Notes under the pieces: model-generated | Seen by the model: only the letters and a program-made list of their open reading frames with translations | What the model was told of the DNA's origin: nothing | Database searches by the model: none | NCBI GenBank assembly: GCA_950295325.1 | Contig: OX485806.1 | Location: 31,310,001 to 31,374,000, forward strand | Length of the DNA stretch: 64,000 nt | Direction: 5' to 3' | Origin: Polytrichum commune | Lineage: Eukaryota; Streptophyta; Polytrichopsida; Polytrichales; Polytrichaceae | Made by a program: the position numbers and the translations under genes | Shown here: in pieces, positions 1-64,000 of the stretch | How positions within the stretch are numbered: position 1 is the first letter of the stretch | Layout of the letters: the number at the start of each line of letters is the position of its first letter

Positions 1-63
1 TTCCAATCGAACCCATGCATAGAATCACACCTACTTACTTTGACTTTACATTACTTTACTTAC

Positions 64-2192
64 TTTTGTCTTTGGGTGCTACCCCAATCCTGCCAGCCCG
101 CGGGGATGATGATGTTGTCCATGTAAGTATTGATGTACACAGTGCGGGAGTAAGGCCCCCACGCTCTTCCCAAGTAGACTTGCCCGGTGCCCGTAATCTT
201 GCAGTCGATGAATGCGAACCCCGTGTTTTCATTCGGGGAGGATCTCTTCTGTGCCGTGAGAGATCCCGAGATGTACGAGTCCTGCGCCATGGCGTGGAGC
301 TCGCAATTCTGGAGGCACATACACAACAAAGAGAGCAAGAAGCTAAGAAACTAACCTACAAACAACATGTCCTGAAACAAGAAATGAAATGAAATGCACA
401 AAATCCTGACGTAATTTTTTCTTCGGCAAGCTGGATCTATTGGGTCTCTTGGATTCAGCAAATTCAGCACCAGGTTCAAGAGATTGCCTCAATCAAACCA
501 AAAACTGGAAACTGATCAAGACCATAGGTAGAAGTCTCGGAATCTGTTCCAGAAATTGGGTTTTGTCTCATTACTTTGGAGACCGACTGAGAAGCCACAA
601 CAAGGAACATTGCCCTACAAAAAGAGCTGAAATGAATTGCACAAAAACCCGAACCAAATTGTCTTCGGCGAGGTATGTGTTGGGATTCCGAATGTAGGAA
701 GCATGGTACGAACAACTACAATGTGTTAGACTAATTTGAGCATGTGTACAAGTGTCTTGGAATTTGGTTCCAGAAACTGGGTTATGTCGTTCTTACTTTG
801 AAGACCGACTGCGCATCGCCGAAGATGAAGTCGATGGTGCCTTCGATGTAGCAATCCTTGAAGTAATGTCGTCCAGCGTAATCGAAGAGCGTGTCTTGTC
901 CTCCATACATCCCGCACCCGTAGAAAGCCGCCTTGTCAGCTGCAAGTAGCACTGCCACCGCCTGGCCGTTAACAGCACCGGGATTTGCCGGAGGGGCAGC
1001 ATTCTACACCATCAACATATAAAAGATCATCACAACATCATCAGACTTTCATACCGAAAATTAGCCACATTCCCGGACTAACCAATCGGCGTGATGAATC
1101 CTGCAAGAAGAAGGTTGAACCTCTGAATTCCCGGATTCGAATGAATGGTTTTCTTGACTACCTGAAATCCAATGCCTCTCGCAATGAAATTTGGCGCCCA
1201 TACGGTGAACGTCGCACTATCTGCTGTGCCACTCATACTGGCCGTCTCCGAGTATGTGAGCATGGTTGCTGTCATCCCTGCTCCTTGCAATACGATGTAA
1301 GGCTTGTTGTAGGGAATCACCACCTTCTCGCTGCAAACCAACCCAAGTCCATACGATCCCGCTGTCAGCTCAAAACATCATTGAACCTACCCTCACTTAT
1401 GTAAAATCTTGAGCAAGAGTCGACAAGGGTAATTGAGCAGAGCTTTTGATGCAGGGAAAGAATGAGCCCAAATCCATGCAAACACACACGTGAGCTCAAT
1501 AAATTACGGAACCCATCCTCACCCAAGTAAAATCTTGAACAAGATCTCGGAAAGACTAATTGAGCAGGGATTTTAAAAGAAAGAACGAACCTAAATCCCC
1601 CATACCCACCACACGTCTGCCCAAGAAACCACTGAACCTATGCTCCCCCATATAAACTCCTGAGTACGAGTTCGGCAAGAGTAATTGGGCAAGAATTTTG
1701 ATGCTAAGAAGAACCTCAACCAACCCCACCTACAGAGATTCATAAAGCAATTTGTGCACATGTGGCCACCCACCGGTACACGCCAGCTGCAATGGTGATC
1801 TGAACCCACTGCGCATTGTTGACAGGGATGGAGTCAATGGCCGCTTGAATGTTGTTGAAATTCGCATTCCCTGTCTTAGAAACCGTGAGCTGATTCGATC
1901 CGACCTTACTGTTGAACTGGTTATGGTGGTGGTGACTGTGTCCCGAAGCAGCCCAGAACTGGGAATTATTACTAGACGCACCATCGCTGCTACTAGTACT
2001 GCTGCTGCTTCTACTCACCTCACCAAATCCCTCCGTCAACTGGAGCTTGTGCTCTTTCGCAAAATTGGAGTGACGCTGCTCGGTGGGGGAAGCATACGTA
2101 ACCCCCTGGATTTCTCGAGCACTTACTTCGCAGCTGATCAAAGCCAAAACAATCATCCCCAACAACATCATACTCCATGCTGCATTAATCAT
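64..2192 (-). CDS. PME: PME-A, pectin methylesterase, 3' end outside window
   Basis: A secreted pectinesterase (CE8 family) expected to remove methyl esters from cell-wall homogalacturonan. Exons (minus strand): 2192-1774, 1330-1162, 1003-797, 308-64. All junctions are GT/AG with phases 2, 0, 0, 2. The last exon, matching exon 5 of the other two genes, lies left of the window. I chose ATG 2192 because it is followed directly by a hydrophobic signal peptide (residues 1-25); an upstream in-frame ATG at 2237 would add 15 polar residues. A Ser-rich stretch (60-78) and a His run (85-90) precede the catalytic domain. Family catalytic residues are all visible: oxyanion Gln210 and Gln232, acid/base Asp233, nucleophile Asp254 in DFIFG, and Arg313/Trp315 in LGRAW. 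Spacing agrees with the family (22 residues between the Gln, 21 between the Asp). There is no PRO inhibitor domain. Introns 1 and 3 contain tandem repeats that copy exon ends. Confident in family and exons, less so in the start. Confidence 0.92.
384..815 (-). repeat. two-unit tandem duplication across exon 3 end of PME-A
   Basis: Two units with a period of 222 bp. The right unit ends in the last bases of exon 3 and its 5' splice site (797-812). The left unit, inside intron 3 (about 533-595), repeats the GACCGACT block (581-588 versus 803-810), the following ACTTTGGAG-like bases and the adjoining intron. A second anchor is the TTCTTCGGC/GTCTTCGGC block near 418 and 660. On the coding strand the copy reads as a degenerate SQSVSK followed by GTAATG, mimicking the real QSVFK plus GTAAGA donor. 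The exon end is therefore duplicated inside its own intron. Confidence 0.75.
1384..1735. repeat. three-unit tandem repeat in PME-A intron 1
   Basis: Three diverged direct repeats of about 128 bp start near 1384, 1513 and 1640. Each carries a CCTCACxxAxGTAAAATCTTGAG-like block followed by an ATTGAGCAG-like block and a TTTTGATGC-like block. They fill most of intron 1. Near 1601-1618 one unit resembles the exon 1 end and donor (coding-strand GACGTGTGGTGGGT beside the real GGCGTGTACCGGTGGGT), which hints that the array grew from the exon 1 junction. That last similarity is short and could be chance. Confidence 0.7.
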
Positions 2193-2249
2193 CCCACAAT
2201 CTGCTCTCTCCCGGTGACACATCATTTTATATCTCATCCGCTTCCCCAA

Positions 2250-3260
2250 AAAACCACTTCACGATGAATGGGTTAAGGTATGATGCTAGAACCTCCCAAA
2301 TACTGCACGCTCTGACCTCCAGAAACCGTTTCACCTCTGCAACATCCCCATCCTCATCCTCATCCTCATCCCCATCCCTGACGCTGAAGAACTCCAGAAA
2401 GAATGTCCCCCCCGCTTTCTCTCCCCCCGAAAACACACAGTCTGGCGAGGTTAAGGTTAAGGTCAAGGGTAACCCAGTCGCAACAACAAATCCACAGACT
2501 CACGCCCCAGAGCACTTCTTGAAACGACACATGTCACTCAAAAGATTGCACGATAGCCGAATGCCGGCTTGGATCGAATGATGTGTAAGTGTATGTATGT
2601 ACATGTATGCGGTGGCTTAACCCAATTGGGTGTAACTTAAGCGACCATCCAAAATCTCTATGTAACTAAGTTACTCTGAAAACCCCAGTAGTCAAACCCA
2701 CCTGCAGTCTGACTGATCTTAGTCCCGCCAGCTCAATCCCCGCACATGAAGACAAGACATGAGCCTCCCCCGCCCACCCAATTCCTGTAAGCTACAGCTT
2801 ACATCCGAACCGCCGATCTCTCGTCTCGTCAATGCCTGCACTACTTAACTTACTTCCCTCCAGTGTGCGCAGACCTGCAAGTGAAGGATTCGAGTAGCAG
2901 GCAGGCAGACAGGCACACAGGCAGGGTTATACATAGACAGGTCTCCCTCCTTAGATTTCTGACTGCACCTGCGGCTGTTGCTGCGAGATTTATGACACAG
3001 AGCTGGTGCAGACAGACAGATCTGACTGAGGGAGCTACTTACAATCTCAAGTTGGAGGAGGCGCAGTCTGCCAGGGCTGCCGGATCTGCAACTAAGCTAC
3101 TGATGCATCTATGGAAGTGGGGCACGAGCTAAGTAGTCTGGGGGCGGCTCTGATGATATGTGTGCCTGCATGTTGCGGTCTGTCTGACTGTCGGTGGGCC
3201 CTCGCCATAGCCGCTGCCTTTCCTGCAACTCCGGTAAAAGGGAAGGGAATAAGTGAGGTT
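2250..3260. other. 5' flank of PME-A, no gene seen
   Basis: This is the region upstream of PME-A. It holds a short TCC-rich run (2345-2375), a GTATGTATG-like run (2590-2610) and a CAGGCAGACAGGC-like run (2900-2925). Open frames here are short and overlap on both strands, and none resembles a known protein. A TATAAA on the minus strand near 2225-2230 lies too close to the start codon to be a convincing core promoter. No clear promoter is assigned. Confidence 0.5.
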
Positions 3261-3261
3261 T

Positions 3262-3640
3262 GAGGTATGTATATATATGTGGGTGCTATTTGGTGCATTT
3301 CTCATCTTCTCCAACTTCCACAACAAAACGTGTGTTGCATGAGCAAATCTACGACGAAACATCATGTGCAAAAATTGGATTGAAAATCGGGCCTCCCTGG
3401 ATTTAGTTATGGTTATCATAAGTGCATGTTTGTTGATTTCTCAACTGGGTGCATAGGTCGTCCCAGTTGTGTTCACTGTTGAGTGTCGAGTAGGTATTGA
3501 CATTTGAAGACGTAGTCCAATCTTTGTTTAAACCTTGTGTGTTTGTGATTTTTTGCTCTTTGATTCTCACCACACCCACATACCAATCGAATGAGGGGTT
3601 TGATTAAGGAAACGGGCCACTTAAGACCCATTTGCTTTTT
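3262..3640 (+). repeat. MITE family A, copy 1
   Basis: A non-coding element of about 375 bp whose ends are degenerate inverted repeats. The family 5' end reads roughly TAAGGTATGTGGGTG and the 3' end GACCCATCTACCTTA. Internal landmarks shared with other copies are GATTGAAAATCGG, TTAGTTATGGTTATC, GTGCATGTTTGTT, GACTATTGAGTGTAGAG, AGTCCAATCT and CACTTAAGACCCAT. A nearly full inverted copy lies at 4740-5116. The size and terminal repeats suit a MITE; its superfamily is not certain, since TAA/TTA at the ends could be a PIF/Harbinger target site or part of the element. Confidence 0.7.
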
Positions 3641-3760
3641 GCCGCACTGGAAGAAAAAAAGGAACTTGAGAGAGGATTTCTTAAGTTAAGATATGTGGGG
3701 GTTATGTGGTTGGTTCTCACTCTGCCATGACCGATCGCTCATCCAAGAGTGGAAGGGTTA

Positions 3761-4014
3761 TCAAAACTCATCATAAAATCTCATTCATAAAGGCGTGGTA
3801 TCATTCATAATGTTTGTATTTTGTTCATGAGCCAATCGGTTATGAACTAGATATCTAAGGAAAGAAGGGTGGATGATGAGCCATGGGAGCAACTTGTCAT
3901 CCACCTACTCGAGCTGCTTATTGGGTCCACAACTTATGATCGGCTCATGAACGGAATCTAAGAGTTATGAATGACATCATGTCGTCATGGATGAAAATTT
4001 GTGATGAGTTCTAA
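3761..4014. mobile_element. MITE with long terminal inverted repeats, TA target site
   Basis: A 254-bp element flanked by TA (3759-3760 and 4015-4016). Its ends are imperfect inverted repeats of about 50 bp: left TCAAAACTCATCATAAA and right, reversed, TTAGAACTCATCACAAA, continuing to ATCATTCATAATGT versus GTCATTCATAACTCT. A TA target duplication and short size are typical of Tc1/mariner-type (Stowaway-like) MITEs. No coding potential. A partial right-end relative is seen near 14375-14395. Confidence 0.75.
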
Positions 4015-4279
4015 TAAACATCACTTGTATTGGGGGCTCCAACCATACACAATGTAAGTCTTCATATTTTGCTCCTTGATTCCAAAGCTTCCATCCAAAG
4101 CCCAATGACCAATCCTCAAAAAAGGTTCAATAGCTTGAGCAAGTATAAAAGTGGTCATGTTTAGAGTGAGATGTCAAGAGGGAATTCGTAGTAAACAAAG
4201 GAGAATTCTTGACAAACTGAAGCATGCTTGAAAAGCCCATTCACTCCATGCCCACAAACCAAAAGCTCAAACTCTTTAC

Positions 4280-4395
4280 CTTCATCTCCTGACATGTAGT
4301 TTGGGATTTTGATCAAGAGCTTGTAAATTATATTTGAGAACTTGTCATACTTGTTTCACTTGACATCCATTAGGGCTATTATGCACGTGATTCTA
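4280..4395 (+). repeat. fragment of dispersed repeat family J
   Basis: The block GGGATTTTGATCAAGAGCTTG, followed by GAGAACTTGTCA, matches other family J copies at 9950-10560 (inverted), 37080-37540 and 59690-60190. It is too short and decayed to classify. Immediately right of it (4391-4420) is an end fragment of MITE family B, ACCATAAATGGTGTAG. Confidence 0.5.
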
Positions 4396-4569
4396 AATAC
4401 CATAAATGGTGTAGTTTGTAATGCCTAATGTAGAACCTATGAGTGAAAATGAGCGAAACGAGGCAATTGATCGGGGTCGCAATCATATGAAGAGAAATTT
4501 CTTTGAAGTGCAATAGTAGATGTAGAGGAAAGTGACAGAGATGCAATTAAGGATGACTCTCACCTCGCA

Positions 4570-4595
4570 GTCACAGAGAGAGAGAGAGAGAGAGA
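4570..4595. repeat. (AG)n microsatellite
   Basis: An uninterrupted run of AG dinucleotides beginning after a CACAG. A matching (TC)n tract lies at about 8598-8622. Both are ordinary simple repeats. Confidence 0.9.
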
Positions 4596-4739
4596 ACCAA
4601 CCATGGGCCAATATGAAGAAAAGGGACGCTTCAACCCTAGCCGTTGTTTTGACTTGTTGGTGACGATTATATACATTTATATACCCTACATTCACTTAGA
4701 AATGCTTGTGAAATTATCATGCAAGCAAATGCAAAATCC

Positions 4740-5116
4740 TAAGGTATGTGGATGGGTCTTAAGTGGCTCGTTTTCTTAATTGGACCCCTCTATTTGATTG
4801 GTATGTGATTTGGTGAGGATTAAAGAGAAAACGTCATAGATACACATGTTTAAAAGAGATTGATATTAATAACTACCCTACACTTAATAATTAGAACAAC
4901 TGGGAGGACTTATATGCCTCCAATTAACAAATCAACAAACATGTTCTTCCCATAACCATAACTAAATGAGAGGAGGTGATAGGTCCGATTTTCAATCCGG
5001 TTTTTACAGATGTTTCATCTTAGATTTGCTAATGCAACATGAGTTTTGTTGTGTAAATCTAATCCATAGAACTTGGAGAACATGAATAACAAACCAAATA
5101 ACACCCACAGACCTTA
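4740..5116 (-). repeat. MITE family A, copy 2 (inverted relative to copy 1)
   Basis: Reverse-complement copy of the element at 3262-3640. It opens with TAAGGTATGTGGATGGGTC and closes with AACACCCACAGACCTTA, so the terminal inverted repeats are well kept. All the internal family landmarks are present. With copy 1 it forms a large inverted pair enclosing the TA-flanked MITE at 3761-4014; such a pair could fold into a long hairpin if transcribed. Confidence 0.75.
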
Positions 5117-5229
5117 ATACATATCTTTCAGTAATTGTGACTCATGTTAGGCTTCAAACCACACATCACGAATACAAGAATACCAAAAGAGATTGGAGCA
5201 TTCAATATGTGTGGGTTTGAAAGTATGAG

Positions 5230-5645
5230 GGTATGAAAGAATGAGAGTTTTCCATAAAGTCCCTCAAAGAAGGACAAGACTTTGGGCTCAATCCTTCTAT
5301 GAGAAAACTTTCCATCAAGAGCTCGTTAGCTCATTGTACATCGGAGCCTATTCTGAAGTCGGGTGTCACCTCTTTCCACCTCTCAAACTTTGAGAATTTT
5401 AGGATCTAAACTAGAGTATGAGCATGAGATCCACTATCCTAAATCCCATATTGGTTTGTGCAACGCTAGCTTGGCCTACCCATCCTAGAAAGACAAGTTT
5501 AAATACCAACTTTTAATAACCCGATAACACTCTTTGTACATGATAATATAAGCATTTAGAAACTTGAATGACTTTGTGTTAATTCTCATAAACTCAAGGT
5601 TTGGGACTAAACCCATGGTCTCATTTCCTTTACTTCACAAATGAA
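5230..5645 (-). repeat. dispersed repeat family E, copy 1
   Basis: About 415 bp that match, in reverse complement, 36385-36740 and in part 16660-16870. Shared blocks include TGAGTTTATG next to ATTAACACAAAG, GGGATTTAGGA, AGTGG, GGCCAAGCTAGC, and TCCTTCTTTGAGGGACTTT. No open frame. The superfamily is unknown. Confidence 0.6.
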
Positions 5646-7058
5646 TCTATTATGATTTTGGTACTTTGATACATCAATTCGGAGTTGGACTTGAGAGTGA
5701 TCACAAATCACGTCATTCATGATTTCTTGAGCTACTTGAGGAGTTGAGAGCATCAAGCATGAAGCTACGTCAATTAATGATGATTTGATTGACGGGTCGT
5801 GAGTCTACATTGCAATAAGGATTCACAACAAAAACACTTTGACCCCAAAGGACATGGCGGGATTGCACATTTTGTAAGACCTTTTTTGTTTTTGGTATAA
5901 AAGCATGTTTCCAAAATGTCTTATAAGAATTTTCCCAAGCGAGAAGCTGTGAGCTTCGTGAGGCACCATCAAAAGATCAAATTCAAATGGTTGAAGTCCA
6001 AAAGAAATCTTTCATAGAGTATTCTTCAACTTTATATCTAGAAGTAATTACTCTCAAAAAACAATATAAACACCAAACACCAATGATTGTTTTTGATGTA
6101 AAGCTTGATGTGATTGGTTATAGTAACCATGAATATCATAGTGATGGACAATCACAAGCCTAAGGGCCACTTTACACACAAGCCAAGAGCCACGACCATG
6201 AAATTGTGAGAGCCCAATAGAAAGTGTCCAAAGGCCGTCCCAAGACACCTCCAAAATCATGTAGTGTGGTCACGGACTCTCAAGTGTAATGTGAAGTTAT
6301 ATGTGGTCATGTCCTCAACCAAATGATGTTTCAATGTATTTCTATTCATGCGGGTCCTCACACATGATAAAACAAAATAATTCAACGGTTCTAAAGTTTC
6401 AGAGTGCCATGGTCTCCCATTTTTGTGTTAGGTCTACCTCCAAGAGGTGGTGTTTGAAAATAGTCCAAGTCACCATGAAACACAATCCATTGAATGCCAT
6501 GTAGGAGTCCATGTAGACTTTACATCCGTCTTGCATTCACATACTCCATTGGTCCCTCAAGCGTAGTGTGAAGTGAACTTGGACCGGCTCCACCTTTTCC
6601 ACCAATGAGAGTGCTTGAAGTGCAATGGTCACGGGCTCTCAGTCTCATGCGCGAAGTGGGCCTTATATGCTCTTCAAGTGATAGATTTGTCAGAATTCTT
6701 TATGAAATGTGAACACTTCATAATGTATAAATAAAGGATACCCGATCCTTGATGAATAGTTGTAATAAGCTTTTGGAGGTGATATACAATTTCAAATTTA
6801 CACGTGATTTACTTTAAGCAAAATTTTACATATTCTTGAGCCAGGTCTATCCATTTGAAGTTATGAGTTCCATTTTGTATATTTAGGTCTATAAGAATTG
6901 AATGAAACTGAGTTGAAGGACCTCTTGAATCCTACTCCATGAATATTTGTGCCAAGAGCATCAAAGGAATAAAACTTTAGTAGAAAACTTTATAATTCGT
7001 ATGAGAATGAAATGACATGAACTATCGATTTGAAGTTGAGAGTCCCATTTTGGGATAT
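5646..7058. other. AT-rich spacer with weak direct repeats
   Basis: No gene is recognised. Degenerate direct repeats occur: GGTCACGGACTCTCA near 6264 and GGTCACGGGCTCTCA near 6627, both followed by a GTGAAG/GCGAAG-like block, with a third weaker copy near 6560. A second pair, TTTGAAGTTATGAGTTCCAT near 6850 and TTTGAAGTTGAGAGTCCCAT near 7028, is 178 bp apart. Open frames here are short and show no protein signature. Confidence 0.5.
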
Positions 7059-7462
7059 TTAAGGTAGATGGGTTTTCCAAGTAGCCCATTTCTTCTAGGA
7101 TATGAAACACTCAATTGAGCTAATACATGAAGTTAACAAATCCAGATTGAGGCCGTAGTCACTTTCCTCATAAGTTTTGGAGCTCATATGAGCATTTTAT
7201 TCATTGTCAAAGTGAAGATTACCATACTCGTTAAATGGCCATTCAAGTCCCCCAATTATGTTGACTATTGAACTCAAAACGATTATCACATTTTTAGTAC
7301 GGAGTCCAATCTCATTTTAAACACGTGTCTTTTCAATATCTGTTCTTGGAGCCACTACAAACCACGTACCACTCAAATATAGGTGTCCTAAAGGGAAACA
7401 CAACCATATAAGGGTTGTAATGAAAAACCCTTTAGGTTCAATACACTTTAGGTCTACCTTTA
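7059..7462 (+). repeat. MITE family A, variant A'
   Basis: Starts TTAAGGTAGATGGG and ends TAGGTCTACCTTTA, an inverted pair. The inside differs from copies 1-2 in its left half (CCAAGTAGCCCATTTCTTC and GGAGCTCATATGAGCAT blocks) but shares the right half: TTGACTATTGA, GTCCAATCTC, TTTTAAACACGTGTC, ACCACTCAAATATAGGTGTCC. The same A' arrangement recurs at 8990-9323 and in 51269-52095. Confidence 0.65.
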
Positions 7463-8789
7463 TGTTTGTAAGGGTGAAAGATTGGAGAAAAATGTTTCTA
7501 GATGTGATGTTAGGGGATGTTGTGTACAAAAAATTTGGAATCTCATATTTAAGTAAATTTGGGCATATTTTGAAAATATGAAATTTTGCTTCAAAACTAT
7601 GGGCGTATCCATAGATTCACTTCTAAGAGACTTGATTTTTTTGGAAGGTCTCTAAAGCTTACTTAAATGTTATGCTATTAAAAATATGATGGAAAAAATC
7701 AAACATCTATTTTATAATGTTAAATCTACATAACTAAATGTTGAATAGTGAAATTATGATCAAAATAATTGCTACAATATTATCATAATAAACTCAGGGA
7801 GCAAGCATGGTCAGGTGTACCAAAAAATTTGTTTTGGTATACTAAAACCATCATTTTTGGGGGGTCAAATGCCTAAATGTGGTAGCAAAGTGTTGTTTAA
7901 ATTTTATTTTTCTTCATGGCAAACTCTATTGTTGTGTCAAATACTCAAATATAGGACATCACTTGAGATGAGATCTTCAAAGCTTATCATTAAAAGTGAT
8001 GCTCAAAAGCAATGGCTAAATCTTATTTTGGTTGTAGATTTCATGACCTTAAATATTTTGAAGGTGGAATTTTTTTCACAATCCTTGAATTCATTGTAAA
8101 CTTGAAGGCATCATCATAAAAATTTGTAGAAAAACATCAACTTAATGTAATTTCATCATTTAAAAAAAGAAAACAGACATTTACTTGTTCAATATCACCT
8201 ACTTGCACACCACTTCCACCTTGTGGTAGGCTACTAGAGTTGTCCACTCGACCGTGCTTGCACCCCTCAACATATTCTATCAAAAGCTCTCAACATACAA
8301 TCCGATTATAAGATCCTATGATAGAATTTGGCATGTTATAATCATGAACTTGAACTTAGTCCAATTTCACTTAAATATTAATTCGGAGAGAGAGAATTAT
8401 TGTATATACAAAAGCACCTCTCACTCCTCCAACATAAAAACCTTAAAATAACATACAACCCAAAGATTACTTTTTCTTAGTTGATTTGACACTGGAATTA
8501 GCTTTAAAAACCCATGAGTTAGCATACTCAATGCCATTTGAGATGAATCAATACATACTCATAAAGGGTCAAGTATTTTTGTTAGATAGATGAGCTCGGT
8601 TCTCTCTCTCTCTCTCTCTACAATCAATACCTACTACTGTGCAATGTTGATGATATTAAAATACTTCTTATGTTGTGTGTAATTATGCCAATGAGATTCA
8701 ATAAGTTATATACACAAAGAAAATCCTTCTCAGACATAAATGTAGAAAGAGAGAGGTTGGAGCACTCCGAGGTCCCGTTCACACTATGA
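7463..8789. other. gene-free AT-rich spacer
   Basis: I see no gene here. Open frames of 60-95 codons are Lys/Phe/Leu-rich, typical of chance frames in AT-rich DNA. A (TC)n run at about 8598-8622 is the only clear structure. Confidence 0.5.
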
Positions 8790-8816
8790 TAAGGTAAGGT
8801 AAGGTAAGGTAAGGTA
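8789..8816 (+). repeat. (AAGGT)n pentanucleotide repeat
   Basis: Five tandem AAGGT units (phase GTAAG). The unit equals the first bases of the family A terminal repeat (AAGGTA), so the run may be slippage at the end of a family A element whose body follows. Confidence 0.85.
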
Positions 8817-8989
8817 GACGTGTGTGCCTTAAGTGGTTACTTTCTCCGCAAGGTAGGCAGTAAACCCTAAACCATGCACCAAGGGGACTCTTGAGCAAGG
8901 TAGGGCCAACATGTTTGAATTCACGTCTGATTGCCCAACATTGGTTTTCATTCTTTCTTTTTTTAGATTTTTTAGATTTTTTTCCCTGC

Positions 8990-9323
8990 ACCCACTTCTC
9001 GTAAGATATGAAACACGCAATTAGTGTGAGATGATTAGTGAATCTGAACTGTGCCTTGTAATTTTCGGAGCTCGTATGAATATCTTATTTAGAGTGAAGA
9101 TTCTCATGCTCGTTAAGTGGTCATAAATGTTTGCTCCCCCCCCCCCCCCACAATCATGTTGAGCATTGAGCCTAGAATGGTTAGCATGTTTTGAGCATGT
9201 AGTCCAATCTTTTTTTTAAATACATGTTTTTTTGGTGTTTGTTGAGATCCACACCTAACCACATGCCACTCAAATAAAGGTGTCCAGATTATTGTTGTGT
9301 TGGAATAAGGCACGTCTACCTTA
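8990..9323 (+). repeat. MITE family A, variant A' copy
   Basis: Contains ACCCACTTCTCGTAAGATATG, CGGAGCTCGTATGAATATCTT, GTCCAATC, ACACCTAACCACATGCCACTC and ends with GCACGTCTACCTTA, matching the A' copies at 7059 and 51269. A poly-C tract of about 14 (9135-9149) lies within it. The left end probably extends into the AAGGT array near 8815. Confidence 0.6.
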
Positions 9324-9594
9324 TGTGGATGTTATGCGGTAGAGAAGGAATTAATCACATACAAGAGTACCTCTCATTCATCCGACATAAAAGCTCTGAA
9401 ATAGTATGCAACTTGTAGGTTATTATTTCAAAATTTGAGACTAGCAATATTTTCGAGGACCCCAAAGTCTACTCTAAGTCATTTGATTTGAGATGAATCA
9501 ATCACAAACATATAGGTGGTGAAGTTTTCATGTTGAATGGACAAGAGGTACACCTATATTCAATATTTCCCTCTCTTAGTTCCATGGTTAGTAG

Positions 9595-9955
9595 TCTTTC
9601 ATGTTCTCCATCTTCAATTAATCAAGTTTATGAAACTAAACTCGTGTTGCACTAGTATAATTATGATGAAACATTGACAAAAATTAGATTGAGAATATGA
9701 CTTTCATTGATTTTTTGTTTACTATTGAAAGTGCATGTGTGCCGATTCTTTAAATGAATACCTAGGTTGCCCCACTTATATTGACTATTGAGTGTACATT
9801 GGTTAACAAGTTCTGAGGAAGTAGTCCAATCCCCTTTGAACATGCGCCTTTTGTGTCCATTCTTAGATCCTTGTGCCTAACCACAAATCACTCAAATATA
9901 GGGTGTCTTATTAAGAAAAGTACGCGAACTAGGCCTACATACTTAAGAGAGGTTG
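9595..9955 (+). repeat. MITE family A, copy
   Basis: Same internal order as copy 1: CATGTTCTCC, AACTCGTGTTGCA, GATTGAGAATATG, GTGCATGTGTGC, TTGACTATTGAGTGTAC, AGTCCAATCCC, CCACAAATCACTCAAATATA, ending with a decayed GGCCTACATACTTA. It is more diverged than copies 1 and 2. No coding potential. Confidence 0.6.
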
Positions 9956-10560
9956 AGAGCTCAAAGATTTAGAGCTTGAAGAAAGGAGCCTCTCATGTGT
10001 GCTTGTTCGCTCGAGTCCACTTCACACTTGAGCTTTCAACTTGTAAGGTTGATATTTTACTAGGCTTACAACACCTTGATGGAACCTCCATTCAAATGAT
10101 TGTGACAAGTTCTCTGACAAAATCTTAAGCTACCTCAATACGGAGGTCACTTAGGAATGTTGAAAGTTCAAGTTTTTGTTTTGTGGTCCCAAGCCGAGTA
10201 TTTATGGGCTCTCAAACATTTTCATTTGGTTTATCATGTATTCTCCTTTGTTTATTATCACCCTCCCTCCCGATTACTCACTTTCATCATGGCCACTTTC
10301 CACTTGCTCAAACTATTGAGAACTTGAGAATTGCTCAAACTCCCAACAATTTGAGCTAAGGATAAAATCTTGTAAAATCCAAGTATCAAACTCATGAAGA
10401 CTACAAGTTTAAGCCTCAACTCAAACTCTACAATGAAAGGGGGCTGAGAGGGGGTCTCATGTTTAATTATCAAGCAACTCAAAGACAAGTTCAAGAGAAT
10501 AGCGAGTGCCAAGGTAGAGTCCAGTTTCATTGTAGCAATATGGACTCACTACAAACTGAC
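9956..10560 (-). repeat. dispersed repeat family J, copy 1
   Basis: In reverse complement this matches 37080-37540 and 59960-60190: CTAAGTGACCTCC..GAGGTAGCTTAAGATTTTG, ATCAAGGTGTTGTAAG, CTCAAGTGTGAAGTGGACTC, GAGCTCTCAACCTCTC. A 90-codon minus-strand frame at 10258-10530 begins with a hydrophobic stretch, but it lies inside the repeat and is not conserved in the other copies, so I do not call it a gene. Confidence 0.55.
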
Positions 10561-11299
10561 AACCTAGTGGATGGAATCCTTTAGGTGAAATTGCCATGTG
10601 CGGTATCACCTAGCGCAATTTGCCAACTAGCCTCAAAGTTGTGCAATGGACTTAAACTTCTTTTTTCCTTATTTTTCTTCCCATGAATGGTTGCACTATA
10701 GCATGGTGAAAGGTGAACTTCATTGCTTTAACTTTCTCCTATCAAATTCCCTCCGAAATCCAATTGAGGCTCTCGACGATTAAGTTGGATGACTAAGAAT
10801 TGATATACCACCCCTAGCACTCCAAATTGGTCCACCGTCCACAATAGTCTCCTCTCAAAATGCGTAAGGAAAATATTATGTTTGTGTCAATACCAAAAAA
10901 GAAATCATACAAAACACCTTCGAACACATTAATGAAGGTTTCAATCAGGATAGAGAATTCACTTTATTTTCTAGTCCTTCTAGATCCACTTTCTAAGGTT
11001 TGAAGGGGCTAGGGTGTTCAACTTTTCCTTCACTTATGTTCCCTTTAACACGAGGCTGGGGAGGACTTTGACACTTAGAATGCTTAAGTGATAAAATACT
11101 TATAAGGTATAATGTGTTCCTATTATCAACACTGCCAAATCCACATACAAATACGACCTTTGGATTGGCTCGATGATTCACTCATTTGTTTAGCAATTGT
11201 GAATCACGATCTTTGTCATTTAGGTTCAAGATCGAAATTAAAAATGCAAATGTTATGAGAAGGCAATGCTCATATATGTTAAATATTAAATCTAGAATA
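10561..11299. other. gene-free spacer
   Basis: No gene, tandem repeat or paired terminal repeat is apparent to me in this stretch. Confidence 0.4.
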
Positions 11300-11435
11300 G
11301 CTAATAGATTTTGGACACTAGTCCAATATCATTGTTAACACGCGTGTCCTTCCTTGAGTACAATACATGCTACATAGTGACACTCAAAACAAAGGTGTCC
11401 CATTACGAAGATTGACCACATGAAGAACCACATAC
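11300..11435 (+). repeat. MITE family A, 3' fragment
   Basis: Only the right part of a family A element is present: ACTAGTCCAATATC, TTAACACGCGTGTCC, ACTCAAAACAAAGGTGTCC, and CATACCTTAA at the end. Confidence 0.5.
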
Positions 11436-11960
11436 CTTAACTTACATTGATATGGATATGGAAGTGGAGAATCGAACAAAATCCACATCCCTATCAATGA
11501 AACCTCGGAGAAGGAGGCCGATAAGTGCTTTCATGCGAACTTGTGGGTGTGGGGGGGGGGGGGGGACGGCTTGTCCCCGGGACCGTTGGATGGGCGTCCC
11601 AAGGGCCGAGATCGTCCCTAACTTAGTGGGGTCGGATTGGCACCTTCAATGAATAAGGACGGTGTCAGGCCCGGTCATGATGATTGGCAAACCTACCAAG
11701 TACCACTAGTGTACTACTACTCGTTTAGTTGAAACTTCGCTAGATGACTTTAGTTCGCTTGAATATGAAATTGGGCCATCATGAGGGAGGTTTTGTCAGG
11801 GAAATAATGAGCCCCCGCGTTCATCCACAATATTATTGCCAACACAAGGTTGGTTTTCATCCACGCCCCCCACCGGCAAATAATAATAATAATAATAAAG
11901 CGGGCGGCCCTACCCACGTGGCATTTGCGACATGAAGCCTTTGTCTTCCTCAATTTCCGG
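11436..11960. other. spacer with poly-G and (AAT)n
   Basis: Contains a poly-G run (about 11551-11564) followed by an unusually GC-rich patch (11565-11660), and an (AAT)n microsatellite at 11880-11898. Short frames on both strands simply read the microsatellite. The GC-rich patch stands out from the AT-rich surroundings but I do not recognise it. Confidence 0.5.
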
Positions 11961-11964
11961 GAGT

Positions 11965-12254
11965 AAGGTACGTGTTGCATTAGCAGTCCTATAATGAAAC
12001 ATATGCAAAAACCGGATTGAAAATCGGACCTCCCTTTACTTAGTTATGGTTATCAAAGATGCATGTTTGTTCATTTCTTAATTGGGTACATAGGTCCTCC
12101 CAATTGTATTGACTATTGAGTGTAGAGTGGTTGGCCAATCTCTTTTAAACATGTGTCGTTTTGATGTTTGTTATTTGATCCTCACTGAACCACATGGCAA
12201 TCAGTTAAGGGGCATGGTTAAGAAAACGAGCCAGTTAAGACAAGTCTACCTTAG
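11965..12254 (+). repeat. MITE family A, copy with intact right end
   Basis: Begins TAAGGTACGTGTTGCA (internally shortened at the left end) and ends CAAGTCTACCTTA. Contains AACCGGATTGAAAATCGG, CTTAGTTATGGTTATC, CCTCCCAATTG, TTGACTATTGAGTGTAG, TTTTAAACATGTGTC and GAAAACGAGCCA. One of the best-preserved copies over its right half. Confidence 0.7.
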
Positions 12255-12370
12255 TGATAACATTGGGGTTTCGGGATATTAGAGAGTGAGTGACATTGTG
12301 GAGGTTAATGTTGCGGAGTTTAAGGTGTAATTGAATGGCTTGACAATAATTGACCACGCCACTTGTCATT

Positions 12371-12945
12371 CCCATGTTCGATATGTGTCCATGTGTGGTT
12401 TTGAGAATGCTACCTTGCTGGTCGAGGTTGTTCACAAGTGCTAAAAGGCGAAACAATAACAAGAAAAAAAAGACTTAGAGGACCCATTTGTATGTTGGCC
12501 ATTTCAGTGAAGGAAATTAGATTGCATCATTGTCAATGAAGTTTTGGATGGAATCACCTAATAATTTGTTGGTCAAACATTTTCATGTGGAGTAAAGGGT
12601 CAACATGTGAGAGAGTTAGGTTTGTCTTCTTTTTGCAACCTACATGTTGGAATATGTGTCTAATATGTTCGACATATATCCATGTGCGGATTTGGGAATA
12701 CTAGCCAATCAAGTTTCTGGACAATGCTAAAATGCAAAATGGCAACAAGAGAAAAAAAAAAAAAACTTAGGGTTGACTTTTATGTATTAGCTGATTCGGT
12801 GAAGGAAAATTTACTTCATCAACATTGACAAAGTTTTGGATGGAATCACCTGATATTTCGTTGGTCAAACATTTTCATGTGGAGTAGTGGGTCAACATGT
12901 GAGAGAGTAGATTTGTGTTGTTTGCGCAACATGTAAAATTAATGC
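12371..12945 (+). repeat. two-unit tandem duplication, period about 293 bp
   Basis: Units 12371-12650 and 12665-12945 share GTTCGAxATxTxTCCATGTG, an A-rich run before ACTTAG, GTTTTGGATGGAATCACCT (12541 and 12834), TTGGTCAAACATTTTCATG and GTCAACATGTGAGAGAGT. No frame is kept between units, so this is non-coding duplication. Confidence 0.75.
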
Positions 12946-14704
12946 TTTCATGGAACCAATAATAAGAATATGCCATCATGAAGAAAGACCTTGGTATAAA
13001 ATATACCTAGAATGTGACAAAGTTGGGTCCATGCTAACCTTATTTTTTTTGCAATCAACTTTCTTTTTCCAACTCAAATGAAAGTAAATTTTTGATTTGG
13101 AAATAGAGATGCGGTCAAGCCCTTCATGTACATGCTTTGAGCTAGAACCCAATGCCTTTCATTTGCAATCCAATGGAACAAAGGCATGGCGCTTGGTATT
13201 GTTATGTTTTTGGTTCTTCCCAACTACTAATGAAGAGAAGGGGCATAAACATCTCATGCCACATGATAAACCCCATCTTCTCCTCAAAGTAAGTAATCTA
13301 GAACATAATGTGCCAGAATATGTCCAAAGGATCTTAGATGTAAGGAATATAGACCCGTATCCAACACCCTAAGCAATTTCACCTAATTGTGGTACATGTG
13401 TGATACTTGAGTGGTTTTTCACAGGTATGGAAATTGATATCACGATGTTTAGCATAAAATCATAATTTATTGCAAAGTATTACAATCATAATGAAATCTC
13501 AAAGGCAAGTTTCTCTCCCAACCCATATTCACAACATAGGTCGACTCATTTCTAATAACTAGTAGATGAAAACTTGAGTACAATCATTACCCTTTTCAAG
13601 GAACACACCCTTTTTTCCATCACGTCGAATTTCTCAACGGCTATGAGTCATTTCTCACATGGTCACATCTATCACCAACGTTCCAAATTACACAATGATG
13701 GCTACAAGTTTGGAACTTCAAGATTTTAGGGGTCTCTATATATTATGATTGAGGTGGTTGTCAGAAATGGGTATGTCTACCATATGTACTTTTTTGTGTG
13801 GGCTTCAATTCCAAATTTCATGAAAAACTGAAACCTTGTTTGAATAAGACATGCACCAAATATGGCCATTTTCTCACATGACAACCTTACTAAAATAAGA
13901 TGGATTCATCATACGTGGCACATCCAACACTTCTTTAAGTGATTACCGATCTATGGTTGAGGCGTCTTTAACCGATAAAATAAGAGAGTTTGCATCTTTT
14001 TAGGAGGAGTAATAGTGGGGAATTGTTTTTCTTGGGTGGACAAACATATTCTAAGGAGAATGAAAATTTTAAAAGTAAATCATAAATATGGAAATTGCTA
14101 CAAATTTTGAAGCCTAAATTTTAGGGTCATGCACAGTCAATCTATAGGTTAACCCATAACCGCTAATCTCAATGCTACTCCATGGCTATGCCAATTATGT
14201 GGGTCATCAATCAGAAGTTGTCACCACATAAACTTTAACTTTGTTCGCTTAAAAAATATAAATATTATCTATGTTGGCATTACATGTCCCTGGTGAGCAG
14301 TTAAATGAACTTGGTCGACTATAGATGCCTTGATCATGGATGAGATCATGGCTCCATGGCTCCAAAATTATGATGATTTCTAATAACCTTAATGTTTTTG
14401 GAATATGAGCAATCAATTAAGATAGAGAGGACTCTAAATTCCTCTACGGTTGAACATGGCTTCCCTATTCACATTTATGAATAAACTAAAACATCAAGTT
14501 TATGAATCCGAGTTTGTATTCCATAACAAACATGAAACATAAACTTATTAAGACCCATGTACCTTATGTGAAGAGTCTCTTACTAACACATAGACCCACC
14601 CAATTAGGTTTACAATCAAACCTAGTATGGTACATGCAATTGAAAAGTAACTCTAGTTACTTAGAGTGTACATCGGAGGTGTTCAAATAAAAAGGGTGAC
14701 CACA
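12946..14704. other. gene-free AT-rich spacer
   Basis: No gene recognised. A 91-codon plus-strand frame at 13097-13372 has no recognisable domain, no signal peptide and no visible splice context; I regard it as chance. A partial relative of the TA-flanked MITE end is at about 14375-14395. Confidence 0.4.
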
Positions 14705-14707
14705 TAA

Positions 14708-15971
14708 GAGCATCACCAATGGGCGCCCATCAAATGTGCCTATCAAAGGTTATTTGAAGGGCTCCCGGGGCACTGCAGGCGAGTGGCGTGGGGAGGTACT
14801 AGGCAATAGCCTCAATGCGGCACTCGCCATGCAGTCCCGGTACCCATTCCCGCGGCCACAGTGGCCTGAGCAAGGTAGCCACGAAGGCATGGACTGGCTC
14901 CCATAGAGTAGTCGCACTAATGCAGATCTTGGATAACTCAGCAACTAATTCAATTATTAATTAACTAGTCGCCTTTCATAACTATAGTTGCTCATGATTT
15001 GACCTGCCAAAAAATGTAGTTAATTATAGTTGTTTTTAATTCAGTCTGCCAAAAACTCTAGTTAACTATAGTTATATTTAATTAACTAAATACCTAGTTA
15101 GCTAAAGTTGAGCACAACATGTTCAAGGAATTCTATTATAATGTTGTAGTGTCATTAGTGTGTTATTTGTGTTGGTGGTGTACATGGAGATTATTCCAGA
15201 GCCCAACATTGTGACGTATAACATTGAGCCCAATCTATTGTAATGATCGTATAAAGGCGTTTCTTGATGATCCTCAATGGCCTGAGCATATTAAAGACCC
15301 TCAATTGAAGCAAATCAAGAGGTAAAGTTCTTTGAATATATAATAAGACTTGGAAGTTTCCTAGTTAATTATAGATGTTCTTCAAATTGGTTTGAATTTT
15401 TTCTAGTTAACTATAGGTCTTCCCTAAAACATATTGAAAAATATACACTTAACTATAGTTATTTTGGCAACTCTCCAAGGTCTGCACTAATGTGACTAAT
15501 GTGCCTAATGTGACTAATGCCTTGTGAGGGCGTTAGTCACATTAGTCGCAGGGCACTAATGTGACTAATGTGACTAATGTGATTGTGATTAAGAGTGAAG
15601 ATAGAAAAAAAACCAACATAAAGATACAAAATGAAAAGCAAAAAATCACGCCAGCATGAAGACATGAAACGGAGATCAAAAATCAAGCCACCATCCAAAC
15701 ACAAAACAAAGACCAAAAAATCAGGCCAACATCAAGACATAAAACAAACACCAAAAAGAATCCTTGCCCTTCCCGCCTCTACGCCTGCCATCATGATGTT
15801 GACTGCCTCTAGCGGGAGGAACAAAGCTCATGGCAAAGAGACAAAACTTGCCGAGACCAGGGGATATTTAACGAGACATGGGAGACTAACGGGAGTCTTC
15901 CTGAGCCCGTTGAGACGTGCTGAAATTGCCACACCCACCAAGCGCTGTTGGCGGGCGCATTGCGGATGCTC
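14708..15971. mobile_element. PIF/Harbinger-like non-autonomous element, TAA target site
   Basis: A 1264-bp element flanked by TAA on both sides (14705-14707, 15972-15974). Terminal inverted repeats are imperfect: left GAGCATCACCAATGGGCG, right (reversed) GAGCATCCGCAATGCGCC. A 3-bp TAA/TTA target duplication is typical of PIF/Harbinger. Inside are AGTTAACTATAG-type short repeats (15000-15120, 15360-15465) and an ACTAATGTG array (15485-15590) that is itself partly palindromic. A 138-codon Lys-rich frame (15631-16047) runs across the right end and out of the element; no transposase motif is visible in it. Confidence 0.7.
15485..15590. repeat. ACTAATGTG minisatellite with inverted arms
   Basis: Tandem ACTAATGTG(ACTAATGTG) units flank a centre near 15525, where GGCGTTAGTCACATTAGTC reads as the reverse complement of the left units. 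Single-stranded DNA here could form a hairpin. It lies inside the 14708-15971 element. Confidence 0.8.
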
Positions 15972-15974
15972 TAA

Positions 15975-16659
15975 GGCCCCACAACCCCTAAAAGTAATTG
16001 TTCGGCTTGGTAATCAATATCACGATCCATACATTCATGTTATATAACGAGACATGCATGCAAATGTCTCTAATTGTCTCAAGTACATTTAAAGTCCGAG
16101 GTTTAATTACTTCTCATTCAATTACTATTAATAGGTACTACATCATGGGTTGAAGAAACCCACTCACCAATTTAATGATTTTCACCTGCATTTAAGTGAG
16201 TGGAAATTTGGTCATGTTGGCCATGAAAGGAAAGGAGGTGCTCAATAAGTATTGAATATGAGAGGGTCGAGGAAAATCCTAGAAGTCCAAGCTTTCAAGG
16301 GTGATTCAATTCACATGAATGTTCTTAGAGTCTTTATTTAAGGTAAAGAGCACCTTAAACCAAAACATTCCCCAAAACGAACGTTCTCATAATCTTGCAT
16401 AATAAGTACATGTTAATTTGAGAATGTGCACCATGTGAACATCATGTCCACCTAGCAGTTTCGAATGCCAACACAATTTCCATTTCAAGATTTGTACTTA
16501 GTTCAATAATGGGGGATAAAAATCTTGCAGTACACATGGTTTCTTTTTCTATATGGGAATGATATTTTTTTTGGGTTCATACGGCTACAACATGCATGTC
16601 AAATATGTTAACTTCTTGGTTTAAGATGCTCCTACATATTTGGAGGTTGGATATTGGTG
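15975..16659. other. gene-free spacer
   Basis: No gene seen. Apart from the tail of the Lys-rich chance frame ending at 16047 I find no structure. Confidence 0.4.
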
Positions 16660-16870
16660 TTACCACTACACCGAACCATCCCTCACTTCTATAATAGAGT
16701 TGATTGTAAAGTAAAGGAGATGAAATCATGAGTTCAGTCCCAAACCTTGAGTTTATGGAAATTAACACAAAGCCACCCAAGTTTTCTTAATGCTTAGTTA
16801 CCATGCACAAAGAGTGGTGTTGGGCTATTACAAACCAACTTGCTAGCTTGTCCTACTAGGATCCAGGGCG
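16660..16870 (+). repeat. dispersed repeat family E, partial copy
   Basis: Matches 5440-5640 in reverse complement (AAAGGAGATGAAATCATGAG, CAAACCTTGAGTTTATGG, ATTAACACAAAG) and 36385-36490 directly (CACCCAAGTTTTCTTAATGC, CACAAAGAGTGGTGT, CTAGCTTGTCCTACT). The middle block GAGTTCAGTCCC resembles a Pol III box B, but no matching box A is clear. Confidence 0.55.
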
Positions 16871-19025
16871 CGGGCAGGGGGGAAAGGGTGCGTTTGCAAC
16901 ATACTCCAAAAACCCCCTATAAACAAGTTTGTTTTGTAGAATCAAGCAACACACATGCATTTTTTTAATGATAAAAATATAAGTGACAATATGTATACAT
17001 TAAAAAAATTACATTCATATATAGTCATCAACATAAGTATACAAAATTACTTTTGAATTACAATCAACCCCTATAACATGTATAATGCAAAACCCTAGCA
17101 AACATGATTGAAATATATTTGATTTTATGCACGAACTTTGGATAATTCCAATCGCCAACATGACGTACACCAGATTGGAGAACTACACAAATATGGTGGT
17201 TGGCAAACACATGGAATACAAACATTCGAAGTTGTGGTTGTTGTGTTGTTGTTTTTGTTATTGTCGTTTGATGTTTTTGTCCTGTAGGTGCACATCCCTT
17301 ATCGGATAGTTGGGAAGTCTAGTGGGCAACTAGGTAGGGTAGGGGGCGTTGGATTTGTAGATCAAGCAACTAGGTGATTCAAAGAACAAAATGGGTATGG
17401 TAGGGGAAGAGGGTCAACATTTCGGGTACCTAGGGATGCCAAAAGGTAGTTAGTTGGGCACATCAAAATGTAATCAAAATTTAGATGGACAAGGGGGGTG
17501 GGTCAAACGTAGACCGAAAGATGGTTGGTGGAGGGAACCACATGACGACGTAAATGGTACTAAAAAAAAGTTGTAAATTGAATGTAGGTGATGGATAATT
17601 TGAGTACTCCAAACAACAATGATTCGGTGGTTGTCAATTGTAGGTCGCTACAAGGTTTCATTCCTATAACGAGGGCTAGAGATCTATTGACCAAATGTTT
17701 TTGTAAAGGCTGGATTATGTAATGGAAGTGGAACATAATACAAATCTACAACCACCAATGTAAACCCATAAATAAAAGTGATTAATATAAAACAACAATC
17801 TAAATCCACAAATCATAAGCTCCTAGTTTAAACCTATAAAATTTGAAGCAACATATTATAAATCTTCTAGTGTAAATTCACAAATCTAAAGCTTATTGAG
17901 AAGTGATGAAAGCCAAGTAAGAGAGCAAGAGAGTTGGCACTACCACTACCACGAAGGGAGAAAAAAAATAGGTAGAAATGAAAATAATAAGCTTATAAGA
18001 CATTTCATGCTAGTGCATCTAGGGTAGAGAGTGGTGGGTGGGGCCGAGAGGGTTCTCTTTCACTAATCCACATGATGCAGTAATTTGATTTAGTTGGCTC
18101 GAATGTCCATAAAACTTTACTAGGCCTACTAAACAAGTCAACAACGTACTAGTCTAATTGTTAGTCAAGATAAAAACAAGAGCCCTTGTACAAGGGACCG
18201 TATTACACCGAGTTACGATCTTAGAATGTACATAAATTAGATTCTAGTCCATAAAGATGAAAGTCTGTTGCCTTGGGCTTGAAGATGATAATACATAGAC
18301 GTTGTGCTCCACAAAGCATGTGCCTACATTGTTTTATGTGCTTCCAATTGGCTTAGGATTTATGTCATTCACGTAAGGATTCTAGTAAAAACTACTCCTT
18401 AAAACATTTATGGTTTATTCCTCCAAACTCAACATAATTTGGTGTCCATGATGCCATCTGTGGGACCAACTTTGCTGTATAGGAGAAACCTCTAAGCTAT
18501 AAAGTGTTGCCTATGTGTTTACCTTCAACTTATATGAATTTGGCACACATCCTTGGCCTTTCTAAGAGGTGATACCACTTGGGGGCATGCATCATGCACT
18601 CACTAGTAGAAATGTGAACCACGTGAGTTAAAGGGGCATTTTCCAAGGGACCTATGAAATACAAAGCATAGTTAAGGAATATTCCGCATATTTGATGAAT
18701 ATTCTTGATACATACCTTTTAGAGGATAAATTTCCAAGATGAATTCTAATACCCTAAGATTTTCTAGTACTTTGATAAGATTTGCATTTCATGTTTACTT
18801 TGAAACCCTATATTTTATCTCACCGCATTTTCTAGTCGAAAGCGCCGGGTACTTCCTTGGGTGATACCATACGGAGTGGCAGATTTAAAGCATCGAAGAT
18901 TCCAAGTTGGTCTACTCTCATTCAACTTGGCCAAACAGATGACAAAATTTTGGGGGAAGGTTTTTTCATATCGATTCAAGTGATGGAGTATCACCAGAAG
19001 TCTCGTGACTTTATTTTATAAGGTG
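16871..19025. other. gene-free spacer
   Basis: Mostly featureless AT-rich DNA with a GGGTAGG-rich patch (17325-17560). A 60-codon frame at 17127-17309 has a Cys/Leu-rich tail but no domain I recognise. No RNA gene is seen. Confidence 0.4.
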
Positions 19026-20009
19026 CCGTGATTACCTCACACAATCAATACACTGCAAGCATCACACCGAAAAATCACAATCTTGTCAGACACGAACATG
19101 AGATTCGGTGCACAGATCCACAGGATTCGGCGAGGGAACATGTTGGTTCAATGTTTCTACCGTCACTAATGCATACAGGGCCGAAGGAGAAGATTCGGGT
19201 GAAGAATTATGCCCAAATCATCAAGCCATTGCCCAGAAGAAGCTGAGAGATAGATTGCTCTACTTATAACTGCTGCATCATCATCGTGTCGGATGGTGGA
19301 GTATATATATATATATATATACATATATTTGGACAGTTGTGTGTTTTGTATATGTGTAGCTTTTATCATATGTAGGTTATGTTGGATTTTGTTTTTCTTT
19401 GCAAATTGGTGGGCAAAGCTCGGCAGGCGTCAGGAGATTTTGTCGTTGCACGTGTGGCCGAGTTCGTGCAGTTTGTTGTGGTTTTAGGTATAAGGGTAAA
19501 TTTGGAATGTGGCATGAATGGTGTTGTACAGACATGATGTGTGTCGTTGGGTGAAGATGGATAAAGAATGAGGTGTGATTGAAGTTCGAGTTGAGGAATG
19601 AATTTTTTTATCAGGGTTGAAGGTGATCATCGTGAGAGGTGGCACATGGGACCAAGGGAAAAGACGATACCAAGAAGTTGCAACTTGCCTGCAAAAGCTC
19701 AGGAGGAAGGCTGCCATTTTGGTCGAGGACATAAATTAACTCTGACACCTTCAAGAATTAACTATCGGAAGTCACCTGCACATCTTCGACACGCACATTT
19801 GAGTGGTCGACACGCACATTTGAGTGGTATATGGCAAGGTTTGTAGTTAAGGAGTGACACCAAAAAGATACGAGTTACGATGAGATTGGACTATGTGCTC
19901 AACATGTTGACATCATTCTAGGTTGAATTGCTAACATCACACTTTTGGGAGGGGAGGCCTATGTGACCATTTAAAGAGAGAGAATCTTCACATTCACCTA
20001 ATCTAAAGC
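19026..20009. other. spacer with (TA)n and family A fragment
   Basis: A (TA)n microsatellite lies at 19300-19325. A short direct duplication, CGACACGCACATTTGAGTGG, occurs at about 19788 and 19808. From about 19870 to 19990 the sequence is a decayed reverse-strand family A fragment (GATTGGACTATGTG, GACCATTTAAAGAG). No gene recognised. Confidence 0.45.
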
Positions 20010-20345
20010 TTTTTACATCTCAACTATGATTTTGAAATGACAATGTGCATGATTTGCAATCTATAACCGGTCGGACAAGACAGTTCCTGATTATATGTGG
20101 AGGTGGAAGTGCCCACATTAATGAGAGTCGTGCATCCTTACAACAAGTGAGTTAGGTTCACTTTTACCTCCTGTAGAGATTTTACATCTCAACTCTGCTT
20201 GTAAGACTTGAAATGACACTCTGCGTGATTTGCAATTTACAACCGGATAAGGCAATTCCAGATTGTCTGTGGATTTGGAAGTGGCCACATGAGGGGGCCA
20301 CGTACCTTAAGAGCAGTCGTCGCTGGGATCCTTGCAACAAGTTAG
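20010..20345 (+). repeat. two-unit tandem duplication, about 165 bp
   Basis: Units 20010-20160 and 20175-20345 share TTTTACATCTCAACT, GAAATGACA, GTGATTTGCAAT, ACAACCGG and CCTT.CAACAAGT. Non-coding. Confidence 0.7.
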
Positions 20346-20958
20346 ACATTGATTGCATTGAAATTCTTTAGAGGCTTTCATATCAAGGTGTGCATAAAGA
20401 AATTCATCAGAACCTCTCAAGAATTCAGGTTACTTGTAGGTTTTACTTCAAATTCTCCTTCCCGCTAATTTCACTGCCTTCAACCTTAGTAATCTTCAAG
20501 GCAGGTTATTCTAGGAGGTGGTGTGAATTTCGAAATCTTTCAAACAGTTGGTGAATGTCATTTTTCGATGATGAGCATCATAGAATGTGAAACCACCATG
20601 GACCATCGATTGTGTACTGAGAGTGCACATGGGAGTACTCTTGACCCATCCAGTACACTTTGTGTACGTAGTGTTGGTTCGACATTTTTTGTTGTCCTTG
20701 TGCAGAAAGGATAAATTTCAGTGCCGGAATCAAAGAACTCAACGAGGGCTCACACCCCGAGTGACAATGTACTGTAACGAAAAACTGTTAGAAAGCCGAA
20801 TCTCATGAAATCTTAATCCAAGACCTCGAATTCAATAATGCTATCAAATGTACTTTTGTGTAGATCCTAGTACTCAGAAAGATTCCGGACAGAGTGCATG
20901 CTGCCGCAATAATTTATCCATGTATGATATCCCCAATGTTGCAGAATGGAAACCGAAT
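20346..20958. other. gene-free spacer
   Basis: No gene identified; two overlapping plus-strand frames (20523-20808) have no recognisable domain. Confidence 0.4.
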
Positions 20959-22440
20959 GTTTAGGGTTTAGTGGTAAGTGTTTGTACACTGATTGATTAT
21001 GAGCTCAGTGTACAGAAACCTTGACATGAGTGGGATGTGCACATTATTTCACCAAAAGGCTTTGTATTATTCAATGTAATAAGAAGTTAACATATTGGTG
21101 TTGCATGACAAAGAAAAAAAGTTTATTTCGGCATTGTGGAAGAGAGGTGGCCACCATCGACCTACCTCCAATGCAAATGTGGTTGAAAGAAACAGGTGAC
21201 AGGACAAGCTCATAAGGATGCTGCCAGGAGCTACTGACAATTTTGCATGTCTTTGTGTGGCCAAACCATCAGATCCAAAATTGTACGGGTCAATCACACA
21301 TCTATATAATAAGTATGATGATACTGATGATGATGATGAGCATTGACATAAATGTGGATGGGGTGAGAATGCTGAATTCAGGGTGCCAAGTTGAAGTATA
21401 CATTCATATTTGTTTATTATTTCTGTCAGAGCATGGTTAATGGGAATTGCTGGTTTAGGGTTTACGGTTTACGGTTTGTACACTAAATGTGAGTTCAATT
21501 TACAGAAACCTCGATATGATTGGGGTGTGCAGATAATTCACCTGAAGGCTTTGTAACATTACCGACACGTCAATGACATAACAAGTCAAAATGGTGTTGC
21601 ATGACTAAGAACAAAAGCTTATCTCGGCATTATGTAGGAGAGATGACCACCACCAACCTACCTCGCGTAAATGTGGTTGAAAGAAACGGGTGACAGCACG
21701 AGACCATAAGGATCGATGCTTCTCGGAGACGATGTCAAGCAAGTTGAAGTACAACATGCTCCACCTTTGCACTTCAAGATGCACGTCTAAAACTCTGCAG
21801 GAAAGCACATTCAAATTCGTTAGACAATTTCTGTTGTAACATGGCTAGTGTGAATTGCTAGTTTTCTAGTTTGCTAGTCAGGGTTTAGGGTTTAGGGTTT
21901 GGACACTGAATGTGACTTCAGTGTACAGAAAGCTTGGCATGATTGGGGTGTGCAGATGATTGACCTGAAGGCTTTGTATCATTACAGACCTGTCAATGAT
22001 ATAACAAGTCAAACATGGAAAAAAGCTATCTCTGGCAATGTGGAGAGATGACCACCATCGGCCTACCTTGATACAAACGCGGTACATAAAAATTTGGTTG
22101 TAAGAAACAGGTGTCAGGACAAAGATCGTAAGGACGCTGCCAGAAGCTACTGACAATTTTGCAGCAGTCTTTGTGGCGAAATCATCAGATGCAAGAAGTG
22201 TACAAGTCAATAACACATCTATGTACTAATATGATGATGGTGGTGATGATGATGATGATGATGAGCATTGACATCAATGCGAATGGGGTGAGAATGTTGA
22301 ATTCAGTGCGGCAACTTGAAGTACTACACGCTTGATCGTGGCACTTCAAGAAGGTGAACGTATACATCTCTGCTGGAAGCACATTTGAAATTCGTTTGTT
22401 AATTTCTGTCAAAGCATGGGTTAGTACATGAATTGCTATT
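20959..22440 (+). repeat. three-unit tandem array, each unit headed by TTTAGGG-like motifs
   Basis: Units begin near 20959, 21452 and 21880 (lengths about 493, 428 and 560). Each opens with GTTTAGGGTTTA-type telomere-like bases, then TACACTxAATG, TTACAGAAACCT, GATTGGGGTGTGCA, GAAGGCTTTGTA, GTTGCATGACxAAGA, ACCTACCT, TGGTTGxAAGAAAC, GACAATTTTGCA and a (GAT)n run with GAGCATTGACAT. Units 1 and 3 share the most; unit 2 lacks the (GAT)n segment. Frames are not preserved between units. Confidence 0.8.
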
Positions 22441-22734
22441 TTTCTGAGTCACTTTCGTTGGGTCTTCCCTTCCAAGCTGCTCCTCCAATTTTGGTAGTTA
22501 GGATGCTGTACCGATTTGCTCATTCCTTTTATGTGAAGCATGTCTGCACCAACGGGATCAGATCCTGGTTTTGGGTACTACGCAGGTACGAAATTATCAC
22601 CTACTCCTCCACATGGGATCCAGTGGTGGAAGTTCGAGTCGGCAACATTGAGCACGACTTTAAATGGACAATTTGATTCACTGAATAAATTGGGTCAATT
22701 CTGCGTCGTTGAGCATCAACATCTTCATAGCTGG

Positions 22735-22792
22735 AAAATGTCTACATTGTGCATTTTATATAACCTCTTAAAATGTGCAATGTAGACATTTT
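22735..22792. repeat. perfect-looking hairpin, 24-bp arms
   Basis: Left arm 22735-22758 and right arm 22769-22792 are inverted repeats differing at two central positions, with a 10-base spacer. The arm starts AAAATGTCTACATTG. If transcribed it would form a short stem-loop; nothing else suggests a microRNA. Confidence 0.7.
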
Positions 22793-24068
22793 AAATTACC
22801 TCTTTAACTGTTACATTGTGCATATCTTTAAGAAACCCAATGAATTTCAAAGAATTCATCAAGAAACAAAGACTTCTCCAATTGTATGGAATTTGGATTC
22901 ATCTGGTACGATCCCATTCAGATCCAATCAGGGAGCTTCCATGTCTTTCTCCTGGAGACTCCAGATCTACATCTGGTAATTGATTGCAAGCCTACTTATC
23001 CAAGGAAGAAAAATTCCGCACCCGGTGGCAAGTATTTGAGTGGTGTGTGGTTAGGTGAGGATCTAAAAACGGACACCAAAGTACATATGTTCAAAAGAGA
23101 TTGGACTATGCGCTTAAAATTTGTTAACCATTCTAATTGGGGAGGACCTATATGACCATTTCATGAGTGTAAGAATCTTCACTGCGGTAATGAATAAGAT
23201 GTTCTTGAAGCTCAGAAATTACAAAGCAAATGGTTACGGCCACAATTTGGAATCTGCAATCATCTCACACTGATTGTGTGTTTTGCATCCTAGTAGAAAG
23301 TGGGTGTAGATCTAAAAGTGTCCATTTATGGCTTGCTTACCTTAGTGTGTCTTCCTCTTCATCTCCCTTCTAAGCCCGGCTTCGGAGTAAACAGTGCCTG
23401 AGTACTCATGTGGTGTATATCTACTCTCTCGATGGAAACCATTGCCATTCAATCAAAACAATGAATTCGAACAATGAAAACAATGAAAAACAATGACACA
23501 GCCAGGTGCTAACTCATACTACTGCAGAGACACATTGATCTAAGATTATTTGCTTCATCCTAACTTTATTTTATATTTTATCCTTTCCCTTCTTGCTGTG
23601 AACACGCTTCCTTACACAGACCACCCACAAAATCTTCCGAAAGTGATGGCGAAGTGCCAGCTGCTACATGTGATGACGGATCTTGAGACTTAGCAGCAGC
23701 GATATATTTTTACAGTTGGAGTTTTACTCGGTGGCAATGGAAATGCAGGATTTCTTTCGAATGGAGAACAGTATTTCTTGAAATACGTCTTGTAGGTCTC
23801 CCATAGTTTTCAAGTTACTGCTGAGTTTCTTCACTCACATTGCTTTCGAGTAGAAGTACACATTTTCACCGATGTTTCTGTCACACCGATTTTTTGTGGG
23901 TACACATGAAGGCAAAAACTTTTCCACCTCTCATGAGGTATTACTTTTCCACAGCTTTGTAACATCGGTATTGTACTTCTTGAGTACGAAATTGCACTAT
24001 CGATCCATGTTCAAATCCGCCATGGCCAGGAGGGTTGTTGTTGAAGTAGAAGAATGGAGGACTTAAAT
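22793..24068. other. spacer with family A fragment, no gene seen
   Basis: A decayed minus-strand family A fragment lies at about 23040-23230 (GTGTGTGGTTAGGTGAGGATC, AAAAGAGATTGGACTATG, GGGGAGGACCTATATGACC). Plus-strand frames at 22428-22785, 22773-23155 and 23872-24066 show no domain I know. They could be worn exons, but nothing supports that. Confidence 0.4.
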
Positions 24069-24069
24069 A

Positions 24070-24296
24070 GTACACTATTTATGGAAATTAGCCTCACTTA
24101 CTCTTTGGAGTTTATGTTGTGCTGTAGCATTTTACTATGGATCTCATTTCTCACCAACAAAGGTTGCATTGGTTGTTTGGACACTATACAACATTAACAT
24201 CTTTACTTGGTGAAAGTTTACATTGACAATATAATGTTATAGCAATGTGTAGCTTCAAATAGTGAGTGACACAAAATACCATAAATGGTGTAGTGG
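24070..24296. mobile_element. MITE family B, copy 1
   Basis: About 227 bp with imperfect terminal inverted repeats of about 45 bp: left GTACACTATTTATGG, then CTCACTTACTCTTTGGAG; right (reversed) CACTACACCATTTATGG, then TCACTCACTATTTGAAG. Internally GGTTGTTTGGACACTATA, CTTTACTTGGTGAAA and TAGCAATGTGTAGCT match the copy at 34943-35186. Non-coding. Confidence 0.7.
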
Positions 24297-24429
24297 AGTG
24301 AGTAGAAAGGTGTTAACTAATATTTAATAAATCATTTACAAGAAATATGATTCTATGTTTGTATGAGAATGTTCTAAGATTGTTCTCGGTGGGTCCTTCA
24401 ATTTCGATGCGGTGAGGCAAAACCTGTGT

Positions 24430-24780
24430 TATAAACAACTACATTGATTCTGGTATTTAGTGCCACATACACTATTTGGAAAGGGCTTAAACTAGATGCG
24501 TAGAGGTCTCAAATTGTCACGACCACTAATTGCCAACATGATACTATTCGGCAACATAAGTAATTTTTTAAAGTGAAACGATTTACGTCACGATAATTGG
24601 GATACTTGAGATGATAGTTTGCATTTTAGTGTATGAGGGGAAAGATATCATTGAGCATGCTAATGGCAAGTGTCACCTATTTACATTTTAGTATGCAAGA
24701 CAAAGATATTCTTGAGCAAATAAATGCCAAGTGTCATTTGTGTACACTTTAGTTAGCTTGTAGACTATTGTGTAAACATA
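24430..24780. repeat. long-form family B repeat, copy in inverted orientation to 37730-38095
   Basis: Starts TGGTATTTAGTGCCACATACAC and runs through AAACTAGATGCGTAGAGGTC, GCAACATAAGTAA, GCATTTTAGTGTATGAGG, ATGCTAATGGCAAGTGTCA, ACATTTTAGTATGCAAGA and AAATGCCAAGTGTCATTTGT. The same blocks in reverse order and strand appear at 37730-38095. The AGTATGCAAGA/CAAGTGTCA block is internally duplicated in both. Confidence 0.65.
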
Positions 24781-27360
24781 GGTCCTATGAGCCGAATTTT
24801 GGGCCAAATAGTTTAATTGTGGGCAAATAGTAAGAGTCAGATGAAGTTTCATCCGAGTAGATGAAATAAGTTGAACTATAGGCTAGGATGGTAGTTACAA
24901 CTATTAGTGCGGGCTTAGGCGCCCATAATTGGCTACAAAAATTATCGTCTTCCCGGCCGAGTTAAGAGGGCTGGTGGGAGAGAGATAGGCAAACATTCAC
25001 TGAATATTGTTGAGCGAAAAGTAAAACTCATAGGCTTGTCTCCCTCATCACAGAGATTGTGTGAGGACAATAGTTAAACTATTTTCTGTGTAATTTGGGT
25101 AATCATTGCAGTGATTGGGGGTTACCGATTTCTGTGGAAGTACATTGTTATTTTGAATCAAAAGCTAATGAAAGGACCAAAGTCCGGTTGAACCATTTTT
25201 TGATTTTGATGAGTGATAAGAATTGTGAAATGATTGTCTATTGTTGAAGCCTCAATCGATTGAATGAGAGATTGCGAGCATAGTTGAGCGAGTTAGAGCG
25301 TGAATTTGAATTGATTGAATGATTGTGATGTGATAAACTATTGTTTGTGTTGAGACCGTAGTTGATGAAGTGTGAACTCGTGAATATAGGGAGTAAGTTG
25401 GAATTGTGAACCAAGAGTATGAAGATTGATGTATGAAAACACTATTGTCGGAGTGAAAAGTCTCTTTAGTTTGAGAGATATGCATTGAAGGATAAAATCA
25501 TTGAAGATAGGAAATTGAATAGAACTATAGGCAGGAGTCGCCGAAGAGCAGTGATCCGAGTGACCAAGGCACATTGAGGGACATGCTGTGAGAGTCGAGC
25601 CCTAGGTTAAGCCCATAGTTAAGTGCAACCATTGAACTCCATGTGAAAGGGAGGAACCGAGAGGTCAAGGGTCAGTCTGGGAATGAAATTATTGACAATG
25701 GTTAAAGTTGTGTGGGGTAGTGAGACCTAAAGAGAGAGAAGATAATCGTTAAACCTGAGAAAGACAGTGAGAGAGGGCAAAAGGAAGAGAGAAGATAATT
25801 GGTACAGATAAACTATGACTATAGTGGAAGTAAATACTATAGGCTAGTAGTAGTAAAATTTGTTACATCAGTTTAATGAGAGAACCCCCGATCAATTGAA
25901 GTGATGAGAAAATGCCTCTGAGCAATTGATTGATGAAGGATTTGAGAAATTAAGAGTGATTAAGTGAATTTGAATTAAGAGCAACTTTGGATTATAATGG
26001 AGATTTAGGCATAAGTTGTCCTAGACTTAATTTAGAGTTTTATGTTAATACATGGACTAGAGACAAGATCTTTGAGTATGTAAGTGCAATCTAACCAGAT
26101 CAACTATTGTCTTGTGTGTTACTCTGGTTGTTGTTACAGGTTGTGCACGCGACTAAGACTATAGCTTGACCCTGTTAGTTGTTGTTAGTTGCATAAGTTG
26201 TGAGTAATGATTAAATATTGGAATTAAGGAATAAATAATTTGTCTTTTATTGGAATTAACATTGACTGATTAATGAAGGAATTTTTGTGATTTGAAGATG
26301 CATTGGCCAATGATTACCAATTACAATTGTAGTACTCAAAGATCGTTGTTCTCAAAAGACTATTGTTCTACAATCTCACAATTAGATGGAAACTTACAAT
26401 TACTGACACACTTACCCTACTGAATGAGAAACAACGAGAGGAAACCTTGAGAGAAAGGAGAGTAAAAGATGATTAAGTGATGTTTTAGAGTGAAGATAGC
26501 TACCATGTTGTCTGATTAATGAACTATAATGTGACAAATGCCTGTAATAAACACTAGTAAAGCCTTCCTTGAGAGTCTGTATCCTGGGTTTTAGTTTATT
26601 TCAATTATAGCAAAAACCTAACTATAGGTCCATTAAAATCTTGTCACCAAAAGAGCAAATGTCATTGAGAATCAAGTTGTCAAAGTTGATTCATTTAGCT
26701 CCCGAAGTTTCTAGACCTCCATCACTTCAATGCTCCACATCTTCTTCCTTGCAATGAATAGTGTGCTTAGAATTTATAAATTAGTAATGTGACTCACCAA
26801 GAGAATCCTCTCAAAAATCTTGCACCAAGAAGTTACTCCCATCATGCACAATTCAATAAAAATTGAGATCCACATTTTGCCATTTTATAAATCAAATGTA
26901 GAAGTTACAACTACTGCATTTAGTGCATCCTCTTAGTCTCCCAAATCAGTTTTTCACCCTCAATCACTCCAAGCACTAAGAAAAACCTTCAATTTATACA
27001 AGCTCACTACTTAATTCTCATACACTATATCTAATATTCTCACACCTCATATTAAATTTCCTCCCTTTACTACCTTTTTGGCCAATAATAAGCTTTAAGG
27101 GTTAAGGTTAGGGTTCGGCTGCCATCACCACCGTTGTTGCTCTTTTAACCTTACCTTCCCTCAATCTCTCTTGGCCAATAGCAACCCTCCTTAAGGGTTA
27201 GGGCTAGGGTACGGTTTCTACCACCACTATTGCATGCCATGACAAACCCTCTCTACCTACCCCTTCCAGTTCATAACCAAAAAGACTACAAACCAACTGG
27301 TTCTAAACTAACCAAGAAAAATACATGAACTAAAAGAACACCACATTAACATAAAACTAC
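24781..27360. other. strand-biased, purine-rich gene-free region
   Basis: From about 25200 to 26500 the plus strand is strikingly rich in G and A with few C (GAGAGAG, TTGAATGA, GTGATTAAG words). It holds no long open frame on the plus strand, and minus-strand frames (25252-25574) are Ser/His/Thr-rich mirror images of the bias. It could be an untranslated part of an old retroelement, but I find no end repeats or protein domain. At 27085-27200 a CTTTAAGGGTTA-like block is repeated twice. Confidence 0.45.
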
Positions 27361-27377
27361 TACACATTTGAAATAAC

Positions 27378-27380
<3 letters not shown>

Positions 27381-27421
<41 letters not shown>
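27381..27421. repeat. (CA)n microsatellite
   Basis: About 20 CA dinucleotides in a row with one interruption near the start. Confidence 0.92.
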
Positions 27422-27424
<3 letters not shown>

Positions 27425-27559
27425 TGTAACCACTAAACCGCCCACATCACGACAATATTGTGACAACATTAAGTTGTTACATATGCAAAATAGAATTTAA
27501 TAAATAATACCAATACATGTATGCTAAGTAGGTGTTCAAGGTGTGAAATGTTAAATTTT

Positions 27560-28400
27560 CCCTCTTTTTTTTGTACAAATTGGAACAAATAAATTGCAAA
27601 GGGGACTTTCAAAGAAATATTGCCTACCCGTGGCCTAACCTTCCAAGTAACTATGAAATTGGTATGAGTAACAATAAGTCCTTTCACACACCAAACCAAA
27701 TCAAATTCATGAAGAACGTCTTCACAAGCAACGTCCGGAGTGTTTTCCAGGTCAGTGAGAGTCCGTTGCCACTCAAGTCAACCATAGTCAATGAAGGGGT
27801 CCCAAACGACTTGGTGAGTTTTTTCAACCGGCCATTGAAGGGCATTAAACACCAACCATTTTGTTGATGCCAAATGATGCATGGGAGACCGCTCCTCAAG
27901 CAAAACCAAATTCGATTGAGAGGTTTCAATGATTTGCCAAAAGGCTGATCAAAGAGGCATTGCGTCAAAGAAAAAGATTCATGTGGGCCAAGGTTACCTC
28001 TTTGGCAAAGAGTTGCCCATGACGTTGGCCGCATAGCGCCACAAATCTAAGCTCTCGGGCAACTGAAAACCCACGCTCCACCGAACTCCACAAATTGCAG
28101 ACCACAATTGAGGGAAACTCTTGTCAATTTCCATCAAGATGTGCCCACACCATTCATTCACCGCGACTACCTTATGAATGATAGACCAAAGAAATATGCC
28201 TTTTGTTTGTGCCAAATGATATTCCAACTTGGAGAGGTGGAAGGGGCAATTTTGTTGCGCCATTTGTAGGGAATTGACTTCTTAAGAGTCTCTTGGGTGG
28301 TAATCCACTTCCTACCAAGCTTGGCCGAATACGCAAGGAAAGGAGTAACCTCATGCCATTGCCGTTGTGTTGGGTCAAAGAAAGGTTGGTCCAATTTCCC
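27560..28400 (-). pseudogene. decayed LINE (non-LTR retrotransposon) 3' end, RT zinc-binding domain
   Basis: Minus-strand frames hold the C-terminal region of a plant LINE-type reverse transcriptase. In order: LGRKWITTQETLKKSIPYKW, then SPSWNIIWHKQKA, VVAVNEW, a zinc-binding core (NCGLQFVE, then FSCPRA), LWRYAANV, a GLPCIIWHQ/NG block, and WDSLIDYGRLEW-like residues in another frame. In the zf-RVT family this module follows the polymerase domain. The reading frame shifts at least twice and has internal stops: the zinc-binding part near 28050-28120 is in a different frame from the flanking WRYAANV. The first Cys of the CPxCG motif reads as Asn. The upstream polymerase and endonuclease parts are absent, which is typical of a 5'-truncated, dead insertion. 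On the minus strand an A-rich run (27565-27575) may be the 3' tail. Confidence 0.7.
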
Positions 28401-28542
28401 TAAGAATATAGTGAATTGAGTTTGTGCACTTCCTCATGACGGTTTGTCCACCCTGACATGTAACATCCAGCTCAAGATGGTTGTGGAAGGAGCCACATTC
28501 CTCGCATTCGGTTTCACCTCATTAAGAGTAAAATATTGGGTC
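28401..28542. other. junction between LINE relic and hAT-like MITE
   Basis: No coding similarity continues from the LINE fragment into this stretch, so its 5' truncation point is near 28400. Confidence 0.4.
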
Positions 28543-28730
28543 CTATGATCGGGGAGAACCGGCAGTTAGTTACATGAACCGGTTGAAGTTCAAGATTGCA
28601 GGAAAATTACCGATCACTTTAGAGGAATCTATAGAAGAATATACCTCAAATTAATAAAGGAAACATGAAGGATGTCAACATGTAACTGGTTGGACTTGCA
28701 AACACTGAGATCTCAACCAACTATGCTGTG
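28543..28730 (+). mobile_element. hAT-like MITE (family M), copy 1, right end lost
   Basis: Opens CTATGATCGGGGAGAACCGG as in copy 2 (43624) and continues through GTTGAAGTTCAAGA, GCAGGAAAATTACCGATCA, TATAGAAGAATATACC, GATGTCAACATGTAACTGG and GACTTGCAAACACT. Similarity stops at about 28728, before the right terminal repeat, so no target duplication can be shown for this copy. Confidence 0.75.
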
Positions 28731-29609
28731 AGGCCAAACCGCCCACCCTTAAGCGTCTTAGTCCGGGTGAGGGAATGGGCATCACATTCGTATTCCCATG
28801 ACTCCATCTTACCAACTTCGTGAGAATCCATTACATTTCCCATCAAATCTTGCACACCAATGTATTTCATAATAAGGATACAAGCATTGAAAAATGCTCT
28901 TCTCCTTCTCCCTAAGTTACTTACACACCAACACTTAAATCCCTAATTACATAGCATACCATCTAAGTGCCATTAGTGTCCTTAGGCCTTCCCCATGATC
29001 GGCCGGTTCGCCAATGGTCCATACCCGGCTCCTAACTCGGCCCGTTCTCCTAACTCCAACTAGCTAAGCCCACATATTCTCTAGCTCTAAGAGCTCACAT
29101 TCCTAGAGAGGAAGGAGAGAGAGAGAGAGAGAGATAGTCCTAGTCGCAAGAGAAAGAGAGAGAATTAGCCTCCGCCTTTCCCTTCGGGGGACTACCCCCT
29201 TCCATCACCAAGCCTTACCGGCCGTAGATCTAACCATACCCACATCTAACGGTTGGAATTGCCGGCCATCATACTCAAGCCGTCATCCCTAGCCATCATC
29301 CCTAGATCCAACGGTCTTGGTCTTCCATCCACTTGATCAAACGGTCTTCATCCGTCCGGCTTCATCCACCGTTCGTTGCCATCCTTCATTCGTCTTCATC
29401 CTCCGTTCATTGCCATCCTTGTGTCCTTCGCAAGTATCTTGACTTCTTCGTACGAATTACTTAACTTAAATCTAATTTGAACCATTGACTTCCTTTCCAA
29501 TTAACCCGCGAACCTAATAAACCGTGAGCGGTTAGGTGAATATAAGTAAAATGCCCCTAAAATATGAAAAGTAATTGAGAAGGTTCTACTTACACATATG
29601 TAGTAACTT
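28731..29609. other. gene-free spacer with (GA)n
   Basis: A GAGAGAG run lies at 29108-29160. The stretch 29160-29420 is richer in GC than its surroundings, with repeated CCGTTCxTTGCCATCCTT words (29370-29420). No gene or terminal repeats are recognised. Confidence 0.4.
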
Positions 29610-29775
29610 CTTCTCCGTATCCGCCTATAGATTATTCCTGCTTTTACCACTAGCTCATCTTGGGATAGCACCAGTCAATGGAACCAACCGGATTCAAACC
29701 CGGGTCGGTCCAGACCTTGATCCAGTCTCTTACACACAACTTGCATCCACGGGCGGATGTGCTAAAATCTAGTGA
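29610..29775 (-). mobile_element. possible tRNA-derived SINE
   Basis: On the minus strand, GACCCGGGTTTGAATCC is close to a Pol III box B (GGTTCGAATCC), preceded about 60 bases upstream by TTTAGCACATCCGCCCG in a box A-like position and by GTGTGTAAGAGACTGG, a phrase seen in plant SINE heads. Only one copy is visible here and no target duplication is obvious, so this stays tentative. Confidence 0.45.
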
Positions 29776-30081
29776 CTATCTATATAGGTTAATAAAACCC
29801 CATTTACTAAACTTAAGCCTTTAGCCTAGGAACCCCATTAACCAATCTCTAAATAACTCTAACCATTCCTACTAGCACTTAAGTACTAACACCCTAGCTT
29901 CAACTAAATTCAGCTAATAACTAAGAACACAATTTGTTTTTATGTTTTTGAATATTTGAACACAAATGGAAGTCCAAGTTTTGTTAACCCCTTGCGATTA
30001 AGAACACATGTGGGCACCATATTGGGCTCACATATGCCCAAAAAATCTTCCCCATCACTGATTGGGTCCCAACAATGGACT
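29776..30081. other. gene-free spacer
   Basis: No gene, repeat or RNA feature seen up to the Emigrant-like element. Confidence 0.4.
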
Positions 30082-30083
30082 TA

Positions 30084-30555
30084 CAGTCCACCCCCGATAA
30101 ATGTTACACTTATAAACGTTAACTCATTATATTCGTTAACAAAATCGTACTCCCCTCATATTGCTAACTAGAATGTTAACAATAATTTACTCCCCTCTTT
30201 GTTAATTTGCCACTTATAAATGTTAACCTACGAAATACATCCAATACTCTGTGATGACATCCATTACATTGACTCACAACCTTTCAAAGTGGCAAAAGCC
30301 ACCAAATTTGACTTTTGTGATCAAATTATTCATCTGGACTATATTGATTCTTATTTTGTTTCATAAAAATAAAAGATTGATTTGATACACATATTTTATA
30401 TATGATAATTTTGCAAAACTATCCCTCCATAATTGTAATGAATTTATATTTGTTAAGCATTCAAAAAACTCCCTTTATAATTGTTACAATGTTAACTCAC
30501 TATAAATGTTAGGAAGATTTTACTCCAAAGCCTAACATTTATAGAGGGTGGACTG
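30084..30555. mobile_element. pogo/Emigrant-like MITE, TA target site
   Basis: A 472-bp element flanked by TA (30082-30083 and 30556-30557). Terminal inverted repeats: left CAGTCCACCCCCGATAAATG, right (reversed) CAGTCCACCCTCTATAAATG. The CAG(T)..CCTC.ATAAAT layout and TA target site match the Emigrant/Lemi1 branch of Tc1/mariner-pogo MITEs. Subterminal repeats of TGTTAACA/TTATAAATGTTA occur at both ends, as in transposase-binding regions of this group. Non-coding. Confidence 0.85.
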
Positions 30556-30841
30556 TAGTAAAAGTTCCCAGTGAAATGTTGACTTTCGATAGCAAAGATT
30601 GATAATATTATTATTTAAAGGCTATAATGGTTATGAGAGCTTGAGTTTGAAAAGTCTACAATTGACCCACCCATGCCACCTTTTTGTTTCATTTGTGACC
30701 TGCCAAACATATTTTCAGGCCAGCTCTATTATTACATTATAGAATACACGCTTGTATACTCTGAACGACTCCTCTGATAAACGATTTTTTTGGTCATCCA
30801 CTTGCTATCCCTACTGTCCTACTTACATTCCAAGTTATATA

Positions 30842-31356
30842 CATTCTAAACTCCATAACATCAACCTTTTAATGTCTTTTTTTTTTTGGAAAATAGGAGG
30901 CGTTTCATCACCTGGCTAATTTTCCCTCAAGTAGAGAGACGATTTCACAGTCACGAATTGAGCCGCCAACCACTATGTTCAGTGTGGGTACCTCTCCACT
31001 ATCATCCGGTAGTTTAGGGTCATCTCAGACCAATCAACTTCTTAATGTCATTGCTTCTCTTCTATCCCGAAACCCTAGGGAACATATGTTCTCAATTTAA
31101 GTCTCGCTCCTTGTTGTCACGTTTCCTTCCCATACATCACGGGTTCTGACATTATAATAAACCACCAAAGAATTCAAACCACATGCTCACATGCATCACA
31201 TCGTCATTATAATTACAATGTTGACTTTGTGTTATTCCATAATATCACATGCTGCACTAATTCTCTTTCATCATACGTCCATGTTAACACTACAAAACTC
31301 CTTAACATCACGTGCACTTTGGTTGCCGCGAGTGTGATATTATGGAGTTTAGAGTG
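30842..31356. mobile_element. TA-flanked MITE (family D) with nested SINE
   Basis: Terminal inverted repeats: left CATTCTAAACTCCATAACAT, right (reversed) CACTCTAAACTCCATAATAT, flanked by TA on both sides. Related blocks (CCATAATATCAC, ACTCCTTAACATCACGTGC) occur inside near 31240 and 31300. A 165-bp SINE with its target duplication sits inside (30877-31041), so the original element was about 342 bp. Tc1/mariner-type by target site. Confidence 0.75.
30877..31041 (-). mobile_element. tRNA-derived SINE, copy 1, 8-bp target duplication
   Basis: On the minus strand it starts near GTCTGAGATGACCC, has AGTGGAGAGGTACCC at the box A position, GCGGCTCAATTCGTGAC at the box B position, then CTCTCTACTTGAGGG, CCAGGTG, and ends in an A-run (the T-run at 30877-30887 on the plus strand). 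TTAATGTC occurs on both sides (30869-30876 and 31042-31049), a good target-site duplication. A second copy is at 33358-33500. Confidence 0.8.
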
Positions 31357-31435
31357 TACAACGATCCTATCCCCTTCACCTACCTTCCCCTTGCTCCAAC
31401 ATACGTTGAATTCTCAACATCCTCAACTTAATTAG

Positions 31436-31687
31436 TTCACCCAACCTCTAGGTAATCACATGGGTAATTAAACTTCACACACAACACATACTACACTATA
31501 TACTCCATCAAATTCATAGGGACTCACACACCAAGGCAAAAACGTTTCCAATACACATGTGGTGTCAAGGCCCGCCCAAATACAAGCCAAATACTTCAAA
31601 AATTGGGTGCTAAGTGACAACTTGAGACCTTCAATGTCATGCGTTGTTGTGTGGCAACCAATGACAATAAGACGCGTTCATTATCCC
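31436..31687. other. gene-free spacer
   Basis: No gene or repeat structure recognised. Confidence 0.4.
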
Positions 31688-33075
31688 AGAGGGTGAACTC
31701 TTCATTGGAAACCTAAATGGCGTGCGTGAGTCATTATGAAATTATACCCCCTATGTTCAAGAAGTCTGTAGAGAAAAAATAAAAATAAAATGTATAGGTT
31801 CTAACAGAATGCTAGAAAATGAACTCATGTATTTAAACTAAGCTTTTCAATTTAATGTGATAAATGTCTCCGCTACATGTACAAAGTATATATCTTGAAC
31901 TAAATAGGCTCCTATTACACATAAAATATGCTTTCACTTTCCATTGAAAAATCACTTTTATCCATAGCTTGTAACTCAATGATTGTATCAAACAAACAAA
32001 GATAAGCACATGAATATAGCCACAATCTAGAGAGCAAAACTCAAGGAAGCCCATGAGTGCTCCAAGAGCCTCTTGTTTGTAAAAACCTAGAACCTAAATG
32101 CAAACCATAACAAGGACATATATGGTAGTCATTGAGGACTATGACCATATGAGAACCCTGAAGGGTGGACTCTTCATACCATGTACGAACCAACATGAGT
32201 GTAAGAAGGGGAATTATTTGAGGCAATAATGTATGTAGTATATATAAGGGAGAGTTTTTTTTTTTTTTTTTTTCTCTTTTGTGTGTACACCTAGAAAGGC
32301 TATTAGTTTTTATGAAGTAAAGGTTGATGCACAAAAGGGGGCCCCATATGTGTTAGTTTCACATTTTTATTTGTTGTTGTCATCCCGAGGGATGGACTCT
32401 TCATTGGAAACCTAAATGATGTGCATGGGTCACTATGAAATGAAACCCCCTTATATACAAGAAGTTTATAGAGAGAAAAAAAAAATGTATACGTACTAAT
32501 GGCATGCTAGAAAATGGACTCTTATATCTATACCAAGCTTTTCAATTTAATGTGATAAATGCCTCCACGACATATAAATAAATAAATAAATATATATATA
32601 TAAATCATGAATCAAATAAGTTTTTTTTCTACACATGAAATTACTTTCCAATGAGAAAGTCATTAAACATTTTTTTCATCCATAGGATGTAACTCAACGA
32701 TTGTATCAAATAAACAAAGACTAGAGCATTATAAGTTGGCCATAATTTGGAGAGAAACTCAAGGAAGCCCATGAGCACTCCAAGAGCCTCTAGTTTGTAA
32801 AATCCTAGAACTTAAATGCAAACTCTACCAAGAACATACATGGTAGTCATCAAGGACTATGACCATATGACAACAATGGATGAAAATGCAAATTAGATGA
32901 AACTAACACATCTACTAACAATTTTTTTTCTAAACCTTAAGGCCCCCTTTTGTACATATACCTTTACTTCAAATAAATTAATAGCCTTTCTAGGTGTACG
33001 TACTTAGAGAAAAATAATACCTCTCCTTTATGTATACTACGTACAATACTGCCTCAAATAATACCTCTTTGACAT
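31688..33075. repeat. direct duplication plus inverted tail
   Basis: Unit 1 (31688-32150) and unit 2 (32385-32880) are diverged direct repeats: GACTCTTCATTGGAAACCTA, ATGCTAGAAAATG, AAGCTTTTCAATTTAATGTG, GATTGTATCAAA, CTCAAGGAAGCCCATGAG, CTCCAAGAGCCTC and GACTATGACCATATGA. In addition 32205-32345 is repeated inverted at 32935-33070 (GGCCCCCTTTTGTAC, CTTTACTTCA, AGCCTTTCTAGGTGTAC, TGCCTCAAATAAT). Contains poly-T (32256-32272) and (AAAT)n/(TA)n (32575-32602). No open frame is conserved, and no element family is recognised. Confidence 0.7.
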
Positions 33076-33357
33076 TATATTTGACAAGGACAAAATACTT
33101 TGAGGATTATGGACGATGTATGCCTCTCAAATGCTGCCAAATAAAAACATGATTGTTATAGGAGTCCAACTATCTCTTAAAAGACCAAAATATGTTGAAT
33201 GTTTGCTCGTGGCACACAACTAAGTCAAGGTTGATATATGTAGAATAAGACCATAAGAGGTTTTTATGGTTTGGGATATGAATTATGGTTCAAATTATTT
33301 TTTGTGGTCAAGCAATTATATAAACTTGGTTTCAACAAAAAGAATGTTTATGTGGTG
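33076..33357. other. gene-free spacer
   Basis: Nothing recognised. Confidence 0.4.
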
Positions 33358-33500
33358 TTTTTTGACCACCTGGCTAGGTTTCCGTCAAGTAGAGAGACAA
33401 TTTCACGGCTAGGAATTGAACTGCCAACCACTCCGTTCAGTTTGGGTACCTCTCCACTATTATCCGGTAGTGTAGGGTCATCTCAAACCAGTGGAAATTG
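33358..33500 (-). mobile_element. tRNA-derived SINE, copy 2
   Basis: Same family as 30877-31041 on the same strand. It keeps TTTGAGATGACCC, AGTGGAGAGGTACCC, a better box B (GCAGTTCAATTCC), CTCTCTACTTGACGG and CTAGCCAGGTGG. No clear flanking target duplication. Confidence 0.75.
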
Positions 33501-33792
33501 GGTTTAATGTGAGCAAAAAATATATAATAGAGCCACCGGGTATGAAATTAAGTAAACTTGAATGTGGAGGAATGTGTTCATGTGGTTTTGAATATATATT
33601 GCAAATGATATGTTTCTAAAGAATGCCAAGGATGTGTTGAGTGGAAGAGTGATTGTGTATATATAGACAATGTGGGAGTTGTTTGAGAAACATATTGTGG
33701 GGCTTGAAGCATAAGGTTCATGTGTATGACGATTGTCTATAAAATGACAAAAACGGGAGGACAAGTACTAATTTATATGTAAGAAGTATAGA
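33501..33792. other. gene-free spacer
   Basis: No gene; an 86-codon minus-strand frame has no recognisable features. Confidence 0.4.
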
Positions 33793-34460
33793 AATACCAT
33801 AACATTATTTAACTGAGTTCGTATGTTGGGTGGGGTTGGGAGTAAGCCAAACTCTATTCGGAATTATATTATGTTTATTCTCACAGCGGAGCACTGCAGT
33901 AGTAAGTTCAGGTTGAAAAACACTGGTGAAGCACTATACTAATATTATTAAAATGGAATGGTTGGTAGCAACTTAATAATATTATGATAGATTGGAATTG
34001 GTAGGCAACAAGAAGAAATATGTACCCCTATTGAAGCCATGAATGATTGACACTCACAAATTGAATTGTGCTCTCAAAATAGAAAGCAACATTGAATTTG
34101 CTTCAAAGCTAGTTCGTGATTGAACACACAATTGCACAGAATACCATAACATTATTCAGCTGAGTTTGTGTGCTGGGTGGGGCTGGGAATAAGCCAATTC
34201 TATTCGGAATTCTATGATGTTTATTCTAATAGTGGAGCATTACACTAACAAAATCAAGTTCAAAAAACTCGGGTGAGGTAGTATATTGATATGATTAGAA
34301 AGAGATTGTTGGTAGTAGCTGAATAATGTTATGATAGATTGGAATTGGTAGGAGACAAAAGAAATACACACCCGTATTGAAGCCATGAATGACTGATACA
34401 CACAAATTGAAAGTAGCATTGATTGTGGTTCGTGATTGAACGCACAAATTGCATGAATGA
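33793..34460 (+). repeat. tandem duplication of about 350 bp, each unit with a small MITE (family H)
   Basis: Units 33793-34139 and 34140-34460 share CCATAACATTATT, GTTGGGTGGGG/GCTGGGTGGGG, AAGCCAA, TCTATTCGGAATT, GATGAATTGGAATTGGTAGG-like, ATTGAAGCCATGAATGA and TTCGTGATTGAAC blocks. Within unit 2 the pair ATAACATTATTCAGCT (34146-34161) and AGCTGAATAATGTTAT (34318-34333) is a perfect 16-bp inverted repeat enclosing about 188 bp; unit 1 has a weaker pair at 33797 and 33992. Likely a MITE later duplicated together with its flank. Confidence 0.7.
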
Positions 34461-34940
34461 ATGCATGTGAATTGATGAGTAGGCAATACCAAAATGGAAG
34501 TTGTTATTGTGATTGTTTGTTGTTGTCGCCAACCGCTATCACTATATTCGTTAATTTGGGACTATTTTGGCATTTTGAGACAGTTACAAATATAAGAACA
34601 TGGATAAAATCACACAGGTATTGGAGAATGTTGTAAGATGCAAATACTTTGAAGCGGGTGTTCATATCAAGAACCCAATTAAGAACTCATATCAAGATGG
34701 TTTAGATAGGACGACCCAAACATTAGACCATGTTGTTGTGGTCCATGTATTAATTTGAGACAAGAGAAAGTCTCAAATTAACGAATATAGTTAATATTTT
34801 TTCGTTTTCCTTATTTTCGTCTATGATGGTCTTTGATATTTGGATGTGAAAAATACACTTTCGTGAAGGTGACATGTACCTCATTTTTGCAGTATTGAGG
34901 TGAGTAGAATTCACAAACAATGCTCTACATCCCTTTCCAA
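34461..34940. other. gene-free spacer
   Basis: An inverted pair, CTATATTCGTTAATTTGGGAC near 34541 and TCAAATTAACGAATATAG near 34771, encloses about 230 bp and may be another small MITE. No gene. Confidence 0.4.
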
Positions 34941-34942
34941 TT

Positions 34943-35186
34943 AGTAACCACTTACACTAAACACTCTATTTAGTGTCACTTACTATTTGGGATTACGCAA
35001 TGTTATATCTTTCTATTGTATATCTCATACTTCATCAACAAATGTCAAATTGGTTGTTTGGCCATTATAGAAAATTAACGACTTTACTTGGTAAAAAAAT
35101 CACATCAATAGTTAAATAAAATAGAATAGCAATGTGCAACTCCAAATAGAAAGTGGCACTAAATATCATATTCAGTGTACTGTACT
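34943..35186. mobile_element. MITE family B, copy 2
   Basis: Imperfect terminal inverted repeats of about 45 bp: left TTACACTAAACACTC, TATTTAGTGTCACTTACTAT, TTGGG; right (reversed) GTACACTGAATATGA, TATTTAGTGCCACTTTCTAT, TTGGAG. Interior matches copy 1 at 24070 (GGTTGTTTGGCCATTATA, CTTTACTTGGTAAAA, TAGCAATGTGCAACT). Non-coding. Confidence 0.75.
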
Positions 35187-35796
35187 AGGGTACGGCAACC
35201 ATTTCCACTTCATAATGAAGTGATGAACTTTCATCGCCAATCAGCTACCAAAAAGTTCTCAATAGTGTGGTGCATCACAGGACACCGTGATCAATACAGG
35301 GTCAACGGACTCATATTCACGCCGGTATAATTGATACGGGCGTTATCTTTTCTTTTCTTCTCAATAGTGTGATTTGAAAGAAAAAACAAATTCTGTATGG
35401 TACTTTGAAAAAGCTTGGTTTCTTCAAATTTCAAATACGGACAGAACTACATGCCGAATTCGTTCGAGGGTGAGTGCAAAAAGTGGGTAATTTTTTTTTT
35501 GTCACTTGTAATTAGTGTCATCGGATAGTAGACCAAATCAACGGGCTCTTACACCTTGTATCAGAGTGTCGGAATTTTACACAACATTTGCAACATTCAG
35601 TGAAAAACGTCATGATCTCATTGCGGAAAAGTAGTTTTGATGTTTTCTGTATATTGGTTGCTAGTGATTGAACTATATGATGATGATGATGACGATGAAT
35701 GCTTGCGGTCAGATAATGATGATGAAACTTTCAGAAATAATAGAGGTGAAGCAGATGAAACCAAGGCTTGGGTCCCAAACCCTAATTTTAGGAGAG
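35187..35796. other. gene-free spacer with (GAT)n
   Basis: A GATGATGATGATGACGATGA run lies at 35675-35698 inside a 64-codon acidic chance frame (35637-35831). No gene recognised. Confidence 0.4.
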
Positions 35797-35799
35797 TTA

Positions 35800-36381
35800 G
35801 GGCCGCTTCACACTATGGCCGTCCAAGTTGAGAGGCCGTGGGATTGAATGGCCAAACTTTGTTGAGAGTCCAAAGAAGTGGGCTGAAAATAATAGCCAAT
35901 AAAATATAGGAATTGGAGCCTTCGGCCGGGCATAGTGTGAAGCTTCCAAAGGCCAAGCCCAATGTCCAAATCTTTGGCCATGACTCCCACGGCCTCTCGA
36001 CTTGGACGGCCATAGTGTGAAGTCTCCAAAGGCCAAGCCCGAAGTCCAAAGGAAGAAGGAGCATCCCACTTTATTCCTTGTCCAAAACAACCCCTCCCCA
36101 ATCTAATAGCCAAGATCTTGTCAATGTTTGATTTTTTAATGAAAAAAAGTCGACAGTCTCTCGACGGTAGTTAGGGTTTTCAGTCCTGTCCGACCCAAAT
36201 TTCCTTTGAGAGTCTGTCACCTTGGTCAAAAAGTACTGCAATGTAAGCATTTAAAATTGCGACAACCTTTGGACGTTGGCCTCTAGTGTGAAGGGTCGAG
36301 AGGTTGAATTCTTGGATTCTTGCAATCTGATTGGTGGAAATCAACGGCCTCTCAACCTTCGGCCATAGTGTGAAGCGGCCC
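35800..36381. mobile_element. Tourist-like (PIF/Harbinger) MITE, TTA target site
   Basis: A 582-bp element flanked by TTA (35797-35799, 36382-36384). The terminal inverted repeats are perfect for 22 bp (35800-35821 against 36360-36381), starting GGGCCGCTTCACACTATG, and continue imperfectly through GTTGAGAGGCCGT to about 42 bp. Inside, a further pair of end-like segments occurs: CATAGTGTGAAGCTTCC (35932) and CATAGTGTGAAGTCTCC (36010), the latter preceded by ACGGCCTCTCGACTTGGACG. That suggests one family member inserted in or partly duplicated within another. Low divergence of the ends suggests it is fairly young. Non-coding. Confidence 0.85.
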
Positions 36382-36384
36382 TTA

Positions 36385-36740
36385 GCACAAAGTCACCCAA
36401 GTTTTCTTAATGCTTAAATACCATACACAAAGAGTGGTGTCGGGCCATTACAGACCCGCTTTCTAGCTTGTCCTACTGGGATGGGTGGGCCAAGCTAGCT
36501 TTGCAGAGGTCGATCTGGGATTTAGGACAGTGGGTCTTATGCGTATACCCTATTTTAGACCCTAGAATCATCTCAACTTTTGAAAGATGGAAAGAAGAGG
36601 TCTTAAAAATTTCACCCAACTTTCAAAATACGCTCCAATCCACGACGAGCTAACAAGCTTTTGATAAAGAGATTTCTCAAAGAAGGTCCAACCCATGGTT
36701 CCGTCCTTCTTCGAGGGACTTTTTACGGATAAGTCTAGTG
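36385..36740 (+). repeat. dispersed repeat family E, copy 3
   Basis: Directly abuts the Tourist-like MITE, which probably inserted into it: the bases left of the MITE do not match family E, but AGCACAAAGTCACCCAAG to its right corresponds to ACACAAAGCCACCCAAG at 16770. Continues with GGGCCAAGCTAGCTTTGCAG, GGGATTTAGGACAGTGG, GAGCTAACAAGCTTTTGAT and CCTTCTTCGAGGGACTTTT, matching 5230-5645 in reverse. Confidence 0.65.
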
Positions 36741-37079
36741 GAAGATGCAACTCTTTGGATTCAAGGTGAAAACATCTTGAGAAGTCCTGAATGATGGTTT
36801 GTCAGAGTGATGAGAGAGTTTGCTATCACTTTGTAAGTATGTAAATGAAAGCGGACATGGTTGATCCCAAATTGCAATGATGGTTTAAGTGAAATGATTT
36901 TCAAGTATCTTTTGGACGAGTTCAAACTTTAAGAGGTATTTATGAGAAAATCTTGAAGATAGGCGGCATGCATTTCCAACATCATGGCTACAAAGGTATG
37001 TGGGCCTTATTCTTAATTGGACATGACCTGTATTTGAGTGGTACCTGTATGCCAAATTTGTATTAACAACTTACATCAG
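36741..37079. other. spacer with short family A fragment
   Basis: At 36994-37050 a minus-strand end of family A is visible (AAAGGTATGTGGGCC, ATTTGAGTGGTACCTG). Otherwise nothing recognised. Confidence 0.4.
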
Positions 37080-37540
37080 TTTAAGTGACGAAGGTAACTT
37101 AAGGTTTTAACCAAGAACTTGTCAAAAATGACTAAGAGCTTGTTCAAGTTATTCCACATGAGACCCATCAAGGCGATTTCTAAGCGTTGTAAGGCAGCTT
37201 GTGAAGTTCTCAAGTTGAAACCTCAAGTGTAATTTTGCGAACAAGATTGAGTAAAAGAGGGTCTTTACACATGAGAATTGCATGCTACTTTTTTTCAACC
37301 TCTCAATCTCTCAAGTCTTGATGTGTAGAGATGACATGAGTGTGTTAAAAATGACCGAGATCAATTTGTTGTAGCCAATCCACATGGGCGTAATCATCGA
37401 GAGCATTAAAAACTTGGTAAGAATATTCAAGCTCCTCAAGTTGAGACTCGAGTGTAAAGCGGAGTTAGGTGAACAAGCTTCAATAAATGGGTCTCAACCA
37501 ATGATAATTGGCTCCAGTTTTTGAGCTCTCGACCTTTCTA
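37080..37540 (+). repeat. dispersed repeat family J, copy 2
   Basis: Matches 9956-10560 in reverse and 59960-60190 directly. Within it two sub-units (about 37190-37310 and 37425-37540) repeat CTCAAGTTGAxACTC, AGTGTAA, GAACAAGxTT and GGGTCT blocks. Unclassified. Confidence 0.55.
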
Positions 37541-37729
37541 CATCGTTTATGATATTTATTGTTACATGCGTAATAATGTCACTTAGTGCCCTATTTTGAG
37601 GTGTATGCTAAGTTACGTTGATGATTAATAACTTCACTATAAGTGTCATTTCATGACACTTGGCGTTCAATTGTGCTTACTAATATCTTGGCATGAGTAT
37701 GTTCAACAATGTTATGAGGTGCATGCCTA

Positions 37730-38095
37730 TGCTACACAAATGGTTTACAAGTTGACTAAAGTGTACACAAATGACACTTGCCATAAATCATCTTCCTCTT
37801 GCATACTAAAATGTAAACACATGACACTCGCCATTAGTATGCTAAAAAATATCTTCCTCTTGCATACTAAAACGCAAGTCTATATCATCTAAACTATCCC
37901 AATGTGCTACTCTAAATGTCACAATGTAGATGGTTTTTTGTTCCCTTAAAGAAGTTACTTATGTTGATGAATGGAATCATATTGGCAATTAGGAGGCGTG
38001 ACACTTTGAGACCTCTAGGCATCTAGTTTAGGCCCTTCACAAATAATGCACATGACACTTAATACCATAAATGGTGTAGTGAAAAGGATCCCTAA
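37730..38095. repeat. long-form family B repeat with intact end
   Basis: Reverse-complement counterpart of 24430-24780, ending GACACTTAATACC then ATAAATGGTGTAGTG, the family B terminal sequence. An internal 60-bp duplication (ACACAAATGACACTTGCCAT; CTTCCTCTTGCATACTAAAA) is present. Non-coding. Confidence 0.65.
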
Positions 38096-39961
38096 GTGTG
38101 TGAAATAATAAGTGTGCTTAATGCTAGCATAGTCCTTCCCTTGATTCCCAACCAAAGGGTGAAGAGACATTGCCTGAATAATGTTATATGCTTCTACGGT
38201 TGGATTGGACAACATCAAGTATTTTGACTAAAATTTTCAATACTTACAAATACTTACAAGCTTTTTCATGCTAATACATTGTTGGTGTCATTCAACTTAT
38301 AACTTACTACCCCAAAACTGGCCTAACAATATCATATCTCATTTGCCCTAGTTTTGGGAGTAATTACGAGAAATTGCATCAACTTGGTTTCATTCAAATT
38401 TGTCATAACAAACCTTGGAAGTTGATAGTGGTGACATCAATGACAAATATTGTAGCTAACATTGCTTGATGATTAATAATCCACCTACATTTACTGGTAT
38501 GGGCCACCAATGAACGGCTCCTACCAGCAGGGTTCACTTAATGCTCCAATTTGATCAATGAGAGCTAGTGAATGTAACCAATGATGGTAGAAATTGTTCA
38601 CCAGTGACCCAAGCCATTAATGTGGTGGCTATGAGTTAACAACGCCGATTTTTTTGGGTGCCCCACAAACATTTTGACATAACCCAAAAAGTAGAGGTGA
38701 AAAGAAAAATGTGGGAGCCAAATTTCTATGTGACATCCATTAATGTGAAGATTATTACCAGGTTATGATCCAAGTCAGAACCAGAAATTTTGGCTACATT
38801 GTCTAATATGACATTACATGTAATGATTCCAACACTGATTAAGAAATAAAAACGACGGGTTACCAGATCTCCCTTGGCACACGGATAGTGGTGCATTTCT
38901 TTTTAATTTATTTTAAAAATACTCGGCAAATTTTGAGGCATTTTTAATGTTTTTAATTATAAATTCACGATTACAGTCAATCCATGTCAATAGGGCAAAT
39001 ATAAACACGCTCAACTTTGCCATTTGTTGCATATTACCATATAGCATTAGTACATTCAAACTCAATGGCAGTGTCTGAGCCTTGAGTGTTGCCACATGAA
39101 CTGACAAATATTGGAATACATAACGCACCACATGGCACACCGAACAAGTCGTGAATGATGGTTTGCATTCGCAATGTCTTCATTCTTGGATCAATACTTG
39201 GACAGAGAAGAGCTCGAAGAACTAATCATAGAAGAGGGTAATGTTTTCGACAATGATTTGCCATAAAGGACCTCACGGATTGAGGTCTTCGATGATTTTC
39301 AATAAAAAAAACATTTGAAACATTTAAAAACATTTTATAATGCCGCCTCTGACCTCTAGAATAAAAACTGCAACACTACACACGGCACATTGCTCAATAA
39401 TTGAGCTTGTTATGGAAATTAATGAAGAAAGAAAGTTGCTGCTCCAAGGAAGTGACCCCATTAAGTAATTTGAAACAAAAAATCAGCAGGAAGTGACGTG
39501 TGTACAGAATTCATTTTTTCATGTATCATGTGTCTTCAAGGAATGAAGCTCTTGATTCAATGCATAATTCAATGCAAGTTAGAGCTGCGTGTGCTCTCAA
39601 AGACCTTCTGGAACCGATCTCCATGACCTCGTCAGAAAATTGTAGGATCTCCTTACTGCTCCAGGCCATCCACACTCTTCAAGCATCCTTACGACCTAAC
39701 TGTGAAGTTGAAGAATGAGTTCTGATTCAGCCGCACACAGGCAACATTCCCCTTTCGAACGTGTCGATTTTGTCAGGGATCTACAAACTATGGAGAGAAG
39801 GAAGTATTCGAAGATTATATTCAACCCGAAACGGCCTGCTGGAGTTTGGTGATTTGTACAGATTGCACCTTGAATTGCGAAGATGACGTGCTTGTCAAAA
39901 CTCTCAGAGAGGGAGATTTATACCCAAGCTGCAGAAATTTGAGGAAGACCCAAAGATTTAG
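38096..39961. other. 3' flank of PME-B, no further gene seen
   Basis: This includes the 3' untranslated region of PME-B (below 39962). No clean minus-strand AATAAA is evident close to the stop. Short frames at 38015-38218, 38913-39140 and 39500-39718 have no domain I recognise. Confidence 0.45.
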
Positions 39962-42900
39962 TTAGTGGCGCTGGTTATGCCGGGTGCTCTGTTGAATCCA
40001 ATTCGCGCCATCGATAAAATCGAGCTTTATGAATTCCTCCACTTCTTCATCATTGAGCTCGTGTGACCACGGAACTCGCACCGCCCCCTCTGCTCCCGGC
40101 CCAGAGCATTTGTATTGTGCATAATAGGAGGTGCTGCAAAATTTTCAGGCAGATCGATGACAGTTAGTTTCAGTTAGAAAGATGAGTACTTATCATCAAC
40201 TGCATAGAAAAAGAAAGAAAGAAAGACAAATGAAAGAATGCCGACTCTGATGCTATCAAGATGAGTGTTTATCAGATAAGTACAAAAGAAAGTAGAACGA
40301 TGACCCAATGTTATCACCGCCAACAGTTATGGTGTTGTTATTTTCTGCGAGTTCATATCAAATGAGTGCAAATGACTACATGGTCTTAACATTGGTTCTT
40401 TTACACGGGATGATTTTATGGTTTACTCCATTAGTAACTTTTCAATCCACGTTCATAGATTCAATGGGAAGACCTTGCAATTACCGTAGTGTATGCTACA
40501 TTCACCTTTGTGTCTAATAGTGGACCTCTCTTAACAATATTCCTTAAATATTTAGAGAAACAAGATTCTATAAGGGTGCCACATCATTGGTAAGATGACT
40601 ATTTACAGTCTTCCTAAAAGAAGTTAAATGTACTTTCCCTCTCACATTAGATATATAGTGTTGGTGACACTACACTGTGGTTTACAATTAGTATTGAGCA
40701 AGACAATTAGAATTGGTGACATTGAATATCATATTTAGTGTAACATACATGTCCTACACAATCGTCCCACGTCGAGGAAAGAAACATGCAAATCTATCAT
40801 GATTGTGCTAGATTTGCAGATTATCTAGTTACATAGGACAAGTTTCCAATGACGTAGGTCACTTGCCTACGACTCATATGCTTGTAGTGTAGTGGTCATG
40901 ACTTGACAAGTCCCTGCCTCAATTCTCGTAGCATCATCCCTACCTTCCATACCCCTCCCTACCCCTTGCTCTCATTGATTGTTGCTATGTAACCCCTAAA
41001 TATTTATGAGGCTCGAATACCAGCATTCGAGTCCCAAGCAATCATCTTGCATCCGTGAAAGAAATATGCAAATCTACCACTATGATAGATTTATAGATTT
41101 CCCATTGATGCCGCGCGGCATGAAAATTGCCCATGATTCAAATGATTGTAGTCCTCCCAAACCAACGACCCCAAATAGAATAAGCCCCACATATAACACC
41201 ATTCAGATTCATTTCTGTCCAGCAATTGTCAGAAAATCTCAAGACTAGAAGAAGACGACAACAACAACAACAACAACAAGACCGTTGAGGCGAGAAAACA
41301 TTAGAGCCATTTCACCCATTAAACAAAAACGAATCCAAATGCAAATGCAAACTTGTGAACTTACTTATGCACGGTTGAGTCTCCGAAATCCGTCCATCCG
41401 GCAGGGATGATGATGTCGTCCATGTAGGTTCTCACGAAGACAACGCGAGAGGATGAGCCCCATGCCCGGCCAAGCCACACGAGGCCGTGGCCCATAATGG
41501 TGCAATCGACAAACACAAAGCCCGAGTTGTCCTCCGGTTGCCTCCTTGCTTGCGCCGTAATAGACCCGGTCGTCTCGGCTATGACATGAATCTCGCAACC
41601 CTATCACCACCACCCTCCCATGCTTTAGGCCCGGGGTTCTTCTAGAAAACGCGGTGCAATGAAAGGTGTGATTCAATTCAATGTTTTATAACACAAATTT
41701 ATTAAAGCATGCACACAATTGTAGGGTAATGGAAATTCATTACGAGAATATACTCGTTATATTCTAAACAAGTGCACAATATTTTATAGTGCTAACCACC
41801 TCAAATCTTGTCGACATGTAATATCTTCATTGGACACGAGCATGTCGATTATAGATTATAGCATGTTTTTGACACAAAATGGTCATCACTATGTTTGATG
41901 TTGTACATGTGTTGCCCTTGCTCAAGTTGTAGCAAGGTGTTCTCGAGCTAGTACTGAGTCGCGGCGAACATTATCCATATAGGTTGTCATCTACTGAAAT
42001 GTTGTAAACAATATTCCAAATTTGCCTTCATGTGAACCTAAAGTAGGGGTCTGTGACACTCTCAACCAATCAAAATCTAAGGATTCTCAAGAGCCATGGC
42101 TTAATGGCTTTTGTCTAAACATGCACTGAGTTAGCAACTCGAAAATAATGTTCATCTTAAATTTAGCAGCTCCAACCCATGTTCTAAAGATGTTGACCCT
42201 TATGGGTGCTAGCAATAAGGTATATGGGTGTTATTTAGTTTGTTTATCATGTTCTCCAACTTCTACAATAAAGATTTACACAACAAAACTCGTGTTGCAT
42301 GTTTATTGGAAGTGCATGTTTGTTAATTTCTTAACTACTAGGATACGCATGTCCTCCCAATTGGGTTCACGATTGAGTGTAGAGTAGTTTATTAATATTT
42401 GAAGACGTAGTTTTTCTAATTGCATAGACGTTTGCAAGTTAGAAGTGACTACTTACCATCCAAAATTTAAACGTTCAAGTTCTATTATGTAGAAGATTAT
42501 AATAGGAATGCCAATAGTGGTCTTGAGGGGCATAAATTTAGAAATAAAATTAGGGCTAGTTTTTTGATCGAACCTCCACTCAAATCGTCTCTAAATGCCA
42601 AATGTTACCCTCGTTCAAAAGAGGGGCAATATACCTACTCAAATCGGCTTACAAATGTTGAAACCATTATTTTGTGATTTTTGGGGGAAGCTTTGCAATT
42701 TTGGGCAGTGGTGCCACAACTACGCATCTTCCATATGGATTTACACCCACCAACTCATGTCCAACTAAAAATTCCAATGGTAGATGCTTAGGATACGATG
42801 CGTTTGAGTGTCATGGAAAATTTCAGGTCAATTGGGAATCATTTTGCACATAGGGCTCAACATCAAAAACATGTTTAGGATATGCTGCCCCTAAATCTTG

Positions 42901-45900
42901 GAGGTGACAAATGTCAAGCTTTGGTTCATAGACCGGTTTCATTGTAAACCAGTTGAGAGCACACTCCCATACTTGAATGAATCCAAAAATAGCTAACATT
43001 GTAGATTCAAGATTTATACCAGTGGCAGAACATAGCAAACTTGAACACGAACAAGAGGAGTAGTTGAAACAATCAAGAAACCATCCAAACTAGTGTCAAA
43101 GGAGTCATAGCGAACTCCATAGAACATTAGGGGTTAAGACCCATCTAGCTTAGTTACTAACCCGGGACCAAACCACAGAAATCATCAAATATAAATGTAT
43201 GTCAAATTCTCAACCCTCTCATCAAATCTCCGATACAGCACACTGAAACCTCTCATCTTCCATACATGTGATGCGCACATGACTTGGGTCTGAGGATTTC
43301 AGTGTCTGATAGAACATGGTGCTGGTCATGAAGCTTACTTCATAAAGAGAGCGTCCGTCCCCAAATATGAAGTCAATCGATCCCTCGATGAAGCAGTTCT
43401 TGAAGTAATGCCGGCCTGCATAATCGAACAGAGTGTCTTGTGCACCGTAAAACCCACAATCGTAGAACGCGGCCTTGTCCCCACAGATCACCAATGCCAC
43501 TGCTTGTTTCCCTAATTCTCCTGGCTCCGGCATCGCTGCTAAGTTCTGCATTCAAGATACAACATCATCTGCATGTTCTAATACATAAAGGGAAATGTAT
43601 CAAAAACGATGCAGACTCTGTGCCTATGATCGGGGAGAACCGGCAGTTAGTTAAAGATGAACCGGTTGAGTTTGAGAAATAACCGGTTGAAGTTCAAGAC
43701 TGCAGGAAAATTACCGATCATTTTAGAAGAATTTATAGAATATACCCCAATTTAACAAAGGAAAACCGATGGATGTCAATATGTGACCGGTTGGACTTGC
43801 AAACACTAGGATCTCAACCGATTATGACCACAAAATCTCCCCGATCACTGCTCTGTGCCTACGTTATATATATGGTAATTTTTGTGAGCACTTTGATCAT
43901 TTGACTTCGACCAATCCAGATGACGGTATTCGTAAACTGGATACCTCTGCTAACTATTCACCTCGGCTTCTATTACACCGTTTATGGTATTCAGTGTCGC
44001 TATGCTGTGACTTGTTACTTAGAATGCAAGATTTTACCAGGTTGAATCGTTTATGTTCTATGATGTCAAAACAACATACTCGGCCTTTGTTGGTAAGGAG
44101 TAAAATCTATGGCAACAAGTCAAAGGATATTGTAATTTTTCAAATAGTAAGTAACATAAACAGTTACTGTAGTGGAACTTCTTTAACGATGTCTTATTAA
44201 CATTCAGAAAATTAAAGAATGATATAAAGGTGCCACATCATTGGACAAAGATGATTACACGTGTATATACAATTCAACAGACTACAAGTTCAATCTGCCT
44301 CCCTCCATCCCTTTCTTCCCTCTTCTTCCCTGGACCTTGGGGTCGGCCTTTGCTCTCATAATCAAAGTGGTCAAGTAAACCCTGGGAAGTTTCAAGAACG
44401 CGAAAAAGGCAGACTCAGGCATTCAGATTACATATTGACTGAGGAAAAATAGGAGACGGGGAAGTAATAGTTGAACACAATCAAATTCTACATCGATGGC
44501 TTCGATGGTTCAATGACATCCTTCCATTGAGTTTCGATGGTCACGATTGAGCAATGGATGTGTACATGACCTAATACTTCCCATTCTCAATTCTCCCTCC
44601 CTTCTATACCCACCTCTCAATACACCTTGCTCTCATTGGTTGCTGCTATTTAAGTTCTACAATACCGGAACACCTTTACCACTTCGGCATGAATTAAACT
44701 ATTTTTTTTAGAAAATCAATTTTTTTGGACATTGTGTATTAAAAATCTCAAAATTTCCCTTTTTTTCCGGGATTGATGAACATAAAAATTATAATTATAA
44801 TACGTATATTCCTATAAGTAGCCGGCGTGGTAAAGGGACTATGGGTATTTATGGGGGAAGTATTGACCCCAAAATGGAATACCAACATTTGATGGAAGGA
44901 GTGAAATGCTGATGTATGAGATTCTACATGCATGGAAACGCAACATTTGTTAGGCGATTGAGTCTTATAATTGGTAAGGCTCGTGTATTGAGAGATGAGG
45001 CTGAGTACGTACTTTGAATCCCATGTCCATCGCCGTGAAGTGATCAGCGTAGATAGAAACGGTGGCGCTGCGTTCCGTCCCACCGCTGTTCTCGGCTGTA
45101 TCATTGCCGGTGATGATGGTAGCGTTCATTCCCGCTCCTTGCATCGTGATGTGTGGTTTAGTACTCGGGATGATCACCTTCTCCCTAAAAACCCATCCAC
45201 AAATACCGCAAACTTCCCTCTCAAACTACAGCAACATTTCGCAACAATCGATGAAAATGGTGAAGAAATTATTCCGTGCGTTTCTTGCTGTTTTGACATC
45301 AGGTTTTAGACTCCCCCCCCCGGGGTAGAGTGCTGCAGAGGGGACCCAATCTCTCTCTCTTGCACTTTGTTTCTTGGGGTTAGGTTGCTTGACCAGTTTT
45401 GAGGTTCCTGCAGAGGAACTTGAAGGTACACCCCACATGTTTGGGGTTTTTTAAAACAAAAAAAAACAAAAAAAACAATGAGCAGGTAGAAGCAATGGAG
45501 AGATTCAGAGTCTACATACAAGGCAACTGATTGGAATTTGAAACTACGGGTGTAAAGCCAACCATTTCCAAAGAATGAAGAGAATAATATCATGTGGTTT
45601 GCTTAAATCATGAACTCACTCATAGATGCTGGCTTCGATTTGAATAATCGTCGACCCGGGTTTTTATGATAAACAATGAGCAAGTAGAAGATGAGGTTTC
45701 GAGTTTGATTAATAACTCAATTGTAAATAATCGTTTTGATTTGATTTGAATGATCGTTTGCCTGGGTTTGATACTAAACAATGAGCAGGGAGAAGGCAAG
45801 ATTGCGAGTTCGATTAACTCACTCACAAATGCTGGCTGCGATTTGAATAATCGTTGATGATAAACAATGAGCAGGTAGAAGATCAGATTTTGAGTTCCAA

Positions 45901-46391
45901 TAGCTCACTGGTAGATGCCGGTTTCGGTTTGAGTAACGTTTGCCTGGGTTTGAAAACTAAACATTGAGTAGGGAGGAGGCAAGATTTTGTGTTCAATTGG
46001 CTCACTCGTAAATGCCGGCTTCGATTTGAATAATTGTCCGCCAATTGCTATTCTCCGGTGCGGCATTCACAGCTGCCTGCACGGTCCGAAAATCGCCCGC
46101 CCCACTTTGATCGACCCGGAGGAAGTAAGCCGATCGGCTGGAGGACGTGGGAGACCCTTGGCACGGCCTCGCAAACGTCTCGTTGTTGTAGACTTCGGGG
46201 AGGTTATAAATGGGCAGCGGTAATTCCGTCAAGTTTTTGAGTGCGGGCTCGGCAGCCCCATCGGCATCTTTTTTGAAGAGCGTGGGCGGCAAGAGAGGAG
46301 TGAGGGTGGAGGGGGTTGTGAGCACGGAGAGGATGACCACCATGGCCAGAACTCCAGAAATCCAAAAACTTATCAGGAACGCAGGACCCAT
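39962..46391 (-). CDS. PME: PME-B, pectin methylesterase, complete
   Basis: Secreted or membrane-anchored CE8 pectinesterase of about 390 residues. Exons (minus): 46391-46006, 45184-45013, 43545-43339, 41600-41365, 40133-39962 (TAA at 39964-39962). All junctions are GT/AG, phases 2, 0, 0, 2, as in the other two genes. Residues 6-30 are strongly hydrophobic (signal peptide or anchor); 31-85 form a linker with paired Pro. The catalytic domain starts at [18 protein letters not shown] (about 90-107). Key residues: Gln200 and Gln222 (oxyanion), Asp223 (acid/base), Asp244 (nucleophile, DFIFG), Arg300 and Trp302 (LGRAW). Exon 5 encodes [12 protein letters not shown] and ends with an extra basic tail (STRHNQRH) absent from PME-C. 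Exon 4 begins GCE where the paralogues have NCE. Intron 2 contains a hAT-like MITE and a family B MITE, and intron 1 carries the exon-end array. Length and motif spacing are normal, so it is probably functional. Confidence 0.95.
40200..40230. repeat. A-rich (GAAA)n run in PME-B intron 4
   Basis: GAAAAAGAAAGAAAGAAAG simple repeat within the intron upstream of exon 5. Confidence 0.85.
40874..40995 (+). mobile_element. possible tRNA-derived SINE with pyrimidine-rich tail, in PME-B intron 4
   Basis: GTAGTGTAGTGGTCATGAC fits a Pol III box A neighbourhood and GCCTCAATTCTCG lies about 40 bases on at a box B position. It continues CCTACCTTCCATACCCCTCC and TTGCTCTCATTGATTGTTGC. A diverged relative at 44555-44655 in intron 2 keeps TCTCAATTCTCCCTCC and TTGCTCTCATTGGTTGC. 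No target duplication found. Confidence 0.4.
41258..41280. repeat. (CAA)n microsatellite in PME-B intron 4
   Basis: A short run of ACAACAACAACAACAACA upstream of the exon 4 donor on the coding strand's intron side. Confidence 0.85.
42210..42420 (+). repeat. MITE family A fragment in PME-B intron 3
   Basis: Opens TAAGGTATATGGGTGTTATT and keeps TATCATGTTCTCCAACTTC, AACTCGTGTTGCATG, GTGCATGTTTGTTAATTTC, CCTCCCAATTGG, GATTGAGTGTAGAGTAG and TTTGAAGACGTAG. The right third is missing. It is in the opposite orientation to the gene. Confidence 0.65.
43624..43850 (+). mobile_element. hAT-like MITE (family M), intact copy in PME-B intron 2
   Basis: A 227-bp element between 8-bp direct repeats CTCTGTGC (43616-43623 and 43851-43858). 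Ends are inverted repeats: left CTATGATCGGGGAGA, right (reversed) CAGTGATCGGGGAGA; 12 bases are perfect (43627-43638 against 43836-43847). An 8-bp target duplication and a CAGTG-type terminus fit the hAT superfamily. The bases CTA follow both repeats, so an 11-bp reading cannot be excluded, but copy 3 supports 8 bp. ACCGGTT words recur inside, possible transposase-binding sites. It lies within an intron of an apparently functional gene. Confidence 0.85.
43966..44187. mobile_element. MITE family B, copy 3, in PME-B intron 2
   Basis: Left end TATTACACCGTTTATGGTAT and right end (reversed) CCACTACAGTAACTGTTTAT; both then continue into a GxTACTTACTAT/GTGACTTGTTAC-type block and the TTTCAAATAGTAAGTAAC end. 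Matches the terminal regions of 24070-24296 (CACCATTTATGGTATTTxGTGTC). Confidence 0.6.
45452..45476. repeat. A-rich tract in PME-B intron 1
   Basis: Runs of A interrupted by single C between 45452 and 45476, preceded by a poly-C/G block at 45311-45322. Simple sequence. Confidence 0.8.
45605..46040 (-). repeat. five-unit 97-bp array spanning the exon 1/intron 1 junction of PME-B
   Basis: Exon-end-like segments start near 45612, 45711, 45816, 45902 and 45999, a spacing of 86-105 bp. The rightmost is the real exon 1 end ([10 protein letters not shown]) plus the GTGAGC donor. The others read on the coding strand as [11 protein letters not shown], a worn copy, [11 protein letters not shown] and a diverged [10 protein letters not shown], and most are followed by GTGAGT-like donors. 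AACAATGAGCAxGxAGAAG separates units. In the exon frame each copy meets TGA right at the donor (GAG TGA G), so use of an internal copy would end translation at that point. Confidence 0.85.
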
Positions 46392-46439
46392 TTAAATATT
46401 ACAGCAAGAATTACACAATGCGAGGAGGAGGAAGAGGAG

Positions 46440-47260
46440 GAGAAATATTGAAATTACCCATATCTCACGAAATTAGGGCGGCACTCTCCCCACTAATGAG
46501 TTTTGACTGCGTTAATGACAACAAATTGAGCACAATAATGTCAGAGTGTTGATAAACGAATATGGCATTAAATCCACTGGACTCCAGTAGTGCCCCTTGC
46601 TGGATGATCGAAAAGAATTCAAGAGAATTCATTGCTATGTGTGTTAATCAGATTTTCTGGGATGAACTCATTCAACGATAGACTTCATGGCTGAACCGAT
46701 TTGATTGCAGTCATAGCTACTAGTTAACGTGCTGAGAATGATCTCTACTTTTCCATTCCATAAAATGAATCTGCTCTACACCGCTGCATGCAAATTGGCC
46801 ATATCTCGCGAAATTAGGGCAGCACTCTTCCCCCTGCAGGATGATGGGAAAATTCAAGAGAATTCATTGCAATGTGTATTTAATCAGATTCTCTGGGATT
46901 AACCCATTCAACAATAGTCGTGGCTGGATTGACTCGATTGTAGTCACACGTGGTAGTTAACCTGTCGAGAATAACCCTCTCATTCTTTTCTTTTCTTTAC
47001 GAAAAATGAATCTGTCATAAACTGCTGCGTACAAAGTGAACATATCTCGCAAAATTAGGGCGGCTGTCTCCCCCTGCTCGGTGATCCAACGACCTCAAGA
47101 AATTTCGTGGCTAGCTATGTGCAATCGTATTCTCTGGAAATAACTCAATCAAGGATGTTAACGGCTTATTTACTGATGCATGAAGTAGTTCGACTACATT
47201 CATAGGCAGTTAGCCTGCCGAAAATAAAATCTCTTCCCCACCAAGAATGACAATCTGAGT
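46440..47260. repeat. three-unit tandem repeat in the 5' flank of PME-B
   Basis: Units start at about 46459, 46799 and 47041 with CATATCTCxCGAAATTAGGG(C) followed by CTCTCCCC-like bases, then GATGATxxGAAAATTCAAGA, GAATTCATTGC, ATGTGT, AATCAGATTxTCTGGGAT, ACTCATTCAACxATAG, GATTGxAGTCA, TAGTTAACxTG and GAAAAATGAATCTG. The first unit is about 340 bp, the second about 242 bp. They begin about 50-70 bp upstream of the start codon and so occupy the proximal promoter or 5' untranslated region. Confidence 0.8.
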
Positions 47261-49607
47261 TTTCTTCAAAGGAGAATCTACCGGAAACTGCTCTGCAAAA
47301 CCAGTGCCCTAGGATTCAAACAAAGGTCTGGGCGCCAAGAACGATTTTTCTCTTAACTTCACTTCAGCTAAGTCTCCAATCACTTGATGCACAATCTCGA
47401 CGAAACTGAATAGCCATCTCTGGGGAGAAGTAGCACAATTGCTGCACAAATCTACAATCACTCGATGCTTCCATGATTCAGGATGCGAAATTTCCCCACC
47501 TCCCGGGTGGATTGCAAATTGATGTGTGTGAAGATGGGATGAGCATGTAATATCCTACTTTTGAGTTAGTAGCAGTTTGATTTTTTATTTTTTTCCTTAA
47601 ATTTGATCCTTCCCGTGAATTTCTCCCCACCAGCTGTTTGTGTTAGATTACTTGCCACCGCTTTCGGGGTTAGGCTTACCTTAGGTTGTTACAATTGGTT
47701 AATGTGGGTATGAAGAAGAAGGCTCACATGGCCCACTACGTATAAAGGTAGATGGTGCTAAAACCAATACCCTAAAAACTTGCATAATAGAATACATATT
47801 GATTATGAGAATTTTTACAACCTTAACATCAGATTTCCATGTTGGTTTTGGATCATTTACCAATAAATTTTTGAATCTTTACATCTTGGAGTCAAATAAG
47901 ATGTATGTTGGTGGGTTGGAATACGTGTCAATTGTTAATTGAGTATCGTTTACGGGCAGTTATGACAAGTTCTTTCAATCCCTTTTTAGTGTTGATTTGT
48001 GTAGACTAACGAAGAAGTGCCTATAGTGGACATTTGGAGCACTTGAGAGCTTTAAATATGTTTAAAAGAGGTTATAAAAAAATTCAAGGAATTAGCAGGT
48101 CCATAAATAGGTTAGTGCACTAGAGTGGATGAGAACTTTAAATCGTGCAATTTAGGTGTGATCAATGAAAGTCAAGATTCTTTTGTAACTCAAAATGATT
48201 ACATATCCCCATCACCTAAAGTGGACAAAGTTAATCATTGACATCTTGTGTTTTTCAACCAATGAGTTGGGTTTTCAATTCTTAGAGTAATACAATTAGT
48301 GTTCATGTTGAGATACGCATGGGATGTCCACTTAATGTAGCGAACCAAAAAGCACGATCATTGACTAATATCCCCCACTTACATTTACCATGATCATTTC
48401 TCAGATCCAATTTTCAGGTATAATTTTCATTTAACTAGAAAGCTCATCCAAAAAGAATGAAATTGGCCTTCAAAACTTGGGTGAAAGTTTGAACTAGATT
48501 GTCCCAATTTTTTACTTTGAAAGAATAAAATAAATAGTACAACACATGATGGATACAATGTTTTGCCACATAGAACTGGCACAAGGTTTAACATGATCAT
48601 GTATTTGTTTTCAAAAATTTCATATCAATTCCAAATATAAAAATAAGGAGGTCGAATGTACCCACTCCAATGTTTTTGATTCTCTACATTAAGTGGACCC
48701 CCTAGAGAACTACGTAGCTTGAATTTGGGACAAATATGGGTTCGGAGTTGGGGTCACTAACGGAATCAAATGCTTCTACCTTAGTGCGAGATGCCCTTGA
48801 AAAAACTCTATATTGCTTCATCCACATTCGTGTTGAAACAAAAGAAAAGGGAGCTAATATAGGATAAGCACTCGACTCATTGGTTAGACTTGGACGATTG
48901 CATGTTACCAACATTTGTCATATTTTCACCCTTTTTGAGGTTGCACGGTTTCATTGTGTGCCTCAAAAGTTTGCCTCCAAATTCTCTTCCATCATTCCGT
49001 AGTAGTATTGTATTTTTTTTTGGTATTGTAAAAAAAAATCAAATTCAACATCAATATCAAACAATAAAAAAAAAAAACATTCTTCTAGAGCTTTGATATA
49101 CGACCCTCATAATGATGTCAAATGATGGTACATAAACAATCGTTCTACTTATGAAAGGAGTTTAAGGAAAGGATTTTTAACCCATTTCCAACTAATTGAT
49201 GTTTACTTGATTTTATTCAGTTGAACGTGATTTGCTCTCTTTTCATGTACAATATATTGTAGTCCCATGACGGTTTACATGCCAAACCATTGTTGAGAAA
49301 CTAGCATATTTTCAAGATTCCATTCAACAAACAAAATAATTTCATCAGATTATCATTTTTTTGAAATGAAGCATTGTGACAAAAAAAAAATTCAAAAATC
49401 TCGACAAATCCTAGAATAATATAATAAACTTCAAAACCACCATGGTACAAAGACAACATCTTTGTTGTCAATGTCATTATTTCAATTAGCCAATCAATTT
49501 TTTTTTGGTATGAAGTTACTCCCTTCACTCAGTCACACATTCAGGCTAAAATTGTCAACATGTTCAGAGCTTTAAAACCAACTCGCTTTTACTCAAGAAT
49601 AGTGTGA
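47261..49607. other. 5' distal flank of PME-B, gene-free spacer
   Basis: No gene is recognised. Several A- or T-rich runs (49014-49075, 49380-49390) occur. Minus-strand frames at 48702-48914 and 49301-49528 are short and show no domain. Confidence 0.45.
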
Positions 49608-49612
49608 CCATA

Positions 49613-49745
49613 ATCATAACATTACTTAGTTGATGAGTTGTGTTCATGGGCCCAATAGTATATTCGAGAAGGAAGGCTCCAGATGCTAGAATCCCATTGC
49701 TTCAAAGTGAATATGAAGTCAGGGTAGCTAAGTAATGTTATGATG
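49613..49745. mobile_element. small MITE, family H-like
   Basis: An inverted pair ATCATAACATTACTTAGTT (left) and AGCTAAGTAATGTTATGAT (right) encloses about 95 bp. The end sequence ATAACATTA.TTAG resembles the ends of the elements in 33793-34333 and of family G (51370, 54420), suggesting one transposase group. Non-coding. Confidence 0.65.
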
Positions 49746-51268
49746 ATTCAACTTGTTGAGTAAATATTATGCATTGTGCAATGTGCACACAATTGCGATT
49801 GAGTGGCATGGAATGTGATTGGACAATTAACTAGGTTGAGAGTTTTTTTAATCCAAAAAGCTTCCGTTGGAGGGCTTCGTTGACCACACGGTTTATGCAC
49901 TAGAGTATTAATAAGCTTATATTTTCTTTTTGGAGGGAAGAGTGTCGACAGTTCTTAAACTTTTCCTCCTTTCAAACCGAGTTCACACTGCAAGCTTGAA
50001 TCTATGATATGAGGCAATCCATGATCGGCTTCAAGTTAGACCATTCGATTCTTGCAAATTGATATATGAAATACCCAAAAACACTTTCAAACTGAATCTT
50101 CTACTGAAACTTGAAGCCGATCGGAACTCACCAAGACAAACAGTCAAGGAAATCGGCAAAATTTTTTGTTGTCAAATCAGAACTGTAATAACGATATAGA
50201 TTTTGAGATTAGAATTACCAATAGAATACATAGATTCAACATTGAAAAATATCTTTAATATTTGTATGATATTTTAGTATTAAAGCATTTGAATAAACAC
50301 TGAAGATTGACATGCCTCTCACGAAATTCAAAAAAGTTAAAAGTGCATTGGCAAATTTTCCCATTAAAACAAGACTAACCATAAACTTCATATGTTGAAA
50401 AGATATCTATTTATTAATGTGTTATCAGCTGCAATCGTAAAAAATCCCCCAAAACATAATCGTTATGCACAACACTAAAGCAACCCTAACAAACTCTTAC
50501 TCTTAGCAGCATGAATTGAACTCAATGATTTTCGCACTCCTACATGCACAATCTCATCATCTGTCGTGGATTGATCTAGACTTCCTTTTTTGAGCGATTG
50601 TGAGTGATCTTACCTGTTGCCAATGTGACAACAAGGATAATGGCTGATCATAATTGTCAAGTTGTGGGAATTTCAGTGTCCGAGTTGCTACACAACCCTC
50701 AACTCCATCCAGCTCTAGAGCTTGCCAGTGATACTCCGCCCAAGAGTGAGTGACAAGTGATTGACTGCTCAGGTAAACCCTAAGAACATAAATTCTAACA
50801 CAAGTGGCTAGTATATGATGTCATGGAGGCTGAGAATTGAAGGAATTGGAGCATCACGGCAACACATCAAGTCTCCATTATTAGAACTGTAACATAGGAA
50901 CCTAAACTCAATACCTTTGATATTTCTGCACAGGACAGCACAGAACAGAAAGAGTATGATCAGGTTCACGGATATGTAAGTTATTTACATTACGACGAGA
51001 TTCATGATCGGCTCCTGTCTGTTTACATGTGGCCCTCAATCGGTCGAATGTGCTGGTCTACACTAAACACGATTGATTTTACACTCAAAGACTGGCTGCA
51101 TGATGGAAAAATATATGACACCGCTCAAGGTTGAATCATCACTCAAGGTAGAAATTGAGTAACTGGAGAATCACTCATTCGATGTAGCACTTCGTGCCAT
51201 GACTACAAGGAAAATTCTGTTGGGAGCACAGCATAAAGATATCACGTGTGAGGTCACATGCATAAGCA
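49746..51268. other. gene-free spacer with one perfect inverted pair
   Basis: GATCGGCTTCAAGTT (50023-50037) and AACTTGAAGCCGATC (50108-50122) form a perfect 15-bp inverted pair around 70 bp. No gene or coding similarity seen. Confidence 0.45.
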
Positions 51269-52095
51269 GATGGGCCTTAAATGGTTGGTTTTTTCCAGCT
51301 AGCCCACTTCTCGTAAGGTATGAGTACTGTGATTGTCACAAGATGGTTAGCATATCGAAATCGAGGTTCATAACATTAAGTAGCAATGCTAATAGGGTAC
51401 CCTTTGAGTACTCGTAATATTACCTCAACAAGAAGGGGAAAGCTTGTCAAGCAAGGGTGAATGAATGGAGAATTAATAAAAATAATAATAATAACTTCGA
51501 AAGGGTATCGAAGAGGTTTCCAATGTGGGTATTGGAAGACTTTTCCAAGAAGTGTAACGACCTTTTTTGACCTCACCAACTGTCCCATTGCTTTATAGCT
51601 ATTTAGATTTGTTTGGATCCTAATTAAGTCTAGATTAGAACCTTTACCATCATTTGGCATTAGTTTTGTCCTAGAAACCGGCATAATTAATTCTAAGCAT
51701 TGAAAGTAAGTACCAAAATAGATCGAAAATAGCCTAAGAAAAACTCAAAGGTAGCGCCATCATTGCTCTTGAAAGAACATCAAACCAACATGCGCCGGTT
51801 TTATGCTTTTCTGAGAAGGTCATTCCGGGCTTGTTACTTAATGTTATGTTATAGCTACCTTCCTCATATTTTCAGAGCTCATATGAGTATCTTATTTATT
51901 ATCAAAATGAAGATTCTCATGCTCATTAAATTGTCATATGGGTCGCCCCGATTATTTTGACTATTGAGTTTAGAATGAATATCATATTTTGAGCATGCAA
52001 TTCAAATTGTTCTAAAAACATGTATTTTCAGCATCCGTTCTTGGAGCCACGTCAAACCACATACCACTAAAATATTAGTGTCCTCATAAGAATGA
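51269..52095 (+). repeat. MITE family A' copy interrupted by a family G element
   Basis: Left part 51269-51369 (GATGGGCCTTAAATGG, CCAGCTAGCCCACTTCTCG, AAGGTATGAG) and right part 51848-52095 (CAGAGCTCATATGAGTATCTT, TTTTGACTATTGAG, ACCACATACCACTAAAATAT, GTGTCCTCAT) are the two halves of an A' element like 7059-7462. The 478-bp family G element lies between them, so G inserted after A'. Confidence 0.65.
51370..51847 (+). mobile_element. MITE family G, copy 1, nested in family A'
   Basis: Terminal inverted repeat ATAACATTAAGT (51370-51381) and ACTTAATGTTAT (51836-51847), perfect over 12 bp. Internal blocks GGGTACCCTTTGAGTACT, TAATATTACCTCAACAAGAAG, AAGCTTGTxAAGCAAGGGTGA, GACCTCACCAACT, TTTGTCCTAGAAA and GGTAGCGCCAT match copy 2 in reverse orientation. 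Contains an (AAT)n run. Non-coding. Confidence 0.7.
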
Positions 52096-52890
52096 CAACA
52101 AATTAGAGTTTTCTACGTTATATAGACATATGAGACAATAGGCAGTCCGAATGTAAGATGGGATTTAAAAAAAAAATAAGCGCACTTTAATTGGAGGAAA
52201 AAAATAAAAATCTTATTGGTCTTATATGTTATCATGTAGTGAGTAGGGATGATGATTTTCAAGTAGGTTAGTCATCACAACCCTTGAGAATGAAAGGAGG
52301 TTGTCAAGTAGGTCAGTCACTATAACACTTACACACTTGAAAAATGGAAGGCAATTGGTTGTGTGCAGATATATAAAAGCGAGCAACAATTTTAAGAGGA
52401 CTTCTCTCTTGCACTAATACAAACACGAATTTGCATTTCAGCTAGGTAGCTAGGAATACTTCATTGTTGACATGACATGGATCCTTTATTACTTTTCCAT
52501 CTACAAAATCTTTTTGATAGAGAAGAGGGACTCACCCTAAATCAAGTGTGAATGTCGGAGCTTTTCAAGAATAGATGGACTGGGTATTGTTTGAGTCGCT
52601 TTAGGTTAAACCCCTCCAACTGAAGCCCGGAGGCCACAAATTAAATATAGTGGTGCTCTAAAACGCCTAAGTGGTACTCTACAACGCCCAAGTGGTGAAC
52701 CAGTGTGGAGATGCTTTTAGTGCAACACTATTAACATGAAAATTTGATCATTGGATGAGCTATGTACACATATACCAATACACATTCATTTCACTACTAT
52801 ATGCATACACCTATGCTCAATTACGGTGCTATTGCATCGAGAGTAGGTTCGCCTCTCATCATCTTACCTACAAATGGATAGAAACTAGAT
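52096..52890. other. gene-free spacer with a TATA-like motif
   Basis: ATATATAAAAGCGAGC at 52368-52383 looks like a plant core promoter, preceded by duplicated GTCAAGTAGGTCAGTCAC/TTCAAGTAGGTTAGTCAT blocks (52258 and 52300). No open frame of interest follows. It may be a relic promoter of an old repeat. A direct pair GTGGTxCTCTAxAACGCC (52651, 52672) is also seen. Confidence 0.4.
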
Positions 52891-53103
52891 GAAATGAACA
52901 GCTTAGAGATGAAGCCGTCTGAGTTTAAGAATTAAGCAGTTGGAGTTCAAAGACTTTAGGAAAATTACCAATCATTTTAGAGGAATCTAGAGAATATACC
53001 TCAAGCTAATAAAGAATAACCGAAAGATGTCAACATGTAACCAGTTGGACTTGGAAACACTAATATCTTGACCAATTATGCCCAAAAATCTTCCCAAGCA
53101 CTG
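52891..53103 (+). mobile_element. hAT-like MITE (family M), copy 3, 8-bp target duplication
   Basis: A 213-bp element between perfect 8-bp repeats AACTAGAT (52883-52890 and 53104-53111). The body matches copy 2: GAGTTTxAGAA, GTTGxAGTTCAA, AGGAAAATTACCxATCATTTT, AGAATATACC, AACCGAxxGATGTCAA, GTTGGACTTG and the end AAAATCTTCCCAAGCACTG. The left terminal repeat has decayed but the CACTG right end is kept. It fixes the family target duplication at 8 bp. Confidence 0.8.
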
Positions 53104-53111
53104 AACTAGAT

Positions 53112-53200
53112 TCAGAACCGTAATGGCAATCATATATGCGCTCAGTGTACCCGGTGATGTCACAGTCCGAGGATTCACATTGTACTCGTCCTGTCAGATG
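53112..53200 (-). pseudogene. possible relic of a PME exon 4
   Basis: On the minus strand one frame reads CESSDCDITGYTERIYDC. The core DCDITG corresponds to DCKITG (PME-A), DCTIMG (PME-B) and NCKVTG (PME-C) just before the LGRAW motif, at the right strand for a decayed paralogue. The similarity is about six residues and the flanks do not match, and the MITE at 52891-53103 cuts it off. Weak evidence only. Confidence 0.25.
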
Positions 53201-53329
53201 AAAGATGTGAGAGCAGCTGCACCAAATTTGGACAGAGTCAGAGAATTATCTCATACGACTGGGGCACGAGGACGAAATGATTCCGGATGAGATTGAAAGT
53301 CACAGGATTCTCATAACAATATCTCCTTG

Positions 53330-54200
53330 ACGCGTGCTTGCATGCGGCAAATTAGGGTCTCTCCCTCTACACACTGGAATGACATATCCCAAGTAATGAA
53401 TTTCACTACTGAGTGGGAATTACCATTCTTTTCGACGGTGTTTGCGTCATTGAGTAGCAGCTAATGTCAGAAATCTCGTCAGTGAAGTACTCACACTTGG
53501 ATGTCAATGACCCATGACATTAAGGCTGAATCTCTTTAATGTCACGCACTCGACAAATTTGTCACAGGAATTCCTTTGCTCTAGAAATTGGAGACCCTAA
53601 ATGATTCTCATCCCACCAGGCTCTCTAATTTGTTACTGAACAGCTCCGCAGTCTTGAGGCAGCAACCAAAGCTCCAGCTCCAAACCTTAAACTCTAAACC
53701 CTAAGTTACGCTAACGAATTTCACTGTACTAATTTGGTGTCAACAATCCACTACTTTGTGGAGTGGTGGCGATGAGTCCAATCTGGACCACACCTGCATT
53801 GTGTCTTGCAAGAGTCTTTAATGATGGGTAAGCAAATTTCAAAAGAGATGTGGGAAACTTGCAGTCACAGAATTATCACTAGAGGATCGAAGGATCACAG
53901 ACGCATGCATTAATGACATTAAATCTCTGTTCCATACACTATGATTTACATCCTAACTAACTCATTTGTCTCAGCAACTCATTTCAACAATCAGCTGAAA
54001 CCACTCACCCCACTTGCAGGTTCTATAGATTATTTGTTGTTGGAGCTCCAGCTCTAAATTCTATATAACCTCCTATTGTCTATGACAACGAACAAATCAA
54101 TAAAAATGAATAACTACTTTGGCGTCAGCATTCCACTAATTTGTAAGATGGTATGGATGATTCATATCCATTGTCTTTCCCAGGGTTGATTTCTTCTTCT
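53330..54200. repeat. two copies of a PME-C 3'-flank-like repeat
   Basis: Blocks at 53330-53840 and 53880-54190 resemble 56150-56560, which lies directly 3' of the PME-C stop codon. Shared words: GCATGCGGxAAATTAGG, CACTATGAT, CACCCCACTTG, CAGGTTC, AATTTGTTxTTG, CTCCAGCTC, ATTCCACTAAT, GATGAGTCCAAT, TGGACCA and ATTGTCT. The order is kept. No PME exon is attached to these copies. The AAATTAGGGxxxCTCTCCCTC block also recalls the array upstream of PME-B. Confidence 0.65.
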
Positions 54201-54210
54201 TCTTCTTCTT
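54188..54210. repeat. (TTC)n microsatellite
   Basis: A run of TTCTTC units followed by T- and C-rich bases, directly left of the 5S-derived element. Confidence 0.85.
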
Positions 54211-54227
54211 CTTTTTCCCCCAATAGG

Positions 54228-54350
54228 TAAAAGGTATCTTAAACCCTAGGCTTTAACCCAAATCCCATGAGATCTCCAAGGTTACAATGCTAAAGGTCGG
54301 AATAGTACTCAAATGGGTGACTTTCCTAACACCAAATTTTCTTTACACCC
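54228..54350 (+). mobile_element. 5S rRNA-derived element, copy 2
   Basis: AAATCCCATGAGATCTCC, AAGGTTACAATGCTAAAGG, AATAGTACTCAAATGGGTG and ACTTTCCTAACACC follow the order of plant 5S rRNA (GATCCCATCAGAACTCC, AGTTAAGCGTGCTTGGGC, AGTACTAGGATGGGTGACC). It continues past the 5S part into CCTATGG..CATAGTGGGAATAT, a tail shared with the copy at 57121-57246. The shared tail shows a mobile family, either a Cassandra-type miniature LTR element (fossil, LTR only) or a 5S-headed SINE. It is not a functional 5S gene. Confidence 0.65.
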
Positions 54351-54419
54351 TACTGCCTATGGTCCACCTGATCATAGTGGGAATATCTAGGATGAATTTA
54401 GGTATTCTCAACCAACCAC

Positions 54420-54868
54420 ATAATATTAAGTAACAAGAATGGACTCAAAAGAGCATCAAACCGGGACTCTTTCAAGAGCAAAGGTAGCGCTATCCTTGAG
54501 TTTTACTTAGGCTATTTTTAATCTATTTGCGTAGTTACTTTCAATGCTTATAATTAATTATGTCATTTTCTAGGACAAAACCAATGCCAAGTGGTGGTAA
54601 ATGTTCTACTCTAGGCTAAATTACGATCAAATCAAATCTAAATAACTGTAAAGCAACGGGAAAGTTGGTGAGGTCAAAAAGGCGGTTGCACTTTTTGGAA
54701 AAGTCTCCCGACCCCCGCATTGGAAAGCTTTTTTATACCTTTTTGAAGCTACTTTATTTGATTACTTATCCATTCGTTCACCCTTGCTTTACAAACTTTT
54801 CCCTTCTTGTTGAGGTAATATTACAAGTACTCAAAGGGTGCCATTTTAGCATTGCTACTTAATGTTAT
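54420..54868 (-). mobile_element. MITE family G, copy 2
   Basis: 449 bp with ends ATAATATTAAGT (54420-54431) and ACTTAATGTTAT (54857-54868). It is an inverted relative of 51370-51847, sharing AAAGGTAGCGCTAT, TTAGGCTATTTTxAATCTAT, TTTCTAGGACAAAA, GGTGAGGTCAAAAA, TTGTTGAGGTAATATTAC and AGTACTCAAAGGGTxCC. Non-coding. Confidence 0.7.
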
Positions 54869-56149
54869 GCATGTGGGAACCTAGGGGTTTGGGGAAGATA
54901 GACATTAGTCGACTTGCTATCCATTTAAGGTGTTCACCTTCAAAAGGAGACAATAGTCTTCAAGGGCCCTCTGCTTTTCGTAATGCCCCTTTTGGGATTA
55001 TATATAGACATAGACAAACTCAAAAAAATGAAGAAACAACATCATTTACGCTGGTGGCAACATCATTTACGCTGGTGGCAACATCAAAGTCGTCTTTTCT
55101 TTCTTTTCTTCCTGTTTAAGCAAATGTAATTCGCGATATACCGTAGTTTAATAGCAGGTTGGGCACAAAATAATTCTAAAAACAGATGCCTAAAAATTTG
55201 GAGTATTATTAGCACTTTTTTTCGAATATAAAATTAATTATTTTTCAAAATTGCCAAAAAATAAGAAATTTTTACTTCTCACTAGAGTTTTAGTAACAAT
55301 GAAAGCATATGTGAATTTTGAAGGAGAGAAGGTGCTCGTTTTGTAATCAAGCTCACTTACATTAGTCCACAAAGAATATGGGTTAAGTAGTAGCAAGACT
55401 CTAGGTGAGGCTTTTCAAATGTGTTGTACACAAATTTTTGGAGTCCAATTGAGCATAGAAGATGAAGTTTTATAGAATTTTGTCCAACTAACAAAAGTTG
55501 AGAAATCGATCCTTCTTCCACCTCCAACAAGTTTTGTGTCAAAATAAGTCTTTATGCAAAAGATATGGACAAAACATTGCAGCCGTGTAAAGATCAAAAA
55601 ATTAAAATGCATTCATAACAGTTTTTCGGAGCTCATTTGTGCATAGAAAATCAACTTTTTTGGAATTTTGTTGGTCTAAGAAAAGTTTAGAAATCAAGTA
55701 ATCTTTCACCTCCAACAAATTTTATGTCATTTGAAGACTCTATGCAAAAGTTATGCGTGTTATGAAAATGAAGTCTAACTAGGTGCTTCACCTCAAAGTT
55801 CACATATCCCATATGCATTGTTGAACACAACTCCACTCTACTTGCATAAATCCCAGAGCATTCTCAACTCTTCACTCACATCTTACTTGTCATTCAATGC
55901 AAGAGAGATGTACAAGATATAAGGTTAGATTGAAAATTAAAAATGAATTTAAGCTGAATTTTTAAAAATTAAAACAGAAAATTGCCAAAAATATGAATAT
56001 ACTATTTTTAGGTGCCGAACCTACTTTTTGAACTTTAATTAAATATTAGGCAGCAAGTTGCCAAACCTGCTAGTAAACTACGGTACGTAAGGAATTTGCA
56101 GTCAAAAATATATCTTCAAGAGGACCAACACAATATTGAACCAGAGGAA
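54869..56149. other. gene-free spacer
   Basis: A 19-bp direct repeat, CATCATTTACGCTGGTGGCAA, occurs in tandem near 55041 and 55063. Two diverged direct repeats, TGCATAGAAxATxAAxTTT with TTTTGTCxAACTAA, lie near 55455 and 55640. No gene recognised. Confidence 0.45.
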
Positions 56150-56566
56150 AAGATCAAGTCTAGTAACACAATGATTTTCATTACGATATATCCTCAATGC
56201 ATGCGGAAAATTAGGCCTCTCATCTATACACTATGATCCTACCTGAATTTGTGTCGGCAATTCCTTAGCTCCAATTTAAAACTGGTGCTCAAAACGCATA
56301 ATGTAACCACCTCACCCCACTTGGTGCAGGTTCCGTAATTTGTTATTGAATCACCTCCAGCTCTTATCCCTAACCTCATGTTGTCACTTGGCATTGTGAT
56401 GACAAACTAATTTTGCATCAATTGTAAAACTAGTTCAGTGTCTGACATTCCACTAATAACGTTGTGGGGGCGGTGCCGATGAGTCCAATGTGGACCATCA
56501 CATTCATACATTGTCTCGACTGGCATTAAGATTTGAGTCTTGAATGATGAGTAAGATGCAGTTTTT
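56150..56566 (-). other. 3' flank/UTR of PME-C, copied at 53.3-54.2 kb
   Basis: Directly follows the PME-C stop codon on the minus strand. Its sequence recurs twice, diverged, at 53330-53840 and 53880-54190. Either the flank contains a dispersed repeat or this flank was tandemly duplicated without the exons. Confidence 0.6.
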
Positions 56567-59500
56567 TTAGGCTTCAGTGACCCACAAGCTGCCGTCAACG
56601 TAGCCGAGACTAAGGAACGGCGCTGCTTGCGCATCCGTGAGCTCGTGGGACCAGGCCGCTCGCCCGGCTTCGTTGGCTCCGGGGCCAAAGCACTTGTACT
56701 GCCCGTAGAATGCAGTTCTGCAACCAGAAATCCAAGAAGCAGTATTAGCAGCCTGCACTAGCTTGGAACACAAGAAATTTGCTGAAACATTTCTATGATT
56801 TTGAAGTAAAAAGAAAGAATGAAAGATGACGAAGAATGTTGCCACCTGCGTCCATTATGATAATAGCTTCATTTTCAAGTTGGTCTCAGTCTATGTAATC
56901 TCAAAACAGCCATTACGAGAACTAGAGGGCTCCGAAGACTACTGCCTCCTTTGGAAGGTGTACACCTTTAACGGGCGCAGACAAGTCGGCTGGCACCTAT
57001 CACTCCCATGGGACGTAAGCCCCTAGATTCCCACATAGTCGGTTCAAAATCCAGTTCACCATGATACCCCACTATGATTGAGTGACTCATCCACTATGAT
57101 TGAGTGACTCATAGGTGGGAGGGTGCACCGGAAATCAAGTGCTAGGAAGGTCACCCATCCGAGTACTATTCCGGCCTTAGGGCGGCTTAACCTCGGAGTT
57201 CCCATGGTAATTATCCAGGGTAAGACCTTGCGTTTGGATGATGCAACATCTATGCTTCCTCGGTCCACTTTGATTCCTCGTTAGCGACCCAAGGTTAAGA
57301 GGGACACAAGTCATGTCGGGAATGTAATTAACAGGTCAGTTCTTTGATGAATCAAAATCTCAAGGGAGCCACCACCATGTGAAATTTTACAAGTTGGGGA
57401 ACTTACGTCTGGCGGGCGGGGTCGCCCCAGTTGTACCAGCCAACGGGATTGATGATGTTGGCGAATTCGGTGAAGGCGAAGACGACGCGAGAGTAAGGTC
57501 CCCACGCACGCCCCAAAAACACGATCGCCGGACCCGATCCTGTGACCTTGCAATTCACGAACGAGTAGCCGGTATCCTCGTTGGCGCTCAGCCTCTTCTG
57601 GGCGGTCAGGGAACCGCCGGCCGATGGGAGCACTCGCAGCTCACAATTCTGCAATGAAGAAAAATCCAAAGAGTTAGAGTTCTAAGTTGCACGTGGAGCT
57701 GGCTTTATTTCCTTACCAAAAACCTTACGATTTTTCAACCCTGGGTTGGAGTTGCTTCAACATCATTTTGAGCATGCACTATTTTGAAAGTGCTTTCCAG
57801 TGTTGGTCCTTTTTCTTAAAAAAACAAAAGAAAACCATTTGGGTATCTGTTATGAGAGTTACACATTTTTCAATACCCTTCGGGTCTATATGCATTGCAA
57901 AATTGCCCTAGTATCAATGTAGTTTAGAATGGTAGTGACCAAATAAGAACTCGGGTGTTCAAAGATTCTCTCACCTTGACTTACCCACAAATTATCAGTA
58001 TTTTACTGGTATTATGATTTTGGTACCCACGGATAGATTCTTTATACCATTATTGATGTTGACTATCGATACCATGCATTCACCTATATACCAACACATC
58101 ATTGGTGTTTTCAACGTGTAATTTAATGTGAGTGTTTTCTTGGGTTACAGACTCTACACAAGTTCTATGGATTTCCTTATAGAGTGAACAAATTGTAATG
58201 CCATGGGGGTCCGCAGGGTCACTAACTTTAGAGTTTAGATGAACTGCTTCTAAAGGGTTGTAAAGATGACGACAGTTGGACACTGTAAATGTTACTGAAT
58301 GGTACCAATGGATTCCAAGCTGGAGAAAACTTTAAAGTGCAATGAGTATGTTCTAATTAATTCCACATGGCAGAGGTTGGGATTGTAAGTAGCACCTTGT
58401 ACAGGGACTTGCCGTCACCAAAGATGAAGTCCACGGACCCCACGATGAGAGAGTCTTTGAAGTAGTGACGGCCTCTGTCGTCGTAGAGTGTGTCCTGGTG
58501 TCCGTAGAATGCGCAGCCGTAGAAGGCATTGAAGTCTCCAGTTGTGCGCAAGGCAACCGCTTGCTGCTGAGCTCCTCCGTTTGGTGGGGGTGATGCATTC
58601 TGCAATGAACAAATGACAACGTTAGTATTTCTCATCAAACTTTGAATATACTCTGTAGATTCCTGTTCTAGAGATGGCATCATACGTAGGCTTAATCCAA
58701 GTTTACACTACTAGGCTTAGACGTGCAATTTTTGAAGGGACTTTGGTATAGTGTGGATTCAACAAGGTTTCTTTCAAACTCGGACTATTGCAAATTTCTT
58801 CACCATTCCCCAAATCACTGTTAATTACACTTCCCACTACACTGGAGGTGACGTTCAGAGCTCAAACTTGCAATTTGTGGAGAAATTTGGTACTTGGAAT
58901 CCAGGGGTGGCAACTACCTATAGCACCGTCTTTAGAACTTTGTTTCGAGCTGCTAAACCATTTCTAAGAAGCATTACTTGGGAGCTCCTTTCGTTTATTG
59001 AGCATTTTTAAGATTAAAATTTCTCTTAAAAAAACTAATTTTTTTCTTAGAAGTGAAATTCAACACCTAGGAGGTCTGGATGGTGACCCATGTTTTAGAA
59101 AAATTGCTTCTATTTAGTTTTAAAGCTGACACTTGAGAATGCAAACCTTTTCTAATTTTAAACAAATTAGTACCAATAGCTTCCTTCAATGTCCTCTTTC
59201 CAAAAAATGTTTCTCCTCTCTGTTTGAAAAAATAAAATAAAATAAAATAAATCATCGATGATCCATTAGAAGTATTAGAGGTGATTTAAAAGGAACTGTT
59301 TTAAAAGGGGGAGTTGCCACCCTGGGCTTTGTATTGACAAGATTTTATGCTTGAAATAGGCTCATGATTGTGTTAATTTGGGCGTTAATAATTATTTACC
59401 TCGAACGTGATGTTTCGGGCAGTGAAGTAAGGAGCGCTGACACCGAATGTGGAGGTGGTGTACGTTGTGCCGGAGTCACCTGCCGCATTCGTGGAGGTGA

Positions 59501-61092
59501 TCTTCGTCACGTCACGCCCCGCGCCTTGCAACGTGATGTGCTGCTTGGATTTCAGCACAACCACCCTTTCCCTGCAAGAAGTAAAAATGTGCATATGAGA
59601 TCACCTAGGCTCCAAGAAAATTCGATTTTTCTACCTTGACATGACATGAGATGGTGCGATGTTCTCGGACACAAGTTGACAACTTTTATCCAAATCTCAA
59701 ACTATTGAGAGCTTGGGAGCCAATCCTCTTGGAAGATCTCAATCACTTTGAGAGTGAATAAAGTGGCCATGCTCGCACAAACTTATTGAATTATGAAACA
59801 AAGTAAGCTAGTTAGAATTCGTGACGAGCTAAAGAATCCTTGGAAGTACATGGGAGTGGACCGATATATGAAGACTCTCAACACTCCTCAGCGACCTCCT
59901 TGACGTCAATTAGTATTTTGGCCATTCATTCCCATTATCAAGAGGCGCCAAGGTGAGCTCAAACTCTTAATGAGTTTTGGGTTTTTTTCTAAGCGACTTT
60001 GATGAGGTAGCTTAGGATTTTGACCGAGAGCTTGGCATAGTCTTTCCTTTCACCATCAAAGTCAGCATAGATGCGTTGGAAAACCGGTAAAAAGTTCAAG
60101 CTCTGAAGTTGATATCTCATGTATTCAGTAGAGTTGAGTGAACTCTTTAATCTCTCAATTTCTGAGCTCCTCTCGAGCTCTAATTATTTTAAAAGGCCCA
60201 ACCTAAGGTCCCTCAAAGATTGACAATGCAAAAACCTTCACTGTTGGGTACCATATTGAAACTTGATTAATCAGCACTAGTAATATTACCCTCTCCAGCT
60301 CCATCCCAAAAAGATTTACTAAAACAAGAAGAAGAAGAAGGGATCCACGTCATGACCAACTTTTTATTATCGGGTTCTTCGAAGTTTGAGATGAGATGCG
60401 ATACTACGTACTCACACACAGGTGCCGGCGTTCACTTTGATGGTCATAAAGATGTTGTGAAGCAGACCTAAGGTCCCGCAACGTTAGACAATGCTAAAAC
60501 ACACCCTCAATGCACATTGGGTACCATATTGAAACTTGACTCTTCGGCACTAGTGATAGTATCCCCCTCCAGCTCCATGCCAAAAAGACTTAGCAAACAA
60601 AAGCAACAAAAGCAAAAAAACAAGTCATGATCCACGTCGTGACCAAGGTTTAGTGAAGTGCGAGGTATATCATGGAATATTGGGAAGAAGAACTGACACA
60701 TAGGTGCCGGCGTTCACTTTGATGGTGACGGGGCTCTTGTTGTGAAGGGGAACTGCATTGATAGCTTCGTTGATGGTTTTGTAGTTGCCTGCTCCACTCT
60801 GGTCCACCACGATGACCAACTCTCCCACTTTACTCGCCAGCTCCTCCACATTACTGCCAGCGCTCTTGGCAGCACTCTCATACGCCGCATGCTTGGCTCC
60901 CACACTCTCCACCCATGCCTCGAAGCTGGCGATCACCTCCGCTCTTGTCCCCGGCACTGCTTTCTTAGCAGCACCAGCAGCAGCAACAGGTTGAAGAGCA
61001 GAGGAGGTCAACAGCACCAGAGCCACAGCCATGACGGCAACTTTTGCCACTGTGGACGAGGAGGAGCTCAGCATCGTCGTCATCCCAGCCAT
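56567..61092 (-). CDS. PME: PME-C, pectin methylesterase, complete
   Basis: Secreted CE8 pectinesterase of about 387 residues. Exons (minus): 61092-60698, 59571-59400, 58599-58396, 57648-57407, 56717-56567 (TAA 56569-56567). Intron phases 2, 0, 0, 2. The exon 1 donor is GTCAGT and the exon 3 donor GTGCTA, both weaker than average; the other donors are standard. The start sits in AACAATGGC, the plant initiation consensus. Residues 12-38 form an Ala/Val/Leu-rich signal peptide. A short charged helix-like stretch (45-88) precedes [16 protein letters not shown]. Key residues: Gln202, Gln224, Asp225, Asp246, Arg304 and Trp306 (LGRAW). Exon 5 gives [20 protein letters not shown] and ends [15 protein letters not shown]. 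Intron 1 contains a family J repeat and the exon-end duplication; intron 4 contains a 5S-derived element. Probably functional. Confidence 0.95.
57067..57112. repeat. 24-bp tandem duplication in PME-C intron 4
   Basis: CCACTATGATTGAGTGACT is present twice in tandem (57067 and 57091). It lies in the tail of the 5S-derived element, where copy 2 (54228) has a single version. Confidence 0.85.
57121..57246 (-). mobile_element. 5S rRNA-derived element, copy 1, in PME-C intron 4
   Basis: On the minus strand a 126-bp stretch follows plant 5S rRNA end to end: GTTGCATCATCC, ATGGGAACTCCGAGGTTAAG, CCGCCCTAAGGCCGG, AATAGTACTCGGATGGGTGA, CC, then CTTGATTTCCGGTGCACCC. The internal Pol III control regions (GTTAAGC..., GATGGGTGACC) are recognisable. 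Sequence continues beyond the 5S part in both directions and the 3' tail is shared with 54350-54400, so this is a dispersed element and not a 5S gene. Cassandra-type miniature LTR retrotransposons carry 5S sequence in their LTRs and are widespread in vascular plants; a 5S-headed SINE is the alternative. It looks old. Confidence 0.75.
59225..59252. repeat. (AAAAT)n in PME-C intron 2
   Basis: AATAAAATAAAATAAAATAA pentanucleotide run. Confidence 0.85.
59690..60190 (+). repeat. dispersed repeat family J, copy 3, in PME-C intron 1
   Basis: Contains TCTAAGCGACTTTGATGAGG, TAGCTTAGGATTTTGACC, GAGAGCTTGGC, CACCATCAAAGTC, AAGTTCAAGCTCTGAAG and GAGCTCCTCTCGAGCTC, matching 37080-37540 and the reverse of 9956-10560. 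Opposite orientation to the gene. Confidence 0.55.
60195..60759 (-). repeat. two-unit duplication (period 282 bp) spanning PME-C exon 1 end
   Basis: Units 60195-60463 and 60469-60759 share GACAATGCxAAAAC, TTGGGTACCATATTGAAACT, TxGGCACTAGTxATA, CTCCAGCTCCATxCCAAAAA, ATCCACGTCxTGACCAA and the exon end GGTGCCGGCGTTCACTTTGA (60421 and 60703). The right unit is the real exon 1 end ([10 protein letters not shown]). The left copy, inside intron 1, reads [10 protein letters not shown] and is followed by GTGAGT, a stronger donor than the real GTCAGT. Confidence 0.85.
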
Positions 61093-61203
61093 TGTTGCAA
61101 AGTTACCAAATTTTGATGACGACCGAGCTCCGATTAACCTGTTGACACAACAACAGAAATTGTTAAACTAGAAGTTTGACCAATATTTTGATGATTTATT
61201 CTT

Positions 61204-64000
61204 GTGGCCGGTAGTTATTTAGTAAGTGGACCTGAGCCAACCAGCTTCCACCATTTAACCCTTGATAGAAATTTATCACCCCTTTCGACACAAGCACCTA
61301 ACGGATCCACTCACACTACTAATGAAGTGCACCACAGCACTCACTTTTCCCGAATGGCTTCAGAAAGACTAGGTAACCTACCAACATTAAATCCTGGCCT
61401 AGAATCCTATTGATATTCACTTCAACACAAGCAGCTGATGAACCCTGAGGAGCTTGCCAGTATTTGCCAAGCTGATCCCACTAACACTACTAAAGTGCAC
61501 CACAGAACTCTCTTCCCCCAAAATGACTTCAGAAATACTAAAGGAGCTCCACATCCCAGCCATTGCAGGAAACCAAATCTTCATGAGTTCCAAATCTGTT
61601 GTCACAAGAACAGAAATTATACTACATTCTCCAAAATCCTACCCTCGCCAGAATCGTACCACTCTTTTCAGCTCAAGCAGTTGGAACTCCATCAGGAGCT
61701 TGCAACCTCCCTAAACCCTCCCAAATTTTGCCACTGGCAATACTGAAGTGCAGCACAAAACTTTCCTCCCCCAATGAAAACAGAAATACTTTAAAATCAT
61801 TTGATGCTCTGGTCACAAGTAACCAATTATTTAGCTATAAAACTGAATCCTGTGTAGAATCCTACCCCTTTCAGATCTAGTAGCTGATGAAATTTGAGAA
61901 CCTTGCCAGAATTGGCTACTCTGGTCCCACTAGTTATCACTCCTTAAGTGCAGCAGGCCCCATTCATGAGCTAAACCCTGTGTAGAGTCCTACCTCACTT
62001 TCAACTCAAGCAGCTGCAACCCCAGGAGCTGACAACCTTCAAGAACGTAACCGAAAAATCTGCCAAGCTAGTGGCACTGTCACCACTGAAGTGCAGCACA
62101 AATCTCCCCCAAAACAGCCTTCCCCCAATGACAACACAAACACTAGACTCTCCTGATGGTAACGCAATTCTTGAGATATCAAACCTTTCAACCCTGACAT
62201 CCAGAATCCTACTACTTTTTTCAGCTCAAGCAGTTGCGACTCCATCCTGAGCTTGACACAACCTCCCTAACCCAACCCAACTTTGCCAAGAAAGATGCCA
62301 CTGTCACTAGTAAATTGCAGCACAGAAACTTCCTTCCCCCAATGACAAGAGAGCACTCTAATACTTCGAAAGTTTGGATTCTGCTGACTGCAAGTAACCT
62401 TTGCTAAACCCTTGAGCTAAACCCTGGCGAGAATCCTACCCGTCTTTTCAGACAAGCAGTTCCAACTCCAGGAGCTTACAACCTCGCTCACTTGGCCCAA
62501 AATCTGCCAAGAAGGTGCCACTTTCACTACTGAAATGCAGCACAGAACTCCCCTTCCCCCAATGAGTGACAGAGATACTAGACTCTCCTTTTGAGGACCC
62601 AATTCTTGAGCTGAACCATTAAACCCTGTCTAGAATCCTACCCCGCTTTTCAGCTGAACCAGCTGAAACTCGTGTCAGAAATTTGCAACCTCCCTACTGA
62701 GCCCCAAATTTTGCCAAGAAGGTGCCACTGTCAATACTAAGACTCCCTTCCTCCAATGACAACAGAAGCACTAGACTCTTTAAGACCTCAAATTCCTGTT
62801 GCAGGTAACCCCATTCTTAACCTGAACCACTAAATCCTCCCTAGGATCCTACCTTTAGTACTTTCAGATCAAGAAGCTGAAAATCGACTCAGAAGTTTGC
62901 AACCTCCCTTAGAACTTACCCAAAAGTTTGCCAAGAAGGTGCCATTGTCAAATCTACTAAAGTCCACAACAAAACCGCCTTTCTCAATGACAACAGAAAC
63001 ACGAGACTCGAGTCTCTGGATTCTCTTGTTGCAAACAACCCAATGTTGGAGCGCAAAAGCATTAACCCCTGTCGAGAATCCTACCCCACTTTTCAGCTCA
63101 AGCAGTAGTAACACCAGCAGGAGCTTGCAAGATCCCTAATCCAACCCAAAATTGTCCAAGCTGGTCCCACTGTCACTACTCAAGTCCAGCAGCACTGAAC
63201 TCCCCCAAAACTCCAAGCTTTCCCCAATAACAACAGACACACTAGACTCTCCTGATGGTAACCCAGTTCTTCACATAAACCATTAAACCCTGTCTACACA
63301 TATGTGCAATTCTACCACTTCTTCCAGATCAAGCAGCTCATGAAACTCGAATTAGGAGCTCTGCAAGCAGCAAAATTTCTAACCTACCCCTAAAAAATGC
63401 CAAGAAAATGCCACTGACTCTACCAAAAAAAATGCCAAGAAGACTGTCACTACTAAAGTGCAGCACAAAACTCCCAGCTTCCCCTCATCGACAACGGAAA
63501 CACTAGACCTCAAGTCTTTGGATTCTCCTGTCACAGGCCACCCAATTCTTGAGCAAAACTATTGCTCCCTCTCCACTTAGAATCCTACCTCATAACTTTT
63601 CAGCTCAAGCAGCTGAGACTCGACTCAGGAGCTCAAGAAACCTCTCTATATTACCCCAAAATTTTGCCAAGATGGTGCCACCGACTGACACTACTAAAGT
63701 GCAGCACAAAGCTGCCACATTCCTCCCAACGACAACAGAAACATTATGCGGACCTCAAATCCTTGGATTCTCCTGTTGCAGGCCACCCAATTCTTGAGCT
63801 AAACCATTTCTCCCTCTCTACTTAGGCTCGTACCCATCCCATGACTTTTTAGCTCAAGCAGCAGAAACTGGACTCAGGAGCTCGACAAACCTCCCTACCT
63901 TACCCCGAAATATTTGCCAAAATGGTGCTGCTATCACCACAAAAAGTGCAGCACAAAACTGCCTTCCCCCAATGACAACAGAAACACCACAAGACCTCTC
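61204..64000. repeat. satellite-like tandem array, about 225-bp unit, upstream of PME-C
   Basis: About 12-13 diverged units run off the right edge. TTTTCAGCTCAAGCAGxTG landmarks occur near 61422, 61670, 61873, 62000, 62220, 62446, 62650, 62865, 63093, 63325, 63599 and 63850 (spacing 127-274, mostly 203-251). Other unit words: GGAGCTTGCAACCTCCCTAA, TTTTGCCAAGAAGGTGCCAC, TGTCACTACTAAAGTGCAGC, ACTCCCTTCCCCCAATGAC, AACAGAAACACTAGACTCTC, AGCTAAACCATTAAACCCTG and TAGAATCCTACC. The first unit lies about 110 bp upstream of the PME-C start codon. Pro/Ser/Leu-rich frames inside are by-products of the repeat. Confidence 0.9.

Follow-up and report, generated by a model that had tools for sequence, protein, structure and literature searches.

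Tandem copies of an exon end and its donor site in intron 1 of a pectin methylesterase gene of Polytrichum commune

The PME-B gene and the repeat array in its first intron

The window analyzed here is a 64,000-nt stretch of Polytrichum commune contig OX485806.1 (31,310,001-31,374,000), which carries on its minus strand an intact five-exon pectin methylesterase (PME) gene, PME-B (Table 1). Native splicing joins exons 1-5 into a single open frame of 390 aa. The plant-type family profile PF01095 matches the exons in a genome-wide search, with 41.0, 61.8, and 42.2 bits for exons 2, 3, and 4, and 26.6 bits for exon 1, or 27.1 when its neighbours are included (cut-off 27). Scored as single exons, exon 1 lies below this cut-off (23.7) and exon 3 above it (64.8). 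The joined protein matches the carrot PME 1gq8 at 1.6e-51 (phmmer), and all four catalytic stretches of PMEs, QAVAL, QDTL/QDSL, DFIFG, and LGRxW, align between the two proteins.

Table 1. Exons of PME-B and units of the intron 1 array, in window positions.
Feature	Position	Strand	Remarks
PME-B exon 1	46006..46391	-	start codon ATG at 46391, phase 2 at its 3' end; based on ORF
PME-B exon 2	45013..45184	-	acceptor TTTTTAG/GGAG
PME-B exon 3	43339..43545	-	holds QAVAL, QDTL, and DFIFG stretches
PME-B exon 4	41365..41600	-	holds LGRAW stretch
PME-B exon 5	39962..40133	-	includes stop
U0	45949..46045	-	native exon-1 end, donor GA/GTGAGC, intron base 1 at 46005, then intron stretch
U1	45862..45948	-	exon-end copy, donor CA/GTGAGC, intron base 1 at 45908
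U2	45757..45861	-	exon-end copy, donor GA/GTGAGT (45822), overlapping TT/GTGAGT (45826)
U3	45665..45756	-	eroded copy, donor GT replaced by TT (45720)
U4, exon-end part	45605..45664	-	donor GA/GTGAGT (45619)
Non-repeat sequence within U4	45520..45604	-	~85 nt, approximate borders; excluded from unit alignment
U4 remainder, intron part	45470..45519	-	a 20-nt copy lies at 45473-45492; lower limit set by eye

Five imperfect tandem units stand at the start of intron 1; in each, the donor site is preceded by the final ~31-37 nt of the exon and followed by ~40-60 nt of intron sequence. An earlier note on this DNA had described a tandem duplication over the exon 1/intron 1 junction with a period near 97 bp, and both statements hold: 313 matching 30-nt windows were counted against at most 2 per dinucleotide shuffle (n = 300), and self-comparison of 45440-46060 gave 183 as the strongest offset, with 97, 105, and 86 also among the leading ones. 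The donors follow one another at 97, 86, 102, and 101 nt, and since the strongest offset equals 97 + 86, the array is in part a two-unit higher-order repeat. The note placed the array at 45605..46040; it extends over about 46045-45470, and its last unit is split by ~85 nt of unrelated sequence. Of five repeated donors that had been counted, all five junction copies exist but only four donors do, because the fourth copy reads TT instead of GT; the donors placed near 46005, 45905, 45820, and 45615 are all present at the exact positions listed in Table 1.

Identity is 82% between U0 and U2 and 84% between U2 and U4, and 66-76% in the other eight pairs. Judged by its divergence of about 25% between units, the array is old. 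An assembly artefact was considered and is unlikely, as the units differ by 16-34%. RNA folding showed nothing unusual (z-score -1.24; 12 of 100 shuffles equally stable).

Inner donors, donor copies in related genes, and the age of intron 1

The three surviving inner donors, which the earlier note thought might compete with the native one, are comparable to it in score: they reach 5.84, 6.29, and 6.29 vs. 4.99 without the -3 column, and 7.25, 5.55, and 5.55 vs. 6.40 with this column included. The GT is retained in place in three of the four inner copies, and two inner donors read GTGAGT, a better fit to the common donor consensus than the GTGAGC of the native site; both observations count against reading the array as a neutral by-product. 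The in-frame TGA that had been noticed right behind the copied exon end is there, and the truncation expected from it follows for each inner donor: the protein would end with residue 129, its stop lying 93-382 nt ahead of the exon junction. Among U1-U4 (summed pairs) the exon-end part is identical at 163/222 positions and the intron part at 184/237, so that the former is not the more conserved, which fits a neutral array. The exon-end part is the more conserved for U0 against the four copies (115/148 and 113/156) and in the pairs U0-U4 (exon-end 31/37, intron 27/39) and U2-U4 (34/37 and 30/39), which speaks against neutrality, although unrelated sequence disturbs the intron part of U4. Evidence of constraint on the inner copies appears from these alignments to be lacking or ambiguous. 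U1 was also tried by hand as a cassette exon, the only unit so treated, and discarded: an acceptor-like CCCAG precedes it, and the 35 nt would shift the frame.

A few further PME genes also have junction copies. In the neighbouring PME-C, a two-copy donor array pairs a native donor that scores poorly (GTCAGT, 2.95; last exon base 60698) with a copy that scores better (GTGAGT, 5.76; 60416), and the paralogue L053 has exon-end copies which, by eye, lack GT at the matching place. At exon 4/intron 4 of the paralogue L056 there is a five-copy array with a 133-bp unit. Like that of PME-B, it presents an exon 3' end and its donor five times, in the same genome and the same family, but its units are 93-94% identical, unlike the more diverged units of PME-B, and it is therefore the younger of the two. 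Four of its donors are GTAAGC and one is GCAAGC, and a pyrimidine-rich, acceptor-like TTTCAG also lies within four of the five units.

The position of intron 1 is shared with paralogues. A GT stands 2 bases past a G-x-Tyr/Phe codon at 20/20 loci with exon 1 located (of 22, PME-B and PME-C included), and an AG stands 1 base ahead of EK codons at 14 of these 22 by pattern; the acceptor pattern was scanned at 29 loci, the other seven giving 0 matches, and some of its rows are spurious. The same acceptor place was read by eye in PME-C. Paralogues without an array have intron 1 at the identical place and phase, so the intron is older than the array and the array created no intron.

Local direct repeats in the genome

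In the window, 41 local repeat pairs are direct and 3 inverted, many of these rows coming from one array, and block-shuffled tiles gave 0 local pairs (n = 45). The excess of direct pairs recurs across the 130 kb of L044-L063 (46 vs. 3) and in another 20 loci totalling 71 kb (22 vs. 1), and direct repeats occur in 18/62 intron spans vs. 3/62 for inverted ones. The genome is thus rich in decayed local direct repeats, and tandem duplication on a local scale is frequent in the non-coding DNA that was sampled.

At the donor junctions of 22 PME loci, a copy of the exon 3' end was found downstream in 5 of 75 cases (minus-strand control, 0/75), and 35 of 360 intron-internal segments have a downstream copy; junctions and intron interior do not differ significantly (p = 0.51). 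A cross-gene control in the introns of other genes, with target spans ending at the next listed exon, gave 4/600. This figure probably overstates the chance rate, since in three of the four hits the query is an exon 2 and the target span, from exon 1 to exon 3, probably hides an unlisted exon 2. This control supersedes an earlier one (2/58), in which targets could extend into homologous exons.

Origin and meaning of the array

The array is probably a by-product of local tandem duplication and contributes at most splicing noise. A short segment over the junction would have been duplicated in tandem and the array then expanded until it had five units, in part because a block of two was itself duplicated. 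At the DNA level, neighbouring breaks or nicks may have been repaired in this way, with unequal exchange acting later. Repair-type short tandem duplications were reportedly described by Vaughn and Bennetzen 2014 and Schiml et al. 2016. Selection on the protein presumably maintains the outermost, native copy, while the inner copies would drift as intron. Because the intact enzyme comes from the native donor only, splicing most likely takes place at 46005, which would still predominate, and unproductive transcripts from the inner donors probably make up a small fraction at most.

Other origins have been weighed. The earlier note regarded the junction as duplication-prone, and some feature of PME exon-1 ends might indeed promote duplication, as those of PME-B, PME-C, and L053 are all duplicated (3/19 exon-1 junctions vs. 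2/56 other donor junctions). This slight excess has p = 0.10, however, junctions as a whole are not above the intron interior, and the spacings of about 97, 265-285, and 181 bp in the three cases differ, so that they share no common unit; given the abundance of decayed direct repeats in this genome, the exon-1 junction is not clearly duplication-prone and such a hotspot is distinctly improbable. A mobile element or dispersed repeat that inserted repeatedly, to which a loose resemblance of the intron part to a tRNA-type promoter box might point (an impression only), is extremely improbable: the unit was matched at the PME-B locus alone (two DNA searches, best candidates scored, very common words skipped), an Rfam scan of 39900-47300 gave 0 matches, and the copied part is PME-B's own coding sequence. 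The note had further mentioned a route to new introns, and the array does have the shape of a junction-spanning duplication that, under the tandem genomic duplication model, could provide the splice sites for intron gain, but at PME-B this is rejected and has next to no probability, the place and phase of intron 1 being common to the paralogues.

Two functional readings were also considered. Inner donors could compete with the native one, so that the share spliced at each sets the amount of PME-B mRNA, the early-stop products being removed by nonsense-mediated decay. The nearly equal donor scores, the stop upstream of an exon junction with every inner donor, the better copy beside the weak native donor of PME-C, and the unproductive splicing which PMC3403997, in the part cited here, describes as widespread among plant circadian-clock genes are in favour of such a brake; the inner copies show no consistent signal of constraint, one of them has no GT, three donors left out of four look consistent, roughly judged, with drift between units that diverge pairwise by ~25%, and the L053 copies lack GT, and on balance it is unlikely, though conceivable. 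Donor arrays could even be a recurrent regulatory form in the PME family, in which the number and strength of decoys set productive mRNA and are changed stepwise by duplication; the four donors of PME-B, the weak native donor and better decoy of PME-C, and the four GT donors of the young L056 array may be cases of it, but this broader proposal is highly doubtful.

Local tandem duplication as the source of the array has parallels in other plants. In a potato RdRp gene, the cited part of PMC4974935 describes a tandem duplication over an intron-exon boundary, and a second one of 83 bp within intron 1. There, as in PME-B, a splice-boundary segment of a plant gene was tandemly duplicated and the copy inherited splice signals, but the potato case concerns the acceptor side, a single copy, and a new, RNA-supported intron, whereas PME-B has five units on the donor side, inside an old intron, and no new one. 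The duplicated exon sequence in PME-B brings a donor-like site, yet the copies bound no new intron, as the intron pre-exists. In rice, tandem duplications are the commonest insertions and are enriched at 50-200 bp, according to the results quoted from PMC7971508, which also gives a drop in their share of events from 70% to 5% between 125 and 200 bp; the many repeats of 180 bp or longer found here therefore fit the rice mechanism less well. Like the PME-B units, the short duplications reported there are local and head-to-tail, and the first duplication likely arose from such an event, although the rice cases are recent differences between lines and the PME-B array is old and has five units.

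Biologically, the array is probably ordinary, a local tandem duplication that happened to cross a splice junction, as in a few other PME genes. Together these genes form a natural series within a single family and genome, in which one exon presents a single donor, two, or as many as four, with varied ages and strengths, and which makes testable both the choice of a donor among near-identical rivals and how well introns tolerate duplication of their junctions.

Array structure and candidate donors in PME-B

The genome covered comprises 408 Mb in 64 contigs, in which the window is G000:C4:31310001-31374000. The joined exons of the pectin methylesterase (PME) gene PME-B form a single 390-aa open frame with a stop ending at 39962, and its protein matches the carrot enzyme 1gq8 at 1.6e-51 over residues 93-384, with the catalytic stretches QAVAL, QDTL, DFIFG and LGRxW all aligned; on these grounds the gene looks intact. 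An earlier note had described five units of about 97 bp across the exon 1/intron 1 junction, and this observation was confirmed: 45440-46060 compared with itself gave 313 matching windows, whereas none of 300 shuffles exceeded 2, and 97 was among the strong offsets (183, 97, 105, 86). Tandem Repeats Finder reported just two copies, an ungapped repeat search recovered the exon end four times and a 20-nt intron piece five times, and unit alignment (37 exon-end columns including the donor, about 40 intron columns) resolved five units, the native U0 and the inner copies U1-U4, with U4 broken by an insert of about 85 nt. The closest pairs are U0-U2 (82% identity) and U2-U4 (84%), the remaining pairs lying at 66-76%, which would fit growth of the array by a two-unit block.

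Coordinates of repeats, donors and related features (window positions unless a locus or contig is named; donor positions are first intron bases, scores with/without the -3 column)
Feature	Position	Strand	Remarks
PME-B exons 1-5	46391-46006, 45184-45013, 43545-43339, 41600-41365, 40133-39962	minus	one open frame
PME-B array, Tandem Repeats Finder	45768-45940		two copies, period 86
PME-B exon-end copies	45610-45654, 45813-45857, 45899-45943, 45996-46040		ungapped repeat search
U0 donor (native)	46005	minus	GA/GTGAGC; 6.40/4.99
U1 donor	45908	minus	CA/GTGAGC; 7.25/5.84
U2 donor	45822	minus	GA/GTGAGT; 5.55/6.29
U2, additional donor	45826	minus	TT/GTGAGT; 5.64/6.14
U3			donor GT replaced by TT
U4 donor	45619	minus	GA/GTGAGT; 5.55/6.29
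PME-B upstream repeats	46451-47174		imperfect ~240-bp tandem units, from ~60 nt off the start codon
PME-C exon 1/intron 1	60201-60754	minus	tandem duplication, spacing 265-285 bp
PME-C upstream array	61381-63998		large, decayed, tandem; offsets about 216, 446, 553 and more
PME-A tandem repeats	343-811, 1336-1733		one takes in 15 nt of exon end, the other adjoins the intron 1 acceptor
Inverted pair	3263-3631, 4752-5126		~71% over 396 columns; one of the window's three listed
L053 intron 1	L053:630-1130		about three ~181-bp units
L056 array (G000:C3)	L056:5406-6085		133-bp units x 5; reverse complement of fetched locus, i.e. gene orientation
Equal-score PME matches	G000:C2:27736431-27738902, G000:C30:19459-21930		one on a chromosome-size contig, one on a contig of 28 kb; may reflect contig duplication or a recent copy
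Peroxidase match cluster	G000:C2:23124919-23368252		several scores are identical, which suggests gene copies of very recent origin

Scored with a small matrix built from 18 paralogous exon-1 donors, positions fixed by homology (consensus AG/GTAAGT 9.50; training donors 1.88 to 9.27), the inner donors appear comparable to the native one, with a rank order that is not robust because the -3 column mainly mirrors a Tyr codon. Eight GT sites scoring at least 3 lie in or at the start of intron 1, including three that are not part of the junction copies. Spliced in silico from the native donor, PME-B keeps its complete frame; from every inner donor a stop is predicted after residue 129, in agreement with the earlier note, which had seen in such truncation a possible splicing-level brake. 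A premature stop more than about 50-55 nt upstream of an exon junction usually leads to decay, and the predicted inner-donor mRNAs would be decay substrates, because the distance from stop to exon 1/exon 2 junction is 93, 175/179 or 382 nt. The copied exon end is not better conserved than the intron part among U1-U4 (163/222 vs 184/237 identical over six pairs, few sites), but in the opposite direction U0 against its four copies gives 115/148 for the exon end and 113/156 for the intron part, again few sites. U0-U4 (31/37 vs 27/39) and U2-U4 (34/37 vs 30/39) also favour the exon end, with the U4 intron part disturbed by unrelated sequence in both pairs. Recognition by intron definition, described as general for plant splice sites (PMC11420051), does not decide between the competing donors.

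Splice junctions against the repeat background

Whether PME exon ends promote duplication was weighed over 22 loci, namely 20 fetched ones (L044-L063, among them PME-A, which is L051 and lies at the window start), PME-B and PME-C, picked among 110 PF01095 exon matches by the five-exon-type exon pattern, with other PME types left out. Exon limits came from profile or tblastn matches without transcripts, and several genes have no listed exon 2, so that exon 1 and exon 3 bound some of the spans. Of 75 junctions, 5 had their exon 3' end copied in the next span (PME-B exon 1, three matches; L056 exon 4, four matches; PME-C exon 1; L053 exon 1; PME-A exon 3, 19 nt only); for exon 5' ends the count was 1/75 (L048, 73% over 33 nt), and the minus-strand controls gave 0/75 and 0/75; exon ends compared with introns of other genes gave 4/600 matches, three of the four probably to homologous exon 2. 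Junction copies are real, yet their frequency does not exceed that of copied ordinary intron sequence, since 35/360 intron-internal 44-mers had a downstream copy (p = 0.51; spans from the exon list of that same comparison), and the earlier suggestion of a duplication-prone junction is unsupported overall. Exon-1 ends are slightly over-represented among copied junctions (3/19 vs 2/56 elsewhere, p = 0.10).

Counting as local any pair within 1.5 kb, of at least 40 columns and with E <= 1e-4, the window holds 41 direct vs 3 inverted pairs (0 in 45 block-shuffled tiles), these rows overlapping, with three from the PME-B array and about seventeen from the region above 61 kb; direct repeats span 10,407 of 64,000 bases. 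L044-L063 (130 kb) gave 46 direct vs 3 inverted pairs, with a direct pair in 16/20 loci, and 20 further loci (71 kb) gave 22 vs 1, with a direct pair in 10/20; all fetched loci are PME loci, and the sets are partly dependent, L051 overlapping the window and L028 lying inside L062. Among intron spans of 200-4000 nt, direct repeats occurred in 18/62 and inverted ones in 3/62.

Age and probable origin of the arrays

Tandem duplication is a recognised source of introns (PMC3443670), and in potato RdRp duplication of a splice boundary made a new intron (PMC4974935). The boundary is likewise duplicated in PME-B, whereas the intron there was pre-existing: a GT lies two bases past a G-x-Tyr/Phe codon in all 20 loci with a located exon 1 (20 of 22; exceptions L048 and L057), and exon 2 starts one base before EK codons, after AG, in 14/22 by a pattern search that took in 29 loci, the remaining 7 giving none; the PME-C start was read by eye. 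Judged from this place common to the paralogues, intron 1 is older than the array, which contradicts the idea of a route to a new intron here.

In PME-C a 35-nt piece over the exon end has a copy with 94% identity, the native donor GTCAGT scoring 2.22 with and 2.95 without the -3 column and the intronic copy GTGAGT 5.02 and 5.76. L053 has decayed copies of its exon 1 end, one found by BLAST (81% over 36 nt) and a second by eye, neither with a GT at the matching place. The L056 units, 93-94% identical, repeat the terminal ~50 nt of exon 4 together with the donor (GTAAGC x4, GCAAGC x1), with a pyrimidine-rich TTTCAG in four of five and TTTCTG in the third; by its unit identity this array is young. 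At a general rate of 7e-9 substitutions per site and year, which may not be this plant's, 75% identity corresponds to ~22 million years and 94% to ~4.5 million. Because the PME-B array is old, variation between accessions is less likely there than the earlier note had hoped, and L056 is better suited to a search for copy-number variation.

A rice study (PMC7971508) reports that no class of insertion is more frequent than tandem duplications, that these are enriched at 50-200 bp with a share dropping steeply above 125 bp, and explains them by adjacent-nick repair; in mouse cells, small tandem duplications arise where a break leaves complementary 3' overhangs (PMC8355091). The 86-133 bp units would fit repair-type tandem duplication, the longer repeats here less so. 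A duplication over the exon end, which would be harmless while the outer junction is used, may have come first, and further units would have been added through unequal exchange or more repair. Titles and abstract openings in the open-licence literature listed hold no description of a five-copy donor-junction array, which is weak evidence of absence.

We consider it quite probable that the array is a by-product of local tandem duplication over the PME-B splice junction, slightly less surely because of the U0/U4 identities and the rice size limit, which make a splicing brake and a duplication-prone exon-1 end each a little more likely. The observation in the earlier note thus stands and its interpretation is half right, the predicted truncation holding and the new-intron route and duplication-prone junction not. 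The mutational process behind this unusual-looking array is probably ordinary, and what makes the PME-B array interesting is the natural experiment in donor choice that it offers.
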